From the NCBI RefSeq assembly GCF_022436675.1, contig NZ_JAKUJZ010000003.1:124001-188000 (forward strand): a DNA stretch of 64,000 bases, given 5' to 3'. Origin of the DNA: Rheinheimera hassiensis (GTDB lineage Bacteria; Pseudomonadota; Gammaproteobacteria; Enterobacterales; Alteromonadaceae). The notes beneath the pieces are model-generated. The model was given only the letters and a program-made list of their open reading frames with translations. It had not been told where the DNA came from and searched no databases. The position numbers and the translations under genes are program-made. Positions 1 to 64,000 of this stretch are shown piece after piece. Every line of letters begins with the position of its first letter. Positions within the stretch are counted from its first letter, which is position 1.

Positions 1-1
1 C

Positions 2-484
2 GCTAACCGCTGCAAATGGTTGGCAAAGTCGTTTAAGGTAGATGCCGAGATTGCCTACACTTGCGGCTTGTTGCATGCGATCGGCGAGTATCTTATCCAT
101 CTGGTAAAGCCAGAAGAAGCTATTGCTATCGATAAACGGGTTAACACCGGAGAAAGCCGGTCTCGCCTTGAGCAGCAACTGCTGGGATTTGATTACACCC
201 AGGCCGGTGCCGAACTGGCTGATTACTGGCATTTTCCGCAGGACATTGTCAGCGCTATCCGCTACCAGGAAAACCCGGCTGCAGCACCTGAACTGTCGGC
301 TTACGCCGTATGCATCCATATTGCCCAATATATGCTGGACAATGAACGTAGTATTGCCCAAAGTAATTTTGATGGCTTCCCGGCAAAATTAGTGCACTCG
401 TTACACCTGACTTTATCTGAACTGTTTGCCCGGCTGGAAAAAACACCTGCCCTGGATGAAGGCATTGAAGAGTTTCTTCACTAG
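2..484 (+). CDS. HDOD-domain protein, C-terminal part (5' end outside window)
   Basis: The reading frame is open from base 2, so the true start lies before the window; only about 160 C-terminal residues are visible. The segment with CGLLHAIGEYLI followed by GFDYTQAGAELADYWHFP matches the helical core of HDOD domains, which are HD-like output domains lacking the full metal-binding set and are often found in bacterial signalling proteins. No N-terminal partner domain can be seen, so its signalling context is unknown. The gene ends at TAG and is followed by a strong hairpin shared with the convergent VWA gene. Confidence 0.75.
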   Translation, partial: ANRCKWLAKSFKVDAEIAYTCGLLHAIGEYLIHLVKPEEAIAIDKRVNTGESRSRLEQQLLGFDYTQAGAELADYWHFPQDIVSAIRYQENPAAAPELSAYAVCIHIAQYMLDNERSIAQSNFDGFPAKLVHSLHLTLSELFARLEKTPALDEGIEEFLH

Positions 485-501
485 AACTGATTAGCAACAG
501 T

Positions 502-562
502 AAAAACTGCCTCACACATGCCGGCACCGTTTATCCAGGCATGTTTAGCGGGGCAGTTTTTT
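502..562. terminator. Bidirectional terminator between HDOD gene and VWA gene
   Basis: An outer stem AAAACTGCC / GGCAGTTTT encloses a second stem ACATGCC / GGCATGT. A-rich sequence lies on the left and T-rich on the right, so either convergent transcript would end in a hairpin plus U-run. Confidence 0.65.
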
Positions 563-592
563 ATGCTTTGCATCAGGTTCTGCTAGCCCACG

Positions 593-1762
593 CTACAATA
601 ACGCCTTGATTGCACTGTTCAAACCCTGCAGCGTAAGAGCAAACATACGCTTTTGTAGCAACTGCTCTATCATGCCAATAGAATAATACTGCCCCCACCA
701 TGCCAGTGGCTGCGGGTTTAGCCACACCGCTTTGGGATATTGCGTTAATAAGCGCTGCAGCCATACCTTGCCGGGCAGCTCGTTGTAGTGCTCAACACTG
801 CCGCCAGGGTAGTCAATCTCATATGGGCCCATAGTGGCATCACCGACAAAGATCAGTTTGTAGTCGCTACCGTAGGTATGAATAATATCGTCTACTTTTA
901 TCTGCTCGGTATAACGGCGTTTGTTGTCGCGCCACACGCCTTCATACACACAGTTATGAAAGTAGAAAAATTCCAGATGTTTAAACTCGGTTTTAACAGC
1001 GGCAAACAGTTTCTGGCATTGCTCAATATGGTCATCCATTGAGCCACCCACATCAAAAAACACCAGCAGTTTAATGGCGTTGTGCCGCTCGCGCATAAAG
1101 CGTAAATCCAGCCAACCGGCCTGCTCAGACGTAGCCTGAATAGTGCCGTGTAAATCCAGCTCGGTTTCCGCGCCGCTGCGGGCAAATTTACGCAGCTGTT
1201 TCAGTGCCAGTTTAATACTGCGGTTGTTAAGCTCGCTGTCGGTGTCCAGGTCTTTAAACTCGCGTTTATCCCACACCTTTACCGCACGGCCCGCACCACT
1301 GCCCTGCTGGCCTATGCGCACGCCTTCGGGGTTGTAACCATAAGCACCAAAAGGAGACGTGCCGCCGGTACCTATCCACTTATTGCCACCGCTATGCTTT
1401 TTTTGCTGCTCGGCTAAGCGCTCACGCAGGGTTTGCAGCAGTTTATCCAGCCCTCCCAACGCTAGCAGTTTGGCTTTATCTTCGTCAGTAAGCTTGCGCA
1501 GCACTTCGGGCACCAGCCAGTCCGGCGGTATGCTGGCGGCGATGTCTACTTCTGCTACCCCCTCAAAGTAATCAGCAAAGGCACGGTCGAACTTATCGTA
1601 TTGGGTTTCATCTTTTACCAGACACAGCCTGGCTAACTGGTAAAAAGCCTCAGTGTCAGCGAAAATCACCTGCTGTTTAACTGCATTAAGCAAGTCCAGC
1701 AGTTCGGTAATGCTGGTTTTTAAGCCGTATTTGCGTAGCGTAAAAAAGAAGTCAATTAGCAT
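593..1762 (-). CDS. CoxE-like VWA domain protein
   Basis: This 389-residue protein has an alpha-helical N-terminal half and a C-terminal von Willebrand A fold. The metal site is the degenerate DVGGS form (canonical DxSxS), as usual in the CoxE-like family. There is no signal peptide, so it is probably cytoplasmic. It lies downstream of a MoxR-type AAA+ ATPase on the same strand, the standard arrangement in which the ATPase and VWA protein act together as a chaperone-like pair; it resembles the PA2707/PA2708 type, but that subfamily call is from memory. The start codon has no strong ribosome site. The 185-bp gap to the ATPase gene is unusually long for such a pair and contains a dispersed repeat. 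Confidence 0.8.
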   Translation of the reverse strand: MLIDFFFTLRKYGLKTSITELLDLLNAVKQQVIFADTEAFYQLARLCLVKDETQYDKFDRAFADYFEGVAEVDIAASIPPDWLVPEVLRKLTDEDKAKLLALGGLDKLLQTLRERLAEQQKKHSGGNKWIGTGGTSPFGAYGYNPEGVRIGQQGSGAGRAVKVWDKREFKDLDTDSELNNRSIKLALKQLRKFARSGAETELDLHGTIQATSEQAGWLDLRFMRERHNAIKLLVFFDVGGSMDDHIEQCQKLFAAVKTEFKHLEFFYFHNCVYEGVWRDNKRRYTEQIKVDDIIHTYGSDYKLIFVGDATMGPYEIDYPGGSVEHYNELPGKVWLQRLLTQYPKAVWLNPQPLAWWGQYYSIGMIEQLLQKRMFALTLQGLNSAIKALL

Positions 1763-1800
1763 GTGCTGGTTCCGCTGTGCTGTTCCCGCTGCGGCTCACA

Positions 1801-1870
1801 ACACTTGCCCCGGCTCGTCGCAGCAACTCGCTCGGGCTGGCGCCCTCGCTCAGACACTCTGCGTCGACCG
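1801..1870 (-). repeat. Dispersed GC-rich intergenic repeat, copy 1
   Basis: Read on the minus strand this stretch holds GTCGACGCAGAGTGTCTGAG, then a divergent middle, then GCGAGTTGCTGCGACGAGCC. Both blocks recur near-identically and in the same order on the plus strand at 9445-9512. It separates the MoxR gene from its VWA partner. No convincing gene occupies it. Confidence 0.6.
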
Positions 1871-1947
1871 GAACAAGGTTCTGATCCTTCGCTGGCATAA
1901 TTGTCGCAGCCGATCGAGGCGAATAAAATTCCTAACACAAGCATCCT

Positions 1948-2793
1948 TTAGCGCCCTTGCCTTTTTGCCAAAAACGCCAGCTTCTCTACCAGGCTAAGAT
2001 CCTGCTCGTTTTTCAGCAAGGCACCAAACATCGGCATTAAGCCGCCCTTGTGCTGTTTGTCGATGAGTACTTCTGGCGGAATATCTTCGGCCAGCAACAA
2101 CTTTAACCAGTCGAGCAGCTCTGACGTTGACGGCTTTTTCTTTAAACCCGGTAATTCGCGCAGCTCAAAAAACGCCTCCAGCGCCACATTTAACAGCTGC
2201 TGCTGAATATGCGGGAAATGCACGGCGACAATAGCGTGCAAGGTATCAGCATCGGGGAAACGGATATAGTGGAAAAAGCAGCGGCGCAAAAAGGCATCCG
2301 GCAGCTCTTTTTCGTTATTTGAAGTGATGATCACTATCGGCCGCTGAACGGCACTTATTTGCTCGCCGGTTTCGTGCACGTAAAACGCCATTCGGTCCAG
2401 TTCGTGCAGTAAATCATTGGGAAATTCGATATCGGCTTTGTCTATTTCATCAATCAGCAGCACCGGGCGTTTAGCCGCGGTGAAAGCCTGCCATAGTTTG
2501 CCGGGGCGGATATAGTTATTAATATCCTGCACTTTGTCGCTGCCCAGTTGGCTGTCGCGCAGGCGGGACACCGCATCGTATTCGTACAGGCCATGCTGCG
2601 CCTTGGTGGTTGACTTGATATGCCACTGGATCAGCTCGGTGCCGAGGCTTTGGGACAGTTCTTCTGCCAGCCGCGTTTTACCGGTGCCCGGCTCGCCTTT
2701 TATCAGCAGCGGTTTTTCCAGCGTTACGGCGGCATTTACTGCTAATGCCAGTTCATCAGACACTATATAGTTGTCGGTGCTTACAAAGGCCAT
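1948..2793 (-). CDS. MoxR-family AAA+ ATPase
   Basis: A 281-residue AAA+ ATPase with Walker A GEPGTGKT near residue 37, Walker B LLIDEIDKAD, a sensor-1 asparagine in IITSNNEKELP and an arginine finger region DAFLRRCFF. MoxR ATPases remodel or mature protein complexes together with VWA-domain partners; the partner here is most likely the CoxE-like protein next downstream. Start chosen at ATG after GAGGGTAGA, a good ribosome site. It diverges from cysK. No target enzyme is encoded nearby, so the substrate cannot be named. Confidence 0.88.
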   Translation of the reverse strand: MAFVSTDNYIVSDELALAVNAAVTLEKPLLIKGEPGTGKTRLAEELSQSLGTELIQWHIKSTTKAQHGLYEYDAVSRLRDSQLGSDKVQDINNYIRPGKLWQAFTAAKRPVLLIDEIDKADIEFPNDLLHELDRMAFYVHETGEQISAVQRPIVIITSNNEKELPDAFLRRCFFHYIRFPDADTLHAIVAVHFPHIQQQLLNVALEAFFELRELPGLKKKPSTSELLDWLKLLLAEDIPPEVLIDKQHKGGLMPMFGALLKNEQDLSLVEKLAFLAKRQGR

Positions 2794-2942
2794 TCTACCC
2801 TCTATGTTTAGTGTTCAAACCTGCTCTTTTTACAACCTGGCAGGCTTGTGGTGAAACGTAATATCTTATAGCCAAAAGCTACTGTAATTTTTGCCACGCT
2901 GGCGTATTCTTATAACCAATTTATCGTAAACGGAGTTTTTTT

Positions 2943-3917
2943 ATGGCAAACGTCTATGCAGACAACTCATTGTCTATCGGCCGCACCCCGCTGGTCAAAC
3001 TAAACCGGACTATTGAAGGCGGCGCTAATGTGTACGCCAAAATTGAAGCTCGCAACCCCAGCTTCAGCGTAAAGTGCCGTTTAGGTGCTGCATTAATTTG
3101 GGACGCCGAGAAAAAAGGCACCTTAACGGCTGACAAAGAAATTGTCGAACCTACCTCAGGCAATACCGGTATTGCCCTGGCGTTTGTTGCTGCCAGCCGT
3201 GGCTATAAGCTTACCCTGACCATGCCTGCCACCATGAGCCTGGAGCGACGCAAGCTGCTAAAAGCCTTGGGTGCTAATTTAGTGTTGACCGAAGGCCCTA
3301 AGGGCATGAAAGGCGCAATTGAAAAAGCTAAAGAAATTCAGGCGTCTAACCCGGATAAATATTTAATTTTGGGCCAGTTTGAAAACCCGGCCAACCCGCA
3401 AATTCATTTTGATACCACCGGGCCGGAAATTTTTAATGATTTAGACGGTAAAGTGGATATTTTTATCGCCGGTGTCGGCACCGGCGGCACCATCACCGGT
3501 GTTAGCCGTTATCTGAAAAACGAGAAGAAGTTGCCGTTATTAACCGTAGCGGTAGAGCCGGCGGAATCACCGGTGATTACTCAGGCCAAAGCCGGTGAAG
3601 AGTTAAAACCCGGCCCGCATAAAATTCAGGGCATTGGTGCAGGTTTTATTCCGGGCAACCTGGATTTAGCACAGGTAGATGAAGTTGAGCGCGTTACCAG
3701 CGATGAGGCCATTGCCGGCGCACTGCGCTTAATGCGTGAAGAAGGTATTCTGGCCGGTATCTCATCTGGCGCAGCCCTGGTAGCCGCGCAGCGCCTGGCC
3801 GCAAAACCGGAAAATGCCGGCAAAAACATTGTCGTGATCCTGGCCAGTGCCGCAGAGCGTTACTTAACCAGCCCGTTGTTTGCCAGTGTATTTACCGAGC
3901 AGGAATTACAAGCCTAA
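2943..3917 (+). CDS. cysK: Cysteine synthase A (O-acetylserine sulfhydrylase)
   Basis: Makes L-cysteine from O-acetylserine and sulfide in the cytoplasm, using PLP. It is collinear with E. coli CysK over its full length (324 residues). The PLP lysine is in NPSFSVKCR (K44); the substrate loop EPTSGNTG, the phosphate-binding GVGTGGT and the ISSGAA segment whose serine contacts the PLP ring are all present. One deviation: the C-terminal motif that reads PSSGERYLS in E. coli is ASAAERYLT here. Start follows an ACGGAG ribosome site. Monocistronic, with its own terminator. Confidence 0.95.
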
Positions 3918-3937
3918 TCAGCATGATGAACGCTATT

Positions 3938-3966
3938 AAGGGCTGCGGTTGCAGCCCTTTTCTTTA
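3938..3966 (+). terminator. cysK terminator
   Basis: Perfect stem AAGGGCTGC / GCAGCCCTT with a GGTT loop, followed by a T-rich run, 20 bp after the cysK stop codon. Confidence 0.85.
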
Positions 3967-4020
3967 CAGTCAGAGAAAAAAAAGCCACACTGGGTGCTGA
4001 TTTTTTACCGGATGCCACAG

Positions 4021-4464
4021 ATGAAGCTACGCTGGATACTGCCACTTTTGCTGTTACTGGTTGCCTGCAGCGAGAGCACGCCCAAGGTAAATGCCCAGTG
4101 GGGTACACCGGAATATATTGCCACCCAGTTTTTTCATGCCCTGTATAACGACAAAGATCTGGAAAAAGCCAAGCAGCTAAGTACCGAAGATTACGCTGCG
4201 TTAATGGAATCTTACGGCAGTGTGCGCCAGGTTAACCGCACCCTGATGAATATGTCGTTTGATAGTGTGGAAGTGCGCGTTAACCGCAGTGGCGGAAACC
4301 TGCGTGAGCAATATGAAAATGAAGCAAAAATTGCCATTTTGCTTACCGGCCCCTATGACGGTAAGCAAGTTGACGAACTGCGGGTGGTTGAAGTGATTAA
4401 GCATAATAACCGCTGGCTGGTTAAAACCGTGCAGGTAGATAAATTCAGCAGCAGTGCACGCTAA
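4021..4464 (+). CDS. Small lipoprotein of unknown function (DUF4878-like)
   Basis: 147 residues if begun at the ATG that directly precedes the signal peptide; an in-frame ATG nine bases upstream is also possible. The N-terminus is a lipoprotein signal (KLRW, a leucine run, then LVAC with acylated Cys16). The mature part is about 130 residues with a helix around FFHALYNDKDLEKAKQLS and a beta-rich end around RWLVKTVQV, resembling NTF2-like DUF4878 lipoproteins. No catalytic motif is visible. It lies alone between cysK and a convergent enoyl-CoA hydratase gene. Confidence 0.72.
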   Translation: MKLRWILPLLLLLVACSESTPKVNAQWGTPEYIATQFFHALYNDKDLEKAKQLSTEDYAALMESYGSVRQVNRTLMNMSFDSVEVRVNRSGGNLREQYENEAKIAILLTGPYDGKQVDELRVVEVIKHNNRWLVKTVQVDKFSSSAR

Positions 4465-4499
4465 ATTTAAGCCACAACACTTAATTTAAACCATCAGCC

Positions 4500-5240
4500 C
4501 TAACGCTGAAAAAATGCCGCGATGCGCTGCTGGCATTCGTCACTGTTAAGCAAGCGCTGAAACTGCACCAGCTCTGTAGCAATGGTTTCCAGCGTTAGCG
4601 GCTGTGCATTACGTTTTAACAGCGCTTTACTGCTTTGCACCGCATCGGCTGGCAGCGCCGCCAGCTTCAGCGCTTTTTCCAGCGCCAGCGCACACACTTC
4701 AGTATTGGTTACCACCTGATTAACCAGGCCCATCTGTGCTGCCTCGGCTGCACCAAAGGCTTCACCAAGCAATAAATACTGCGCAGCACGCTGATACCCC
4801 GCCAGATTTGGTAACAACACACTGGAGCCTGCTTCCGGACATAAACCCAGTTGGGTAAACGGCAGCTGAAAACGGGCATTGTCAGCGGCATAGACTAAAT
4901 CGCAGTGCAGCAACACAGTAGTGCCAATCCCAATGGCTAACCCGCCTACAGCAGCCACCACCGGTTTAGGAAACTGAGCCAGAATATATAAAAACTGCAC
5001 CGTCGGATGCTGGCTGTTTAACTCGCCAGCGCCGATAAAATCCTGCAGGTCATTGCCGGCACTAAAGCAGTCGGTGCTGCCCTGCAGCAGCACTACCTTG
5101 ATTGCAGGATCGGTTGCTGCCTGCATCAGGGCGCTGTTAAGGTCGCGGTACATCTGCTGGCTAAGGGCATTCTTTTTTTGTGGCCGGTTCAGGCTAAGCT
5201 GCAGCACGCCCTGGGTGGTTTGTTGGGTAATGTCACTCAT
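4500..5240 (-). CDS. Enoyl-CoA hydratase/isomerase family protein
   Basis: A 246-residue crotonase-fold protein. The oxyanion-hole segment is GGLAIGIGTTVLLHCDLVYA and the second CoA-binding region is GLCPEAGSSVLLPNLAG; one acidic position (Glu in PEAG) fits the PaaG/isomerase side of the family as well as hydratases, so the exact reaction (hydration or double-bond isomerisation of acyl-CoA) is not settled. It follows ggt with an 11-bp gap and is probably co-transcribed with it, an unusual pairing with no obvious pathway link. Confidence 0.82.
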   Translation of the reverse strand: MSDITQQTTQGVLQLSLNRPQKKNALSQQMYRDLNSALMQAATDPAIKVVLLQGSTDCFSAGNDLQDFIGAGELNSQHPTVQFLYILAQFPKPVVAAVGGLAIGIGTTVLLHCDLVYAADNARFQLPFTQLGLCPEAGSSVLLPNLAGYQRAAQYLLLGEAFGAAEAAQMGLVNQVVTNTEVCALALEKALKLAALPADAVQSSKALLKRNAQPLTLETIATELVQFQRLLNSDECQQRIAAFFQR

Positions 5241-5251
5241 AAATTTTCGCC

Positions 5252-7000
5252 TTATTTACCTGCCACACTGCCTTCGCGGCGCGGATCTGCAGCGCCTTGC
5301 AAACCTTTAGCAGTAATCATTATCGCATGCAAGCCGCTGTTTAAGTCCTGCAGCTGTACTTTATAGCCCATATCTTCAAGCACGGCCTGCTGTTTTTCCA
5401 GCGCAGTGCCCTTCTCCAGCGCCAGATAATCATTACGGTGGGTAATGCGTGGCAGGTTCAGTGCCTGCTGCACATCCAGATCCCAGTCCAGCACGGCCAC
5501 TATACTTTGCGCAACATAGTTAATAATGCGGCTGCCACCGGGCGAGCCGATTACCAGCTTCAGCTTATTATTCTGGTCAAACACCATCATCGGCGCCATA
5601 GAAGAGCGTGGACGCTTACCACCTTCTACCCGGTTTGCCACCAGATGGCCGTCAATTTCTGGGCTTAAGCTAAAATCGGTCAGCTGATTATTCAGTAAAA
5701 AGCCCCCTACCATTAAGCCAGAGCCAAACACGTTTTCAATACTGGTGGTCATGCTTACGGCATTACCGTCGCTATCGACAATAGAAAAATGGCTGGTATT
5801 TGGCAGTTCCGGCGAGTTAGCAGACAACAGCGCCGGTGCGCCCTCTGGTGTGCCCGCTGTGGCCTGAGCACCTGCTTTACTAAGATCAATTAAAGCCGCA
5901 CGGCGGGCCAGATAATCCGGCGCCAGCATGCCTGCTACCGGTACAGTAACAAAAGCCGGATCGGCCAGGTATCGGTCGCGATCAGCAAAAGCCAGTTTTG
6001 CTGCCTGCGCCAGTATATGCGTGGCCTGCACACTGTCTGGTGCCACCTTGTTTAAGTCGTACTGCTGTAAAATACCCAATATCTGCAGTACCGCTATACC
6101 GCCGGAGCTTGGCGGTGCCATACCACACACTTTATATAGCCGGTATGGCATACATACCGCCTCAGGCTGTTGCACTTTATAATTGGCTAAGTCGGCCACA
6201 CTGAGCTTGCCCGGGTTAACCGGCGCCGTTTGCACCCGCTCGCTGATGGCTTTGGCCAGCTCGCCCTTATAAAACGCATCGGGCCCTTTTGCGGCTATAG
6301 CTTTTAACGTTGCAGCATAAGCCGGGTTTTTCAGTAAGCTGCCCTCAGCCACAGGCCGATTATTGGGGAAAAAATACTGTTTTGATTCATAAAACTGCGA
6401 TACGCCTTTATTCCAGCCCTTCTCCAACTGCCGTGCAGTACGTGATGATACCGGGAAGCCCTGCTCCGCCGCAGCGATCACGTCGGTAAACAACTCAGCC
6501 CAGGGCAATTTGCCGTGCTGCTGGTGTGCCTGTGCCAGCATAGCAACAACGCCTGGTACACCTACCGACTTACCGCCAACATAGGCCTCGCGCCAGTCCA
6601 TGGTTTTGCCGTTAGCATCGCGGAATAAATCAGCTGTGGCGGCTGCTGGCGCCATTTCACGGCCATCAAAGGTGGTAAGGTGCTGCTGTTTGGCCTGCCA
6701 GTGCAGCATAAAAGCGCCACCACCAATGCCTGAGCTTTGTGGTTCAACTAAACCCAGCATTAGCTGGGTGGCAATGGCCGCATCTACTGCACTGCCACCT
6801 TTTTCCAGCACAGCGCGGCCAGCTTCTGTTGCCATTGGGTGTGCTGCCGACACCATATACTGCTTGCCACTAACCAATTGCTGCTGATAAATGCCGGTAG
6901 CGGCTTCCGGCTCACGGTTTTCCTGTTGCGCAGTAACTGCAAACACCGTTAAACCACAAAAAATAAACGCAGTACGATACAAACCTGAACGAGCAAACAT
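5252..7000 (-). CDS. ggt: Gamma-glutamyltransferase
   Basis: Periplasmic enzyme that cleaves the gamma-glutamyl bond of glutathione and related compounds. The 582-residue precursor begins with a signal peptide ending near FAVTAQQ. Autoprocessing should occur before Thr402 in NTSHFSIVD, which becomes the N-terminal nucleophile of the small subunit; the GSPGGS loop and RPRSSMAP segment that bind the glutamyl moiety are present. Length is normal for the family. The ribosome site before the ATG is weak. Confidence 0.93.
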   Translation of the reverse strand: MFARSGLYRTAFIFCGLTVFAVTAQQENREPEAATGIYQQQLVSGKQYMVSAAHPMATEAGRAVLEKGGSAVDAAIATQLMLGLVEPQSSGIGGGAFMLHWQAKQQHLTTFDGREMAPAAATADLFRDANGKTMDWREAYVGGKSVGVPGVVAMLAQAHQQHGKLPWAELFTDVIAAAEQGFPVSSRTARQLEKGWNKGVSQFYESKQYFFPNNRPVAEGSLLKNPAYAATLKAIAAKGPDAFYKGELAKAISERVQTAPVNPGKLSVADLANYKVQQPEAVCMPYRLYKVCGMAPPSSGGIAVLQILGILQQYDLNKVAPDSVQATHILAQAAKLAFADRDRYLADPAFVTVPVAGMLAPDYLARRAALIDLSKAGAQATAGTPEGAPALLSANSPELPNTSHFSIVDSDGNAVSMTTSIENVFGSGLMVGGFLLNNQLTDFSLSPEIDGHLVANRVEGGKRPRSSMAPMMVFDQNNKLKLVIGSPGGSRIINYVAQSIVAVLDWDLDVQQALNLPRITHRNDYLALEKGTALEKQQAVLEDMGYKVQLQDLNSGLHAIMITAKGLQGAADPRREGSVAGK

Positions 7001-7129
7001 AGTAAAAGATATCTTGTAAAGAAGGTGCTTACACCCTAACCAGATAACAGCCTAAGATCAATAACCACCAGCGCGGCTGAACGGGCTTTAGCATCAGTTT
7101 ACCGCTAAGGCTGCAGCAGAAAATTTTAC

Positions 7130-7158
7130 TTGACGCTAAAGCGCAAATCGTTTTGCAT
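7130..7158 (+). promoter_or_regulatory. Candidate sigma-70 promoter for rrtA
   Basis: TTGACG as -35 and TTGCAT as -10 with a 17-bp spacer, about 30 bp before the proposed TTG start of rrtA. This is a pattern match only. Confidence 0.35.
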
Positions 7159-7190
7159 AGGCGCCCTGATAACTTACTGATGACACTGGT

Positions 7191-7796
7191 TTGCGCTCAT
7201 TACTGCCCAACAACAGCCTGCCTGCCAATAGCTACTTAACCCCCTATTTAATATTGGCAACCATTATGGTTTTTTTCGCCATACTGCCTGATAGCTGGCA
7301 GCAAGCACTGCAATACAACCGGGCAGATATCAGCAATAGCCAATACTGGCGCTTATTTACCGGCCATTTGCTGCACAGCAACCACTGGCATTTACTGATG
7401 AATCTGGCTGGTTTACTGCTGGCCATGCTGCTGCATGGCAGCTATTACCGTGGCAAAATGTTAACACTGCAATGGCTGCTGTGTGGCCTGGCAATAAGCC
7501 TGGCGCTGTATTATTACTCGCCAGAGATCCATATTTATGTTGGCTTATCCGGCCTGCTGCATGCCATGCTAACGCTGGGCGCACTAAAAGATATTCAGCT
7601 AAAGCTCAGCACCGGCTGGCTGTTACTGGCCGGGCTGACAGGCAAAGTTGGCTGGGAGCAATGGCAAGGCCCGGATGCAAAACTAGCTGAGCTGATTAAC
7701 GCCAGTGTTGCCACAGATGCGCACTTATACGGCGTATGCAGCGGCCTTGGCCTTGGTTTAGTACTCTATATCTGGCAGCACTCAGGCAAAAAATAA
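7191..7796 (+). CDS. rrtA: Rhombosortase (rhomboid-type GlyGly-CTERM protease)
   Basis: A small (about 200 residues) rhomboid-family intramembrane serine protease with several hydrophobic segments. The rhomboid hallmarks are HWHLLMNLAG in an early membrane helix, the catalytic serine in YVGLSGLLHA and the catalytic histidine in TDAHLYGVCSG. The short length and the AHLYG ending are typical of rhombosortases, which process proteins bearing a C-terminal GlyGly-CTERM signal before surface release. The start is uncertain: TTG at 7191 gives the usual length, but no ribosome site is obvious and an internal ATG near 7266 is possible. No GlyGly-CTERM substrate is encoded in the window. Confidence 0.82.
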   Translation: MRSLLPNNSLPANSYLTPYLILATIMVFFAILPDSWQQALQYNRADISNSQYWRLFTGHLLHSNHWHLLMNLAGLLLAMLLHGSYYRGKMLTLQWLLCGLAISLALYYYSPEIHIYVGLSGLLHAMLTLGALKDIQLKLSTGWLLLAGLTGKVGWEQWQGPDAKLAELINASVATDAHLYGVCSGLGLGLVLYIWQHSGKK

Positions 7797-7832
7797 CCAA
7801 GCTTTAACTGATTGCTATAACGAATGTACAAA

Positions 7833-8507
7833 TTAAAACGGCGCGCTGGCAGTAAACTCCATCACCTGAGCGCTAAGCGGGTGTACAAAGCGGATATGTT
7901 CAGCATGCAGCATTAACCGCGGGCTTTTTGCGGCAACAGCTTGTGGCGCATACAAGGTATCGCCCAGCATGGCATGGCCCAGCGCCAGCATATGCACCCG
8001 CAGTTGATGCGAGCGACCGGTAACCGGCTCCAGTTTTACCCGGCTTTGATTGGTGTCAGCGTTATAACTTAACAGCTGATAGCGGGTTTGTGATGGCTTA
8101 CCCTGTTGCGGGCATATTTTATACAGTGGCCGGCGTTGCTCATCGGCGGCTATGGCTAAATCAATCACCCCTTTGGCTTTAGCCAGCTTACCTTCCACCA
8201 CCGCAACATAATGTTTTTGCACGCTACGGGCCTGAAACTGCTTACTGATATCTGATAATACCCTTTTAGTCAGCGGCAGAATTACCAGCCCGGAAGTATC
8301 GTAATCCAGCCGGTGTACTACCTCGGCAAAAGGAAATTCGCGCTGTACGCGGCGGATAAGACAATCCTGATTTTGCGGATGCCGCCCCGGTACGGTAAGC
8401 AGCTGTGCGGGTTTGTTTACCACCAGCAGCACATCGTCTTCGTACACTATCTGGTATGGCTCGCTGGTTGCCGGCAATATCGCCAGATCGTCAGTGCTGT
8501 TACTCAT
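7833..8507 (-). CDS. RluA-family RNA pseudouridine synthase
   Basis: 224 residues with the RluA-family catalytic motif HRLDYDTSGL, whose aspartate attacks uridine, plus the conserved GRSHQLRVHM segment. No S4 domain is present, as in E. coli RluA, which modifies 23S rRNA U746 and tRNA U32; the same target is likely but not proven. Divergent from a second RluA-type gene 104 bp away. Confidence 0.85.
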   Translation of the reverse strand: MSNSTDDLAILPATSEPYQIVYEDDVLLVVNKPAQLLTVPGRHPQNQDCLIRRVQREFPFAEVVHRLDYDTSGLVILPLTKRVLSDISKQFQARSVQKHYVAVVEGKLAKAKGVIDLAIAADEQRRPLYKICPQQGKPSQTRYQLLSYNADTNQSRVKLEPVTGRSHQLRVHMLALGHAMLGDTLYAPQAVAAKSPRLMLHAEHIRFVHPLSAQVMEFTASAPF

Positions 8508-8611
8508 GGGGTTCTCCGTAGTTTTAACGGCGGCTATTATGCCGTAAAACCCCTTCGTCTGCTGGTTAAATTCGGCTAAGCTAAGCGCTTTGCCGCCAAA
8601 GCTACCACCTT

Positions 8612-9301
8612 ATGACCGAACCTTTTGTTTATACCCCGCCCGTTGAGCCCTGGCTTGAGGTGCTATATCAGGACAAAGATCTGATTGTGCTGAATAAACC
8701 CAGCGGCCTGCTGACTAACCCCGGTCGCGGCGAGCATTTAGCCGACTGCCTGCTAAGCCGGGTGCAGCAGCAATATCCGCTGGCACAACTGGTGCACCGG
8801 CTGGATATGGCTACCTCCGGAGTGGTGGTTATTGCGCTGCGCCGCTCTAGCGAACGGGCACTAAAACAGCAATTTGCCGAGCGCACTGTTAATAAGCGCT
8901 ATCTGGCTGTGGTTTGGGGCATACTGCAACAGGCAGAAGGCACTGTTGATCTGCCACTGATAGCCGACAGCAGTAATCCGCCAAAACAGAAAGTGTGTTA
9001 CAGCCACGGCAAAAGCGCCATTACCCATTACCGGCTGCTACAACAATTACCTGATCGGGCACTGGTAGAGCTAAAACCTGTTACCGGGCGCTCACATCAG
9101 CTGCGTATGCATATGCTGGCGCTGGGGCACCCGATACTGGGCGATGCGTTTTATGCCAGTGGTGCCGCCCTTAATGCAGCTCCGCGTTTGTTGCTGCATG
9201 CCGCCACGCTGGAGTTAAACCAGCCATACAACGGAAAACGGCTAAGGTTTGATGCAGATACTGACTTTGTCAGTGCTACCGCCAAGTTAAACGGGATATA
9301 A
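8612..9301 (+). CDS. RluA-family RNA pseudouridine synthase (second paralogue)
   Basis: 229 residues with catalytic motif HRLDMATSGV and the GRSHQLRMHML segment. It is collinear with the divergent neighbour over its whole length (LNKPSGLLTNPGR versus VNKPAQLLTVPGR), which suggests a local duplication followed by divergence. No S4 domain. RNA target unknown; either copy could be the RluA orthologue. Followed by a duplicated hairpin unit. Confidence 0.85.
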   Translation: MTEPFVYTPPVEPWLEVLYQDKDLIVLNKPSGLLTNPGRGEHLADCLLSRVQQQYPLAQLVHRLDMATSGVVVIALRRSSERALKQQFAERTVNKRYLAVVWGILQQAEGTVDLPLIADSSNPPKQKVCYSHGKSAITHYRLLQQLPDRALVELKPVTGRSHQLRMHMLALGHPILGDAFYASGAALNAAPRLLLHAATLELNQPYNGKRLRFDADTDFVSATAKLNGI

Positions 9302-9438
9302 AAAAACGCCCCACAAGGAGACGTTTTAGCATTGTCAAGTATTAGGAGGCCGGGTTAACAGAGCAAGCTGCCTAGACTCGAAAAAAACTCCTCACAAGGA
9401 GGCGTTTTAGAAGTATTAACTATGAGGAGGCCGGAAAC
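9301..9438 (+). repeat. Two related hairpin units downstream of the pseudouridine synthase gene
   Basis: Two units of about 58 bases (9301-9357 and 9381-9438) share the order A-run, CACAAGGAG, CGTTTTAG, AGTATTA and GGAGGCCGG. In the second unit AAAAC and CCTC pair with GAGG and GTTTT to form a terminator-like stem. The first probably ends the gene at 9301. Origin of the duplication unknown. Confidence 0.5.
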
Positions 9439-9442
9439 CCGA

Positions 9443-9512
9443 TCTGGTCGGCGCAGAGTGTCTGAGCCCTGCCGCAGGCATTAGGGCGAGTTGCTGCGGC
9501 GAGCCAGAGCGG
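9443..9512 (+). repeat. Dispersed GC-rich intergenic repeat, copy 2
   Basis: GTCGGCGCAGAGTGTCTGAG followed by GCGAGTTGCTGCGGCGAGCC, matching the minus strand at 1801-1870 with a diverged middle. It sits in the 236-bp gap between a pseudouridine synthase gene and the S9 peptidase gene. No gene is apparent here. Confidence 0.6.
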
Positions 9513-9537
9513 GTATTGCGGCCGTATTGTTACAGCA

Positions 9538-12009
9538 TTATAAATTTTGCTCAAATAACTTATAAATACGGCGGTATTCATCCAGCCAGCTGCTTGGCTG
9601 GCGAAAGCCATGCGGCTCTACCGGGTAAATTGCCGTTTCAAAGTTAATGTTTTCTTGCTCAATTAACCGCTGCACTAAACGCACGACATCCTGAAAGAAT
9701 ACGTTGTCATCAACCATAGGCGCATTAATCAGCAAAGGCTTTTTCAGGCCCTGAGTAAAGTAAATTGGCGAACTACGCTCATAGGCAATAGGATCAATTG
9801 CTGGTGTATTAAGAATGTTAGACGTATACGCATGGTTGTAGTAGGCCCAGTCACTCACCGGACGCAGCGCAGCACCAGCCTGAAATAAATCCGGTTCAGT
9901 AAACAGCGCCATAAAGGTCATAAAGCCGCCGTAAGAGCCACCGTAAGTACCAATACGGTTACGATCTACATTGGCATTCGCCACCATCCAGTTTACGCCA
10001 TCAACCAAATCTTCAATCTCCGGTGTACCCATGCGGCGATAAATGGCAGTGCGCCAGTCGCGGCCATAACCTTTTGATGCCCGGTAATCCATATCCATTA
10101 CCACATAGCCCTGCTGTACCAACAGGTTATGGAAGAAAAACTCACGGAAATAACCCGACCAGCCCATATCACTGTTTTGCAGATACCCGGCACCATGGTT
10201 AAAAATAACAGCGCGGCGTTTTTCGCCCTGTTGGTAATCGGCGGGGTAATACACTTTAGAAAACACTGGCTGTTCGCCGTGGCTGGAAGGTACCGCTACG
10301 ATCTGCGGTGCTACCAGCGGTAACTGCTTAAACTCTGCCGATATAGTATCAGTAAGGCGCTTAACTTCTGCGCCCGGTGCAGCATCAGCCACATACAGCT
10401 CTTCCGGCATCAGATTGGTTGAATGGCGCAGTAACAGTTTTTGTTCGTCCGGCGACAACGTAAAGTCGGTGCTGCCACCCAGTTTGGTTAGCTGTTCAGT
10501 GTTACCACTGCCTAATACCGCACGGTACACCTCGTAGTTGCCCGGGTGTGCCACGTTAGCCTTAAAGTAAATAAACTGGTCATCGCTGCTAAGCACTAGA
10601 TCGGTGACTTCAAAAGTACCGCTAGTCAGTTTTTTAGCTTTGCCTTTGAGCGGCTTTACATATAAATGAGAGTAACCGGACTCTTCCGACAGGTAGTACA
10701 GGCTGTCTGTGTTGTTTAACCAGCCGTAGTCGTTAAAAGCATAATTAATCCAGGCGGCGTCATGTAATCTGTGCTGTGGCACCAGTGTTTTTTTCTGTAA
10801 ATCGACAGTAGCTATCCAGCGGTCTTTGTTGTCCAGCGCTTTAAGCATCAGGGCAACCTGCTCACCGCTGCTGTGCCAGCGCATAGCGCTTTGCGTCCAG
10901 TACCAGTCATTCATCAGGCCGATATCGCGGATCACCTTCTCGCTTTTGTATTTTTCACCGCGGGCTTTGGCATTTTCTACTTTAACCTCAGCCAGCACAT
11001 CTTCGTTGTAGCCTGGCAGGCTGGTATAGCTTAACTCGCTGCTGCTGCCATCTTTAAGGTTTAGCAGCAAAATGCGCTGCGCTGCAGGAATAATATCATT
11101 AACCCGACCACGCACCGGCTGTGCGGCGATATCACCGTTCGCGGTAATGTAATTTGGCATAATATCTTTGTCATTACGCTTACCGGCTTTGCGCACCGAT
11201 ATCAGCATATAGTCGGCTTTAGGTGACAAGCTGGCGCCAACTACCTGTAAATCTTTACCCAGATAAAACGCTTTGGGCGCCATGCTGCTGTTTTGCGCCT
11301 GTAACTGCTGCTGCGCAGCATAACGCTGTTCAGCATTTTTTTGCTCCAGCGCCACAAACTCAATCAATTTACGCTGCTCTTGTGCCAGGTAACCTTTAGG
11401 TACTGCCGGTGCCTTGGGTGCGTCTGCCAGTTGCAAGTTAGCCAGCTCGGTGCGGTTGCCTGAGGCCAGGTCGACGGCGTAATAGCTCCAACCTTCGCGG
11501 TATGCCAGGCGGCCATCAAGCAAAAATAGTGGATCTGCCTGCACTGCGCTGTCGCGGGTTAACTGAATTAACTCAGCGCTTGCCATGCGGCGCACAAACA
11601 AATTGCCTTCAAAAATATAAGCCTGCAGGCTGCGATCTTTATTGTATACCGCACTGGCACTGCCTATCTGATGCTGGCTGGCTAATGCCACCTGCTCACC
11701 ATTGCCCTGCGCAGTCAGTGGCCGGACAAACCAGTCGCGAAGCTCATTGCCTTGCTGCTTACGCTGATAAAACACCTGCTGGCTGTCAGCACTCCACAGC
11801 GCCTGTTCGGGCTGGCGTCCAAGCCAGTCTGGATCAGCCATAATCTGCTCCATGCTCAGTTTGATGCTGGTATCGCCATTAAAAACCTGGGGAACGCTGA
11901 TAGCTGCTGTTTGATAGGTTTGTGGCTCGGCTTTTTTGGCCTGCAACGGGCTGGTTAGCACTAAGCTGCACAACGCGACAGCCAGCACTGAATGACGGAT
12001 CTTAGTCAT
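9538..12009 (-). CDS. Exported S9-family (prolyl oligopeptidase/DPP-IV-like) peptidase
   Basis: An 823-residue precursor with a signal peptide ending near LQAKKAEPQ, then a beta-propeller region resembling DPP-IV N-terminal domains, then an alpha/beta hydrolase domain from about residue 590. The catalytic triad can be placed: Ser692 in GGSYGG, Asp767 in MVDDNV and His800 in EPHGFR. Expected to trim peptides in the periplasm, perhaps after proline. It appears monocistronic. Confidence 0.9.
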   Translation of the reverse strand: MTKIRHSVLAVALCSLVLTSPLQAKKAEPQTYQTAAISVPQVFNGDTSIKLSMEQIMADPDWLGRQPEQALWSADSQQVFYQRKQQGNELRDWFVRPLTAQGNGEQVALASQHQIGSASAVYNKDRSLQAYIFEGNLFVRRMASAELIQLTRDSAVQADPLFLLDGRLAYREGWSYYAVDLASGNRTELANLQLADAPKAPAVPKGYLAQEQRKLIEFVALEQKNAEQRYAAQQQLQAQNSSMAPKAFYLGKDLQVVGASLSPKADYMLISVRKAGKRNDKDIMPNYITANGDIAAQPVRGRVNDIIPAAQRILLLNLKDGSSSELSYTSLPGYNEDVLAEVKVENAKARGEKYKSEKVIRDIGLMNDWYWTQSAMRWHSSGEQVALMLKALDNKDRWIATVDLQKKTLVPQHRLHDAAWINYAFNDYGWLNNTDSLYYLSEESGYSHLYVKPLKGKAKKLTSGTFEVTDLVLSSDDQFIYFKANVAHPGNYEVYRAVLGSGNTEQLTKLGGSTDFTLSPDEQKLLLRHSTNLMPEELYVADAAPGAEVKRLTDTISAEFKQLPLVAPQIVAVPSSHGEQPVFSKVYYPADYQQGEKRRAVIFNHGAGYLQNSDMGWSGYFREFFFHNLLVQQGYVVMDMDYRASKGYGRDWRTAIYRRMGTPEIEDLVDGVNWMVANANVDRNRIGTYGGSYGGFMTFMALFTEPDLFQAGAALRPVSDWAYYNHAYTSNILNTPAIDPIAYERSSPIYFTQGLKKPLLINAPMVDDNVFFQDVVRLVQRLIEQENINFETAIYPVEPHGFRQPSSWLDEYRRIYKLFEQNL

Positions 12010-12123
12010 AGTGAGTTTCTTATAGTAGTAAAAGACGCTCTGTTATACAAAGAGCGCAGATGTAACGCAACTGACACACCAACAGATGCGGCTGACAGCA
12101 AAGCAGATAAGATTAACAGACAG

Positions 12124-12150
12124 AAAAAAGCCGGCCTGAACCAGACCGGC
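12124..12150 (-). terminator. azoR terminator
   Basis: On the minus strand a stem (GCCGG, one mismatch, CTG / CAG) encloses a short loop and is followed by six T residues, about 45 bp after the azoR stop codon. Confidence 0.7.
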
Positions 12151-12193
12151 AAATACAGCGTGAATAACAAGTATTCGAACAGCTGTGGAGAAG

Positions 12194-12802
12194 TTAAGCA
12201 GCGATTTTAGCGCTGATTTCAGTTAAACGGGCCTTTGCTGCGGTAAGTGCCGCCTGTTGTGCGTCCGTTCCCATATTAAGGCCTTCGGCATAAACAAAAT
12301 GCAGATCCTTTAAACCAACGAAGTTAAAAAATGTTTGTAAAAACGGTGTCTGGCTGTCCAGCCCGGTACCCTGATAAATACCACCACGGGCGGCAAAAAT
12401 TACCACTGGCTTATCATCCAGCAAGCCAACCGGGCCCTGCTCGGTGTACTTAAAGGTAATGCCGGCGCGCGCTACGCGGTCAAGCAGTGCTTTTAACTGT
12501 GACGGTATACCAAAGTTGTACATCGGTACGCCTAAAACAATCACGTCGGCTGCTTTAATACGGGCAACTATATCGTCAGATATCGCGGCCAAACGTTGCT
12601 GCTCGCTGCTGCGCTGCTCTGCCGGCGTCATCCAGGCGGCCATTTCTGTCATTTCCAGGTGCGGCACCGGTGTGGCGTTTAAATCCAGCGTGTCCAGTTT
12701 AAAGCTGCCTTTTGGCAACTGGGCAATAAATTGTTGGGCTAACTGAGCCGAGTGACCTTTGTCACCGTTAATAGAACTGTTAATCAGTAAAATATGTTTC
12801 AT
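12194..12802 (-). CDS. azoR: FMN-dependent NADH-azoreductase
   Basis: 202 residues of flavodoxin-like fold. The N-terminal LLINSSINGDKGHSAQLA is the FMN-phosphate loop, and PMYNFGIPSQLKALLDRV plus FAARGGIY match the flavin-binding core of AzoR. The enzyme reduces azo compounds and quinones with NADH in the cytoplasm and is commonly part of thiol/quinone stress defence. Full family length. Monocistronic, with its own terminator. Confidence 0.9.
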   Translation of the reverse strand: MKHILLINSSINGDKGHSAQLAQQFIAQLPKGSFKLDTLDLNATPVPHLEMTEMAAWMTPAEQRSSEQQRLAAISDDIVARIKAADVIVLGVPMYNFGIPSQLKALLDRVARAGITFKYTEQGPVGLLDDKPVVIFAARGGIYQGTGLDSQTPFLQTFFNFVGLKDLHFVYAEGLNMGTDAQQAALTAAKARLTEISAKIAA

Positions 12803-12904
12803 GATGGTCTCCCGTTTTAAGTGAAGCCATAATAACGCAATTTTTTAGGAAGAAAATAAGATTAAAACGCACAAACCTTTCTATTTTTTAAATATATCAA
12901 ATGG

Positions 12905-12930
12905 CAATCCAATGCGCGTTACAGTGCGTA
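12905..12930 (+). promoter_or_regulatory. Candidate ECF-type promoter of the sigma/anti-sigma operon
   Basis: CAATCC, a 16-bp spacer, then CGTA, about 54 bp before the sigma-factor start. The -35 half resembles the TGATCC element reported for RpoE/ChrR-group sigma factors, which usually activate their own operon. This is a resemblance only. Confidence 0.35.
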
Positions 12931-12983
12931 GATAGGATTACACAGCAACAATGCCGGTAACACCGTAACCAGGAACATAAAAC

Positions 12984-13637
12984 ATGTTGAAGTCAATCAA
13001 CGTACCAAGGCATGATAGAGCCCCCTCGCCAATACCGGATACTCAGGCCTCTATGACAAGGCAAGACATTACCAATAATAACTGGGAAGAGGCACTCACT
13101 TTTGTTGCCCTGCAGCGTGATCGCAGTGCTTATGCTGAACTATTTAATTATTTTGCACCAAGACTGAAAGCTTTTGGCATGAAAATGTTTGGTAATGAGC
13201 AACAGGCATTAGAAATGGTGCAGGACACCATGCTGAATGTATGGAAAAAAGCCGCACTGTTTGATGCATCGCGTGGCTGTGCTTCTACCTGGATTTTTAC
13301 CATTGCCCGAAATGTGCGCTTTGATATGCTACGCAAAAAGCAAAGCCGTAAAGATGATGTCAGTGCTGATGACTTATGGCTTAACGGTGAATATCCCGAG
13401 CCGGAAGCCGACAACGACGCATCACAATGGGACACGCAGCTGCTGATGGATAAACTAGCACCGCACTTTACCAGTCTGCCGCCGGCGCAGCGCGAGGTAA
13501 TGGAAAAAGTATATTTGCAGGAAAAAACGCATCAGGAAGTATCGGATGAACTGGCTATTCCATTGGGTACAGTGAAGTCGCGCATCCGCTTAGCGCTGGA
13601 CAGATTAAGAGAGGCATTAGATGGCGCACGCAATTAA
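12984..13637 (+). CDS. ECF sigma factor of the RpoE/ChrR (ECF11-like) group
   Basis: 217 residues. Region 2 spans YAELFNYFAPRLKAFGMKMF to WIFTIARNVRFDMLRKKQ, and region 4 holds the helix-turn-helix QEVSDELAIPLGTVKSRIR. The unstructured N-terminus means a later start (MTRQD, 13053) is possible, but AGGA precedes the first ATG. The gene overlaps a ChrR-type zinc anti-sigma gene by 17 bp, an arrangement known in Rhodobacter and Vibrio for singlet-oxygen responses. That inducer is inferred from family only. Confidence 0.9.
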   Translation: MLKSINVPRHDRAPSPIPDTQASMTRQDITNNNWEEALTFVALQRDRSAYAELFNYFAPRLKAFGMKMFGNEQQALEMVQDTMLNVWKKAALFDASRGCASTWIFTIARNVRFDMLRKKQSRKDDVSADDLWLNGEYPEPEADNDASQWDTQLLMDKLAPHFTSLPPAQREVMEKVYLQEKTHQEVSDELAIPLGTVKSRIRLALDRLREALDGARN

Positions 13638-14310
13638 GTTTCACCCTGGCATGTCGTTGCTGGAACAACATGCTGAAGGCACCTTAAGTGCCGACGTTGC
13701 ACTTGCTGTGGCAGCGCATATTGACCTGTGCCCGCATTGTAAGCAGCTTAGCCACGACATCACCACTGATTTGGCCTGCCAGTTGGCACAGCAGCCGGTT
13801 AAATCCAACACTACCGACTGGCAACATATGCTGAACGACATTATGGCGCAGCCGCAATTGTCTAAACAGGCCGCTGCCACGCAGGCGCACTTGTCTGCAC
13901 AGGCCGCTGAGCCCATCATAGTTAACCAGCGCGAGTTTGTTGTGCCGCGTGCCTTACAACGTCTGGCCGCAAACCATGGTAAATGGTTGCATCTGGGGGG
14001 TATAGCAACGGCGAAATTGCCGGCGGGCAACGATTATCATGTATCGTTACTGTATATCAGTAAAGACACTGAAGTGCCTCAGCACACTCACCTGGGGCTG
14101 GAAATGACATTAGTGTTGGCCGGTAAAATTGTTGATGAAAACGGCGAATACAAAGCAGGTGATTTGCTGATTAACTCACCGGACGATACCCACACACCGC
14201 GCACCATGGCGGACGAAGATTGCTTATGCCTGTCGGTACTAAGTGCGCCGTTAAAGTTTAAAAAAGGCTTAACCCGGTTACTTAACCCGCTACAGCAGTT
14301 CTTTTACTAA
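13621..14310 (+). CDS. ChrR-type zinc-binding anti-sigma factor with cupin domain
   Basis: 229 residues. The N-terminal anti-sigma domain carries the zinc motif H33-x3-C37-x2-C40 (HIDLCPHC). The C-terminal half is a ChrR-like cupin with metal-binding residues around PQHTHLGLEMTLVLAG. It should hold the overlapping sigma factor inactive until a signal, singlet oxygen or organic peroxide in known examples, disturbs metal binding. Translation is probably coupled through the 17-bp overlap. Confidence 0.9.
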   Translation: MAHAIKFHPGMSLLEQHAEGTLSADVALAVAAHIDLCPHCKQLSHDITTDLACQLAQQPVKSNTTDWQHMLNDIMAQPQLSKQAAATQAHLSAQAAEPIIVNQREFVVPRALQRLAANHGKWLHLGGIATAKLPAGNDYHVSLLYISKDTEVPQHTHLGLEMTLVLAGKIVDENGEYKAGDLLINSPDDTHTPRTMADEDCLCLSVLSAPLKFKKGLTRLLNPLQQFFY

Positions 14311-14325
14311 TCGCCATACCCGATT

Positions 14326-14351
14326 AACGCCAGCAACTGCTGGCGTTTTTT
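14326..14351 (+). terminator. Terminator of the sigma/chrR operon
   Basis: Perfect stem AACGCCAGCA / TGCTGGCGTT around a short loop followed by a T-run, 16 bp after the chrR-like stop codon. Confidence 0.85.
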
Positions 14352-14360
14352 ACAACTGTT

Positions 14361-16613
14361 TTAACACAGCAGAGCAGTGCCACCTTTGAGGTTAAATACC
14401 TGCTTAAAGCCCAAACGCCCCAGCACTTTGCAGGCCACCAGGCTGCGGTTACCTGAGCGGCATACCAGCAACAACGGTTGTTCGCAGTGTAATTGCCGAT
14501 GAATAACCGCATCAGCCAGCTTGGATAACGGTATTTCCTGCACACTGTGTTGTGCCAGATAAGCTGCCGGTAAATACTGTGCCAGCGCACCGGCACTTTG
14601 CTCATGCGGCTCACGTACATCCACCACCTGCATTTGCGGCCATTGCTGTAAAAAGCCTGCCAGATGCTCTGGTGCAATCACATCAGTGGCATCAGATAAA
14701 CTTACCTCAACCAAACCACAAAAATAACTGCTGGCCTGCTGTAATGTAACAGCCTGTTGCTGCAACTGTGGTTGCCATTCGGTTTGTGGCTGATTATTCA
14801 GCAAGGCCTGGATCAGCGGCTGCTCTGTTGCCGCCAGTGCCAGGCTGGTAAAAAAGCGTTGCGCGTAATCATGGCTAGATAACAACAAGGTATGCTGCCC
14901 TAATTTGCCAGCAAGTAACCGGATGCTGTTTGCCAGTGCTGAAATATCGCCGCCGGGTAAATCGGTGCGGCCGACTCCACCCGGCAGTATTACATCACCG
15001 GTAAAAGCGCATAGCAGCTGTTGCTGTTTGTGCAGCAAAATACTCACCGCTTCAGGCGTATGGCCCGGTGTGGCCAAGCGGGTTAACTGATAGGGCCCAA
15101 GCTGAATTTCAGTGCTGCGTTCAGGCCAGCCCAATACATCACAGCCGCTACCGGCGCATGGATTACCCAGCAAGGTTAATAATTCTGTGCGTGCCGACTG
15201 ATGATCCTGATGCAAATGGGTGTCCAGCACCGCTTTTAACTGTAAGCCATGGCCCTGAATAATATTGGCAATACGGCCAGCCAGCGGCAATACCGGATCT
15301 ATCACCAGGGCTTCGAGGCTGTCAGGGCAGATCAGCACATAACTGCATAAGGCTTCATGCTTTAGCTGCAGTAAGCCGCGGGCATGAATTTCAAGTGTTG
15401 GTGTTGCATCGGTCAACACCAGACAATGCATCGATACCACCACCTTTAGCGCAGCGATAGCCTGACAGGCGTGTTCGCATTCAGCGTTAGTCATCGCCGG
15501 GCCAAAGGATAAGCGGATAGCGCCTTGCGAGCGCCAGCTGTCCAGCCCCATGGCATCAAGCACAAAACTGCTAGGCACTTTAGAGCTGCAGGCCGAGCCC
15601 GAGCTTACGCGGATACCGGCGGCATCAAACAAATCCATAATGTCTTTGCTGTAAAAGCCCGGCACCGAAAAATTAATCGTAGTGGGCACCACATGCGGTA
15701 TATCACTGTTAAGCACCAAAGCAGGAAACACCTGCTGTAATGCCGCAATAAGTTGCTGCCGGTATTGCCACAGTGTGGCTTCAGTTTGAAACGCAGAGCC
15801 GCTGGTTTTGGCCAGTTCAGAAAAAATGGCGTGCAAAGCAGCAATACCGGGCAGGTTTTCGGTACCCGAGCGTAAACCACTTTCCTGGCCGCCACCGGCA
15901 ATAAAAGGCTGATAAGGCGTGTCTTTGCGTACATACAAAAAGCCGATGCCTTTAGGCGCGTACAGCTTATGGCCACTAAAGGGCGCGTAATCTATGCTGG
16001 TATCGGCAATATTCAGCGACATTTTACCCAGCGCCTGTACACAATCCACCATCCAGTAAACTTGCGGGTTAACGCTGCGGATCAGTTGCTCCAGCACCAC
16101 CAGGTCCTGCTTTACGCCGGTTTCATTATTCGCCGCCATAGTGCAAATCATTACTGCAGAAGTCAGGTGCTCGCGGATAAAGTCGCTATCGAGCACACCA
16201 TGCTGATCCACCGGAATGGCCTTTACCGTGGCATTAAGCTGTAATACCCGGTTCCAGTGTTTCAGGCTTTCCGGCACCGCTTTATGCTCAGTAGCGCCAT
16301 AGAGTAATAAGGTTGCTGCGCCGGTTTTGCCCTGCGCCCGGGCGGCCATTAACGCTGAAACAATAGAAGCTTGAATGCCCTCTGTCGCCCCTGAGGTAAA
16401 TACAATGTCACCACTGCGGGCGCCGATTAACTGCCGGGCCAAAGCGCGGGTGGTTTCCAGTTCGGCTTTGGCTTTAATACCGGTAGCGTGGCTGCTGCTG
16501 GGGTTACCATAACCACGCTGCATCGCATGCATTGCTGCCTCTGCAGCAACCGGCAGTACCGGTGTGGTAGCATTGTTATCCAGATACACTTCTGTATGCG
16601 CCGCGCCTTTCAT
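14361..16613 (-). CDS. Cysteine desulfurase - ETHE1-like persulfide dioxygenase - rhodanese fusion
   Basis: A single 750-residue reading frame with three enzyme domains. Residues 8-392: class V PLP aminotransferase fold of the NifS/IscS type, with PLP lysine K216 in SGHKLYAPKG and catalytic Cys342 in SGSACSSK. Residues 395-605: ETHE1-type metallo-beta-lactamase fold with THLHQDH (H466, H468, D470, H471), H518, D540 in FTGD, the GRTDLPGGD segment and H581. Residues 640-750: rhodanese with active-site Cys718 in CRSGNRS. The likely flow is cysteine sulfur to a persulfide, then oxidation to sulfite and/or transfer to an acceptor. An internal ATG at residue 395 could yield a separate C-terminal product. 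No iscU/sufE-like partner is adjacent. Start is supported only by good alignment of the first domain. Confidence 0.88.
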   Translation of the reverse strand: MKGAAHTEVYLDNNATTPVLPVAAEAAMHAMQRGYGNPSSSHATGIKAKAELETTRALARQLIGARSGDIVFTSGATEGIQASIVSALMAARAQGKTGAATLLLYGATEHKAVPESLKHWNRVLQLNATVKAIPVDQHGVLDSDFIREHLTSAVMICTMAANNETGVKQDLVVLEQLIRSVNPQVYWMVDCVQALGKMSLNIADTSIDYAPFSGHKLYAPKGIGFLYVRKDTPYQPFIAGGGQESGLRSGTENLPGIAALHAIFSELAKTSGSAFQTEATLWQYRQQLIAALQQVFPALVLNSDIPHVVPTTINFSVPGFYSKDIMDLFDAAGIRVSSGSACSSKVPSSFVLDAMGLDSWRSQGAIRLSFGPAMTNAECEHACQAIAALKVVVSMHCLVLTDATPTLEIHARGLLQLKHEALCSYVLICPDSLEALVIDPVLPLAGRIANIIQGHGLQLKAVLDTHLHQDHQSARTELLTLLGNPCAGSGCDVLGWPERSTEIQLGPYQLTRLATPGHTPEAVSILLHKQQQLLCAFTGDVILPGGVGRTDLPGGDISALANSIRLLAGKLGQHTLLLSSHDYAQRFFTSLALAATEQPLIQALLNNQPQTEWQPQLQQQAVTLQQASSYFCGLVEVSLSDATDVIAPEHLAGFLQQWPQMQVVDVREPHEQSAGALAQYLPAAYLAQHSVQEIPLSKLADAVIHRQLHCEQPLLLVCRSGNRSLVACKVLGRLGFKQVFNLKGGTALLC

Positions 16614-16712
16614 AGCATTTGCCTCTACCTGTTATAACTAAAAAGAATATGTTATTCCGTACAATAATAACTGGCTGACCGGCACAGCTCAAGCGCCAAT
16701 AGCGCATTAAAT

Positions 16713-16738
16713 AACAAACCGCCCGAAGGCGGTTTGTG
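16713..16738. terminator. Hairpin terminator downstream of fadR
   Basis: Perfect 11-bp stem ACAAACCGCC / GGCGGTTTGT with a short loop, just after the fadR stop codon on the minus strand. The T-run on that strand is weak. Confidence 0.65.
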
Positions 16739-16747
16739 TTTAGCGGT

Positions 16748-17464
16748 TTACTCGACCAGATCTTTGGGGATCTGCGGCCGTAACTCCGACCAGACTAAGC
16801 CGCTTTCTTTACCATATTTACGTACGGCAAATACCACTTCGTCAAACTTACCGTTTTCGGCATAGAGTTTGATCTGGTGATAATACTTACGCGCCAGCTC
16901 ACGAGCTTTAGGGTGCGAAAAGTAGAAACGGGCAATTTTGTTATACAGGCCGCGAAAACCGTTTAAAATCAGCACATAAATACGATTAGCTGAATACAGT
17001 GCCAGTTCGTGGTTTAAATTATAGTCAAATTCGGCAAAAGCCTCGGCGGTATCTTCCAGCGCTTCGGCACTGGCAAACAGTTCTACTACCTGCTGGGCAT
17101 TGTTTTTGATTGCGCCACGGATATAAATCGCGCTGATATTAGTACGGGCAGATAATAAATCATCTACCAGTTTTGGCATTTGATCTTCGTCTAACCGGGC
17201 CAGCGTTTCGAGAATATTTAAGCCTGAGGTTTCCCAGTAATTATTTACTTTTGTGGGCTTACCATGCTGAATGGTTAACCATCCGTCACGAGCTAAACGC
17301 TGTAATACTTCACGCAAAGTGGTACGGGTTACGCCTATCAGTTCAGACAATTCACGCTCTGCTGGTAATATAGAACCAGGGGCAAATTTTCCGTTCCAGA
17401 TCGAGTCAACAATATACTCTTCAGCAAAACCGGCCGGGCTTTGTGCTTTAATCAGATTAGTCAT
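16748..17464 (-). CDS. fadR: Fatty acid metabolism regulator FadR
   Basis: 238 residues, nearly the same length as E. coli FadR. The start is placed at the ATG before [17 protein letters not shown], which aligns with the E. coli N-terminus; an in-frame extension to 17533 has no support. The winged-helix GntR domain ([20 protein letters not shown]) is almost identical to E. coli, so the DNA site should be close to the E. coli operator. The C-terminal domain binds long-chain acyl-CoA and releases DNA. A matching palindrome is found upstream of fadI in this window. Divergent from dsbB, as near E. coli fadR. Confidence 0.95.
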
Positions 17465-17637
17465 GCGGATCTGTCCGTCTTTTTGTTCAGAAAAAAAGTT
17501 GACTGATTGTACCAGAGCGCCAACAGTTAACAAGCCACCCTTCTAAATTAGCCCGACACCGCAGCCGGATTGTGCATTACGCTTAAATACCGTAGATTAA
17601 CCGCAGCTGAAGAAAACTCCCGTCCGAAGGATAAGAA

Positions 17638-18174
17638 ATGCTACAAAAAATCAAACGTTTATCTATGCAGCGCTGGCCCTGGATGTTGTTGATATTGTCC
17701 TGCCTGGGGTTATTGGCCAGCGCGCTGTATTTTCAGTACGGGCTAAACTTACAGCCTTGTATTAAATGCATTTATATTCGCAGTGCTTTTGTTGCTGTGT
17801 TAGTGGCCGCCATTATTGGTTTACTGGTGCCTGCCAATGCCTTGTTCAGGCTGCTGGCCCTGTTTGGCGTGCTTGCTGCTGCCGGTTTTGGCATTATGCA
17901 AGCCAACGAGCTGCTGCACATTGAGCAACTACTGGCAGAAGGCGGCTTTTTCAGTTGTGCGCTGTTTGCTGAGTTTCCGACCTGGATGCCGTTGGATCAG
18001 TGGCTGCCTGCGGTGTTTGAGCCCACCGGCAGTTGTGGTGACACCAGCTGGCAGTTTTTAGATAAAAGTATGGCATTCTGGAGTGCGGTATCGCTTTGGA
18101 TTTATGCCGTAATAGCAGCAATACTGTTGCTAAGTCAGCCGGTACGGATTAGCAATAACCCTTATCGCGATTAG
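17638..18174 (+). CDS. dsbB: Disulfide bond formation protein B
   Basis: Inner-membrane quinone reductase that reoxidises DsbA. 178 residues with four hydrophobic helices. Both redox pairs are present: Cys41/Cys44 in QPCIKC at the first periplasmic loop, and Cys107/Cys133 in the second loop. Start ATG follows AAGGATAAGAA. Divergent from fadR; the intergenic region downstream is filled by a palindromic repeat element. Confidence 0.95.
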   Translation: MLQKIKRLSMQRWPWMLLILSCLGLLASALYFQYGLNLQPCIKCIYIRSAFVAVLVAAIIGLLVPANALFRLLALFGVLAAAGFGIMQANELLHIEQLLAEGGFFSCALFAEFPTWMPLDQWLPAVFEPTGSCGDTSWQFLDKSMAFWSAVSLWIYAVIAAILLLSQPVRISNNPYRD

Positions 18175-18177
18175 TAA

Positions 18178-18357
18178 CCAGAGCACGAACCGGTTTGCCC
18201 ACGCCAACACGCCGTAAACCCCTCCCTGGGGGCTCGATTATAAACTTCATCCATGAAGTTTATCCTTCGGACCAGCATAGCTGTTCAAATTCGCTCCCGG
18301 CGAATTTGTCAGCATCCATGCCTTCAACGGTTGGCTTAGGGCAAGCCGGTTCTCGTC
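18178..18357. repeat. MITE-like palindromic intergenic element
   Basis: Fills the whole gap between the dsbB and nemA stop codons. The ends are imperfect inverted repeats (GAACCGGTTTGCCC at 18187-18200 and GGGCAAGCCGGTTC at 18339-18352). Inside are a perfect 10-bp stem TAAACTTCAT / ATGAAGTTTA (18241-18262), a 9-bp stem CAAATTCGC / GCGAATTTG (18286-18308) and a CCCC/GGGG stem near 18219-18233. It has no coding capacity and resembles short non-autonomous elements common between genes in Alteromonadales. Its hairpins may also end both convergent transcripts. Confidence 0.6.
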
Positions 18358-19410
18358 TTAACTAAGTGCAGGATAATCGGTATAACCCTCAGCGCCGCTG
18401 GCATAAAACAGCTCTGGCTTAGGCGTATTTAATGGCGCATCTTTAGCAAAGCGCTGCACTAAATCCGGGTTAGCAATATAAGGCACACCAAAGGCTACCG
18501 CATCGGCCGTACCTGCTGCCAGGGCCGCATTAGCAGAGGCTTTATCAAATTTCTCGTTGGCGATATATACACCACCAAATTGCTGTTTTAATTTTGGTCC
18601 CAGGCTGTCATCGCCTTGTGCTTCGCGGGCACAAATAAAGGCGATGCCGCGTTTACCAAGCTGCTGAGCTATATAACCAAAGGTATCGGCACGGTGCGAG
18701 TCGCCCATGGTATGTGCATCGGCACGTGGCGCTAAATGCATACCTACGCGGCCAGCACCCCACACGCCAATAACTGCATCGGTTACCTCCAGCATTAAAC
18801 GGGCACGGTTTTCAATACTACCGCCGTAGTTGTCGGTGCGTTTGTTGGTGCTGTCCTGTAAAAACTGATCCAGCAAATAGCCGTTGGCACCGTGAATTTC
18901 CACACCGTCGAAATCGGCTTTTTTCGCGTTTTCAGCCCCCAGGCGGTAGGCTTCAACAATACCGGCAATTTCGTCAGTTTCCAGCGCGCGCGGCGTAACA
19001 TAGGCTTTTTTCGGCCGCATTAAACTAACATGACCTTCTGCGGCTATGGCGCTGGGGGCAACCGGCAACTGGCCGTCTAAATAATGCGGATCAGAGATAC
19101 GGCCAACATGCCATAACTGCAATACAATGCGGCCACCGGCGTTATGTACTGCGGCAGTAATTTTACTCCAGCCGGCTACCTGTTCATCAGACCAGATCCC
19201 TGGCGTGTCGGGGTAACCCACGCCCATTGGCGTAACAGAAGTGGCCTCGGTTAAAATAAGCCCGGCATTAGCGCGCTGCACATAATATTCTGCCATCAGC
19301 TCATTTGGCACCCGGCCCTCACTGGCACGGCAGCGGGTTAAAGGCGCCATAATAATGCGGTTGGGTAACTGTAAATCACCTACTTTTATCGGGTCGAATA
19401 GTGTTGTCAT
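18358..19410 (-). CDS. nemA: Old Yellow Enzyme-family alkene reductase (NemA-like)
   Basis: 350-residue TIM-barrel flavoenzyme. The FMN-binding start TTLFDPIKVGDLQLPNRIIM, the LWHVGR segment, the active-site pattern EIHGANGYLLDQFL and the downstream TDNYGGS are those of N-ethylmaleimide reductase. It reduces activated alkenes, quinones and nitro esters with NADPH in the cytoplasm. It lies 47 bp after an ArsR-type regulator and is probably its main target, in place of the TetR-type NemR found in E. coli. Confidence 0.92.
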   Translation of the reverse strand: MTTLFDPIKVGDLQLPNRIIMAPLTRCRASEGRVPNELMAEYYVQRANAGLILTEATSVTPMGVGYPDTPGIWSDEQVAGWSKITAAVHNAGGRIVLQLWHVGRISDPHYLDGQLPVAPSAIAAEGHVSLMRPKKAYVTPRALETDEIAGIVEAYRLGAENAKKADFDGVEIHGANGYLLDQFLQDSTNKRTDNYGGSIENRARLMLEVTDAVIGVWGAGRVGMHLAPRADAHTMGDSHRADTFGYIAQQLGKRGIAFICAREAQGDDSLGPKLKQQFGGVYIANEKFDKASANAALAAGTADAVAFGVPYIANPDLVQRFAKDAPLNTPKPELFYASGAEGYTDYPALS

Positions 19411-19457
19411 AATATAATCCTGTGTAGTTAAGCTGCTCTGTAATTACGGCTTGTTGC

Positions 19458-19772
19458 TTAGAGTTGGCTGCTGATCTGTGCCAGAAACTGCTGGATCAGC
19501 ACCTCATCCCGTTTAAAAAAATGCCACTGCCCTACTTTCTGACTGCTAATAGCACCGGCCCGTTGCAAAGTAGCCAAATGGGCTGACACCGTGCTTTGCG
19601 ACAAGCCGGTTTTACGTTCAATTTTACCGGCGCATACGCCGAGGCTCAGCGGATGGTCCTGATCAGCAAAATACTGCTCCGGCGTTTTTAGCCAGTGCAA
19701 AATATCGCGCCGCACCGGATGCGCCACCGCCTTTATCAAGTCATCGATGTGTTTTGGGTTAAGTGCCGTCAT
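19458..19772 (-). CDS. ArsR-family transcriptional repressor, probable electrophile/redox sensor
   Basis: 104 residues with a winged helix whose recognition helix is LSQSTVSAHLATLQRAG. The classical ELCVCDL metal motif is absent; the only cysteine is Cys47 in LGVCAGK, so metal sensing is unlikely. First gene of a two-gene operon with nemA. A 24-bp inverted repeat lies 18 bp before its ATG and is the likely autoregulatory operator. A thiol-reactive signal sensed by Cys47 is an inference from the neighbour's substrates. Confidence 0.85.
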   Translation of the reverse strand: MTALNPKHIDDLIKAVAHPVRRDILHWLKTPEQYFADQDHPLSLGVCAGKIERKTGLSQSTVSAHLATLQRAGAISSQKVGQWHFFKRDEVLIQQFLAQISSQL

Positions 19773-19789
19773 ACGCCCATCTTTAATTT

Positions 19790-19813
19790 ATATATCGCGA
19801 TGCAACGATATAT
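19790..19813. promoter_or_regulatory. Candidate operator of the ArsR-type regulator
   Basis: Perfect inverted repeat ATATATCG - 8 bp - CGATATAT, centred about 30 bp upstream of the regulator start, where a repressor would overlap the promoter. Confidence 0.55.
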
Positions 19814-19874
19814 GTGGTTAGGGGAATAGCATTTCAAGGGCGGGGTTTAAGTTAAATTGAAGATTTATGAAATT

Positions 19875-19900
19875 AGCTGGCCGCTATAAGGCGGCCAGCT
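19875..19900 (-). terminator. Hairpin downstream of the 346-residue HEAT-like gene
   Basis: Perfect 10-bp stem AGCTGGCCGC / GCGGCCAGCT with a 6-base loop, directly after the stop codon on the minus strand; only a weak T-run follows. Confidence 0.6.
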
Positions 19901-19908
19901 GAACGATT

Positions 19909-20949
19909 TTAATCGTTGTATGTGCCAGGAAAATTGGCACGTTCAGCTTTATCCAACATTCTTAGTGCAAATCGACCTCTTTCGGATACAGGATTCGACT
20001 TATCTGCCGCAAATTTCTCTGCAAAGCCTCTGGCGCCACCTCCAAGCGTTTCAAGCTCTTTAATGAGAAGCTCTGCTGAAACCCGCCTGACCACTGAGGA
20101 TCTATCTATCGCGGCCCCTTTTAATAATTCTAGGAATGGAATTTGAACATTAAATTTCCGTTCGGAAACAACGGCGTTAACCCTTCCCTCGCAGTAACGG
20201 ATATCTGTCCATTGCCATTTCTGACCATCAATCCAGGTTATTCGCCCTTCAAATAGACTACGGTAGGCTTTAGCTCTAACTGAGGGTTGCACAGCACACT
20301 GTGCAATCTCTGCAAGATCACTATCGAGAATGGTGGTACGGCCAAGCTGAGAAAATAGTAAGGCCATTGGGCCTGATGCCGACGAGATTATCTTGGATTT
20401 CAACGCCTCTGCTATCTTATCCCTGGAAATAATCTGTAAAAGGGCCTGCTTTTCCAGCTCTTCAATTCGCCCCCAAGAGCTCCAGTTAGCCAGGGTAATA
20501 CAAACTGCTTCAACTACATAATCAGGATTGGTTGCAGCTGCAATTTCAGGTAGTTTTTCTCTGGCAGCTATACGTACCTGGGGCACCCAATCATTTAACC
20601 TGCGAATAGCAAGTGAAAAGAAAAATGTATTTGGCGCGGCACCAGATAATGTCCGTAAAACTCTCTCACGCCTGTAGCCATCCCAACTGCTCAAATCTAA
20701 CCAAGTTAACAATTCATAGGAGCTGTTGGCATCAAATGTCCAGTTTGGTTGATTGGCTTCGCGCAGCACCCTATAAAATTCAGAGCGAATCAGCCGTTCC
20801 CAATAGGCAAAATGCGTTGGCGGTATTTCAGACGTCGCAGTGATAAGCGCAGACATATCAGCTACGACTTTGCTGCCAGAAATTATTGAGCAGGCAAAAT
20901 CCCTTACCGCCGATAAAACTTTATCTTCCGTAGTTTGTGAGTGTCGCAC
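19909..20949 (-). CDS. Unrecognised HEAT-repeat-like protein
   Basis: 346 residues, no signal peptide, so probably cytoplasmic. The sequence is almost all helical, with repeats of the HEAT type such as RLNDWVPQVRIAAREKLPEI and AAIDRSSVVRRVSAELLIKE, where paired helices carry conserved small and charged residues. No enzyme motif. Starts at GTG after AGAGGTAAG. It lies 84 bp downstream of an exported HEAT-repeat protein on the same strand and may form an operon with it. Function unknown; scaffold or protein-binding role is the only reasonable guess. Confidence 0.7.
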   Translation of the reverse strand: MRHSQTTEDKVLSAVRDFACSIISGSKVVADMSALITATSEIPPTHFAYWERLIRSEFYRVLREANQPNWTFDANSSYELLTWLDLSSWDGYRRERVLRTLSGAAPNTFFFSLAIRRLNDWVPQVRIAAREKLPEIAAATNPDYVVEAVCITLANWSSWGRIEELEKQALLQIISRDKIAEALKSKIISSASGPMALLFSQLGRTTILDSDLAEIAQCAVQPSVRAKAYRSLFEGRITWIDGQKWQWTDIRYCEGRVNAVVSERKFNVQIPFLELLKGAAIDRSSVVRRVSAELLIKELETLGGGARGFAEKFAADKSNPVSERGRFALRMLDKAERANFPGTYND

Positions 20950-21032
20950 TAGCTACTTACCTCTGCTTAAACATTAAACACCCAGACAAGCAGCAACAGA
21001 CTGCTGCAATATGTCCACCAGCTCGGACACTG

Positions 21033-22856
21033 CTAACGGCAGGTGGCCATACGCAACAATCCATGTTTTGACAGCAAAAGACTGCCGCCACCTGATGTGT
21101 TTATTAATAATTCGCCAGTTTCAACAAACCAGGATGAATGTGGTGCCCCCGGTAATTTCAACCATTCTTCTGCTCGCCATTGGCCGGTGTCGTCATGAAT
21201 TAAATGATAAATCATGCCATTATTAGAGCCTAAATGGGAAAGACCTGTTACCGCGACATAGCGGTCGCTAAGCTTATAAATATCCTCAATATTTTCATCA
21301 AGAATTATCGTCGACGCGCCGTTATCAGCAATGTAAACAAGCTCGCCACCCCACTCACCACGGTTGCTTCCCGCGAGCCAGCCGTTCTTCACCCGCAAGG
21401 CAAGGTCAGGAACTTGCTCGATATTATGGCGGATCTCTCTGATATTGTTGGCATTAACCTCAATGATTGCGTCGGGATCTACTGCCTTTTGCGCGTCTTC
21501 ATCATCAGCCCCATAACCCAGAACCACAGTGTTATAGGCCAGACTTTGCAACTTTTCACTGCTTTTTGATTTATATAGCTTCTGCTCGGACCGTTCAGAT
21601 ATAGTTTTTAACGTTATCTTTTCACAGGCGTTAAGCTGAAAATTCTGAAAATTGAAATACTCATAGCCAAAGTTATTTTCATCAGTTTTATTTTCGTAGC
21701 GTTGGCCCGTTTTAATCAGTTCCACCGCTTTGCGTGCCTGGTCCCGAACCGGCGGATACCAGTGACTGTCTGCCGCAGTGGTTAGCTCGGTTAATGCAGA
21801 CTTAGCATTCAACCTGCCAAGCGCTTCTGCTGTTACCAGGTTCAGCAAAACGTCGTTAGGTTCATTCAGTAAGGGAATTAAATAAGGGATCGATGGGCTA
21901 TAGCCAATATAGCCTAAGGTGCGCACCGCCAGCAGTTTCGCTTCTGGATCCATGCTGGTAAACAAATTCATCACCACAACACCTGCATCCACGGCGATTG
22001 GGCCAAACTCCGCGATATCACGCAGCGAATTGATGTCGCCAGTTTCAGCTAATGACTCGACGAGAATGTTCACTGCAAACTGAGACTTTATATCGACTAA
22101 GGCCTTATTTATTGCCTTGGTAAGTTGTGGCTGCTGCTCTTTTAATGTCATTAGCCGGCCATCAATAATAACTGCAGGTTTACCCAAATCACCCAGTATA
22201 GAAAGCACTCCAACACGGATATCATCAGAAAGTGACCTGTCCTCGGCAATGTCGATCAATGCCAGGGCAACATCGACCCGCTGCTCCCCCATTCGTGCCA
22301 GCACATCGCCAAGTAAATAGTAGGTTTTGTGGTTGCAACCATACTGGCATTTAACCGCATTCAAAATGGCTGGCAATGCTTTAGTGCCAAACAACCTGAC
22401 TGCATAGGCTTCCTGATTGCCAGGCGATGATCTTGACGCCAAAAATGCTTTCACTGCAATTTCTGCCGCCTCTGCCGTCCCCACCTTAGCTAACGCCGGT
22501 GCTAGCCAGGACACGTCCCTGTCAAGACCACGTACAATTTGCGGTAAGTATTTTTTATCAATGTGCTCAGCTTCGCGAAGTGCTACAGCGCCAACCCGGG
22601 CAATCAGCTCGTCATTATCATCCAGAAGCTGCATGATAGCGGGCATAGCGTCATCACCAAATGCCAGTAATTTCTTAATAATCGCTTGCTCTGCCGCAGA
22701 GGGGTATTGCCCCGGGCCACGTTGTTTGTCAACAACACTGGCAACCTTGGCAATACATGCGGCGGGCGTAAAACAAGAGTCAGCAACGATGCTTTCATCA
22801 ATCGCCATTGCCGCAACAGAAAAGAGTAAAAAACAAATACAGGCTATCTGTTTCAT
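21033..22856 (-). CDS. Exported HEAT-repeat protein of unknown function
   Basis: 607 residues with a cleavable signal peptide (MKQIACICFLLFSVAAMA). Residues about 60-390 form HEAT-like repeats, for example LIARVGAVALREAEHI and KLLAVRTLGYIGYSPSIPYL, typical of protein-binding solenoids. Residues 400-607 are beta-rich and end in repeated strands such as GELVYIADNGASTIIL and GELLINTSGGGSLLLS, possibly an incomplete propeller. Four of its few cysteines cluster near the N-terminal repeats and could form disulfides. I do not recognise the family. The next gene downstream is also HEAT-like. Confidence 0.72.
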   Translation of the reverse strand: MKQIACICFLLFSVAAMAIDESIVADSCFTPAACIAKVASVVDKQRGPGQYPSAAEQAIIKKLLAFGDDAMPAIMQLLDDNDELIARVGAVALREAEHIDKKYLPQIVRGLDRDVSWLAPALAKVGTAEAAEIAVKAFLASRSSPGNQEAYAVRLFGTKALPAILNAVKCQYGCNHKTYYLLGDVLARMGEQRVDVALALIDIAEDRSLSDDIRVGVLSILGDLGKPAVIIDGRLMTLKEQQPQLTKAINKALVDIKSQFAVNILVESLAETGDINSLRDIAEFGPIAVDAGVVVMNLFTSMDPEAKLLAVRTLGYIGYSPSIPYLIPLLNEPNDVLLNLVTAEALGRLNAKSALTELTTAADSHWYPPVRDQARKAVELIKTGQRYENKTDENNFGYEYFNFQNFQLNACEKITLKTISERSEQKLYKSKSSEKLQSLAYNTVVLGYGADDEDAQKAVDPDAIIEVNANNIREIRHNIEQVPDLALRVKNGWLAGSNRGEWGGELVYIADNGASTIILDENIEDIYKLSDRYVAVTGLSHLGSNNGMIYHLIHDDTGQWRAEEWLKLPGAPHSSWFVETGELLINTSGGGSLLLSKHGLLRMATCR

Positions 22857-22965
22857 TCTGTTCTAAAGATCCTTTTCAGTTTTAATACTAAATTGCTTTT
22901 AGTCGGGGTTGGTATAACGTTCTTAATTACAACATGCACAGTGCTAACAAGAAACAAATTTGTCC

Positions 22966-23427
22966 CTAGCGCTTTTCCATTAAATAATTCGTTAGCACTA
23001 CACCGCGCACTTCTTTTTGCTGCTGCCTTACCACTTCAAAGCCGTAATGCTGAAAAAATGGCTTAGCGGTAATGCTGACATCAGCGTAAAAGCGTTTTAC
23101 GCCATAGCGTTTGCCGGTTTTTAACAGGTGCTTCATTAATGCTTTGCCCACACCCTTACCCTGATACGCCTGATGACAGAAGAAAAAGTCGATATAGCCG
23201 TCGGTTTGCACATCGGCAAAGCCGACAATTTCTTCGTTGTGTAGGGCGACAAAAGGCTCGCTTTGCACCAGGCGCGCTGCCCAGACATTAGCGTCGTAAC
23301 GCTGTGGCGCCCAGGCTTCGCGCTGCTCAACGCTGTAATCGCGCTGGTTAACGTTATGCACCGTGCTATAAAACAGCTCGCGCAGTAGCGGCTCTTCGCC
23401 GGGTTGGTAGGATCGAATCTGGTACAT
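22966..23427 (-). CDS. GNAT-family N-acetyltransferase
   Basis: 153 residues with the acetyl-CoA binding motif QGKGVGKALMKHLL and the following beta strands RFYADVSITAKPFFQHYGFEV typical of GNAT enzymes (YafP/ElaA-like). It transfers an acetyl group from acetyl-CoA to an amine, but the substrate cannot be read from the sequence. Standalone between the HEAT-like genes and ktrB. Confidence 0.85.
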   Translation of the reverse strand: MYQIRSYQPGEEPLLRELFYSTVHNVNQRDYSVEQREAWAPQRYDANVWAARLVQSEPFVALHNEEIVGFADVQTDGYIDFFFCHQAYQGKGVGKALMKHLLKTGKRYGVKRFYADVSITAKPFFQHYGFEVVRQQQKEVRGVVLTNYLMEKR

Positions 23428-23540
23428 TATTTAGCCTCTGACAAAAACCGCCGGCAGCATAGCAGAGCAACCTGCTGCAGCCTATGCCCCGGCAGGATTT
23501 TGTCTTAGCCTTGCTGTGGTTTTAGCTTAGCCAGGCCCGC

Positions 23541-24908
23541 TTAACCGACCTGAATTTTGGTGTCGGCATAGCGGGTTTTACGCTGTTTGGGTGTAGCAAG
23601 AAAATACGCCAGCGTTAGCGGCCCCAGCCTTCCGGCAATCATCAGAAAGATAATGACACACTGGCCCGGCACACTGAGGTTGCCGGTCAGGCCTCTGGAT
23701 AACCCTACGGTGCTAAGGGCTGATACCGCTTCAAAAGCAATATCAAGAAAAGGTGCTTTTTCCAGCGCGGTTAACACGAAAATAGCGATAAACACCAATG
23801 CCATGGAAACAAATGTCAGCGCCAGTGCCTTCAGTACCTGAGCATTGGGTATAGTGCGCCTGAGCAAGGTCACATCATCACGGCGGCGTAAAAAGGCATA
23901 GGTTGCCATCATTAAAATAACAAAGGTGCCCAACTTAATACCACTGGCGGTACTGAGCGAGCCGCCGCCGATAAACATCAGCAGTAAGGTCAGCACATTG
24001 CTGGCGTCTGTCATCTGGCTGTAATCCAGAGTGTTAAAACCGGCCGTACGCGGCGTTACCGCCTGAAACCAGGCTGCCAGTGCCTGATCTTTTAGCGACA
24101 AATTAGCCAGGGTAGCCGGGTTATTTGCCTCCAGTATCCACAGCAGCAAAAAGGCGATGACATTGATAATCAGGGTAGATAGCAGAACAATACGGGTATT
24201 GACACTAAGTAAACGCCAGCGCTGTTGTTTTTTCAGATCGATCAGCACAGTAAAACCGATACCCCCAATAATAAACAAGCTGCTGATAATCATATTTACC
24301 GCAATATTACCGGCATAAGGCATCAGGCTGCTACTGCTAAGGGCAAAGCCGGCATTATTAAAGGCCGATATGGTATAAAACACCGCATGCCAGCTTGCCG
24401 TGGCCAGGCCAAGCTCGCGATACCATGTCAGCGTTAGCAGCAAAATACCGGCCAATTCAATAACCACAGAGTACAGCAATACCGCCTTGGCAATTTGTAC
24501 CACCTGCGCCAGGCTGGTTTGGCTCATGGCTTCCTGGGCAATTTTTTGCTGTGTCAGGCCAATTTTTGCACCCAGGCTAATTACCGCCACCACGGCAAAT
24601 GTCATAAACCCTAACCCACCGGCCTGGATCAGTGCCGCAATAACCAGTTGGCCAAATAGCGTAAAATGTGTACCGGTATCCACCACTACCAGGCCGGTTA
24701 CCGTTACTGCCGATGTCGCAGTAAACAAGGCTTGCAGCAGGTTAAGCGGTGCCGTTGTTGCTGCGGGTAACGACAATAACAGCGCGCCAAGCAGAATCAA
24801 ACCGGCAAACCCCAGCGCCAGCACTGTGGGTGGGCTTAGGGCTAGCGTGCGCGACGATAATGGCCTGCGCCGAATATAAGGCAGGTATTGTGGTAGCCAG
24901 TTTTTCAT
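23541..24908 (-). CDS. ktrB: Ktr-type potassium channel-like transporter, membrane subunit
   Basis: 455 residues, the usual KtrB length and shorter than TrkH. Four pore-loop repeats each carry the selectivity glycine: SAVTVTGLVV, SAFNNAGFAL, TPRTAGFNT and STVGLSRGLT. It forms the potassium path in the inner membrane and is gated by the KtrA ring. Its ATG overlaps the ktrA stop codon by one base (TGATG), so translation is coupled. The family has Na-dependent members; nothing here decides this. Confidence 0.88.
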   Translation of the reverse strand: MKNWLPQYLPYIRRRPLSSRTLALSPPTVLALGFAGLILLGALLLSLPAATTAPLNLLQALFTATSAVTVTGLVVVDTGTHFTLFGQLVIAALIQAGGLGFMTFAVVAVISLGAKIGLTQQKIAQEAMSQTSLAQVVQIAKAVLLYSVVIELAGILLLTLTWYRELGLATASWHAVFYTISAFNNAGFALSSSSLMPYAGNIAVNMIISSLFIIGGIGFTVLIDLKKQQRWRLLSVNTRIVLLSTLIINVIAFLLLWILEANNPATLANLSLKDQALAAWFQAVTPRTAGFNTLDYSQMTDASNVLTLLLMFIGGGSLSTASGIKLGTFVILMMATYAFLRRRDDVTLLRRTIPNAQVLKALALTFVSMALVFIAIFVLTALEKAPFLDIAFEAVSALSTVGLSRGLTGNLSVPGQCVIIFLMIAGRLGPLTLAYFLATPKQRKTRYADTKIQVG

Positions 24909-25561
24909 CAGCTTAGCTTAGGTGCCAGTGATTTAAGAATTTCCAGGCTACCAGCCAGTATCAGGCTGTCGTGGCGCTCTAACACAAAATCTGTTGCTAC
25001 AGGTGATAGCAGTTTATCACGCCGCTTTACCAGCACCACTTTGACAAAAGCAGCGCCATCGGCCAGTAACTCATTAATGCGATGCCCTTCAAGACGTGGG
25101 CTTACATCAATCTCAACCAGGTACTGGTTATTTCCCAGCGCCATATACTGACTTACCATCGGGTAGTTCAGTGCCTGCGCAACTTTAACGCCCATCTCCT
25201 CTTCCGGGTGAATAATGCGGCTTACGCCCAGCCTCGATAAAATCATATGGTGTGCTTTAGAGGTGGCTTTTACCCAAACCTGGCTAACACCGATATTTTT
25301 CAGGTTCAGCACACATAAAATACTGGCTTCAAGGTTTTCGCCAATGGCCACCAGCACTGCATCACAACCGGCAATATCCAGCTCTTGCAGCGCCAGCTCA
25401 TCAGTGGCATCGGCTATTACGGCATGGCTTAACTGATCTGCCAGACGGTTAATAAACTTACTATTGCTATCAATGCCTATCACCTGATGCCCCAGACGCA
25501 TCAGTTCAAGTGATGCGGCTGAGCCAAACCGACCCAGCCCTATTACTGCAAATTGTGCCAT
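24908..25561 (-). CDS. ktrA: Ktr/Trk potassium uptake regulatory subunit (RCK domain)
   Basis: 217 residues: RCK_N Rossmann domain with nucleotide loop GLGRFGSA and acidic VIGID at the second strand, followed by an RCK_C domain. It binds ATP/ADP or NAD and gates KtrB. The start is set at MAQFAVIG, since the Rossmann strand must begin at once; an 11-residue extension lacks a ribosome site. First gene of ktrAB and divergent from trkH; the shared 184-bp region contains a KdpE-type box. Confidence 0.88.
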   Translation of the reverse strand: MAQFAVIGLGRFGSAASLELMRLGHQVIGIDSNSKFINRLADQLSHAVIADATDELALQELDIAGCDAVLVAIGENLEASILCVLNLKNIGVSQVWVKATSKAHHMILSRLGVSRIIHPEEEMGVKVAQALNYPMVSQYMALGNNQYLVEIDVSPRLEGHRINELLADGAAFVKVVLVKRRDKLLSPVATDFVLERHDSLILAGSLEILKSLAPKLS

Positions 25562-25637
25562 TTTAACTGTGCCACTATGAAAAATAGCCCGCATTAAAAA
25601 CCCAAACCGGGCGGCTGTCTGCGGCTTGGTAGCAATC

Positions 25638-25675
25638 TTTATAAAATCTTTATAATCAGCCGCCTAATCTTTAGA
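25638..25675. promoter_or_regulatory. KdpE-type box in the ktrA-trkH divergent promoter region
   Basis: TTTATA-AAATC-TTTATA (25638-25654) fits the E. coli KdpE direct repeat TTTATA-N5-TTTACA with its 11-bp period. A third half-site TTTAGA lies 21 bp further (25670), two helical turns away. The same spacer AAATC occurs in the kdp box at 37742-37758. It lies about 75 bp from ktrA and 92 bp from trkH. Confidence 0.6.
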
Positions 25676-25745
25676 AAAGCTTTACAGCATCAAGCAGCCA
25701 AAATCGTTAGGCTTTACCTACCAACCGGCCTGTTCGCAGTACCTT

Positions 25746-27230
25746 ATGTCGACCTACTCCTACTCTTTTACCGGTACCGACACCGGCAACAGGCATTTCT
25801 TCTACCGGGTTATTGGCTATTTACTGCTTAGCCTGAGCGGCGCACAACTGCTCACCACCGTTGTCAGCTTTAGCCTGGCCGACAAAGCTTTCTGGAGTTT
25901 TTTATTATCGGCCTGTATTACGGCCATTGCCGGTAGCATGCTGGTTGTGCGTTCCGGCGGCGTTGTGCAGCTAAAAAAACGGTATTTGTTTTTACTCACC
26001 ACGCTTTGCTGGCTAACGATTTGCGTATTTTCGGCGTTGCCGCTTTACCTCAGTATTCCCGGCCTGAGTATTACCGACGCCTGGTTTGAAACGGTATCGG
26101 CCATTACCACCACCGGCTCTACCGTATTAAGCGGGTTGGATACCATGCCAAAAGGCGTATTGTTCTGGCGCGCGCTGCTGCAATGGATTGGCGGCATCGG
26201 CATTATCGTAATGGCGATTGCCATTTTACCGGCCCTGAAAATCGGTGGTATGAAGCTGTTTAAAACCGAAAGCTCGGACATTTCTGAAAAAATACTGCCA
26301 CGCAGCAGCAGTCTGTCGGCCTATATTCTGCTGGTGTATTTAAGCATCAGCGCGGCGGCTGCCCTTAGCTACGCTATTGGCGGTATGTCGTGGTTTGATG
26401 CCATTACCCACGCCATGACATCGGCCGCCACCGGCGGTTTTGCCAATTACGACGCTTCGTTTGGTTACTTTAATGACAAACCCTGGTTACTCTGGTTGGC
26501 CAGTTTATGGATGCTGCTGGCGGCTTTGCCTTTTGTACTCTTTGTCGGCATGGCAAAAGGTGACAAATGGGCTTTGCTGCGCGACCCACAGGTAAAGGCA
26601 TTTCTGGCAGTAGTGCTGGCCGTTACCCTGATGCTGACCTTATACCAGATACACCATCACGACAGACCCTGGCTGGACGCTTTAACACATACGCTGTTTA
26701 ATGTTGTATCAGTAATTACTACCTGCGGTTATGCCTCAGAAGACTATTCGCTTTGGGGCAGTATGGCGGTAGTGCTGTTTTTTTACCTGACTTTTAGTGG
26801 CGGCTGCTCTGGCTCAACCTCGGGCGGTTTGAAGATTTTCCGTACCCAGCTGGCCGGTTATTTATTGCTGAAACAATTAAATTTATTGATCCACCCCAAT
26901 GCTATCTGGACGCAAAAATATGGCAGCAAAAAAGTAGACGATGCGCTGCTTGGCGCAGTACTGGCATTCGCCTTTGTTTATTTTGCTACCATAGCCATAC
27001 TGGCACTGGTGCTGTCGATGTTTAACCTGGATTTTGTTACCGCAATCACCGGTGCCGCTACGGCTGTCAGTAACGTTGGCCCCGGTTTGGGTGATATTAT
27101 CGGCCCGGCTGGTAACTTTGCCTCATTGCCGGATGGTGCAAAATGGAGTTTAACCCTGGGTATGTTACTGGGGCGGCTGGAAATTTTAACTATGTTACTG
27201 TTATTTACGCCTATGTACTGGCGCTACTGA
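25746..27230 (+). CDS. trkH: Trk-type potassium uptake protein, membrane subunit
   Basis: 494 residues, the usual TrkH length. Pore loops with selectivity glycines are seen in SAITTTGSTVLSGL, SAATGGFANYD, SVITTCGYASEDYS and AVSNVGPGLGDIIG. Inner-membrane potassium uptake. It starts an operon with a KdpD-like kinase (13 bp downstream) and an OmpR-type regulator, which is not the usual trkH setting. No trkA lies beside it; the divergent ktrA or a distant trkA would have to gate it. Confidence 0.88.
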   Translation: MSTYSYSFTGTDTGNRHFFYRVIGYLLLSLSGAQLLTTVVSFSLADKAFWSFLLSACITAIAGSMLVVRSGGVVQLKKRYLFLLTTLCWLTICVFSALPLYLSIPGLSITDAWFETVSAITTTGSTVLSGLDTMPKGVLFWRALLQWIGGIGIIVMAIAILPALKIGGMKLFKTESSDISEKILPRSSSLSAYILLVYLSISAAAALSYAIGGMSWFDAITHAMTSAATGGFANYDASFGYFNDKPWLLWLASLWMLLAALPFVLFVGMAKGDKWALLRDPQVKAFLAVVLAVTLMLTLYQIHHHDRPWLDALTHTLFNVVSVITTCGYASEDYSLWGSMAVVLFFYLTFSGGCSGSTSGGLKIFRTQLAGYLLLKQLNLLIHPNAIWTQKYGSKKVDDALLGAVLAFAFVYFATIAILALVLSMFNLDFVTAITGAATAVSNVGPGLGDIIGPAGNFASLPDGAKWSLTLGMLLGRLEILTMLLLFTPMYWRY

Positions 27231-27243
27231 GTTGATACCACCA

Positions 27244-28311
27244 ATGAAATTACTGCAAAGCGGGCATTATGCCATGTGGCAGCTATTACTGCTGGCGCTT
27301 GTTGTTCCGCTGTTAATTACGCTGGCATTGTTACCTGCCAGAGCATTACTGACCACCACAGATGTGGCAATGCTGCAACTGCTGTGGGTAACCTGGATAG
27401 CGCAGCAGGCGGGGCAGCGCTGGGCCATTATTACCACCATTAACAGCGTGGTGCTGCTGGACTTTCTTTTTGTAGCACCCTACTACACCTTATATGTGCA
27501 CCAGGTTGACTACCTGATCACCTTTATTGTGATGCTATTGCTGGGCATTTTTATTGGCCGCTTATCCGGCCGTTTACGCGTTGAACTGGCCAGGGCGAAA
27601 AAACATATGCGCCAGCGCCAGCTACTGGCCGGTAAAACACGCCAGGCCCGGATGCAGGCAGAGCTTGAACACAGCCGCGCCATGATGCTGCGCTCTATTT
27701 CACATGATTTACGCACACCGCTGGCCACCATTATGGGCGCCTCCAGCATGCTGGCCGATAAAGAACTTCAGCTTAGCGAAGCAGAAGTACGTGAGCAGGC
27801 CGGCAATATTTACCGCCAGAGCAGCCTGCTTAGCGAGCACTTTGACAAAGTTATGGAGCTAAGCCGGGTGCAGCAACCGCAAAGCACTATGCAACTGGAA
27901 TCGCTTGCCGTTACCGATGTCATCTCAGCCGCCATTGCCAGGCGCGCCGCCTTACTGGCCACACAGCCATTTGAAGTACAGCTTGTCACAGCCGACTGCT
28001 TTGCCGACGCCACCTTGCTGGAAATCGCGCTGGCGAATATGCTGGAAAACGCGGTCAAACACGGCCAGGCCCCGGTTTGCATTAGTTTTACCCGGCAAAA
28101 CGGCCATTTTATGCTAAGCGTTTGCAATGCTGCAGCGCCTAAACGCAACGTGCAGCGGGACAGTGGCACCGGCCTTGGCACCGCTATTTGCAAAGCAGTG
28201 ATGCATTTGCATAACGGCGACTTTAGTTTGCAGCACGACACAGAGCACGCTTGTGTTACTGCCCTGCTACGCTGGCCGCAAAGCAGTAATAACGGAGTAC
28301 AGCATGGCTGA
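27244..28311 (+). CDS. Shortened KdpD-like sensor histidine kinase
   Basis: 355 residues when started at the ATG after TGAGTTG. Four membrane helices of the DUF4118 type, with the signature VAPYYTLYVHQVDY matching TEPYYTFFV in full-length KdpD, are followed by HisKA (SHDLRTPLA, phospho-His154) and HATPase (N box ANMLENAVKH, G box GTGLGTAI). The N-terminal KdpD and UspA-like domains are absent, so it keeps only the membrane sensor and kinase core. Lies between trkH and a response regulator it overlaps by 8 bp, and probably signals membrane or ionic state to that regulator. Confidence 0.87.
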   Translation: MKLLQSGHYAMWQLLLLALVVPLLITLALLPARALLTTTDVAMLQLLWVTWIAQQAGQRWAIITTINSVVLLDFLFVAPYYTLYVHQVDYLITFIVMLLLGIFIGRLSGRLRVELARAKKHMRQRQLLAGKTRQARMQAELEHSRAMMLRSISHDLRTPLATIMGASSMLADKELQLSEAEVREQAGNIYRQSSLLSEHFDKVMELSRVQQPQSTMQLESLAVTDVISAAIARRAALLATQPFEVQLVTADCFADATLLEIALANMLENAVKHGQAPVCISFTRQNGHFMLSVCNAAAPKRNVQRDSGTGLGTAICKAVMHLHNGDFSLQHDTEHACVTALLRWPQSSNNGVQHG

Positions 28312-28978
28312 AACGATACTGGTGCTGGAAGACGATCCGGCAATGCAAAGCTTTCTTGGTACCTTGCTTAAAACCCAGCAGCATCAGGTGCATAGCTTTA
28401 GTGAAGGCATCGCCGCTTTGCAGCATCTGGTGCAACAGCCGGTAGATTTAATTTTGCTGGATTTAGGCCTGGCAGATATGGACGGCCAGCTGTGGCTGGC
28501 ACAATTACGCAGCTGGTGCGACACGCCGGTAATAGTCATTTCCGCCCGCCACCGTGAGCAGGACAAAGTGCAGGCGCTGGATAACGGCGCTAACGACTAT
28601 GTTACCAAACCCTTTAGTGCGGCAGAGCTGCTGGCACGCGTTCGGGCGAACTTACGCCATAATACGCCACAGCAGCAGGCATTCAGCTTTGGTAATATCA
28701 GGCTGGACCCGGTGCTACGTCAGGTTAGCCGCGCCGGTGCTGAAGTACACCTGACCAAAACAGAATACGATATTTTGCTTTTGCTGATGCGCCATGCCGA
28801 TAAAGTACTGACCCACAACCAGATCCTGACTCAGGTATGGGGTAAAACCTATACCGACAGGCCAGAATATGTGCGGGTACATATGGCGCAGCTACGGCAA
28901 AAACTGGAAGACACTCCGGCCGCACCGGTATACCTGAAAACCGAGCCTGGCGTCGGTTACCGGCTTAAAATGACCTGA
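28304..28978 (+). CDS. OmpR/KdpE-type response regulator of the trkH operon
   Basis: 224 residues: receiver domain with acidic pair LEDD and phospho-acceptor Asp53 in LLDLGLADMDG, conserved Thr/Ser and Lys (VISARH, TKPFSAAELL), then an OmpR winged helix with recognition region RPEYVRVHMAQLRQKL. The start is at ATG after ACGGAG; the gene overlaps the kinase gene by 8 bp. A paralogue of KdpE, which is encoded convergently 2 bp away. Which of the two reads the AAATC-spaced boxes is open. Confidence 0.9.
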   Translation: MAETILVLEDDPAMQSFLGTLLKTQQHQVHSFSEGIAALQHLVQQPVDLILLDLGLADMDGQLWLAQLRSWCDTPVIVISARHREQDKVQALDNGANDYVTKPFSAAELLARVRANLRHNTPQQQAFSFGNIRLDPVLRQVSRAGAEVHLTKTEYDILLLLMRHADKVLTHNQILTQVWGKTYTDRPEYVRVHMAQLRQKLEDTPAAPVYLKTEPGVGYRLKMT

Positions 28979-28979
28979 A

Positions 28980-29657
28980 TCACAGCATTAGCCGGTAACC
29001 GATACCGGCTTCGGTGATTAAGTAGCGCGGTGTGGTGGGGTCGTCGCCTATTTTCTGCCGGATATGGCTGACCACAATGCGCAGATAGTGCGTATCCTGG
29101 CCATGACTGGGCCCCCAGATTTCTTCCAACAGTTGTTTTTGCGTGATCACGCACTGGCGATGCCGCGCCAGTTTAGCCAGTACTGCATATTCTTTTGGTG
29201 TTAAATCAATAACATCACCGTTGCAACACACCAGGCGCCGTGCCAGATCTATTTTAAGATAACCATCATCCAGCAGCGCCGGCGTGGTATCGGGCAGCCG
29301 GTCACGTAACTGTGCTCTTATTCTGGCCAGCAATTCTTCCACACTAAAGGGCTTGGTAACAAAGTCCTGAGCGCCGATATCCAGCGCTTGTACTTTATCG
29401 GCGTCGCCGCTGCGTACCGATAATATAATCACCGGCACCTTAGAAAAGCTGCGCAGCTCAGTCAGCAGCTCTAACCCATTGCCATCGGGCAGGCCAAGAT
29501 CCAGCACCACTAAATCCGGCTGCTGCCGCACCGTGGCGGCCAGGCCGGTGGCCACCGATTCGGCCTCAGATACCTGATAACCGACACTTTTCAGCGCAAT
29601 ACGCAGCATTTTGCGAATTTGGCTTTCATCATCAATAACTAAAATATGCGCCGACAA
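28980..29657 (-). CDS. kdpE: Response regulator KdpE
   Basis: 225 residues: receiver domain with Asp53 in VLDLGLPDGNG, then an OmpR-type winged helix (LRIVVSHIRQKIGDDPTTPRYL region) that matches E. coli KdpE closely. When phosphorylated by KdpD it activates kdpFABC. It follows kdpD with a 5-bp gap and meets the second response regulator gene tail-to-tail with no space for a terminator. Confidence 0.92.
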   Translation of the reverse strand: MSAHILVIDDESQIRKMLRIALKSVGYQVSEAESVATGLAATVRQQPDLVVLDLGLPDGNGLELLTELRSFSKVPVIILSVRSGDADKVQALDIGAQDFVTKPFSVEELLARIRAQLRDRLPDTTPALLDDGYLKIDLARRLVCCNGDVIDLTPKEYAVLAKLARHRQCVITQKQLLEEIWGPSHGQDTHYLRIVVSHIRQKIGDDPTTPRYLITEAGIGYRLML

Positions 29658-29662
29658 TAGCG

Positions 29663-32320
29663 TTAATCTCCGGCCTGAGCTTCAGGTAAAGGTAAGTCAA
29701 TAATAAAACGCGAGCCGCTGCCCACACGGGCGGCATCGGCTTTTACTGTGCCACCATGAGCGCCAATCATACCACGGCAAATCGCCAGCCCCATGCCGGT
29801 ATTATGCCGCTTACTGTCACCATCGGCGACCACATAAAACATATCAAACACTTTTTCCCGCAGCGATTCAGCAATACCCGGGCCACTGTCTTCAATTTCA
29901 ATTCGGCAGATATTGGCTTTATGGCTGACAAACACCAATACCGGCTCACCCGGCGGGCTGTATTTGGCGGCATTTTCCAGAATATTAAAAATACCCTGCT
30001 CCAGTAGTGCTGCGTGCACATACAACAGCGGCATATCGACTTCGGCCTGATAAGTTAGTTCTACCTCGGGGAAAAAACGCTTTAACCTTTGGCGTGCACT
30101 GCCAATAATGTCGGCTACCGACACCCAATCGCGTTCCAGTTTTAACGTGCCATGGCCAAGGCGCGTCATATCCAGCAGATTCTGAATATACCTGTCCAGC
30201 CGCCCGCTTTCCTGCACTATGGTATCCAGCAGCTCTTTGCGATCCTCAGCAGATAACTGATTGTCCAGCATTTGCAGGCTCTCGGCACTGCCCATCATGG
30301 CTGATAAGGGCGAGCGTAAATCATGCGATACCGACGATAGCAGCGCCGAGCGCAGTTGTTCCATTTCGGCCTTAAGTTTAGAGCTTTCCAGTTCAGTATT
30401 TAACTGCATACGCTGCCACACGTTAAGGGCTTGCTGGCTTAAGCTGGTTAGCAGGTCGGTATCGTCTGGCCTCAGCAGTTGCTGCGCCGGTGAAAATTGC
30501 ACCAGCAACACCGCTACTGTTTTGTCCTGTGCCGTCAGCGCAAAGGCGGTCCAGTCACTGGCGTTCAGGGTTTCACTAAAGCGGCCGGCCCGTTGCTGAT
30601 GGCGCTGACACCAGTCAATCATCGCCTGGTCCAACGCCTGCAGCGGTTGTTTTAACGCCGGTATAATGTGTTGCTGTTCAGTTGTTGCCACTATGTGTAC
30701 CGGGCAATGTAATGCCTGGCTTAATTGCGCCGCCAGCGTTGCCCACAACTCATCCGGCTGATTAATAACGGTAAGTTGCTGGGCAAAATCACGTTGTAAT
30801 TCGCTGTAGCGATTGGCTTCTTTTAACAGCAAAAACTGCCGGCGAATACGTGATGCGGCCGGACCACACACCACACCGATAACCAGCATAAACAGCAAGG
30901 TGGCAATATCATGGTTTTTATTCACAAAAAAGGTGTAATAAGGCTCGGTAAGGAAAAAGTTAAAGCTTAAAAACGATAACACAGCGGTAAAAATGGCCGG
31001 CCGCGCGCCATATTTCAGGCCGCATACTACTACCGACAACACATACACCAGCACCAAATTACCGCTTTGCAACCAGGTACTTAACCCCAGCACCACCAGG
31101 CTGGCGATAGCGGTATACAGCAGGCCGTAAACATAGCCTGCCTTTTGGCCAAAGGTTGTGGACGCTTGTGCGGCAGGAGCAGGCAAACTACTGCGCTCAG
31201 CGACGCGCCAGACTGACACTTCCAGCGGTAAGCCGCTATTAATAAGCTGCTGATACAACGGTTTACGCCAGGGCTGAAAGCGCCTTTTGGTGCCGGCGCC
31301 TACCAATACCGTATTAATCCGGTGCTCTGCCAGATAAGGCAGTATGGTTTGCAAGGTTGACGGGCCGCGCAGAATTTCTGTTTGTGCACCCAGCTCACGT
31401 GCCAGCGCAAAAGCCGATTGCAGCCGTTTTTGCGCGGCCTGGTATTGCAACTGGCCGGTATCAACCCACACCACCAGCCAGGGCGTCTGGCGTTTTTCGG
31501 CCATACGCCGGCCAATACGGATCAGGTATTCATGGTCGCGCCGGTTAGATATTAACACCAGCAGTTTATCTTTAATCAGGTAATCACTGCTGCGTGCTTT
31601 GGCGTCCTGTTCGGTTTTCAGCTGGCTATCGACATGGCCCATTACCAGCTTCATTGCCATTTCGCGTAGCGCTGTCAGGGTTTCTAACTGGAAAAACTGC
31701 TGCACCGCCTGCTGCGCATAATCGGCCAGGTACACTTTGCCCTGCGCCAGACGATCCAGCAGATGGTTCGGGGCTAAATCAACAAACACCAGTTGCTGTG
31801 CCTGGTCGATAAACTGATCCGGCACGGTTTCACTTACCCGCACGCCACTGATTTGCAGCACCAAATCGTTCAGGCTGGCAATATGTTGCACATTTAGCGT
31901 GGTATACACATTAATACCGGCAGACAGCAGCTCGGCAATGTCCTGATAGCGCCTTTTATGCCGGCTACCGGGCACATTGGTATGCGCCAGCTCGTCTACC
32001 AGAATAAGTTCCGGCTTGGCAGCCAGTGCGGCATCCAAATCAAACTCGGTCAGCAGTTGGCCATGATAGTTAAGCTCACGTCGTGGCAAGATGTTAAAGC
32101 CTTGCAGCATGGCTTCGGTGTCAGCGCGGCCATGGGTTTCAATCAGGCCCACTGTTACCTTAACGCCCTGCTGCATACACTCTTTGGCGGCATTTAACAT
32201 GGCGCAGGTTTTACCTACGCCGGGCGCCGCACCTAAAAATATCTTCAGTTGCCCGCCCTGCTGTTGTTGCAGGCTTTTAAGTAGCGCATCGGCTTTTTGG
32301 CTGCGTACATCTTGTGCCAC
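29663..32320 (-). CDS. kdpD: Sensor histidine kinase KdpD
   Basis: 885 residues with the complete KdpD order: N-terminal KdpD ATP-binding domain (Walker A GAAPGVGKT, residues 30-38), UspA-like domain (about 250-370), four DUF4118 membrane helices with TEPYYTFFV, a GAF-like segment, then HisKA with His666 in SVSHDLRSPLS and HATPase. It senses low potassium and phosphorylates KdpE. Starts at GTG with AAGGA eight bases upstream. In E. coli kdpDE follow kdpC directly; here a porin gene lies between. Confidence 0.93.
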   Translation of the reverse strand: MAQDVRSQKADALLKSLQQQQGGQLKIFLGAAPGVGKTCAMLNAAKECMQQGVKVTVGLIETHGRADTEAMLQGFNILPRRELNYHGQLLTEFDLDAALAAKPELILVDELAHTNVPGSRHKRRYQDIAELLSAGINVYTTLNVQHIASLNDLVLQISGVRVSETVPDQFIDQAQQLVFVDLAPNHLLDRLAQGKVYLADYAQQAVQQFFQLETLTALREMAMKLVMGHVDSQLKTEQDAKARSSDYLIKDKLLVLISNRRDHEYLIRIGRRMAEKRQTPWLVVWVDTGQLQYQAAQKRLQSAFALARELGAQTEILRGPSTLQTILPYLAEHRINTVLVGAGTKRRFQPWRKPLYQQLINSGLPLEVSVWRVAERSSLPAPAAQASTTFGQKAGYVYGLLYTAIASLVVLGLSTWLQSGNLVLVYVLSVVVCGLKYGARPAIFTAVLSFLSFNFFLTEPYYTFFVNKNHDIATLLFMLVIGVVCGPAASRIRRQFLLLKEANRYSELQRDFAQQLTVINQPDELWATLAAQLSQALHCPVHIVATTEQQHIIPALKQPLQALDQAMIDWCQRHQQRAGRFSETLNASDWTAFALTAQDKTVAVLLVQFSPAQQLLRPDDTDLLTSLSQQALNVWQRMQLNTELESSKLKAEMEQLRSALLSSVSHDLRSPLSAMMGSAESLQMLDNQLSAEDRKELLDTIVQESGRLDRYIQNLLDMTRLGHGTLKLERDWVSVADIIGSARQRLKRFFPEVELTYQAEVDMPLLYVHAALLEQGIFNILENAAKYSPPGEPVLVFVSHKANICRIEIEDSGPGIAESLREKVFDMFYVVADGDSKRHNTGMGLAICRGMIGAHGGTVKADAARVGSGSRFIIDLPLPEAQAGD

Positions 32321-32356
32321 GGCGTCTATCCTTATTAACTTAGCAAATAATCCGGA

Positions 32357-33100
32357 TTAAAAGCTTTTGCCCAGGCTAAATACCCAGCGATTATCACACA
32401 GCGCATTGCAGGCCGCACTATTGATGGAGGTACCTGCATAACCCAGAGACCAGTCAAAACCCAGTTGCTGTGTCGCTAATGTCAGGCTCCAGTCGCTATA
32501 GCCGGAACCATCACGCACATCGGAGGCCAGAAAGGTTTGAAACTCAGCCGCATCGGCAAACTTATTGTACCCAATATGCCAATTAAGCTGAAGTTGTTCG
32601 GTCAGGCTTTGCTGCCAGCCGGCGGTCAGATACCAGAATTTGCCTACACCGGTGCCAAAATAGTCATCGGTAACTGCTAAGCCGAGCTGCCAATCCTGAT
32701 AACTGAGTTTGGCGTAGCCTTCAAAAAAGTTAAACCCTGTGGCGTCGTTATCACCCTCGGGGTAGCGATACTGCATCAGGCCGACATCCAGCGCCCAGTC
32801 ATCATTTAACGACCAACTGCGGCCAAGCGATATATCAAGCTCCATACTGCCGTCACCAAATTGGATATTCGAGCCCCAGGCGCTGACATACCAGCCAGCA
32901 TCGTGGCTTAGCGTTAAGCTGCCCTGCAACGCCGGGCCTTCGTCGGTTTGCGAAATACCACGGTATAAATAATCAGAGGTAAACAGCACAGCACCGCTGC
33001 TACTGATTTCCGCGGCCTTAGCAACTGATGGCAGAGCAAATACGGCAGCGGCGGCGACAGACAATACCGAACCGGATAAAACAGATAATACTAAACGCAT
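32357..33100 (-). CDS. TorF-family putative outer-membrane porin inside the kdp cluster
   Basis: 247 residues if begun at the ATG preceded by AGGAATTTATT; an ATG five codons upstream lacks such a site. A signal peptide ending at AKAAE is followed by a beta-barrel pattern of alternating residues with SSGAVLFTSDYLYRGISQT, the start signature of the TorF/Gcw_chp family, and a C-terminal Phe (WVFSLGKSF), the outer-membrane sorting signal. It lies between kdpC and kdpD on the same strand, so a role in letting potassium or other ions reach the inner membrane, or in sensing, is possible but unproven. Confidence 0.82.
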   Translation of the reverse strand: MRLVLSVLSGSVLSVAAAAVFALPSVAKAAEISSSGAVLFTSDYLYRGISQTDEGPALQGSLTLSHDAGWYVSAWGSNIQFGDGSMELDISLGRSWSLNDDWALDVGLMQYRYPEGDNDATGFNFFEGYAKLSYQDWQLGLAVTDDYFGTGVGKFWYLTAGWQQSLTEQLQLNWHIGYNKFADAAEFQTFLASDVRDGSGYSDWSLTLATQQLGFDWSLGYAGTSINSAACNALCDNRWVFSLGKSF

Positions 33101-33161
33101 AATAAATTCCTGCATAAAGAAACGGGAAAAACAACCACCAGCAGCCTGTCGCGCGGGCAGC

Positions 33162-33189
33162 AGCCGGTTGCCCCGTGTAACAACCGGCT
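33162..33189. other. Hairpin between kdpC and the porin gene
   Basis: Perfect 9-bp stem AGCCGGTTG / CAACCGGCT with a 10-base loop, just after kdpC. No T-run follows on the minus strand, so it may be an mRNA stabiliser or attenuator rather than a full terminator. Confidence 0.45.
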
Positions 33190-33201
33190 AAAACAAGTCA
33201 C

Positions 33202-33816
33202 TTATGACAGCGGATGTTGTGCATCCAGCGCCAGGTTTAGCAGCAACACATTAACCCGTGGTTGGCCAAACAAGCCCCACTGCGCCAGCTCGGTGTGTTG
33301 CTGTACCAGTTGTTCCAGCTGAGCTGGCGACATACCGCGCGCAGCAGCAACGCGCTGCAGTTGCAGCATGGCCGCTGCCGGCGAAATGTGCGGGTCGACA
33401 CCCGAGCCGGAGCTGGCGAGTAAATCTACCGGCAGCTCGGTAGCCGCAACCTGGTAACGCGCGGTTAGCTCAGCACTGGTTTGCGCCACGCGTTGGCGTA
33501 ACTCCGGGTTAGACGGCGCTAAATTGCTGCCGCCGGTAGCCATAGGGTCATTATCAGCACTACTGGGCCGGCCATGAAAATAGTGCTCTGCGCTAAAAGG
33601 CTGCGCCACCAGCGCCGAGCCAACCAATTTGCCGTTGTGGCTGATTAAACTGCCGTTGGCCTGCTGTGGAAACAAAGCACCACTAATACCGGTAACCGCT
33701 GCACTGTAAATACCGCCACAGATTGCCAGCATTACCAGCGCCAGCCCCAGCGCCGGGCGTAAGTTTGCCGAAGATTCAGCAGGGTTTTGGCTAAAGCCGG
33801 GTTGAATAATACTCAT
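33202..33816 (-). CDS. kdpC: Potassium-transporting ATPase subunit C
   Basis: 204 residues. One N-terminal membrane helix (LGLALVMLAICGGIYSAAVT) followed by a periplasmic domain with the conserved FHGRPSSADNDPMATGGSN and SGSGVDPHISPAAA motifs. It assembles the KdpFABC pump and raises ATP affinity. Two bases downstream of kdpB. Confidence 0.95.
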   Translation of the reverse strand: MSIIQPGFSQNPAESSANLRPALGLALVMLAICGGIYSAAVTGISGALFPQQANGSLISHNGKLVGSALVAQPFSAEHYFHGRPSSADNDPMATGGSNLAPSNPELRQRVAQTSAELTARYQVAATELPVDLLASSGSGVDPHISPAAAMLQLQRVAAARGMSPAQLEQLVQQHTELAQWGLFGQPRVNVLLLNLALDAQHPLS

Positions 33817-33818
33817 GG

Positions 33819-35819
33819 TTAAAATACTCCGTTCAGTAGTACATCAATCAGTTTGATGGCAATGAAAGGCAGCACCACACCGCCCAAGCCGTAGATCAAC
33901 ATATTGTTACGTAATAACTTTTCTGCGCTAATCGCTTTAATTTTTACGCCTTTTAGCGCCAGCGGAATAAGCGCCGGAATAATTAAGGCGTTAAATACCA
34001 GTGCTGACAGCACAGCTATTTTCGGGTCCGGTAGCTGCATAATATTCAGCGCAGCAATGCCAGGCATGGCAGTGGCAAACACCGCCGGCACGATAACAAA
34101 GTACTTGGCAATATCATTCGCCAGCGAAAAGGTGGTTAAGGCGCCGCGGGTAATAAGCATTTGTTTGCCCACTTCCACCACCGACAGCAACTTAGTTGGA
34201 TCAGAATCCAGATCCACCATATTGCCGGCCTCTTTCGCCGCCTGGGTGCCGGAATTCATCGCCAGACCAACATCGGCTTGTGCCAGTGCCGGAGCGTCGT
34301 TGGTGCCATCACCAACCATGGCCACCAAGCGGCCCTGCGCCTGCTCTTTGCGAATAAGCGCCAGTTTGTCTTCCGGTTTGGCTTCGGCAACAAAATCATC
34401 CACCCCGGCGGCTGCGGCAATAGCACCGGCCGTAATAGGGTTGTCGCCGGTAACCATTACTGTGCGCACGCCCATGGCACGTAGCTTGGCAAAACGCTCT
34501 GCCACGCCGGGTTTAATCACATCGGATAACTGGATAACCCCCAGCACGCGGTGGTTGCTTGCCACCAAAAGCGGGGTAGCACCTTGCTGGGCCACCTTCG
34601 TCACTATCGGATCTAAACCAACAGGTACCGACAAGCCCTGGTTTTTTGCCCAGCCTTTTACCGCATCGGCGGCGCCTTTAACAAACTGCTCGCTACTGGC
34701 CAAATGGATAGACGACAAGCGGGTCTGTGCGCTGAACGGGGTAAACTCATCGCCGTCAGCCAACGCCGGTGAGGCATAGTCCAGCTCGTTGGCGAGGCGC
34801 ACCACAGATTTACCCTCTGGTGTCGGATCTTGTAATGAGCACCACAGCCCGGCTTTGATAAGCTCTGCCTGCGCAACACCCGGCAGTGGCAAAAATGCTG
34901 TGGCCTGGCGATCACCAAAGGTAATAGTGCCGGTTTTATCCAGCAGCAGGGTGTCGATATCACCGGCCACTTCCACCGCTTTACCGGATTTGGCAATTAC
35001 ATTGGCCGCCAGCGCACGGTTCATACCGGCAATACCGATGGCAGGCAGTAAACCGGCAATAGTGGTAGGAATTAAACACACCACCAGCGCAATCAGCATC
35101 AGCCAGTCCAGCTCAATGCCGACAAAGCTTGCCATGGCCGGTAAAGTTGCTACCGCAATTAAAAACACCAGCGTCAGCGCCGACAGCAATACCGTTAGCG
35201 CCAACTCGTTCGGGGTTTTCTGCCGGTTAGTACCTTCTACCAGACGGATCATTTTATCCAGAAAGCTGTGGCCTGATTCGGCGGTAACCTGCACGGTAAT
35301 AGTGCCGCTAAGTACTTTGGTACCAGCGATAACACCGGAGTGATCGGTGCCGCCTTCACGCAGCACCGGTGCCGACTCACCGGTTAAAGCCGACTCATTA
35401 ATGCTGGCCACACCACTCACAATTTCGCCGTCTGCCGGAATAAGCTCACCGGCCTGCACCAGAATGTTGTCACCGGCTTTAAGCTCGCTGGCTGATACTC
35501 TGCGCTCACCTGTGCTGTCGAGTTTTAACGCCGTCAGATCGCGCCGGGTAGCTTTTAAGCTAGCGGCCTGATCACGGCCACGTGCTTCAGCAATAGCCTC
35601 GGCAAAGTTGGCAAACCACAGCGTAAAAAACAAAATCACACTGCTGGTGAGCGCAAAGCCAAAGCTATCGCCAGTTGCCAGTTGCTGCGCTGTCATCAGT
35701 ATGGCAATGACAGTAGCAACCCACACCACTAACATTACCGGGTTTTTAAACGCCAGCCTGGGATGCAGCTTGGCAAAGGCCTGCTGGCTGGCTTGTGTTA
35801 ATGCTGAACTAGTATTCAT
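33819..35819 (-). CDS. kdpB: Potassium-transporting P-type ATPase, ATPase subunit B
   Basis: About 666 residues when begun at MNTSSAL, where AGGTG lies six bases upstream; an ATG five codons earlier is also possible. It contains the phosphorylation motif DKTGTITFG, the TGES actuator motif (ALTGESAPV), nucleotide-binding FVKGAADA and hinge motif GDGTNDAPALAQAD. It powers the KdpFABC pump by ATP hydrolysis. Confidence 0.95.
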   Translation of the reverse strand: MNTSSALTQASQQAFAKLHPRLAFKNPVMLVVWVATVIAILMTAQQLATGDSFGFALTSSVILFFTLWFANFAEAIAEARGRDQAASLKATRRDLTALKLDSTGERRVSASELKAGDNILVQAGELIPADGEIVSGVASINESALTGESAPVLREGGTDHSGVIAGTKVLSGTITVQVTAESGHSFLDKMIRLVEGTNRQKTPNELALTVLLSALTLVFLIAVATLPAMASFVGIELDWLMLIALVVCLIPTTIAGLLPAIGIAGMNRALAANVIAKSGKAVEVAGDIDTLLLDKTGTITFGDRQATAFLPLPGVAQAELIKAGLWCSLQDPTPEGKSVVRLANELDYASPALADGDEFTPFSAQTRLSSIHLASSEQFVKGAADAVKGWAKNQGLSVPVGLDPIVTKVAQQGATPLLVASNHRVLGVIQLSDVIKPGVAERFAKLRAMGVRTVMVTGDNPITAGAIAAAAGVDDFVAEAKPEDKLALIRKEQAQGRLVAMVGDGTNDAPALAQADVGLAMNSGTQAAKEAGNMVDLDSDPTKLLSVVEVGKQMLITRGALTTFSLANDIAKYFVIVPAVFATAMPGIAALNIMQLPDPKIAVLSALVFNALIIPALIPLALKGVKIKAISAEKLLRNNMLIYGLGGVVLPFIAIKLIDVLLNGVF

Positions 35820-35838
35820 ATTATTCACCTGCATACGA

Positions 35839-37569
35839 CTATTGACCTGCTAACACAGCGCTCTGCTGTGATAGCTCCAGCGCTTCACCAATAGGGCCAA
35901 GCACCATCGACGGTAAGAAAGATAAGAAGTTAACCACCAGGATCACGGTAACCAGCGTGACAGCAAAAGTAGGGTTAAACAGTGGCAGTGTGCCGGCCGT
36001 AGTGGGTACCCGACGTTTCTTAGCCAATGAGCCGGCAATCAGCAGCGGAATAACCAGCGGCAAATAACGGCCCAGGATCAGCACCACTACACAAGTAAGA
36101 TTCCACCAGGGCGTGTTATCACCCAGGCCTTCAAAGCCGGAGCCGTTATTGGCAAAGGCCGAGGTATATTCATAAAACACCTGGGATATGCCGTGTAAAC
36201 CGGGGTTAGAGTTACCGGTAAGTGACGGGAAGGTCACGGTAATAGCCGTAAAGGTCAGGATCACCGCACTGGGTAACACCAACAGCACGCCGAGCCAGCT
36301 TATTTCGCGCTTTTCCAGCTTACGGCCAAAAAACTCCGGCGTGCGGCCAATCATCAGCCCGGCAATAAATACCGCCAGCCAGACATAGACCAGGAAATTA
36401 ACAAAGCCACAACCAATGCCGCCCCAGATGCCATTAATTAACATGCCCGAGCGCGTTACCAAGCCTGCGAGCGGGTTTAGCGAGTCGTGCATCGCATTCA
36501 CTGAGCCGTTTGAGGTTTGGGTGGTAAAGGTGGCCCACAGTGCTGAGACATCAGTACCCAAACGCACTTCTTTGCCTTCCATATTACCGGCTTGTTGTGC
36601 CAGGCCGGTAAAGGCGGCGTTCGGTTGCTGCTCGCTGTACACTGCCAGCGCAATAAACAACAGGCTTAAAAACCCCATCACCGACAGCGACAACAGCGTA
36701 AAACCGCGGCGGCGCACCATACCGCCAGCCATAAACACCACCGCCATTGGCACCAATACCAGAGCGATAGTCTGAATAGCATTACTGACCGGTGTCGGGT
36801 TTTCCTGCGGGTTACTGCTGTTAGGGCCAAACCAGCCACCACCATTGGTACCCAGTTGTTTAATGGCTACCATGGCTGATACAGGGCCCAGCGGTATCGT
36901 TTGTTCAGTCAGGCTTTGCCCTTGTTCAAGCACCGGCACTGTGGGGCTGGCACTGTAACTGGCGGGTACGCCCTGGCTTGACAACGCCACAGCAACCACA
37001 GCGGCCAGTGGCAACATTACGCGCAATACAGCACGCACCGTGTCCTGATAATAGTTGCCCAGGTCACGCTCTTCGCCCTCGCCAGCGTCATCGGCATTGC
37101 GGCCGCCTAAAATGCCACGCAGCACCGCCACACATACAGCCAGCGCCATCGCCGGTGTCACAAACTGTAGCGTAACAATTAAGAAACCCTGGCTCAGGTA
37201 AGTAAGCTGGGCCTGACCGGAATAATGCTGCTGATTGGTATTGGTTAAAAACGACACTGCAGTGTGCAGCGCTAAATCCCAGCTCAGCCCCTCGATACCA
37301 TTAGGATTTAACGGTAAAACATGCTGAAACAACAAAATAAGATAGGCAATAATGCCCAGCACCAGGTTACTGAGTAAAAAAGCAATACCATAGCTTTTCC
37401 AGTTCATACCCTGCGTTGACTTTACGCCCAGCAGTTTAAAGATGCCGTTTTCCAGCGGCATAAAAACCTTGTCACTCCAGTGTGGTCCGGCGGAAAATAC
37501 GCCGGTCATATAATGCCCTAACGGCCAGGCTAACAGCAGCGCCAGGGTAAAAATCAATATGACTTCCAT
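35839..37569 (-). CDS. kdpA: Potassium-transporting ATPase subunit A
   Basis: 576 residues beginning at MEVILIFTLALL, preceded by a strong GAGGAG site; a 13-residue extension covers kdpF and is not used. Ten hydrophobic helices and four degenerate pore loops including SFLTNTNQQHYSG, LGTNGGGWFGPNSSNP and YEYTSAFANNGSGFEG mark it as the potassium-channel-like subunit of Kdp. Confidence 0.95.
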   Translation of the reverse strand: MEVILIFTLALLLAWPLGHYMTGVFSAGPHWSDKVFMPLENGIFKLLGVKSTQGMNWKSYGIAFLLSNLVLGIIAYLILLFQHVLPLNPNGIEGLSWDLALHTAVSFLTNTNQQHYSGQAQLTYLSQGFLIVTLQFVTPAMALAVCVAVLRGILGGRNADDAGEGEERDLGNYYQDTVRAVLRVMLPLAAVVAVALSSQGVPASYSASPTVPVLEQGQSLTEQTIPLGPVSAMVAIKQLGTNGGGWFGPNSSNPQENPTPVSNAIQTIALVLVPMAVVFMAGGMVRRRGFTLLSLSVMGFLSLLFIALAVYSEQQPNAAFTGLAQQAGNMEGKEVRLGTDVSALWATFTTQTSNGSVNAMHDSLNPLAGLVTRSGMLINGIWGGIGCGFVNFLVYVWLAVFIAGLMIGRTPEFFGRKLEKREISWLGVLLVLPSAVILTFTAITVTFPSLTGNSNPGLHGISQVFYEYTSAFANNGSGFEGLGDNTPWWNLTCVVVLILGRYLPLVIPLLIAGSLAKKRRVPTTAGTLPLFNPTFAVTLVTVILVVNFLSFLPSMVLGPIGEALELSQQSAVLAGQ

Positions 37570-37579
37570 TGCCAACTCC

Positions 37580-37660
37580 TCAGAACTTTTCAGGTGCCAA
37601 CATGGCAACGATTAACACAGCGCTTAATGCGCCAACTAACAACAGTAAAACCCAACCCAT
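37580..37660 (-). CDS. kdpF: Potassium-transporting ATPase small subunit F
   Basis: A 26-residue reading frame: MGWVLLLLVGALSAVLIVAM followed by a six-residue tail. It is one membrane helix of exactly the size and place of KdpF, which stabilises the Kdp complex. AAGGA lies eight bases before its ATG, and kdpA begins 10 bp after its stop. First gene of the operon. Confidence 0.88.
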   Translation of the reverse strand: MGWVLLLLVGALSAVLIVAMLAPEKF

Positions 37661-37741
37661 TTGCCGTATCCTTATGTGAAAACACGGTGCTAAAGGTAGG
37701 TGTAAGCGGTGTAAAATCTCCAGTAACGTCAGCGCGCCAGG

Positions 37742-37758
37742 CATAAAGATTTCGTAAA
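37742..37758 (-). promoter_or_regulatory. KdpE-type box upstream of kdpFABC
   Basis: On the minus strand TTTACG-AAATC-TTTATG, an 11-bp-period direct repeat fitting the E. coli KdpE site, about 82 bp before kdpF. Spacer AAATC is identical to that of the ktrA-trkH box. Confidence 0.62.
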
Positions 37759-37836
37759 ATTTTGCTGGTAGCAGGATAAAAGCGGCGGCGAAACGCTTAT
37801 GCTAAGCGCCCTGACACAGCGTAAGAGAAACCCATA

Positions 37837-38880
37837 ATGCGTTTGATAAGAGTAATCTTGCTATTCACCCTGCCACTGCTCACCCTGGCAGGCTGTGACA
37901 AAGCACCGGCTTTACATAAATTTTCCGGCGCAGCCCAGGGCACCACTTACAGCCTGACCTACTGGAGTAATACTGCGGTTGAGCAGCCACAGTTTGAAGC
38001 CGCCATTGCCGCCGAACTACAGCGGTTGGATAAGCTGATGTCTAATTACCGTGATGACTCGGTAATAGAGCAATTTAACCAAAGCCAAAGCACCGACCCG
38101 ATTGAAGTGGGTGCAGAGATAGTCCGCCTGGTCAACATAGCCAAAACTATCAGCGCAGCCGCAGCAGGCTGCTATGACCCGACCATCAAGCCGCTGTTTA
38201 CGCTATGGGGTTTTCGTGGCGATAAGCTTAGTATTCCGGCTGCAGCGCAGTTAGCCGAACTTGCACCGCAGCTGGGGATCAGCAAAGTTGACGTCGTCAA
38301 TAACAGCACACTGCAAAAGCAGCAGCCAAAGCTGAGTATCGATTTATCCTCTATAGCCCAGGGCTACTCGGTACAGCGGTTGACTGAGGTGGCGGAGCAA
38401 TTTGGTATTGATAACTATCTGATTGAAATTGGCGGTGAGCTGCAAACCCGCGGCCGCAAACCCGATGGCAGCAACTGGCGGGTGGCAATAGAGCGGCCGT
38501 TGCCAGGCGCTCAGCAGTTACAAAAAATAGTACAGGTAAAACAAACGGCGCCACTGGCTATTATGACATCCGGCACTTACCGCCATTATTACGACAACGA
38601 AGGCAAGCGTTACAGCCATATTCTTGATGCACGCAGCAAAGCGCCGGTAACACACGATACGGTATCGGTAACGTTACTGCACAATGATTTAACCGAAGCC
38701 GATGCCTGGTCTACAGCGTTATTGTGTTTGGGATCAGAGCAAGGCAGTAAGGTGGCCGGGCAGTTTAATCTGGCCGTACTGTTTATTGACCAGACAAATA
38801 ATGGGTTAACTGAATTACACAGCACAGGGTTACAACAGCATGCGGGAGTTATGTTAGTTGATGCAAAAATGAAACAGTAA
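37837..38880 (+). CDS. apbE: FAD:protein FMN transferase (ApbE lipoprotein)
   Basis: 347 residues with a lipoprotein signal (LLTLAGC, Cys20). ApbE features: AQGTTYSLTYW near the N-terminus, LSSIAQGYSVQRL in the FAD-binding region, IEIGGELQTRG and the metal-binding end SHILDARSKAP with ADAWSTALLCLG. It transfers FMN from FAD to threonines of exported redox proteins such as Rnf or Nqr subunits. Divergent from the kdp operon, with no obvious link to it. No target is encoded nearby. Confidence 0.92.
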   Translation: MRLIRVILLFTLPLLTLAGCDKAPALHKFSGAAQGTTYSLTYWSNTAVEQPQFEAAIAAELQRLDKLMSNYRDDSVIEQFNQSQSTDPIEVGAEIVRLVNIAKTISAAAAGCYDPTIKPLFTLWGFRGDKLSIPAAAQLAELAPQLGISKVDVVNNSTLQKQQPKLSIDLSSIAQGYSVQRLTEVAEQFGIDNYLIEIGGELQTRGRKPDGSNWRVAIERPLPGAQQLQKIVQVKQTAPLAIMTSGTYRHYYDNEGKRYSHILDARSKAPVTHDTVSVTLLHNDLTEADAWSTALLCLGSEQGSKVAGQFNLAVLFIDQTNNGLTELHSTGLQQHAGVMLVDAKMKQ

Positions 38881-38888
38881 AAAGCAAC

Positions 38889-38918
38889 AAGCCCTGCGAT
38901 GCAGGGCTTAGGTTTTAG
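38889..38918. terminator. Terminator between apbE and fklB
   Basis: Stem AAGCCCTGC / GCAGGGCTT with a GAT loop followed by T-rich sequence on the plus strand; it can also serve fklB on the minus strand. Confidence 0.75.
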
Positions 38919-38952
38919 CTTGACTAACTATTGCAGCGCTACTACAACGCTA

Positions 38953-39570
38953 TTACAGAATAGCTAACAGCTCTACGTCAAATACCAGTGCACTGAACGG
39001 TGCAATGGCATTGCCGGCACCGCGCTCGCCGTAGGCCAGATCGTGCGGGATATATAAACGTAATTTTGAACCTGGCGACATCAGCTGCAGTGCTTCTGTC
39101 CAGCCAGCGATAACACCTGATACCGGGAATTCTGCCGGTTCACCACGCTGGTAAGAAGAGTCAAACACAGTGCCGTCAATCAGGGTACCGTGGTAATGCG
39201 TGCGTACTGTTGAATTGCGTGTTGGTTTTTCACCTTCAGCCGCTACCAGTACTTCGTACTGCAGGCCAGAAGCGGTTACTGTAATTTCAGCACGTTTGGC
39301 GTTTTCAGCCAGGAAAGCTTCACCGGCACCGGCTAATAATTCAGCTTTCTCCGCTTGTTCTGCTTGCATACGCTCGCTGATCACACCAAATGCGGCACGA
39401 ATTTGCTCGTCGCTTACCTCAGCGTCCTGCTCGGTATAGGCGGCGATAACACCGGCTGCAACGGCGTCAATGTCTAAGCCGTCAAACGGGTTGTCGGCCA
39501 GTTGCTGGCCCATTTGTAAACCAATACCATAGCTGGCGTGCTGTTCAAGCGTTGTATATTTATCTGACAT
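38953..39570 (-). CDS. fklB: FKBP-type peptidyl-prolyl cis-trans isomerase
   Basis: 205 residues when begun at MSDKYTTLEQHASYGIGLQMG, which aligns with E. coli FklB; a three-codon extension is ignored. An N-terminal dimerisation domain is followed by the FKBP fold with RTHYHGTLIDGTVFDSSYQR, FPVSGVIAGWTEAL and LAYGERGAGNAIAPFS. No signal peptide, so it acts in the cytoplasm on proline bonds. First gene of the yfcL-like neighbourhood but separately transcribed. Confidence 0.92.
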   Translation of the reverse strand: MSDKYTTLEQHASYGIGLQMGQQLADNPFDGLDIDAVAAGVIAAYTEQDAEVSDEQIRAAFGVISERMQAEQAEKAELLAGAGEAFLAENAKRAEITVTASGLQYEVLVAAEGEKPTRNSTVRTHYHGTLIDGTVFDSSYQRGEPAEFPVSGVIAGWTEALQLMSPGSKLRLYIPHDLAYGERGAGNAIAPFSALVFDVELLAIL

Positions 39571-39656
39571 GAGTTCCACTTATGTTAACGAAGCCAATGC
39601 TTCGGGTTAAAAAGTGCGCCTATGCTATCGCAAAAACGCGCGAATGTCTTGCCACC

Positions 39657-39959
39657 TCACAGCGCCAGTTGCTGTATCCGCAACCAGATAACATTAACAT
39701 GCTGCTGGTCTTGCTCGGTTAACTCACCATTGGCTATCGCCTGCGTCAGGGTACTGCTGACCTGAGTTATGACATCGGCAGCGTCAAACGGCTCAGCAGC
39801 TACCTGCAAGGTGCCTACGGCTAAATCGAAATGGCCCCGCAGGTAACCGGCAGCAAATAGCTCGTCATCGGTAGCAACCGGCACTAAGGCATCAAACAAA
39901 TCGGCGGCAGCGTCGATAAACTGCTCTGGTACTGATACTGCTGTCATCTTAAAGTTCAT
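39657..39959 (-). CDS. yfcL: YfcL family protein
   Basis: 100 residues matching E. coli YfcL across ATDDELFAAGYLRGHFDLAVG and LTQAIANGELTEQDQQHV. Function unknown. It overlaps the preceding NAD-kinase-like gene by 11 bp or, with an alternative ATG at 39947, follows it by one base. In E. coli yfcL also lies near aroC and prmB, so the place is conserved. Confidence 0.85.
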   Translation of the reverse strand: MNFKMTAVSVPEQFIDAAADLFDALVPVATDDELFAAGYLRGHFDLAVGTLQVAAEPFDAADVITQVSSTLTQAIANGELTEQDQQHVNVIWLRIQQLAL

Positions 39960-41079
39960 CCTCGTACCCTAAGCGGTACATTACGTAATCGTTATAGCCG
40001 GTTAATATATTGATTAAACCGGTAAGCTGCTGATCCAGTCTGGCATCGCCGGTATCGGCCAGTAACGGCCTGCCTTCAAGCTGCTGCAGTTTGGCTTTAC
40101 CGGCAATCAGCACAATGTTATCGCGGCCAATAGCGCGGATAACGTCGGGCGATAACTGCTGGTTACCGCGGCCAAACACATGACCCTGGCCACCAATTAA
40201 GGTGATCACTAATTTACTCGGATAGCCCTGCACCAGCTCAAGCAGCTGAGCTGCGCTAACATCTTTGGCAATAAGCGCGCCGTTTTCTACCACATCAACA
40301 CCCAGCAGCGTGTTATCCAGCCCAAGCTCAGCCATTACCGCCGCCACGGTAGAGCCGGAGCCCATCACGTAGCGCACGTTGTCTTCCATTTGTGTGGCAA
40401 CATAAGCGGCTAAATCGGCCAGCACCAGCTCTTCAGATTCACGCCCGCCCATTTTCACGCTTTGCACATAACGCAATTGCGCAGGTATGCGCATTTCACC
40501 AAAACGGCGAGCTTTTACTACACCGTTGCGAAATGCCTGCTCGTCAATATCCATTACCGCCGCTTCGCTAAGTGACACCAGCTCACCGGCAATTAACTTA
40601 GCCACCAGCTTACCGGCGGCCTGCGGTGATATAGCATAAACGCCGGAGTGAATTTTTACCCCGGCCGGAATACCCAGCACTGTAGTTTGCTCGCCCACCG
40701 CAGCGCAGATATTACGCGCGGTGCCATCACCACCGGCAAACAACAAAATGTCTACGCCCTTTTCGGCCAGCAGCATGGCAGAGTGCTCAGTGTCTGCAGC
40801 TGTTGATGGCGACGTTTGTGGCTGATATACCAGCTGATAACCTAGCCCCAGCGCATCACACACGCTCTGGCCCATATCACCGGCTACAGTAAATACTTCA
40901 AACTGCCCACGCTGCGCCAGCAATTCTGTCAGCGCCGTTTTAGCACGGTTCATCGCCTGGGGCGTGGCGCCAAGCGCCAGGGCTTGGTCGGCCTGGCCGT
41001 CAGAGCCTTTTAAAGCCACGCTGCCACCTAAACCGGCCAGCGGGTTAACAATAAGCCCAAGCCGAAACAGATTTGCCAT
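39949..41079 (-). CDS. ATP-NAD kinase family protein
   Basis: 376 residues with the NAD/diacylglycerol kinase loop FAGGDGTARNICAAVG and the N-terminal GLIVNPLAGLGGSVALKG. This is the COG3199 type of predicted NAD or AcoX-like kinase, distinct from the short NadK. It probably phosphorylates NAD or a related substrate with inorganic polyphosphate or ATP; the exact substrate is unknown. Upstream of yfcL in one operon. Confidence 0.85.
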   Translation of the reverse strand: MANLFRLGLIVNPLAGLGGSVALKGSDGQADQALALGATPQAMNRAKTALTELLAQRGQFEVFTVAGDMGQSVCDALGLGYQLVYQPQTSPSTAADTEHSAMLLAEKGVDILLFAGGDGTARNICAAVGEQTTVLGIPAGVKIHSGVYAISPQAAGKLVAKLIAGELVSLSEAAVMDIDEQAFRNGVVKARRFGEMRIPAQLRYVQSVKMGGRESEELVLADLAAYVATQMEDNVRYVMGSGSTVAAVMAELGLDNTLLGVDVVENGALIAKDVSAAQLLELVQGYPSKLVITLIGGQGHVFGRGNQQLSPDVIRAIGRDNIVLIAGKAKLQQLEGRPLLADTGDARLDQQLTGLINILTGYNDYVMYRLGYEDEL

Positions 41080-41114
41080 ATTGCAATATCCTTTAGCGCA
41101 CCTAAAAATGGCGG

Positions 41115-42284
41115 CTATTGTAAAGCCTTGGTCGCTGCTTTGCTACCCGGCAAGGTTAACGCCAGTAGTGTTGCCGCCAATGCCAGCAAGGCGGCAATCA
41201 TAAAGGCTAAACTGGCCCCCTTGCCGTTTTGCCAGATTAAGCCAGAGAAATAAGCGCCTATGGCACCGCCCCCACCGAAAATAACACCGGCATACAACGC
41301 CTGGCCGCGGCTGCGCAGTTTTTTCGGGAAAAACTGCTGGATAAACTGCATGGCACAGCTGTGGGCGATGGCAAAGCTGCCAGCATGCAGCAGCATGCTA
41401 AAACACAGCAGCCAGACGTTATCGGCCACCGTTGCCAGCAAACTCCAGCGCAGCACCGTTAAGCCATAGCACACGCTTAACAGCACACGGTAACTGCGGT
41501 TACGCATTAAGTTGCCGGCAAAGTAAAACGCCGCTATTTCGGCGGCCACTGCCAGGCCAATAAACAAGCCGGTTTGGGTACCGCTGTATCCCAGATCGCG
41601 GCTGTATAGCGTGAAAAAACCATAAAACGGCGCAAAGCTCATTTGCAGTAATAAAGCTGCCAGCATAAAACGCAGCAACACACTGTTTTTTATCAGCTTG
41701 CTAAACCGCACCGGCTCGCTGGTAAGCTCAGCGCTCACACTCACCTTCGGCAGTAAAAATAAGCTGGTTAGCAGCAAGACTAAAAACAGCAATGCCGATA
41801 ATGGCAAAAACTCACTGCCGTAGCGTTCAAACAGCCAACCGCCGAGCATTACCAGCACAATATAACCCACGCTGCCTGCAGTACGAATACGGCTGTAAGC
41901 ACGGGTATCATCATTAACAAAGGCAAAAGTGGCGACTTCCAGCTGCGGTAAAATGGCGGTCCAGAAAAAACTGAACAGCGCAAAACCCAAAAGCAACGGC
42001 CAGAAACCATAATCGGCAAAGCTGCTAAGCCAACCAATAGCCGCTAATAAAGCACCAAGGCGCATTACGGTTAACGGCTTGCCGCTGCGCTCGGCGATCA
42101 ACGCCCATACTGTAGGGCCAACAATACGGCTGGCGGTCACAATAGCCAGCAGCAGGCCGATATCAGCCGAGCTTAAGCCGCGGCCATCGAGAAACAGGCC
42201 GAAATACGGCACAAAAATACCCAGCACACCAAAATAAGTAAAATAGGCCAACACTAAGGCTGGCCGGGCGGAAATACTAAACAT
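41115..42284 (-). CDS. MFS transporter, HcaT-like
   Basis: 389 residues with about 12 hydrophobic segments. The first half opens with FTYFGVLGIFVPYFGLFLDG and GLSSADIGLLLAI, typical of the 3-phenylpropionate/HcaT branch of the Major Facilitator Superfamily. No substrate-specific residues can be read. It lies between aroC and the NAD-kinase-like gene with short gaps (14 and 35 bp) and is probably in the same transcript. Confidence 0.85.
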   Translation of the reverse strand: MFSISARPALVLAYFTYFGVLGIFVPYFGLFLDGRGLSSADIGLLLAIVTASRIVGPTVWALIAERSGKPLTVMRLGALLAAIGWLSSFADYGFWPLLLGFALFSFFWTAILPQLEVATFAFVNDDTRAYSRIRTAGSVGYIVLVMLGGWLFERYGSEFLPLSALLFLVLLLTSLFLLPKVSVSAELTSEPVRFSKLIKNSVLLRFMLAALLLQMSFAPFYGFFTLYSRDLGYSGTQTGLFIGLAVAAEIAAFYFAGNLMRNRSYRVLLSVCYGLTVLRWSLLATVADNVWLLCFSMLLHAGSFAIAHSCAMQFIQQFFPKKLRSRGQALYAGVIFGGGGAIGAYFSGLIWQNGKGASLAFMIAALLALAATLLALTLPGSKAATKALQ

Positions 42285-42298
42285 ACGGCGGTTTAATC

Positions 42299-43396
42299 TC
42301 AGCTGTTGCGGGCAATATCAGGCGTAATTACCTGCACATGCATATTTTGCGCGCGGTGGCGCAGGTAGTGGTCCATCAGCACTATCGCTAGCATGGCTTC
42401 GGCAATAGGCACAGCGCGAATACCAACGCAAGGGTCGTGCCGGCCTTTGGTGACAATATCTATCACTTCGCCGCGGGTATTAATGCTTTTGCCGGGAATA
42501 CTGATACTGGAGGTCGGTTTCAGCGCCATACTGACCAGCAAGTCCTGGCCGGAAGAAATACCGCCCAGGGTGCCACCGGCATGGTTAGCACTAAAGCCCT
42601 GCGGCGTTAATTCGTCGCGGTGGGTAGAACCGCGCTGTTCTACCACAGCAAAACCATCGCCAATTTCTACCGCTTTTACCGCGTTAATGCTCATCATGGC
42701 GTGGGCAATATCGGCATCGAGGCGGTCAAACACCGGCTCGCCCCAACCTACCGGCATGTTGGTTGCCACTACATTTACCCGGGCACCTACCGAGTCGCCG
42801 TCTTTTTTCAGCTGGCGCATATACTCATCCAGTGCTTCAAGCTTGGATGGATCCGGGCAGAAAAACGGGTTGTTATGCACTTCATCCCAGCTTACCAGAT
42901 CGGCTTTTACCGGGCCTAACTGGGCTAAATAACCGCGAATTTCAATACCGCATTGCTCAAACAGGTATTTTTTGGCAATGGCACCGGCGGCCACGCGCAC
43001 GGCAGTTTCACGCGCCGACGAGCGGCCACCACCGCGGTAATCGCGGATACCAAATTTATGCCAGTAAGTGTAATCAGCATGGCCGGGGCGAAATTGCTCT
43101 TTAATCTCAGAGTAATCCTGCGAGCGCTGATCGGTGTTTTCAATCAGCAGGCCAATGCTGGCACCGGTGGTGGTATTTTCAAACACGCCGGACAGAATTT
43201 TTACCGCGTCTTCTTCGCGTCGCGCTGTGGTGTAGCGCGACGTGCCGGGTTTACGCCGGTCTAAATCCAGTTGCAAATCGTCGGCAGTTAACGCCATACC
43301 CGGCGGGCAACCATCCACTATGCCGCCAATGGCCGGACCATGGCTTTCACCAAAAGTCGTGACTTTAAACAATTGCCCTATGCTGTTACCGGCCAT
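42299..43396 (-). CDS. aroC: Chorismate synthase
   Basis: 365 residues. Last step of the shikimate pathway, EPSP to chorismate, using reduced FMN. Signatures [47 protein letters not shown] (given in part) and GISSGQDL are intact. Same strand and 9-bp gap after prmB, as in E. coli. Confidence 0.96.
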
Positions 43397-43405
43397 AGCT
43401 GTTCC

Positions 43406-44365
43406 TTAACGTAATGAGTCTTTAAATAAATGCTGGCAGCGTTCAAGTTCGGCTTTGGTAATGGCAAATACGCCTAAACCACCGTGCTCAAATTCCAGCC
43501 AGTCAAACGCCACTTCGGGGAAATCCTGCTGCAGCTGCACCATGCTGTTGCCTACTTCACATACCAGCACGCCACCGTCGGTTAAATGAGCTGCGGCTTC
43601 ACGCAAAATACGCCGTGTCAGTGCCAGGCCATCTTCACCAGAGGCTAAGCCCAGCTCAGGCTCGTGGCGGTATTCGTCCGGCAAATCGGCCATATCGTCG
43701 GCATCAACGTACGGCGGGTTGGTCACGATTAGATCATACTGCGCGCCGTCCAAAACACTGTAGCCGTCTGATAATATCGGGAATACTCTGTGTTCCAGGC
43801 CATGGCTTTCAATGTTTAGCTGTGCCACTTCTAAGGCATCTTCGCTGATATCCACCGCATCAACTTCTGCATCAGCAAAAGCATAAGCACAGGCAATAGC
43901 AATACAGCCCGAACCGGTGCATAAATCCAGAATATGGTTTGGTGTTTTACCGCCAAGCTGGCGGATAAACTTAGTGCCGATTAATTCAGCAATTGGCGAG
44001 CGCGGCACCAGTACACGCTCATCCACATAAAACGGTAAACCGGCAAAATAGGCCTGATGCGTTAAATAAGCTGCTGGCAGGCGCTGTTCTATCCGTTGCT
44101 TTAACAGGTTGATAAAACTCTGGCGTTCTGCGCGGGTAAGGCGCACCGAAAACAGCTTTTCATCTGTCATTGGCGGCAAAAACAACACATGCGTTAGCAG
44201 TGCTGCAGCTTCATCCCAGGGGTTATCGGTGCCGTGGCCCAGATAAACCTGCGCCTGGTTTAATTTGCTGACGGCAAAACGCAACCAGTCGTGCACGGTA
44301 ATAAGTTCAACGAGGGCGTCGCTAATCAATTGTGGGGTAAACAGAATTTCGCCAGTATCGGACAT
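43406..44365 (-). CDS. prmB: Ribosomal protein L3 N5-glutamine methyltransferase
   Basis: 319 residues starting at [12 protein letters not shown]; a longer in-frame start would overlap smrB and has no support. The SAM-binding motif [12 protein letters not shown] and the glutamine-methylating NPPY motif ([11 protein letters not shown]) are present, with the long N-terminal PrmB domain ([16 protein letters not shown]). It methylates a glutamine of L3 during ribosome assembly. Divergent from smrB. Confidence 0.94.
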
Positions 44366-44418
44366 GATGAATTTAAGCTCTTTTTGTAATAACCGGTCAG
44401 TTTGAGTAGACTTGCGCG

Positions 44419-44961
44419 ATGCAAAAGAAAGCCATTGTAACATCAACCGGCATTAGTGCCGAGGACAGCCAGCTGTTTCGCGAGTCGATAACAGGCGCAC
44501 AGCCTATTGCGCAGGACAAGATACCGCCAGTTGCTGCCCCCCGCAAGAAAAAAAGACGTACAGACGTCTTAAGCAAACAGCTTGATGAAAATTTATTCTG
44601 CTTCTCAGATGAGTTTGAAGGTTATGTTGCCGACGGCGCTAGCCTTAGCTGGATACAAAGCGGTGATGATCCGCATTTAGCCGGACGTTTGCGCCGCGGT
44701 GAATTTCAGCCCCAGGTAGTGCTGGACCTACACGGCATGACCACCCAACAGGCAAAAACGGAACTGGCCGGCCTCTTGGCATACTGTGAAAAACAGCAAT
44801 TTAACTGTGCCTGCGTAGTGCATGGGAAAGGTTTGGGTATTTTAGCGAAGAAAGTGCCTAACTGGCTGATACAACACCCTAATGTACGCGCCTTTCATAC
44901 CGCGCCGAAAAGCTGGGGCAAGCATGGCGCGCTGATACTGTTACTGAAAATAGCCAGCTAA
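44419..44961 (+). CDS. smrB: Endonuclease SmrB (ribosome rescue)
   Basis: 180 residues with a C-terminal Smr domain: [11 protein letters not shown] and the catalytic-loop [12 protein letters not shown], then [17 protein letters not shown]. SmrB cleaves mRNA between collided ribosomes. Divergent from prmB and convergent with sixA with two bases between stop codons, as in E. coli. Confidence 0.93.
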
Positions 44962-44963
44962 AA

Positions 44964-45452
44964 TCAGAAACTCAGCAGCGCCAGCTCCTGCGGTGATAAT
45001 CGCTCTAACAAACGCCCAGCCTGCCCTGGCTGATAATCAATACAAGCCAGCTGCGCCGGGCTGAATATTGGCGCCTGATCCGGCACAGTAAAAGCTTCCA
45101 CCAAAAAACTGACTAATGGCATATGCGATACCAGCAACACACGGGCATCGGGCTTTTCGCTGATGCGGGCGTCAAAATAGGCTTTAAATAACGCGGCATC
45201 ACCGTCTGGCACCAGTTGCGACACAATCTCAAGTTGGCTAAACGGCGCCTGCTTGGCTAACATTAGCTCTGCAGTTTGACGGGTTCGTTGATAGGGGCTT
45301 GCCCAAACCCAGTCAAAGGCGGCATAGTGGTGCTGTAACCATAACGCCATCTGGCTAACCTCATGCTGACCTCTGGCATTTAGCTGTCGCTGGCTATCTT
45401 CCGATGATAGCGGCTCTGCTTCACCATGACGCATGATAACGAGATTTACCAT
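44964..45452 (-). CDS. sixA: Phosphohistidine phosphatase SixA
   Basis: 162 residues with the RHG catalytic motif (IMRHGEAEP, His9), partner arginine/histidine residues in WASPYQRTRQTAE and SHMPLVSFL. SixA removes phosphate from histidine phosphotransfer domains. Convergent with smrB. Confidence 0.92.
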   Translation of the reverse strand: MVNLVIMRHGEAEPLSSEDSQRQLNARGQHEVSQMALWLQHHYAAFDWVWASPYQRTRQTAELMLAKQAPFSQLEIVSQLVPDGDAALFKAYFDARISEKPDARVLLVSHMPLVSFLVEAFTVPDQAPIFSPAQLACIDYQPGQAGRLLERLSPQELALLSF

Positions 45453-45654
45453 TGCTTAAGTACCATACTGCTGTTTGAGTCCTGTTAAATCCCGGGCAGA
45501 TAACAATACGCCGGGTAAAAATTGTGCGCTATGATAATGAAAGTTGTCGTCCAGAGTAACTGCTAATAACGCATAACATCTAAGCTGTTTATTACTTATC
45601 GCTATGATAAAGCCGTTCAGAGCCACACCAGTACCGTATAAAAAAGGATAACTT

Positions 45655-48450
45655 TTGAAAAATAGTCAGATATTGCAAAGCCCTAACGACAGTAGCAGCT
45701 ATGAATACCTGCAACTAAGCAACGGCTTAACAGTATTACTGGTACATCAGGCTGATAGTGAGAAAAGTGCCGCGGCGCTTACGGTAAATGTTGGCCACTT
45801 TGATGATCCTCTGCCACGCGAAGGTTTAGCACACTTTTTAGAGCATATGTTGTTTCTTGGCTCTGTACGCTACCCTGTAGCTGGCGACTACCAGCAGTTT
45901 ATCAGCCATCACGGAGGCAGCCATAACGCCTGGACCGGCACCGAGCACAGCAGTTTTTTCTTTGATATTGATACCGCATTTTTTGCCGAAGGGCTGGACC
46001 GTTTCGCCGATATGTTTAGCCAGCCGTTGTTTAGCCAGGAATATGTCGAAAAAGAACGCCACGCTATTGAGGCCGAATTTTCGCTGAAGTTAAAAGACGA
46101 TGGCCGGCGGATTTATCAGGTACATAAAGAAACCATTAATCCGGCGCATCCATTTGCTAAATTTTCTGTCGGTAACCTGAGTACTCTGGCAGACACTGCC
46201 GAGGGCAGCCTGCAACAGGCTCTACTTGATTTTTTTACTGCACAATACAGTGCCAGCCGTATGACGCTGGCCTTGGTATCATCGCTAACCTTAGCAGAGC
46301 AAAAACAGTTGGTGTTGCAGTATTTCAGTGCATTACCGTCCCATTTACCGGCAAAAGCCGCCCTGACAGTGCCACTGTATTTACCCGAGCATCAGGCAAT
46401 ACAGCTTAATATTCAGCCGCACCGTGACACACAAAAATTAGTGGTCAGTTTTGCCATGCCGGATATTCAACACTGGTATAAACATAAAATTATCAGCTTT
46501 ATTGCTCATTTACTGGGCGATGAAGGCCAGGGTTCATTACTCAGTCACCTTAAGCAGTTGGGCCTGGTAAACCAGCTAAGTGCTGGCGGTGGCATAGATG
46601 GCAGTAACTATAAAGACTTTACCATCGCCTTTGAGCTTACCGATGCCGGTCTTAACGGCCGCGACACTATTTTGCAGGCACTGTTCAGTGTACTGGCAGA
46701 GCTAAAACGCCAGCCTCTACCTACCGGCTTATTTGCCGAGCGGCAAAAACTGCTGCACTGGAGTTATTTGTATCAGGAGCCTTCAACAGCGCAGCAAACG
46801 GCTAATCATTTATCAGTCAGTATGCAGCACTACCCGATGGAAGATGTCATCTTCGGTGATTACCGCATGGAGCTGCCAGATACGGCGTTATACCAGCAAG
46901 TGTTAGGCTATTTTAGCAGTAACAATATGCGGCTAATGTTTATTGCACCGGGTGCTACCGCCACTCATGAGGCGCGCTGGTATCAAACACCCTACAGTGT
47001 AGAGCCACTAAGCGCAGAACTACTGCGTCAGTTGGATAACTGCCAGCCTGACAGCGCCATTAGCCTGCCCGCGGCCAACCCTTATTTAACCGGCGATATC
47101 AGCCTGCTTGAACAAAGTGCACATATGGCACTGCCCAAAGCGATATACCAGCAGCAGGCACTTAGCATCTGGTATAAAGCCGATACTGATTTTCATACCC
47201 CTAAAGGCCACATTTTTGTTCAGCTTAGCCTGCCGCACAGTATTAATAACTGCATGCAAATGGCCGCCACCCGGCTTTGGGTTGAGCTGTTTTTGGATAA
47301 TATTAACCAGCAGTTTTACGCTGCCACCACCATCGGTCTGGTATATCATCTGCACGTGCAACGCCAGGGGATCAGTATTCACACCAGTGGACTGGCCACC
47401 AACCAAATTCTGCTGTTACAAGAGTTGCTAAAAGAAATGCCGGCGCAGCAATTTGACGAAACCCGCTTTGCCGAGCTAAAACGCCAGTTGGGCCGGCACT
47501 GGCGCAACAGCAGCAAAAACAAACCAGTTTCGCGCTTATTCAGCCAGTTATCGGCTATTTTACAGCCACTAAACCCTGAAATTGAACAACTGGCAGATGC
47601 ATTAGATGCACTGAGCTTCAGCGACTTTTTGCAATTTGACCGCGATCTGCTGCAGCAGGTGCATATTGAAAGTTTATTGCTGGGTAACTGGTCGGCTAGC
47701 CAGGCGACCCAACTGACCGACGTGCTGCATAGCTGGCAAATGCAATTGCCCAGCACAGGCTTGCGGCTAAACAACCCGGCGTTTGCTTTACAAGGCCAGG
47801 GCCCGGTGTGGCTGCAACAGGATGTCGAGCATAACGACCACGCTCTGGTGATTTATTTACCGGCACAACAAGCTACACCTGAACACATGGCGCTGTTTAT
47901 GCTGGCAAATCATGTGTTATCACCGGAGTATTTTCATCAGCTACGTACAGAGCAACAATTGGGTTATCTGGTAGGTACCGGTTATGTGCCTATCAACACC
48001 TTACCCGGTATTGCTTTTTATGTGCAGTCACCTAACACCCACTGCGAACAATTGTACGAAGCGACTATCATGTTTTTCCGCGCTTTTCTGGCCGACACTG
48101 AAACCATGTCAGCAGAGGATTTTGCCGAAATAAAACAAGGCTTACTGGCCCAACTACATGAGCGGGACAACAGCCTGGGAGCGAGAGCAAAACGTTACTG
48201 GCTGGCACTGGGCCAGCAAGACCATAGTTTTGCGTTAAACGATCAGATTGCCAGCGCATTAAGTGCGCTGAGCCTTAGCGACTTTATTGCGTTTTTGCAG
48301 CAGCTGTTACTGCCCGATTATGATGCCATTTTTCTGGCGACGGATGGCAAGCCAACACACAGCCATTTGCAGTTCAGTACAGCAGCTGATTTGAAACAGC
48401 GGCTGGCGCAAAAACAAATTGCTTTTGACAGTACCGGTAAAGTTATATAA
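45655..48450 (+). CDS. M16-family (pitrilysin-like) zinc protease
   Basis: 931 residues, the size of protease III. The inverted zinc motif HFLEH (His60, Glu63, His64) with Glu140 in AIEAEFSLK downstream is intact. A C-terminal half repeats the fold without the zinc site. No signal peptide is evident, so it may be cytoplasmic, unlike E. coli PtrA. Starts at TTG preceded by AAAGGATAACTT. Degrades medium peptides; specific role not known. Confidence 0.9.
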   Translation: MKNSQILQSPNDSSSYEYLQLSNGLTVLLVHQADSEKSAAALTVNVGHFDDPLPREGLAHFLEHMLFLGSVRYPVAGDYQQFISHHGGSHNAWTGTEHSSFFFDIDTAFFAEGLDRFADMFSQPLFSQEYVEKERHAIEAEFSLKLKDDGRRIYQVHKETINPAHPFAKFSVGNLSTLADTAEGSLQQALLDFFTAQYSASRMTLALVSSLTLAEQKQLVLQYFSALPSHLPAKAALTVPLYLPEHQAIQLNIQPHRDTQKLVVSFAMPDIQHWYKHKIISFIAHLLGDEGQGSLLSHLKQLGLVNQLSAGGGIDGSNYKDFTIAFELTDAGLNGRDTILQALFSVLAELKRQPLPTGLFAERQKLLHWSYLYQEPSTAQQTANHLSVSMQHYPMEDVIFGDYRMELPDTALYQQVLGYFSSNNMRLMFIAPGATATHEARWYQTPYSVEPLSAELLRQLDNCQPDSAISLPAANPYLTGDISLLEQSAHMALPKAIYQQQALSIWYKADTDFHTPKGHIFVQLSLPHSINNCMQMAATRLWVELFLDNINQQFYAATTIGLVYHLHVQRQGISIHTSGLATNQILLLQELLKEMPAQQFDETRFAELKRQLGRHWRNSSKNKPVSRLFSQLSAILQPLNPEIEQLADALDALSFSDFLQFDRDLLQQVHIESLLLGNWSASQATQLTDVLHSWQMQLPSTGLRLNNPAFALQGQGPVWLQQDVEHNDHALVIYLPAQQATPEHMALFMLANHVLSPEYFHQLRTEQQLGYLVGTGYVPINTLPGIAFYVQSPNTHCEQLYEATIMFFRAFLADTETMSAEDFAEIKQGLLAQLHERDNSLGARAKRYWLALGQQDHSFALNDQIASALSALSLSDFIAFLQQLLLPDYDAIFLATDGKPTHSHLQFSTAADLKQRLAQKQIAFDSTGKVI

Positions 48451-48484
48451 CGTAAGCGTTCATATTGCTGACTAGCCATTATAA

Positions 48485-50734
48485 GTGTTAGTAAAACTAA
48501 AAAAAATTATAAATATCAGCGCATTGCTCCTTAGCTTTTTGCCCTTTAACCTGCATGCAGCGGGCTGGACTAGCTTGCAACCCTATGTGCTCAGCATGGT
48601 TTTACTGTGCTCTTTTGGCGCCTTAATTCTGGCGCATGTCAGCATTTTAAAAATGCGCCGTTATCAGGCAAAACTTGAAAGCAGTGAAGAGCGGCTGCGG
48701 CTGTCACTCTGGGGCAGCGGCGATGAACTATGGGACTGGAATATCAGCAGTGGCGAGCTGTATCGCTCCAGCTCCTGGCTGCATCCGGTAGAGCTACAAC
48801 CTAACACCAGCGATGTGCCGCCGAATAAGCAACAAATTCATCCACAGGATATTGACCGCGTCTGCCAGCAGTTACAGCTGCATCTGGAAGGTAAAACCAG
48901 CCACTTCGAAGCCACCTACCGGCTTAAAACTGCCGATCAGCACTGGACCTGGGTACTGGACCGCGGCAAAGCCGTAGAGTTTGCCAAAAACGGCAAACCC
49001 AGCCGCATGACTGGCACACTGAAAAACATTCACCAGATAAAACAAACAGAAGAGCAACTACAACTGTTTGCCCGCTGCCTGCAAACCATTTCCGATGCGG
49101 TGGTAATTTGCGATACCGATTTTAACATTATTGAGGTAAACCCGGCTTTTAGTAAAATTACCGGCAAATCCCGCGAATTAATGCTTAACCGCCGTTTTGA
49201 ACTAACGATGTACCCCAGCCGGTTTATGCATGATATCCGCCACACACTGCACCTGCACGGCAGCTGGAGTGGTGAAATCCGTGAGCAGCGCCTTAACGCA
49301 GAAGTGTATCAGGCCGAGCTGACTTTCGATTTAATTAAAGATGACCTGGGTTTGGTCAGCCAGTATGTTGCTGTATTTTCTGACATTACCGAGCGAAAAC
49401 TACGAGAGGCCGAGCTAAGCCGTCTGGCCAGTAGTGACACCCTGACCGGCCTGCCGAACCGGGCGGTATTTTTACAAAAGCTGGCACAACTGGTAACTGA
49501 AAAAACCGAGCACGCACTGCTGGTATTCGATTTAGATAACTTTAAAAAAATTAACGATTCCCTCGGCCATGAACTTGGTGACAACCTGTTGTGTAAACTG
49601 GCTGATCGTTTAAGTAATTATCAACGCTATCAGAACTGTTTGTATCGATTGGGGGGCGATGAGTTTGCCTTGCTGCTTGATCACACTAACGACCTGCACT
49701 TTATCACCTCACTGGCAAAAGAGCTGCTGGCGCTGATAAACCAACCGATATTGGTTAATCAGCATGAACTGGCCATTACCAGTAGCATTGGCATAGTATT
49801 GTTCCCGGATGATGGTAGCGATCCGCAGGCACTGCTGCGTAATGCCGATACCGCCATGTATCACGCAAAAAGCCAGGGTGCCAACCGCTATCTGTTTTTT
49901 AATGACTCGATGAACAAACTGGCAGTAAAACGGCTACAGGTAGAAAACCTTATCCGCCATGGCCTGAAAGAAAATTACTTCACTGTTTATTATCAGCCGA
50001 AAATGGATATTGTCACCGGCCGGTTAACCGGTATGGAAGCACTGGTGCGTTTTATTACCCCCAAGGGCGGCTTAATCAGCCCGGCCAGTTTTATTCCGGT
50101 AGCAGAAGAAACCGGCCAGATCATAGAAATTGGTGAAGTGGTTTTGCGTCAGGCCTGTAAGGATGTAAAACGCTGGATCGATCAGGATTTATTTCAGGGC
50201 CGGGTTGCAGTTAACTTATCTTCACGCCAGTTCAGCCTGCCATTTTTGTGTGAGCAGATAGACGATATTTTGCAGGAAACCGAACTGCCCTCTTATCATC
50301 TGGAACTGGAAATTACCGAAGGCACGGTAATGCAGTCGCCGCCGCAGGCGATTGACACCATGAAAAAACTACGCGCCCGTGGTATTCATCTGGCAATGGA
50401 TGACTTTGGCACCGGCTATTCGTCACTGGCGTATTTAAAACAGTTTCCGCTAAACACGCTGAAAATAGACAAAGCTTTTGTCGACGACATGAACACCGCA
50501 CGCGGCCGTAATATGGTAGACACCATAGTGACCATTGCGCATAACCTGAGCCTGACGGTAGTAGCTGAGGGCGTTGAACAAGCAGAACAGCTTGAGATGC
50601 TGCGTAAACTGCGCTGCGAAGTGATCCAGGGCTACTACTACAGTAAACCACTGTCTGCAGATGACTTTGCAGACTTTTTACGCCAGCACAAAATACAGCA
50701 CAATAAACCGGTTGCTGTACCCGCGCTTAGCTAA
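48485..50734 (+). CDS. Membrane PAS-GGDEF-EAL cyclic-di-GMP protein
   Basis: 749 residues. Two hydrophobic helices (about 8-25 and 32-55) are followed by two PAS domains (about 60-180 and 185-305), GGDEF (about 310-470) with intact RLGGDEFAL, and EAL (about 480-735) with EALVRF, DDFGTGYSS, LKIDKAF and AEGVE all conserved. Both synthesis and breakdown of cyclic-di-GMP are therefore possible on sequence grounds. Starts at GTG with only a weak ribosome site, 34 bp after the protease gene; the two may be co-transcribed. Confidence 0.9.
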   Translation: MLVKLKKIINISALLLSFLPFNLHAAGWTSLQPYVLSMVLLCSFGALILAHVSILKMRRYQAKLESSEERLRLSLWGSGDELWDWNISSGELYRSSSWLHPVELQPNTSDVPPNKQQIHPQDIDRVCQQLQLHLEGKTSHFEATYRLKTADQHWTWVLDRGKAVEFAKNGKPSRMTGTLKNIHQIKQTEEQLQLFARCLQTISDAVVICDTDFNIIEVNPAFSKITGKSRELMLNRRFELTMYPSRFMHDIRHTLHLHGSWSGEIREQRLNAEVYQAELTFDLIKDDLGLVSQYVAVFSDITERKLREAELSRLASSDTLTGLPNRAVFLQKLAQLVTEKTEHALLVFDLDNFKKINDSLGHELGDNLLCKLADRLSNYQRYQNCLYRLGGDEFALLLDHTNDLHFITSLAKELLALINQPILVNQHELAITSSIGIVLFPDDGSDPQALLRNADTAMYHAKSQGANRYLFFNDSMNKLAVKRLQVENLIRHGLKENYFTVYYQPKMDIVTGRLTGMEALVRFITPKGGLISPASFIPVAEETGQIIEIGEVVLRQACKDVKRWIDQDLFQGRVAVNLSSRQFSLPFLCEQIDDILQETELPSYHLELEITEGTVMQSPPQAIDTMKKLRARGIHLAMDDFGTGYSSLAYLKQFPLNTLKIDKAFVDDMNTARGRNMVDTIVTIAHNLSLTVVAEGVEQAEQLEMLRKLRCEVIQGYYYSKPLSADDFADFLRQHKIQHNKPVAVPALS

Positions 50735-50756
50735 GCTTATGCTGAACCGCAGCTAC

Positions 50757-50785
50757 AAAAAAGCCCCGATAACGGGGCTTTAAGT
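50757..50785. terminator. Bidirectional terminator between GGDEF-EAL gene and maoP
   Basis: Stem AAAGCCCCG / CGGGGCTTT with a short ATAA loop, flanked by A-rich and T-rich sequence, between two convergent genes. Confidence 0.85.
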
Positions 50786-51132
50786 TAGTCTGAGTCGGTC
50801 TCGACATAGGAAAAGTCGTCACTGCCATCGGCAATACGCTTTTTACCGAACACAGTATGAAACTTACGCTTTTCTGCCAGGCGCTGTTTGTATTTCAGCC
50901 AGGTTTTTTCAAACGCTGTGGTGGCAGGCTCTTCACCTTTACACACCAATATAAAACGTTTTTCCTCATCATTCACTGGTGCGCGGTTACCCTGCTCCAG
51001 CTCCTGCATTGCCACCCCATGTTTCTCCAGCATGTTACCTTCTGCCAGAGTAAAGCGCCCGGACCGCGTAAATCCTCTTGGGAAATTACGGTCATCGAAA
51101 AAGCGACGGTTAGCGACAAAACTTTGCTGCAT
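50785..51132 (-). CDS. maoP: MaoP family protein (YifE, DUF413)
   Basis: 115 residues aligned to E. coli MaoP/YifE through NRRFFDDRNFPRGFTRSG, EKHGVAMQELE and KFHTVFGKKR. In E. coli MaoP organises the Ori macrodomain through a nearby DNA site, maoS. It is divergent from hdfR here, as in E. coli. Confidence 0.88.
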   Translation of the reverse strand: MQQSFVANRRFFDDRNFPRGFTRSGRFTLAEGNMLEKHGVAMQELEQGNRAPVNDEEKRFILVCKGEEPATTAFEKTWLKYKQRLAEKRKFHTVFGKKRIADGSDDFSYVETDSD

Positions 51133-51223
51133 CACTTTTTTCCTCTAATCTCGTTGAATATCAAGCCAGCCTGTTTAAACTGTGCGGAGTATGGTTAACA
51201 AAATTCCCGTCGTAAAACAAATA

Positions 51224-51246
51224 TTTTTTATCGACACCATAAAAAA
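51224..51246. promoter_or_regulatory. Inverted repeat upstream of hdfR
   Basis: TTTTTTAT - 7 bp - ATAAAAAA, an 8-bp inverted repeat 16 bp before the hdfR start, inside the maoP-hdfR divergent region. It could be an HdfR autoregulatory site or be chance in AT-rich sequence. Confidence 0.4.
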
Positions 51247-51261
51247 ACTAAAGGATTCGAT

Positions 51262-52122
51262 TTGGATACCGAACTGCTTAAAACCTTTATAGAAGTTCAG
51301 CGTACAAGGCATTTTGGTAAAGCCGCAGAAAATCTCTACCTGACCCAGTCTGCCGTTAGCTTCCGCATCCGTCAGTTGGAACAGCAACTTGGCGTTAACC
51401 TATTCAGCCGTTACCGTAATAATATTCAGCTTACCGCCGCCGGAGAGCGCTTATTACCGCATGCTGAGGCCATGCTGACAGCATTGCAACGAGCCCGCCA
51501 AGACGTTGCGGTAAGCGCTGAGCAGGCCCTGCAACTCTCTATCGCGGCTACCGCTAATGTGTGGGATGCGTTTTTATTGCAAGGCTTTATCAACATCCAA
51601 AGAGCGCTGCCGGGTTTATCCTGGCGGGCCGAATCGATGGGCAAAGATCAGATTGCCCGGCAAGTACTGGAGCGCCATCTCGATCTGGCTATTTTGTTTG
51701 ATGCGCCCAAAATAGACGAAATGCAAATAGATAAGCTCGGAGATATAAAGCTATTACCCGTGACCACTTTTGCCAGCAACAATGCCGCAGAGGCTATGCA
51801 ACAGCAATATATTCTGGTTGATTGGGGTACCGCTTTTGATATCCAGCATGCGCGTTTCTTCCCTGATTTACCGCCACCGCAGTTACGTACCGGCAGTGCG
51901 CGTATTGCACTGGAGCTGATGCAGCAAAGCGGCGGTTCGGCCTATTTGCCCGATACCATGGTAAAAAACCTGCTGGCTGATGCCAGCTTACGCCTGATTA
52001 AAGATGCGCCGGTAATGACGCGGGAACTGTTTGCTATATCCTTGCCCAAAGCCGCACAACGCAGCCAGATCAGCGATATTATTGCGCAATTGCGCACCAT
52101 GCTACACAGCACCGCTAAATAA
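51262..52122 (+). CDS. hdfR: LysR-type regulator HdfR
   Basis: 286 residues. The N-terminal 60 residues match E. coli HdfR closely (LYLTQSAVSFRIRQLEQQLG helix-turn-helix). TTG start with AAAGGA ribosome site. E. coli HdfR represses the flagellar master operon and activates gltBD; the effector domain here is more divergent. Divergent from maoP. Confidence 0.88.
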   Translation: MDTELLKTFIEVQRTRHFGKAAENLYLTQSAVSFRIRQLEQQLGVNLFSRYRNNIQLTAAGERLLPHAEAMLTALQRARQDVAVSAEQALQLSIAATANVWDAFLLQGFINIQRALPGLSWRAESMGKDQIARQVLERHLDLAILFDAPKIDEMQIDKLGDIKLLPVTTFASNNAAEAMQQQYILVDWGTAFDIQHARFFPDLPPPQLRTGSARIALELMQQSGGSAYLPDTMVKNLLADASLRLIKDAPVMTRELFAISLPKAAQRSQISDIIAQLRTMLHSTAK

Positions 52123-52135
52123 CAACACTAGATAT

Positions 52136-52333
52136 TCAGGGCCGGAATAACACGGTGTTGCGACCGTGCGCTTTATTAAGCTGCAGGCGCTTATGGCTGT
52201 TAAACAGGGGCAACAGCAGCGGGCCGGTAAATAAGGCCGCCAGCGCCCATTTAAACGCCTTCATGCCGCTGCGAAGCGCTGCAATATAAATACCAATGAC
52301 GCTTAGCAACCATACTACCGGTAACACTAACAC
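52136..52333 (-). CDS. Small membrane protein of unknown function
   Basis: About 65 residues with two hydrophobic segments (VLVLPVVWLLSVIGIYIAA and FKWALAALFTGPLLLPLF) and a basic tail. Start set at the GTG preceded by GAGGGG at proper spacing; a GTG two codons earlier would be too close. It starts only about 15 bp after a strong hairpin that ends the fadIJ transcript, so its transcription must come from readthrough or from a promoter within the hairpin. Family not recognised. Confidence 0.55.
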   Translation of the reverse strand: MLVLPVVWLLSVIGIYIAALRSGMKAFKWALAALFTGPLLLPLFNSHKRLQLNKAHGRNTVLFRP

Positions 52334-52347
52334 TTGCACCCCCTCAA

Positions 52348-52386
52348 AATAGCAACAGGCCGGTTATTATACCGGCCTGTTGCTAT
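52348..52386. terminator. fadIJ terminator
   Basis: Near-perfect stem AATAGCAACAGGCCGGT / ACCGGCCTGTTGCTATT with a 4-5 base loop, 16 bp beyond the fadJ stop codon. Confidence 0.85.
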
Positions 52387-52401
52387 TACTGCTGTTAAGC
52401 T

Positions 52402-54534
52402 TTAGTTATAAAAACGCTGTTGCTGCTCGGCCATCGTTACCAATAACGGCGCTGGCGCAAAGCGGCTGCCAAACCGACTTTCCAGATTACGCAGTTGTGC
52501 TACCAGATTGGCAGCACCTAACTGATCGATATAACGGAATGGCCCACCCAAAAACGGCGGAAAGCCAATACCGAAGATGGCGCCGATATCACCGTCCCGC
52601 GCGCTGGCGATAATGCCGTCATCCAGACAACGCACAGCCTCGTTCAGCATTTGTACTACGCAGCGGTTGCTGATTTCATCGCTGTTAAGCCTCGGGGCTG
52701 GCGTAACACCCAGTACGCTATACACGCTTTCATCCACCAGCTTTTTACCTTTTTTGCCATTTTTGCCATACAGGTAAAAGCCTCTTTCGGTTTTCTTACC
52801 TTTGCGGCCATCAGCCAGCAGCTTATCAAAGGCGGCGGGCGCGGCAAAACGCTCGCCCAGCTCAGTGGTTAAAATAGGCGAAATTTTGGCACCAACGTCA
52901 ATGCCCACTTCGTCGAGCAGGGTTACCGGACCAACCGGAAAACCAAATTTCACTAAGGCTTTATCTATTTTTTCTACCGGCTCACCTTCAAGCAGGATAT
53001 TGGCCGCTTCGTTCATATACAGTGCCAGAATACGGTTAACGTAAAAACCTGCGCCATCTTTTACCACTATTGGCGTTTTGCCTTGTTTGCGCGCAAACGC
53101 CACTGTAGTGGCGATGGTTTGGGCGGATGTGGTCTTGTGTGCTATTACCTCTACCAGTGGCATTTTATCTACCGGTGAGAAATAGTGCAGGCCGATCACA
53201 TTTTCTGGCCGGGCCGCTTTGGCTGCAATCTGACCTATTGGCAATGAGCTGGTATTGCTGGCAAAAATGGTGCTGTCAGCGCAATGCTGTTCAATATCAG
53301 CCACCATTTGTTGTTTTAAGGCTAAATCTTCAAATACTGCTTCTACCACGATATCAGCATCATGAAAACCGCTGTAGTCTGTAGTACCTGTGATTAACAG
53401 CAGTTGCTTTTGCATTTCAGCTTTGCTGATAAAACGACGTTTGAATTTTTTCTCCAGCAAAGAGTAACTGTATTTCAGCGCATTGCTGATCCCCTGCTCG
53501 CTAATGTCTTTAATACGCACCGGTATACCGGCTTTGGTGGCAGTAACATTGGCAATACCACCGCCCATTAACCCACCGCCCAGTACCGCGGCTTTACGCA
53601 CTTTATTTGGCTTAGTATCGCCGGCGCCGCTTTCTTTTTTCATCTGGGTGGTAGCAAAAAACAAGCTACGCAGTGCGGCCGATTCTTTGGTCATACAAAG
53701 CTCACCAAAAGCTTTGGCCTCAGCGGCTAAGCCGGCTTGCATACCACTGTCAACACCGGTTTTTATTACATCAAGGATTTTCAACGGTGCCGGGTAATTA
53801 CCCTGGGTTTTCTGCAGTGTTTGCTTGCGTGCCTGGCTAAATAAGATATTGCGGCCAAAAGGGGTACGCTCCAGTACTTTGCCAACCAGGTTTAATTTTG
53901 GCTGCTCGCGTTGTGGCTTACCTTTAAGCGCGCGCTTCACTGCGGCCTCTAACAGAATACTGTTTGCGACCACTTCGTCCACCAGTCCGGCTTTTTTTGC
54001 CTGCGCCGCACGCAGTTGCTTGCCGGTTAGTATCATATCCAGTGCTTTTTGCAGGCCAACTAAGCGTGGCAGACGCTGAGTGCCACCACTGCCGGGTAAT
54101 AATCCCAGCTGCACTTCAGGCAGGCCCAGCACGGTTTTACTGTCATTGCTGGCGACTCTGGCATGGCACGCCATTGCCAGCTCTAAACCACCACCCAGGC
54201 AAGGACCGTGAATAGCCGCCACTAACGGGATAGATAATTGCTCAAGCTGATCAAACATTTGCTGGCCCATACGGCCAATAGCTTGCGCTTCTTCGGCAGT
54301 TTTACAGCCGTCGAGCATTGAAATATCCGCCCCGGCAATAAAGGAGTCAGGCTTGCCACTGATAAACACCAGGCCTTTTAACTGGTTGTTGGCTTTTATC
54401 TGTGCCAGCAGTGCAGATATTTCATCGGCAAAGGCGGCTTTTAATACGTTCATTGACTCGCCGGCGATATCCATCGTGATAACGCCAATCTGATCATCGC
54501 GAATTTGCAGGCTGAAACTGGTTGCTGTTGTCAT
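52402..54534 (-). CDS. fadJ: Fatty acid oxidation complex subunit alpha FadJ
   Basis: 710 residues: N-terminal crotonase domain ([33 protein letters not shown]) and C-terminal 3-hydroxyacyl-CoA dehydrogenase with nucleotide loop [15 protein letters not shown] and catalytic [15 protein letters not shown]. Together with FadI it carries out the hydratase, dehydrogenase and thiolase steps of fatty acid breakdown. The ATG overlaps the fadI stop by one base. Confidence 0.94.
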
Positions 54535-55844
54535 TATTCTGTCTCCACTATCATCGCCGCGCCCAAGCCACCTGCTGCACAGGCAGTGGTTAAGCCAATA
54601 CCGCCACCACGGCGTTTTAATTCATTCAGAGTTTGCACGATTAAGCGGGTACCGGTTGCCGCAAACGGGTGGCCATAAGCCAGTGAGCCGCCCTGAACAT
54701 TAAATTTGGTCATATCAATGTCACCAATAGCAGCTGAGCGCCCCAGCTTTTCTTCAGCAAATTTTTTGCTGACAAACATTTTCACATTGGCCAGTGTTTG
54801 CGCTGCAAAGGCTTCGTGCATTTCAATCAGCGTTAAGTCATTTAAAGACATGCCAGCACGGTCCAGCGCAATCGGTGTGGCATAAGATGGCCCCATCAGC
54901 ATGTCGTCATACACATCTATCGCGGCAAAAGCATAACTGCGGATATAACCCAGCGGCGCATACCCCAGCGCTTTAGCACGGCTTTCCGTCATCATTAATA
55001 CCACGGATGCGCCGTCGGTCAGAGGTGTGCTGGTAGCGGCTGTGACGGTGCCATGAACACGGTCAAATACCGGTTTTAATTTACTGTAGGATTCCAGCTT
55101 AGAATCCTGACGGATATTATTATCGATATCTAAAAAGCGCGAATACGGCTCAACGTGCGCAGTCATTACTTCATCTTGCATCACGCCGCTTTGCCAGGCC
55201 TGGGTCGCTAAACTGTGAGAGCGGTGCGCCAGCGCGTCCTGATCGGCCCGGCTGATATGGTGGGTTTTTGCCATTTGCTCGGCGGTATCGCCCATCGATA
55301 AACCAGTACTGTACTCGGCCACCGCTGGAGGTACCGGTAATAAATCTTTTAAACCCAAACGGCGGAAAATAGCCAGTTTCTGGCCGAAAGTACGCGCTTT
55401 ATTTAAATCTACCAGTGCCCGGGCCAGCTTTTTGCTGACACCAATCGGCAGTACTGAGCTGGAGTCTGCCCCGCCCGCTAAACCAACTTGGGTAATACCG
55501 GCCATCATCGATTCAGCCACACTGACCACAGACTGGAAACTGGTAGCACAGGCCCGGGTAACACTAAACGCATCGGTATGCACATTCATGCCGGTACCCA
55601 GCACAATTTCGCGGGCAATATTGGGAGCTTCAGGCATTTGTACTACCTGACCATACACCACCTGCTCAATTAATTTTACATCCAGCTCGCTTCTGATCAG
55701 CAGCTCGTTTACCACCAGTTTGCCCAAATCCAGTGCCGAAACACCATGAAATTCAGTAGCCTGTTTGGCAAAAGGTGTACGCAGGCCACTAACAATGGCG
55801 ATCCGATCGCCCTGGCGGGTGGTAAGTTTAATTGGCGAGCTCAT
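54534..55844 (-). CDS. fadI: Acetyl-CoA acyltransferase FadI
   Basis: 436-residue thiolase. Catalytic cysteine in [13 protein letters not shown], His in [12 protein letters not shown] and the C-terminal Cys in [12 protein letters not shown]. First gene of fadIJ with good AGAGGAA ribosome site. Its upstream region carries a FadR-like operator and a second palindrome. Confidence 0.95.
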
Positions 55845-55867
55845 AGTGTTCCTCTTGTTATCAATAT

Positions 55868-55884
55868 TACAGGTCTGACCTGTA
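55868..55884. promoter_or_regulatory. FadR-like operator upstream of fadI
   Basis: TACAGGTCTGACCTGTA, a perfect 8-bp-arm palindrome with the GGTC-N-GACC core of the FadR site, ending 24 bp before the fadI ATG, where bound FadR would block transcription. Confidence 0.7.
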
Positions 55885-55919
55885 TTGTTGAGATCGATTG
55901 TAACGACAGTCGCTGAAAA

Positions 55920-55937
55920 TTAAAACACTTGTTTTAA
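55920..55937. promoter_or_regulatory. PsrA-like palindrome upstream of fadI
   Basis: TTAAAACACTTGTTTTAA, a perfect palindrome with AAAAC-N4-GTTTT, near the C/GAAAC-N2-4-GTTTG/C pattern reported for PsrA, about 75 bp before fadI. Proposed from pattern alone. Confidence 0.45.
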
Positions 55938-56043
55938 TGCAAACGGAACCATATTTAGGTTATAACGTCTTAGCCTAGCCCGTTTTTTCGGCCAATGGCG
56001 ATAAAACAACCAATAAATCCAATTAATTAAGACAGATAACATT

Positions 56044-56997
56044 ATGGTGAATGCGTTTTCCGGCTTAAAAGCCTATCTGGACAGCCAGGTACTGGGTCAA
56101 TCTGAACTTACTGAAGGTATTTTGCTGGCATTGCTGGCAAATGGTCATTTACTGGTAGAGGGCCCGCCGGGCCTTGCAAAAACCCGCGCCGTAAATGCAC
56201 TGGCGCATGGTGTTGAAGGCCAGTTTCACCGCATTCAGTTTACGCCGGATCTATTACCAGCCGATTTAACCGGCACCGACATTTACCGCCCGGAAACCGG
56301 CCAGTTTGAATTTCAAAGCGGCCCGCTGTTTCATCATATTATTCTGGCTGACGAAATAAACCGCGCCCCGGCCAAGGTGCAATCTGCACTGCTTGAAGCC
56401 ATGGCTGAAAAGCAAGTTACCGTTGGCCGCAAAACTTACCCGTTGCCAGAGCTGTTTCTGGTTATGGCGACACAAAACCCATTAGAGCAGGAAGGCACCT
56501 ACCCCCTGCCTGAAGCCCAGCTAGACCGCTTTTTACTGCATTTAAAAGTCGATTACCCGGATGCGGCTACTGAACTGGCGATACTGCAACTAACCCGCGG
56601 CGAAGCGCTGTCTGGTGAGCAAGCTGCGGTGTCGGCCATCAGCCAGGCCGATATTTTTGCTGCACGTAAAGCCATTTTGCAACTGCATATGGCCGAAAGT
56701 CTGGAACATTATATTGTGCAACTGATTATGGCCACCCGTAACGCCAAAGCATACAGCGAAAAACTGGCCAGTTGGATTGGTTATGGTGCCAGCCCGCGTG
56801 CCACTATTGCCGTAGAGCGCTGTGCCCGGGCTAAAGCCTGGCTGGCGGGCCGTGACTTTGTTACGCCGGATGATATTCAGGCCGTATTTCATAACGCCCT
56901 GCGCCACCGTTTAATTCTGACCTATGCCGCAGAAGCTGAAGGCATCACTACTGATGATGTACTGAGCGAAATTCTGCGTCTGGTGCCGTCTGCCTGA
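56044..56997 (+). CDS. MoxR-family AAA+ ATPase of the Bat operon
   Basis: 317 residues with Walker A EGPPGLAKT, Walker B ILADEINRAPAKVQ and sensor/arginine region ATQNPLEQEGTYPLPEAQLDRF. First gene of a six-gene run with overlapping or nearly touching ends; probably acts on or with the VWA proteins encoded downstream. Same-strand position after divergent fadIJ is shared with Shewanella relatives. Confidence 0.92.
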   Translation: MVNAFSGLKAYLDSQVLGQSELTEGILLALLANGHLLVEGPPGLAKTRAVNALAHGVEGQFHRIQFTPDLLPADLTGTDIYRPETGQFEFQSGPLFHHIILADEINRAPAKVQSALLEAMAEKQVTVGRKTYPLPELFLVMATQNPLEQEGTYPLPEAQLDRFLLHLKVDYPDAATELAILQLTRGEALSGEQAAVSAISQADIFAARKAILQLHMAESLEHYIVQLIMATRNAKAYSEKLASWIGYGASPRATIAVERCARAKAWLAGRDFVTPDDIQAVFHNALRHRLILTYAAEAEGITTDDVLSEILRLVPSA

Positions 56998-56998
56998 T

Positions 56999-57943
56999 AT
57001 GAGCGTTCAGTTGTCTGCCCAGCAATGGCTGGCACAAAACGGCACTAATGGCACGGCGCCTGGCCTGACAGAACTGCTGTGGTATCAGCGTTATACCAAA
57101 GTGCTTAATTTAACCCCTGGTATGGCGATCCAAAGCAAACTGGCAGGTACTTATCTGGCCAAAAGCAAAGGCCGTGGCATGGAGTTTGATGAAGTACGGC
57201 ATTACCAGAGCGGTGATGATGTACGCACCATTGACTGGCGTGTTACTGCCCGCACCGGCAAAGTACATACTAAGCTGTTTCGCGAAGAAAAAGAGCGGCC
57301 GGTTTTTATTCTGACCGATCTTGGCAATAGCATGCGCTTTGGCTCCAGTTTACTGTTTAAGTCGGTACAGGCTGCCCACTTAGCCGCGCTGATTGCCTGG
57401 CACGTTAAACAACGTGGCGACAAACTCGGTGGCCTGGTATTTAGCCAGCAGCAACACTTTGAACTTAAACCGCAAAGCCGCAGCCATGGCGTGTTGCGCT
57501 ATTTTCATGCGTTAACAGAAGTACATCAAACTACCGCTGCGAACCGTGGCCTGAGTTTAAACGAAGCGCTCAGCCAGTTACGCCGTTTGGTTCGCCCCGG
57601 CAGTCTGGTTTATCTGTTGTCTGACTTTAACGATTTTAACGACGATGGCCTGCGCCATATCCGTGCGATTCGCCAGCACAACGAAGTAACCTGCTGCCCT
57701 ATCAGCGATCCGCTCGATTTAATGCTACCGTTAAACAGCCATGGCATCGCCGCGGTAAGTGACGGCACTGACACCGGTTATATTGAACTTGGCAGCAGCA
57801 CACTAAAACAACGCTATGCCAGCCAGCAGCAACATGCCCGGTTGCTATTGCAGCAGCATATCAGCCAACTTGGTTGTAAGTGGTTGCCGGTTAGCGCTGC
57901 CGAGCCGGTACTAAGCCAATTAGAGAGAAAGTGGTATGGCTGA
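56999..57943 (+). CDS. DUF58 domain protein
   Basis: 314 residues with the DUF58 signature AKSKGRGMEFDEVRHYQSGD followed by DDVRTIDWRVTARTG and a VWA-like FILTDLGNSMRFG. No signal peptide or membrane helix. ATG is one base after the MoxR stop codon. DUF58 proteins regularly pair with MoxR ATPases and VWA proteins. Confidence 0.9.
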   Translation: MSVQLSAQQWLAQNGTNGTAPGLTELLWYQRYTKVLNLTPGMAIQSKLAGTYLAKSKGRGMEFDEVRHYQSGDDVRTIDWRVTARTGKVHTKLFREEKERPVFILTDLGNSMRFGSSLLFKSVQAAHLAALIAWHVKQRGDKLGGLVFSQQQHFELKPQSRSHGVLRYFHALTEVHQTTAANRGLSLNEALSQLRRLVRPGSLVYLLSDFNDFNDDGLRHIRAIRQHNEVTCCPISDPLDLMLPLNSHGIAAVSDGTDTGYIELGSSTLKQRYASQQQHARLLLQQHISQLGCKWLPVSAAEPVLSQLERKWYG

Positions 57944-58424
57944 TACACATTCGCCGTTAGACCAGCTGGCCGATATCAGTGAACCTGCGCTGCAAACAGG
58001 TTTTGCGCTGGCTCCTGTATGGTGGTTACTCCTGATACTAGTGCTTTCTGCTGTGGCGTATTTATTACTGCGGCTATATAAACGCTGGCGTTATTTCGCT
58101 GCCAGACGCCAGGCTTTACAGCTACTGGAGCAGATATCGATTGAACCCGATGCCGCGGCACAAATTAATCAACTGTTAAAACGGGTGCTGCAGCATTATC
58201 AGCCGTCACACCCGGCACTAACGCTGCCCCCACAACAATGGCAAAGCTGGCTGGCACAGCAGCACAGTAAGCCCTTACCGGATCTGACCCGTCTGCTGTA
58301 TCAGGCAGGCAGCGACAGCAGTGCTAATGAGCAATTTTACCAGTTTGCAAAAGCCTGGCTCAGCAACTATCGCGGTAAAGCACAACCCACCGCAACCAAC
58401 AGCACGGAGGCTGCCAATGCTTGA
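57936..58424 (+). CDS. DUF4381 membrane protein
   Basis: 162 residues with one membrane helix (WWLLLILVLSAVAYLLLRLY) after a short N-terminus, then a cytoplasmic helical domain. Matches DUF4381 proteins of Bat operons. Overlaps the DUF58 gene by 8 bp and batA by 8 bp, which implies coupled translation. Confidence 0.87.
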   Translation: MADTHSPLDQLADISEPALQTGFALAPVWWLLLILVLSAVAYLLLRLYKRWRYFAARRQALQLLEQISIEPDAAAQINQLLKRVLQHYQPSHPALTLPPQQWQSWLAQQHSKPLPDLTRLLYQAGSDSSANEQFYQFAKAWLSNYRGKAQPTATNSTEAANA

Positions 58425-59409
58425 TTTTGGTTACCCCTGGCTGGCATTACTGGCACTGGCGCCTTTATTACTGCGGCTAAAACGCCGTGCAGCCTCTGAA
58501 GCCACTCTAACACTGCCTGCTCTGGCTAAACTGGCGTCATCTGATAAACAGGTTGAGCGCAGCTGGTTCAGTTTAAGCTCTGTACTGGCGCTGCTGATTT
58601 GGCTGTTACTGGTGGTATCTGCAACCCAACCGCGTTGGCTGGGTGAGCCTGTGTCTTTACCACAGCAAGGCCGCGATTTAATGCTGGCACTGGATTTATC
58701 CGGTTCAATGGAAATTGCGGATATGCAGCATCAGGGCCAGAGCATTAACCGGCTCGATGCGGTAAAACTGGTAGTAAGCGACTTTATTAAACGCCGTCAG
58801 GGCGACAGAATTGGTTTAATTTTATTTGCCGACGCCGCTTATCAGCAAACTCCGCTGACGTTTGATTTAATCACTGTGCAAAAAATGCTGGATGACAGCG
58901 TGTTGCGCCTGGTAGGCACCCGCACTGCCATTGGCGAAGCTATAGGTTTAGCGGTAAAGCGGCTAAATACTTATGAAAGCTCAAACAAAGTACTTATTTT
59001 ACTTAGCGACGGCGCCAATACTGCCGGTAATATTCAGCCGCTTGAAGCCCTGCAGCTGGCTAAAGCCGCCGGGGTAAAAATTCATACCGTCGGTGTCGGA
59101 GCAGAGCAAATGATGCAACAAAGCGTCTTTGGCCGGCGCATGGTTAACCCGTCGCAGGATCTGGACGAAGCCTTATTAACCCGGCTGGCCAGCGAAACCG
59201 GTGGCCGTTACTTCCGGGCCCGCGATTTAAATGAGCTAAATCAGATTTACCAACTGATAGACCAACTGGAACCCATAGAGCGCGACAGTGTAACCTACCG
59301 GCCACAACGTAGTTTGCTGCACTGGCCGCTGGCGCTGGCGCTGTTGCTGTCATTTATGTTGGCAGCACGCAACATATACTGGCGTGGAGTATTTAAACAT
59401 GCTGGCTGA
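58417..59409 (+). CDS. batA: BatA-like VWA membrane protein
   Basis: 330 residues starting at MLDFGYPWLALLALAP, with ACGGAGG before it. N-terminal membrane segment, second helix VLALLIWLLLVVSA, VWA domain with metal site ALDLSGSME, then a C-terminal helix LPLALALLLSFMLA. In Bacteroides these 'aerotolerance' proteins aid oxygen tolerance; the role in Gammaproteobacteria is not settled. Overlaps batB by 11 bp. Confidence 0.9.
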   Translation: MLDFGYPWLALLALAPLLLRLKRRAASEATLTLPALAKLASSDKQVERSWFSLSSVLALLIWLLLVVSATQPRWLGEPVSLPQQGRDLMLALDLSGSMEIADMQHQGQSINRLDAVKLVVSDFIKRRQGDRIGLILFADAAYQQTPLTFDLITVQKMLDDSVLRLVGTRTAIGEAIGLAVKRLNTYESSNKVLILLSDGANTAGNIQPLEALQLAKAAGVKIHTVGVGAEQMMQQSVFGRRMVNPSQDLDEALLTRLASETGGRYFRARDLNELNQIYQLIDQLEPIERDSVTYRPQRSLLHWPLALALLLSFMLAARNIYWRGVFKHAG

Positions 59410-61216
59410 TTTTCACTTTTTGCGTCCTTTATGGTTACTGGCTGCCCTGCCCGTGCTGCTATTTGGTGTATTGCTGTATTACTACCGCCGCGAGCAAAGC
59501 CCGTGGCACAGCCTTATTGCGCCGCATTTACAGCAGGTGTTACTCGGCGGCCAGCTACTGATAAAGAAACAACCACTGGCATTACCCCTGCTGATGCTGT
59601 GCTGGCTTATCACGACACTGGCGCTGGCAGGCCCCAGTTGGCAAAAACTGCCGCAACCAGCATTTGCGCTGAAAAAAGCCACCGTACTGGTACTGGATAT
59701 GTCGTTGTCGATGCGCGCTACCGATATGGCGCCCGATCGGCTGACACAGCAGCGCTTTGCCGCACTGGATTTTACTGAGCAATTAAAGGAAGGCGAACTG
59801 GCCCTGCTTAGCTTTGCCGGCGATGCGTTTGTTATTTCGCCGCTAACGCCGGATCATAATAATATCCGCTTACTAATCCCCGATTTAAAGCCCGAAATTA
59901 TGCCTGCACAAGGCTCTAATTTACTGGCTGCACTGCAACAGGCAGATAAACTGCTGCGTCAGGCCGGTTATGTCAGAGGCGATGTGGTGGTTTTTACAGA
60001 TGGCTTTGACAACAATAGTTTGCGTGACATACAAGACTTACTGAATAACTGGCCACACCGGCTATCGGTGTTAGGTTTTGGTACTGAAGCTGGTGCTCCG
60101 GTTAAACTGGAAAGCGGTGAACTGCTAAAAAGTGCCACCGGTGCTGTGGTAGTGCCAAAACTGCCACAAGCTCAGTTAGCAGCACTGACTAAGCGCAGCG
60201 GCGGTGTTTATGTACAGGCTACTGCCTCGGCTATTTCGCTGGATGATCTGGTTAACTTACCGGCGCTTTCCGCGCTGGATCAGGCCGATTCAGGCAAGCA
60301 AATTCAGGGTGACCAATGGCAGGACAATGCCGTTTATCTGATCTGGTTATTATTACCGCTGTTATTGCTGCAACGTAAATACAGCAGCCTGCTTAGCCTT
60401 GGTGTATTAATGCTGTTGCCTTACCAGGCCGATGCCGTGGAATGGCGCGACTTGTGGCAGACCAAACAACAACAGGCGAAACAAGATTATGTCAGCGGTG
60501 ATTTTGCGGCGGCACAGCAAAAGTTTAACGATCCTTTATGGCAAGGTAATGCAGCTTATCGCAGTGGCGACTATATGGCAGCAGAGCAGGCATTTCGCCA
60601 GGCGGCAGAGCAAAGCCCCGGTACAGATGCCCTGCATAATCTGGGTAACAGCCTGGCACAGCAACAACGCTATGAAGAGGCACTGGCAGCTTATCAGCAA
60701 GCTTTGCAGCAAAATAAAGACTTTGCCCCCGCCCAAAAAAACGCCGATTTAATGCAGCAGTTACTGCAACAGCAGGAACAGGAAAAACAGCAGCAAGAGC
60801 AGCAACAAAACCAGCAGCAGGACGGCGATAAACAACAACAGCAAGACGCTGATGGCGAACCACAAAGTGACGAAAATGCCGATAGTGAGGCGGATAACGA
60901 AGCCGACGCCGACAGTGAATCGCAGCAAGAAAGTGACCGGCAGCAACAAAATGCTGAGCCAGAGCAGCAGGAACCCGCTGAGCAACAGCAAATGCCGGCA
61001 GAAGAAAATGACCAGCAAGATCAAGCTGAGCAGGAACAGCTGCAAGCGGTGCATGAAGCCTGGCCTAATGCCACACCGGAAGAGCAACAGCAACTGGATA
61101 ATCTGCTGCGTAAAGTGCAGGACGACCCTGCCCTGCTGCTACGCAATAAAATGTATTTAGAATATTTAAAACGCCAACAACAGCGTTTACCCAAGGGAGT
61201 TGATGAACAATGGTAA
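59399..61216 (+). CDS. BatB/BatC-type VWA-TPR membrane protein with Gln/Glu-rich tail
   Basis: 605 residues. Two membrane helices (LLAALPVLLFGVLLYYY and LLMLCWLITTLALAGPSW) precede the VWA domain with metal site LDMSLSMRATD, then another helix pair near residue 320-345, TPR-like repeats (DALHNLGNSLAQQQRYEEAL) and a region from about 455 to 565 dominated by Gln, Glu, Asp and Ala. BatB and BatC are separate genes in Bacteroides; here they are fused. The tail is compositionally extreme but in frame and without stop codons. Confidence 0.88.
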   Translation: MLADFHFLRPLWLLAALPVLLFGVLLYYYRREQSPWHSLIAPHLQQVLLGGQLLIKKQPLALPLLMLCWLITTLALAGPSWQKLPQPAFALKKATVLVLDMSLSMRATDMAPDRLTQQRFAALDFTEQLKEGELALLSFAGDAFVISPLTPDHNNIRLLIPDLKPEIMPAQGSNLLAALQQADKLLRQAGYVRGDVVVFTDGFDNNSLRDIQDLLNNWPHRLSVLGFGTEAGAPVKLESGELLKSATGAVVVPKLPQAQLAALTKRSGGVYVQATASAISLDDLVNLPALSALDQADSGKQIQGDQWQDNAVYLIWLLLPLLLLQRKYSSLLSLGVLMLLPYQADAVEWRDLWQTKQQQAKQDYVSGDFAAAQQKFNDPLWQGNAAYRSGDYMAAEQAFRQAAEQSPGTDALHNLGNSLAQQQRYEEALAAYQQALQQNKDFAPAQKNADLMQQLLQQQEQEKQQQEQQQNQQQDGDKQQQQDADGEPQSDENADSEADNEADADSESQQESDRQQQNAEPEQQEPAEQQQMPAEENDQQDQAEQEQLQAVHEAWPNATPEEQQQLDNLLRKVQDDPALLLRNKMYLEYLKRQQQRLPKGVDEQW

Positions 61217-62871
61217 AAGGTGTGCTGCTGGCAGCCGTGCTGCTGCTGAGTTTGCCGTTACAGGCACTGACACAGCTCAGCGCCAGCGTTGATAAAAACC
61301 CGGCCTTGCGCGGTGAAGCCGTTACACTCGAAGTTACCGCTAACGCCAGAGTTGCAGCTGATGCTATTAATTTCAGGGTACTGGAATCAGATTTTACTGT
61401 CATGGTGCCATCGGTCAGCACCAGCACTCAGATCATCAACGGCCAATCGAGCCAGAGTACTATCTGGAGAATTGTGCTGCTACCCAAAAAAGCTGGCAGC
61501 TACACCATACCAACATTCACCTTACAGGGCCTTAGTACACAACCTATCAGCTTAGAGGTGCTTAACGAAACAGCACAAAATAACAACAGCAGCAATACCG
61601 AACTGTTCCTGCAAGGTAGTATGGAGCAGCAGCAATTATATGTGCAGCAATTAAGCTATTATCAGGTAACGATTTATTTTAATGGCGACCTACAGCGCGG
61701 CTCTTTATCAGAGCCGCAAATGGACGACGCCAGTATTATGCAGGTTGGTCAGGATGCCGAAGGTACTGAGCTGGTTAACGGCATTCGTTACCGCACTATT
61801 ACCCGCCGTTACGCCATTACACCGCAGCGCAGTGGCAATTTCACCATTACTCCGCCAACCTTCAGCGGTGAAATGATTGACCGCGACAGCGCCCGCTATA
61901 ACTATTTTGCCCGCACTAAAACGGTAGTGCAGCAGGCCGAACCGATAGACGTAGTCGTGAATGCTATTCCGGCTGATTTTCCGGGAAACTGGCTGGTAGC
62001 CGGCCTGGTAACGTTAACGGAAGAATGGAGCCCGGACATTAGCAAGTTAAAACAAGGTGAACCGGTAACACGGATTATTACCTTATCTGCGGTAGACGTA
62101 GCAGAAAATCAGTTACCTGATTTAAAACAAGGTTTTCCTGATGGCCTGCGGCTATATCAAGAGCAGCCACAAGCTAAAAGTGCCGAACGCAACGGCCGTC
62201 TGGTGGCGCAGAAAATTTTTACCACCGCCGTGATTGGCAATGTTGAAGGTGAACTGGAGCTGCCAGAAGTATCTTTAGCCTGGTGGAACAGCCAGACCAA
62301 TAAACTTGAACATGCCCGCCTGCCTGCCCGCACACTGAGTGTTGCACCCATCGCAGGCGCCGCAGAGCAAAGCACAACTATATCGCCTGCGCTGAATGTT
62401 GCCCCTCCTTTAGCAACACCAGCCCGCAGCAGCGAAGCGTCGCCATGGCAATGGAACTATACAAGCAGTTTATTGCTGGCTATCTGGCTGTTAACCCTGC
62501 TTGGCAGTTATGTATTATGGCGGTTAAAAGCCCACGTTAAGCCTGCCATGCAAACACAAAACCGGGTACGCTTTAACAACACCGAACTGAAACGCGCCTG
62601 CAAACAGGGCGATGCAACAACAGCCAAAGCAGAGCTGTTACGTTTTGCCCATCAACAACTGGATCAGCGCTGCCAGTCTTTAACTGAGATGAGCGCTTAT
62701 ATTCACCCGGCCGAACTTAAAAACCAGCTTATAAAACTAAATGCTGCTTTATATGGCAATGATGCTGCCACCTGGCAAGGTGATCCGCTGTGGCAGGCAT
62801 GGCAGCAATATGATGCAGGCAGACAAAACAGTAGCGTTTCTGCTGGCTTGCAACCGCTCTATCCACAATAG
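61210..62871 (+). CDS. batD: BatD-like exported protein
   Basis: 553 residues with a signal peptide (VLLAAVLLLSLPLQALT), tandem beta-sandwich domains, and one membrane helix near residue 425 (SSLLLAIWLLTLLGSYVLW) followed by a short cytoplasmic domain. Matches the BatD family. Overlaps the preceding gene by 7 bp and ends the Bat operon. Confidence 0.88.
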   Translation: MVKGVLLAAVLLLSLPLQALTQLSASVDKNPALRGEAVTLEVTANARVAADAINFRVLESDFTVMVPSVSTSTQIINGQSSQSTIWRIVLLPKKAGSYTIPTFTLQGLSTQPISLEVLNETAQNNNSSNTELFLQGSMEQQQLYVQQLSYYQVTIYFNGDLQRGSLSEPQMDDASIMQVGQDAEGTELVNGIRYRTITRRYAITPQRSGNFTITPPTFSGEMIDRDSARYNYFARTKTVVQQAEPIDVVVNAIPADFPGNWLVAGLVTLTEEWSPDISKLKQGEPVTRIITLSAVDVAENQLPDLKQGFPDGLRLYQEQPQAKSAERNGRLVAQKIFTTAVIGNVEGELELPEVSLAWWNSQTNKLEHARLPARTLSVAPIAGAAEQSTTISPALNVAPPLATPARSSEASPWQWNYTSSLLLAIWLLTLLGSYVLWRLKAHVKPAMQTQNRVRFNNTELKRACKQGDATTAKAELLRFAHQQLDQRCQSLTEMSAYIHPAELKNQLIKLNAALYGNDAATWQGDPLWQAWQQYDAGRQNSSVSAGLQPLYPQ

Positions 62872-62904
62872 CACTTCTGGCTCGCCACACTTTACCTGCC
62901 CTCC

Positions 62905-62940
62905 GGGCATGCTTACCGTTTAACGCTGGTAAGCATGCCC
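62905..62940 (+). terminator. Hairpin after the Bat operon
   Basis: Perfect 13-bp stem GGGCATGCTTACC / GGTAAGCATGCCC with a 10-base loop, 33 bp after batD. No T-run, so termination may depend on other factors. Confidence 0.6.
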
Positions 62941-63021
62941 GCAACTTGTTAGCATAAATACGTTAACTCAGCCTGATCCCGTATCAGGTATTTTTTTGTA
63001 CTGTATTTTGGTGAACCATAT

Positions 63022-63066
63022 TTTTTGGTTGGCCACTGGTTTTTGGTTAGCCACTGGCTAACCAAA
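63022..63066 (+). promoter_or_regulatory. Tandem repeat and palindrome upstream of putP
   Basis: Two adjacent 18-base copies of TTTTTGGTTRGCCACTGG (63022-63039 and 63040-63057, one mismatch). The second forms, with the following bases, an 11-bp-arm palindrome (TTTGGTTAGCC, loop ACT, complement; 63042-63066), 33 bp before the putP start. It could be an operator or an mRNA hairpin. Confidence 0.45.
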
Positions 63067-63098
63067 GCTCAGAGCAGCTTATATAAGGAGAAACTGTT

Positions 63099-64000
63099 TT
63101 GGAAACAGGCACTATTATTTCATTGGGAATATATTTTATCGCCATGTTGGCGATAGGGTTATACGGTTACAAAACGTCCAGCGATGATGTTTCAGGCTAT
63201 ATGCTCGGTGGCCGCAAACTGGGCCCTGGTGTTACTGCGTTGTCGGCGGGTGCATCAGATATGAGCGGATGGATGCTGCTTGGCGTACCCGGCGCCATGT
63301 ACTTGTCGGGTGTCAGTAGTGTTTGGATTGCTGTGGGTTTACTTATTGGTGCCTATCTTAACTACCTTATCGTTGCACCAAGGCTAAGGGTATACACCGA
63401 AGTAGCAAACGACTCGATTACCATTCCGGATTATTTTGAAAACCGCTTTGCTGACAAAACCCGCTTACTGCGTATTGTATCCTCTGTCGTTATCGTTATT
63501 TTCTTTACGCTTTATACTTCATCAGGTGTAGTTGGCGGCGGTAAACTATTCGAAAGCTCGTTCGGTTTAAGCTACGAGCTGGGCCTTTACGTAACAGCCG
63601 GTGTGGTGGTGGCTTACACCTTATTTGGCGGCTTCCTGGCAGTGAGCATTACCGATTTTGTCCAGGGCTGTATTATGTTTATTGCCCTGATCCTGGTGCC
63701 CGTGGTTGCCATAGATCATCTGGGCGGCTTAAGCTCGGTTTTTTCGCAGGTTACAGCGCTTAACGCAGATTATATCGACCCTTTAACTAACGCCGAAACA
63801 GCTCAAGCCTTATCAGCTCTGGGTATCATCTCTTTATTGTCCTGGGGTTTTGGTTACTTTGGCCAGCCACACATTATTGTACGTTTTATGGCAATACGCT
63901 CGGTAAAAGATATTAAAGCTGCACGTCGTATTGGTATGAGCTGGATGCTGGTGACTATAATTGGTGCAGTAATGACCGGCTTGGTGGGTATAGCTTACGT
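63099..64000 (+). CDS. putP: Sodium/proline symporter PutP (3' end outside window)
   Basis: Read from TTG at 63099, with AAGGAG eight bases upstream; 300 codons are visible and the frame stays open to the window edge. The protein begins METGTIISLGIYFIAMLAIG and contains SSF-family features GYMLGGRKLGPGVTALSAGA, SDMSGWMLLGVPGA and RVYTEVANDSITIPDYFENR, as in PutP. Inner-membrane sodium-coupled proline uptake for nutrition and osmoprotection. Confidence 0.92.
   Translation, partial: METGTIISLGIYFIAMLAIGLYGYKTSSDDVSGYMLGGRKLGPGVTALSAGASDMSGWMLLGVPGAMYLSGVSSVWIAVGLLIGAYLNYLIVAPRLRVYTEVANDSITIPDYFENRFADKTRLLRIVSSVVIVIFFTLYTSSGVVGGGKLFESSFGLSYELGLYVTAGVVVAYTLFGGFLAVSITDFVQGCIMFIALILVPVVAIDHLGGLSSVFSQVTALNADYIDPLTNAETAQALSALGIISLLSWGFGYFGQPHIIVRFMAIRSVKDIKAARRIGMSWMLVTIIGAVMTGLVGIAY

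Follow-up and report, generated by a model that had tools for sequence, protein, structure and literature searches.

The trkH locus and its tandem element

The window, by which we mean the whole stretch of 64,000 nucleotides from Rheinheimera hassiensis that was analysed, carries a trkH-kinase-regulator operon on the plus strand, the genes ktrA and ktrB diverging from it on the minus strand and, beyond the operon, a kdp cluster. The features referred to below are as follows:

23541-24908, minus strand: ktrB (TrkH family; TIGR00933 over its cut-off)
24908-25561, minus strand: ktrA, with the probable true start MAQFAVIG
25593-25598, minus strand: -10-like TTTAAT of the predicted ktrA promoter, 17 bp after the -35
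25616-25621, minus strand: -35-like CAGACA of the predicted ktrA promoter
25638-25654, plus strand: box 1, TTTATAAAATCTTTATA, half-sites TTTATA at 25638 and 25649
25670-25686, plus strand: box 2, TTTAGA-AAAGC-TTTACA, half-sites TTTAGA at 25670 and TTTACA at 25681
25708-25713, plus strand: -10-like TAGGCT of the predicted trkH promoter, 21 bp after box 2
25746-27230, plus strand: trkH-type potassium transporter (PF02386, 190.3 bits)
27232-28311, plus strand: sensor kinase; domains DUF4118 (membrane domain of KdpD), HisKA and HATPase
28304-28978, plus strand: OmpR-family regulator, a KdpE paralogue and the proposed reader of boxes 1 and 2
28980-29657, minus strand: kdpE
37580-37660, minus strand: small ORF of 26 aa, presumably kdpF
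37693-37698, minus strand: kdp -10-like TACCTT, 11 bp after kdp box 2
37710-37726, minus strand: kdp box 2, TTACTG-GAGAT-TTTACA, at +32 from kdp box 1, first half-site degenerate
37742-37758, minus strand: kdp box 1, TTTACGAAATCTTTATG (TTTACG-AAATC-TTTATG), kept in all four kdp genomes of the genus

The minus strand beyond the trkH operon holds, in this order, kdpE, kdpD, a porin-like gene, kdpC, kdpB and kdpA, and the 26-aa ORF before kdpA is taken to be kdpF from its position and its likeness to KdpF. The porin-like gene belongs to the TorF family (TIGR02001, 32357-33115); it lies between kdpC and kdpD and is also present in the kdp cluster of the other three kdp genomes of the genus. Only a single base (28978-28980) separates the ORFs of the trkH-operon regulator and kdpE, two paralogues with an identity of 41% that stand tail to tail.

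A first-pass annotation had described the repeat TTTATA-AAATC-TTTATA at 25638-25654, here named box 1, together with a third half-site TTTAGA at 25670, as a KdpE-type box shared by the divergent ktrAB and trkH promoters. Both the repeat and the third half-site were confirmed in the sequence. However, the repeat turned out to be half of a larger element, because TTTAGA at 25670 opens a second pair that had been missed, and the distance from box 1 to box 2 is exactly 32 bp. The four half-sites begin at 0, 11, 32 and 43 bp, near whole helical turns. The description as a KdpE-type site was borne out by the TTTAYR-like half-sites in direct repeat with a 5-bp spacer, an arrangement that is complete in box 1 and recurs in box 2 with TTTAGA as the first half. 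Relative to the transcription start predicted for trkH, near 25720, box 1 would extend from -82 to -66 and box 2 from -50 to -34; the starts predicted for ktrA and kdpF are near 25586 and 37686, respectively.

The two-half-site pattern TTTAYR-N5-TTTAYR occurs twice in the window as opposed to an expectation of 0.26, a count reached in 2 of 100 shuffles. Across the genome, 21 matches compare with 31 for the reversed control, i.e., there is no enrichment, and the 6-5-6 pattern was therefore rejected as evidence by itself. The spacer AAATC, common to box 1 and to the kdp box 1 of the window, had been put forward as an argument against chance. This holds insofar as AAATC is found in only two of the 21 genome-wide matches, which are precisely these potassium loci; the identity is, however, partly that of a longer half-site, because AATC also directly precedes the half-sites at 25638 and 25670.

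Conservation of the element and the choice of regulator

A search with the kinase located the trkH-kinase-regulator operon in 13 of 31 genomes of the genus. The 17-mer of box 1 is exact in 12 of these, as a single copy each and always before trkH, and the thirteenth genome (G023) carries it before trkH with a single change; no exact copy was found in the 18 genus genomes that lack the operon. The conservation in relatives on which the first-pass annotation had made its proposal depend is thus present (12 of the 31 genomes exact), and with all exact copies before trkH it takes box 1 beyond chance. Box 2 is identical in eight of the 13 loci and shows one to three changes in the other five, so that within the genus the sequence of box 1 is better kept. 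In the alignment of the 13 promoters, the boxes are in register in every row against diverged surrounding bases. The kinase of this operon is 97% identical in Rheinheimera sp. EpRS3.

Without mismatches, the spaced pattern of four half-sites was found in nine of the 31 genomes, at one place each, the trkH promoter. With at most one mismatch there are 49 matches, 11 of them before trkH, compared with 24 for the reversed control; about 12 of the 49 are one repeated look-alike (xTTAAGC...TTTAA...). When up to two mismatches were allowed in the 17-mer, scattered matches appeared in 27 of the 31 genomes, and no clear further regulon emerged from the seven whose DNA was viewed. Copies with one mismatch in genomes without the trkH operon are located at G018:C1:2638381, G018:C1:3248629 and G022:C47:583.

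On the divergent side, ktrAB adjoins the element in only five of the 13 operon loci, and shared control of ktrAB was therefore rejected as the reason for the conservation. Four loci (L016, L017, L023 and L024) have a 153-aa gene preceding trkH in place of ktrA, with the boxes still present, as though the operon moved together with its operator. Where ktrAB is present, control by the element is possible: the trkH-operon regulator on box 1 might also set ktrAB from a site shared by both promoters, which we regard as a tentative proposal with somewhat less than even chances. It is favoured by a predicted ktrA promoter of the form CWGACW-17-TTTAAT, whose -35 lies 16 bp from box 1 in all five ktrAB loci and whose sigma-70-like score there is 9-10 of 12, as opposed to 0-8 at the same place in the eight other loci; box 1 would then be located at about -68 to -52 of ktrA, similar to the E. 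coli KdpE site. However, the direct repeats would be reversed in orientation with respect to ktrA, box 1 is conserved equally where ktrAB is absent, and a locus without ktrAB (L018) also scores 8. Moreover, the five loci represent three lineages, three of the five being close relatives, and the fixed distance may reflect mere shared descent. The ktrA promoter is absent from the output of the sigma-70 scan because the scan demands A at the second -10 position. Concerning the gene itself, an alternative start at 25594 gives a longer ORF that would run into the -10-like hexamer, and the start at 25561 (MAQFAVIG) is probably the likelier one; in L025, AAGGAG is found just upstream of the place of the MAQFAVIG start.

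The regulator named in the first-pass annotation was KdpE. A single KdpE regulon joining kdp, trkH and ktrAB, with KdpE as the main regulator, would agree with the fit of the half-sites to the consensus TTTATA-N5-TTTACA (PMC3264566), with the AAATC shared by the kdp box of the same genome and with the position of kdpE as the tail-to-tail neighbour of the trkH operon. However, kdpA together with a KdpD domain over the cut-off is present in only four of the 31 genomes; in two more, including the operon genome G013 (24.0 bits; cut-off 26.1), the KdpD match stays under the cut-off. In nine of the 13 operon genomes, protein searches found no kdpA, no KdpD over the cut-off and no KdpE orthologue. 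With the KdpE of the window as query, orthologues of 98-100% identity were obtained in the four kdp genomes, and the best match in the other nine was the trkH-operon regulator itself, with 39-43% identity. These nine genomes nevertheless keep the element: box 1 is exact in eight and has one change in one, and box 2 is the same as in the window in four and carries one to three changes in five. KdpE was therefore rejected as the necessary regulator. In addition, the kdp and trkH promoters of the window place the -10 differently (11 and 21 bp after box 2, respectively), and the direct KdpE targets determined genome-wide in E. coli are kdp, adeP, uxaA and uxaC, with trk absent from the main text of that report (PMC7657598). 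Taken together, a common KdpE regulon is improbable. Since the element is kept in nine of 13 operon genomes without kdp or KdpE and adjoins ktrAB in five only, neither explains its conservation; it goes with the trkH operon.

Most likely, the element is a docking site not for KdpE but for the KdpE paralogue encoded in the operon itself; in the four kdp genomes, KdpE could bind the same half-sites. The best NCBIfam model of the trkH-operon regulator is KdpE with 195.9 bits, under the equivalog cut-off of 325, below which the KdpE of the window also remains with 237.8 bits. In a tree of 20 OmpR-family regulators, whose outgroup rows are long-branched, it groups with KdpE with a support of 98/96. 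All nine trkH regulators of the tree have Arg at the position of KdpE R193, which is also invariant in an alignment of 13 trkH regulators and is Asp in E. coli PhoB, OmpR, CreB, ArcA and PhoP. This residue is conserved in the KdpE family, and the exchange R193A abolishes binding (PMC3264566). The equivalents of R200 and T215 are likewise present, as in all 20 rows of the tree. In the kinase of the operon, the N-terminal KdpD sensor domain PF02702 was not found, only DUF4118, HisKA and HATPase.

It is very improbable that the AT-rich repeats belong to the core promoter, or to an unspecific AT-rich sequence upstream of it, instead of being a regulator site. TTTATA does read TATAAA on the opposite strand, and two half-sites alone are not enriched in the genome; however, all 13 genus loci keep the half-sites in register while the bases between them have diverged, a TAnnnT follows at a fixed distance and the exact 17-mer is restricted to genomes with the operon.

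Double boxes in kdp promoters and distant trkH operons

The double-box layout leads to a direct prediction for the textbook E. coli kdpFABC promoter (NC_000913; L082). There, the known box TTTATA-CTTTT-TTTACA, 99 bp before kdpF, is followed at exactly 32 bp by a second KdpE-like pair, TTTGCG-AAATC-TTTGCA. The published KdpE footprint at this promoter covers -72 to -50, and the site, with the consensus mentioned above, is described as one pair in a 24-bp logo (PMC3264566). Assuming the -10 at +59, box 1 of E. coli would correspond to -71 to -55, in agreement with the footprint, and box 2 to -39 to -23, outside it. The footprint is rather far upstream, and the conserved second box at about -39 to -23 lies where a PhoB-like activator is expected to touch sigma. 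A second KdpE box is not mentioned in the titles and abstract openings of the open-access literature searched. The KdpE motif of M. smegmatis is a different, A-rich one (PMC5401905).

For a broader comparison, 88 kdp upstream regions of the class Gammaproteobacteria were collected; the set leaves out L108 (own genome twice) as well as L109 and L112 (truncated kdpA), and G144 and two second hits gave no locus. With free placement, the level of 21 of 24 half-site matches is attained by 33 of the 88 regions at spacing 32, by 12 at spacing 30, by 11 at 44, by 10 at 43 and by no more than six at any other spacing. One representative per genus gave 64 rows from at most 63 genera, as g299 is represented twice (L145, L156) and E. 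coli was entered as a genus of its own, to which another row may be kin. Of these, 47 rows from 22 families could be anchored on their best single pair (at least 11 of 12); 17 could not, among them L145, a contig end. A second pair (at least 9 of 12) stands at +32 in 31 of the 47 anchored promoters, followed by offsets 30 and 43 with 10 each; in 500 shuffles of the downstream DNA, no offset gave more than five. Single half-sites matching in at least 5 of 6 bases occur at +43 in 33 of 47 (at most eight in the shuffles) but at +32 in only 16, which means that box 2 often has a degenerate first half. In 24 of the 47, a TAnnnT is located at +59, 10 bp after box 2.

In family f18, which was taken as Enterobacteriaceae solely from its promoter likeness to E. 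coli, spacing 32 scores best in 12 of the 14 kdp regions, as it does in E. coli itself. In family f184 (rows among L129-L170), most regions are best at spacing 33 or 44 and have a poor first half of box 2. For other classes, 40 of 73 matches, intended as one per genus and with genus g445 left out, were examined; 18 regions could be anchored, whereas in the other 22 every pair stayed below 11 of 12. Among the 18, the second pair is found at +32 in three and at +33 in three (at most two in the shuffles), the last half-site at +44 in 10 and at +43 in five, and TAnnnT at +59 in two. A full second box is not general outside the class.

Named genomes were also scanned with the kinase alignment in the form of two peptide patterns of limited reach, which gave 26 loci: 12 from the genus set again, 12 distant trkH-kinase-regulator operons (L068-L079), and L080 and L081, which are other systems. 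The kinases of the distant operons are 44-52% identical. After L071 (partial trkH match), L080 and L081 were dropped from the promoter set, 11 distant promoters were read, and in all of them the position of box 2 is occupied by a pair. Both boxes, 32 bp apart, are present in L068; in the 10 others (L069-L079), only the box-2 position holds a pair, which reads YTTATA-CAATC-TTKATA. As regards position, box 2 is the constant one, with box 1 as an extra site. Each of the 24 trkH promoters read, many of them close relatives, has a TAnnnT starting exactly 21 bp downstream of box 2; TAnnnT is a loose motif, and the -10 hexamers are weak. The -10 therewith sits one helical turn further from the boxes in 24 of 24 trkH promoters than in kdp promoters, as in the window itself. 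The kdp promoter of the window retains the spacing seen at kdp promoters, and this would fit separate roles for KdpE at kdp and the trkH regulator at trkH.

Proposed mechanism and comparison with known systems

We propose, with a probability of about 0.83, that the element serves the trkH-kinase-regulator operon as its operator and is read by the regulator encoded in the same operon, which is activated by the KdpD-like kinase and brings about autoinduction. Several observations count against this proposal, namely the weaker conservation of box 2 within the genus, the distant operons with a single box, the score of the regulator under the KdpE cut-off, the 17-mers with one mismatch in genomes without the operon, and the weak -10 hexamers. 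On the side of the kdp promoters, the lack of a clear first box in 17 of the 64 representatives and the spacing of 33 or 44 in most rows of f184 are likewise unfavourable.

According to this model, which is based on promoter layout and protein similarity, the active KdpD-like kinase would give rise to two phosphorylated regulator dimers bound head-to-tail on boxes 2 and 1. Box 2 would border the -35 position on its upstream side, with box 1 on the same face of the helix a further three turns upstream; most likely, the dimer on box 2 contacts the polymerase, and the second dimer on box 1 adds to the effect. The bound dimers would recruit RNA polymerase to the weak trkH promoter, and the operon would thereby raise its own transporter and its own regulator, presumably by activation rather than repression and probably in response to low potassium or turgor. 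In kdp promoters, box 2 would cover the -35, whereas in trkH promoters the boxes would be placed one turn upstream, box 2 ending at about -34 beside the -35.

On balance, we also favour a more general reading, in which KdpE-type regulators would generally use a double operator with boxes 32 bp apart and box 2 over the -35, overlooked even in E. coli kdpFABC. The KdpE paralogue of the Rheinheimera group would have taken this layout to trkH with RNA polymerase shifted by one turn, making a usually constitutive type of transporter self-inducing. For E. coli, Trk has been described as a constitutive system (PMC5401905); the Trk transporter of this locus comes with a KdpE-like switch of its own and with a conserved candidate operator.

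Compared with the KdpE site of E. coli kdpFABC, the element has the same half-site, the same 5-bp spacer and the same head-to-tail orientation, and in both a second pair follows 32 bp on. However, the element serves trkH and not kdp, goes with another regulator, and has 21 bp between box 2 and the -10, compared with about 10 bp in E. coli. The trkH system resembles the KdpD/KdpE system in the DUF4118 domain of its kinase and in the equivalents of R193, R200 and T215 in its regulator; in contrast to it, the kinase lacks PF02702, the operon contains trkH and the system occurs without kdp. In PhoB-type promoters, an example of class II activation, the boxes are adjacent 22-bp units and a box covers the -35. 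The direct-repeat register of 11 bp and the box over or beside the -35 are shared with these tandem boxes, and kdp promoters, like PhoB-type ones, have a TAnnnT about 10 bp after the box. Unlike in the PhoB type, the boxes here are 32 bp apart, and the trkH variant is placed one turn further from the -10.
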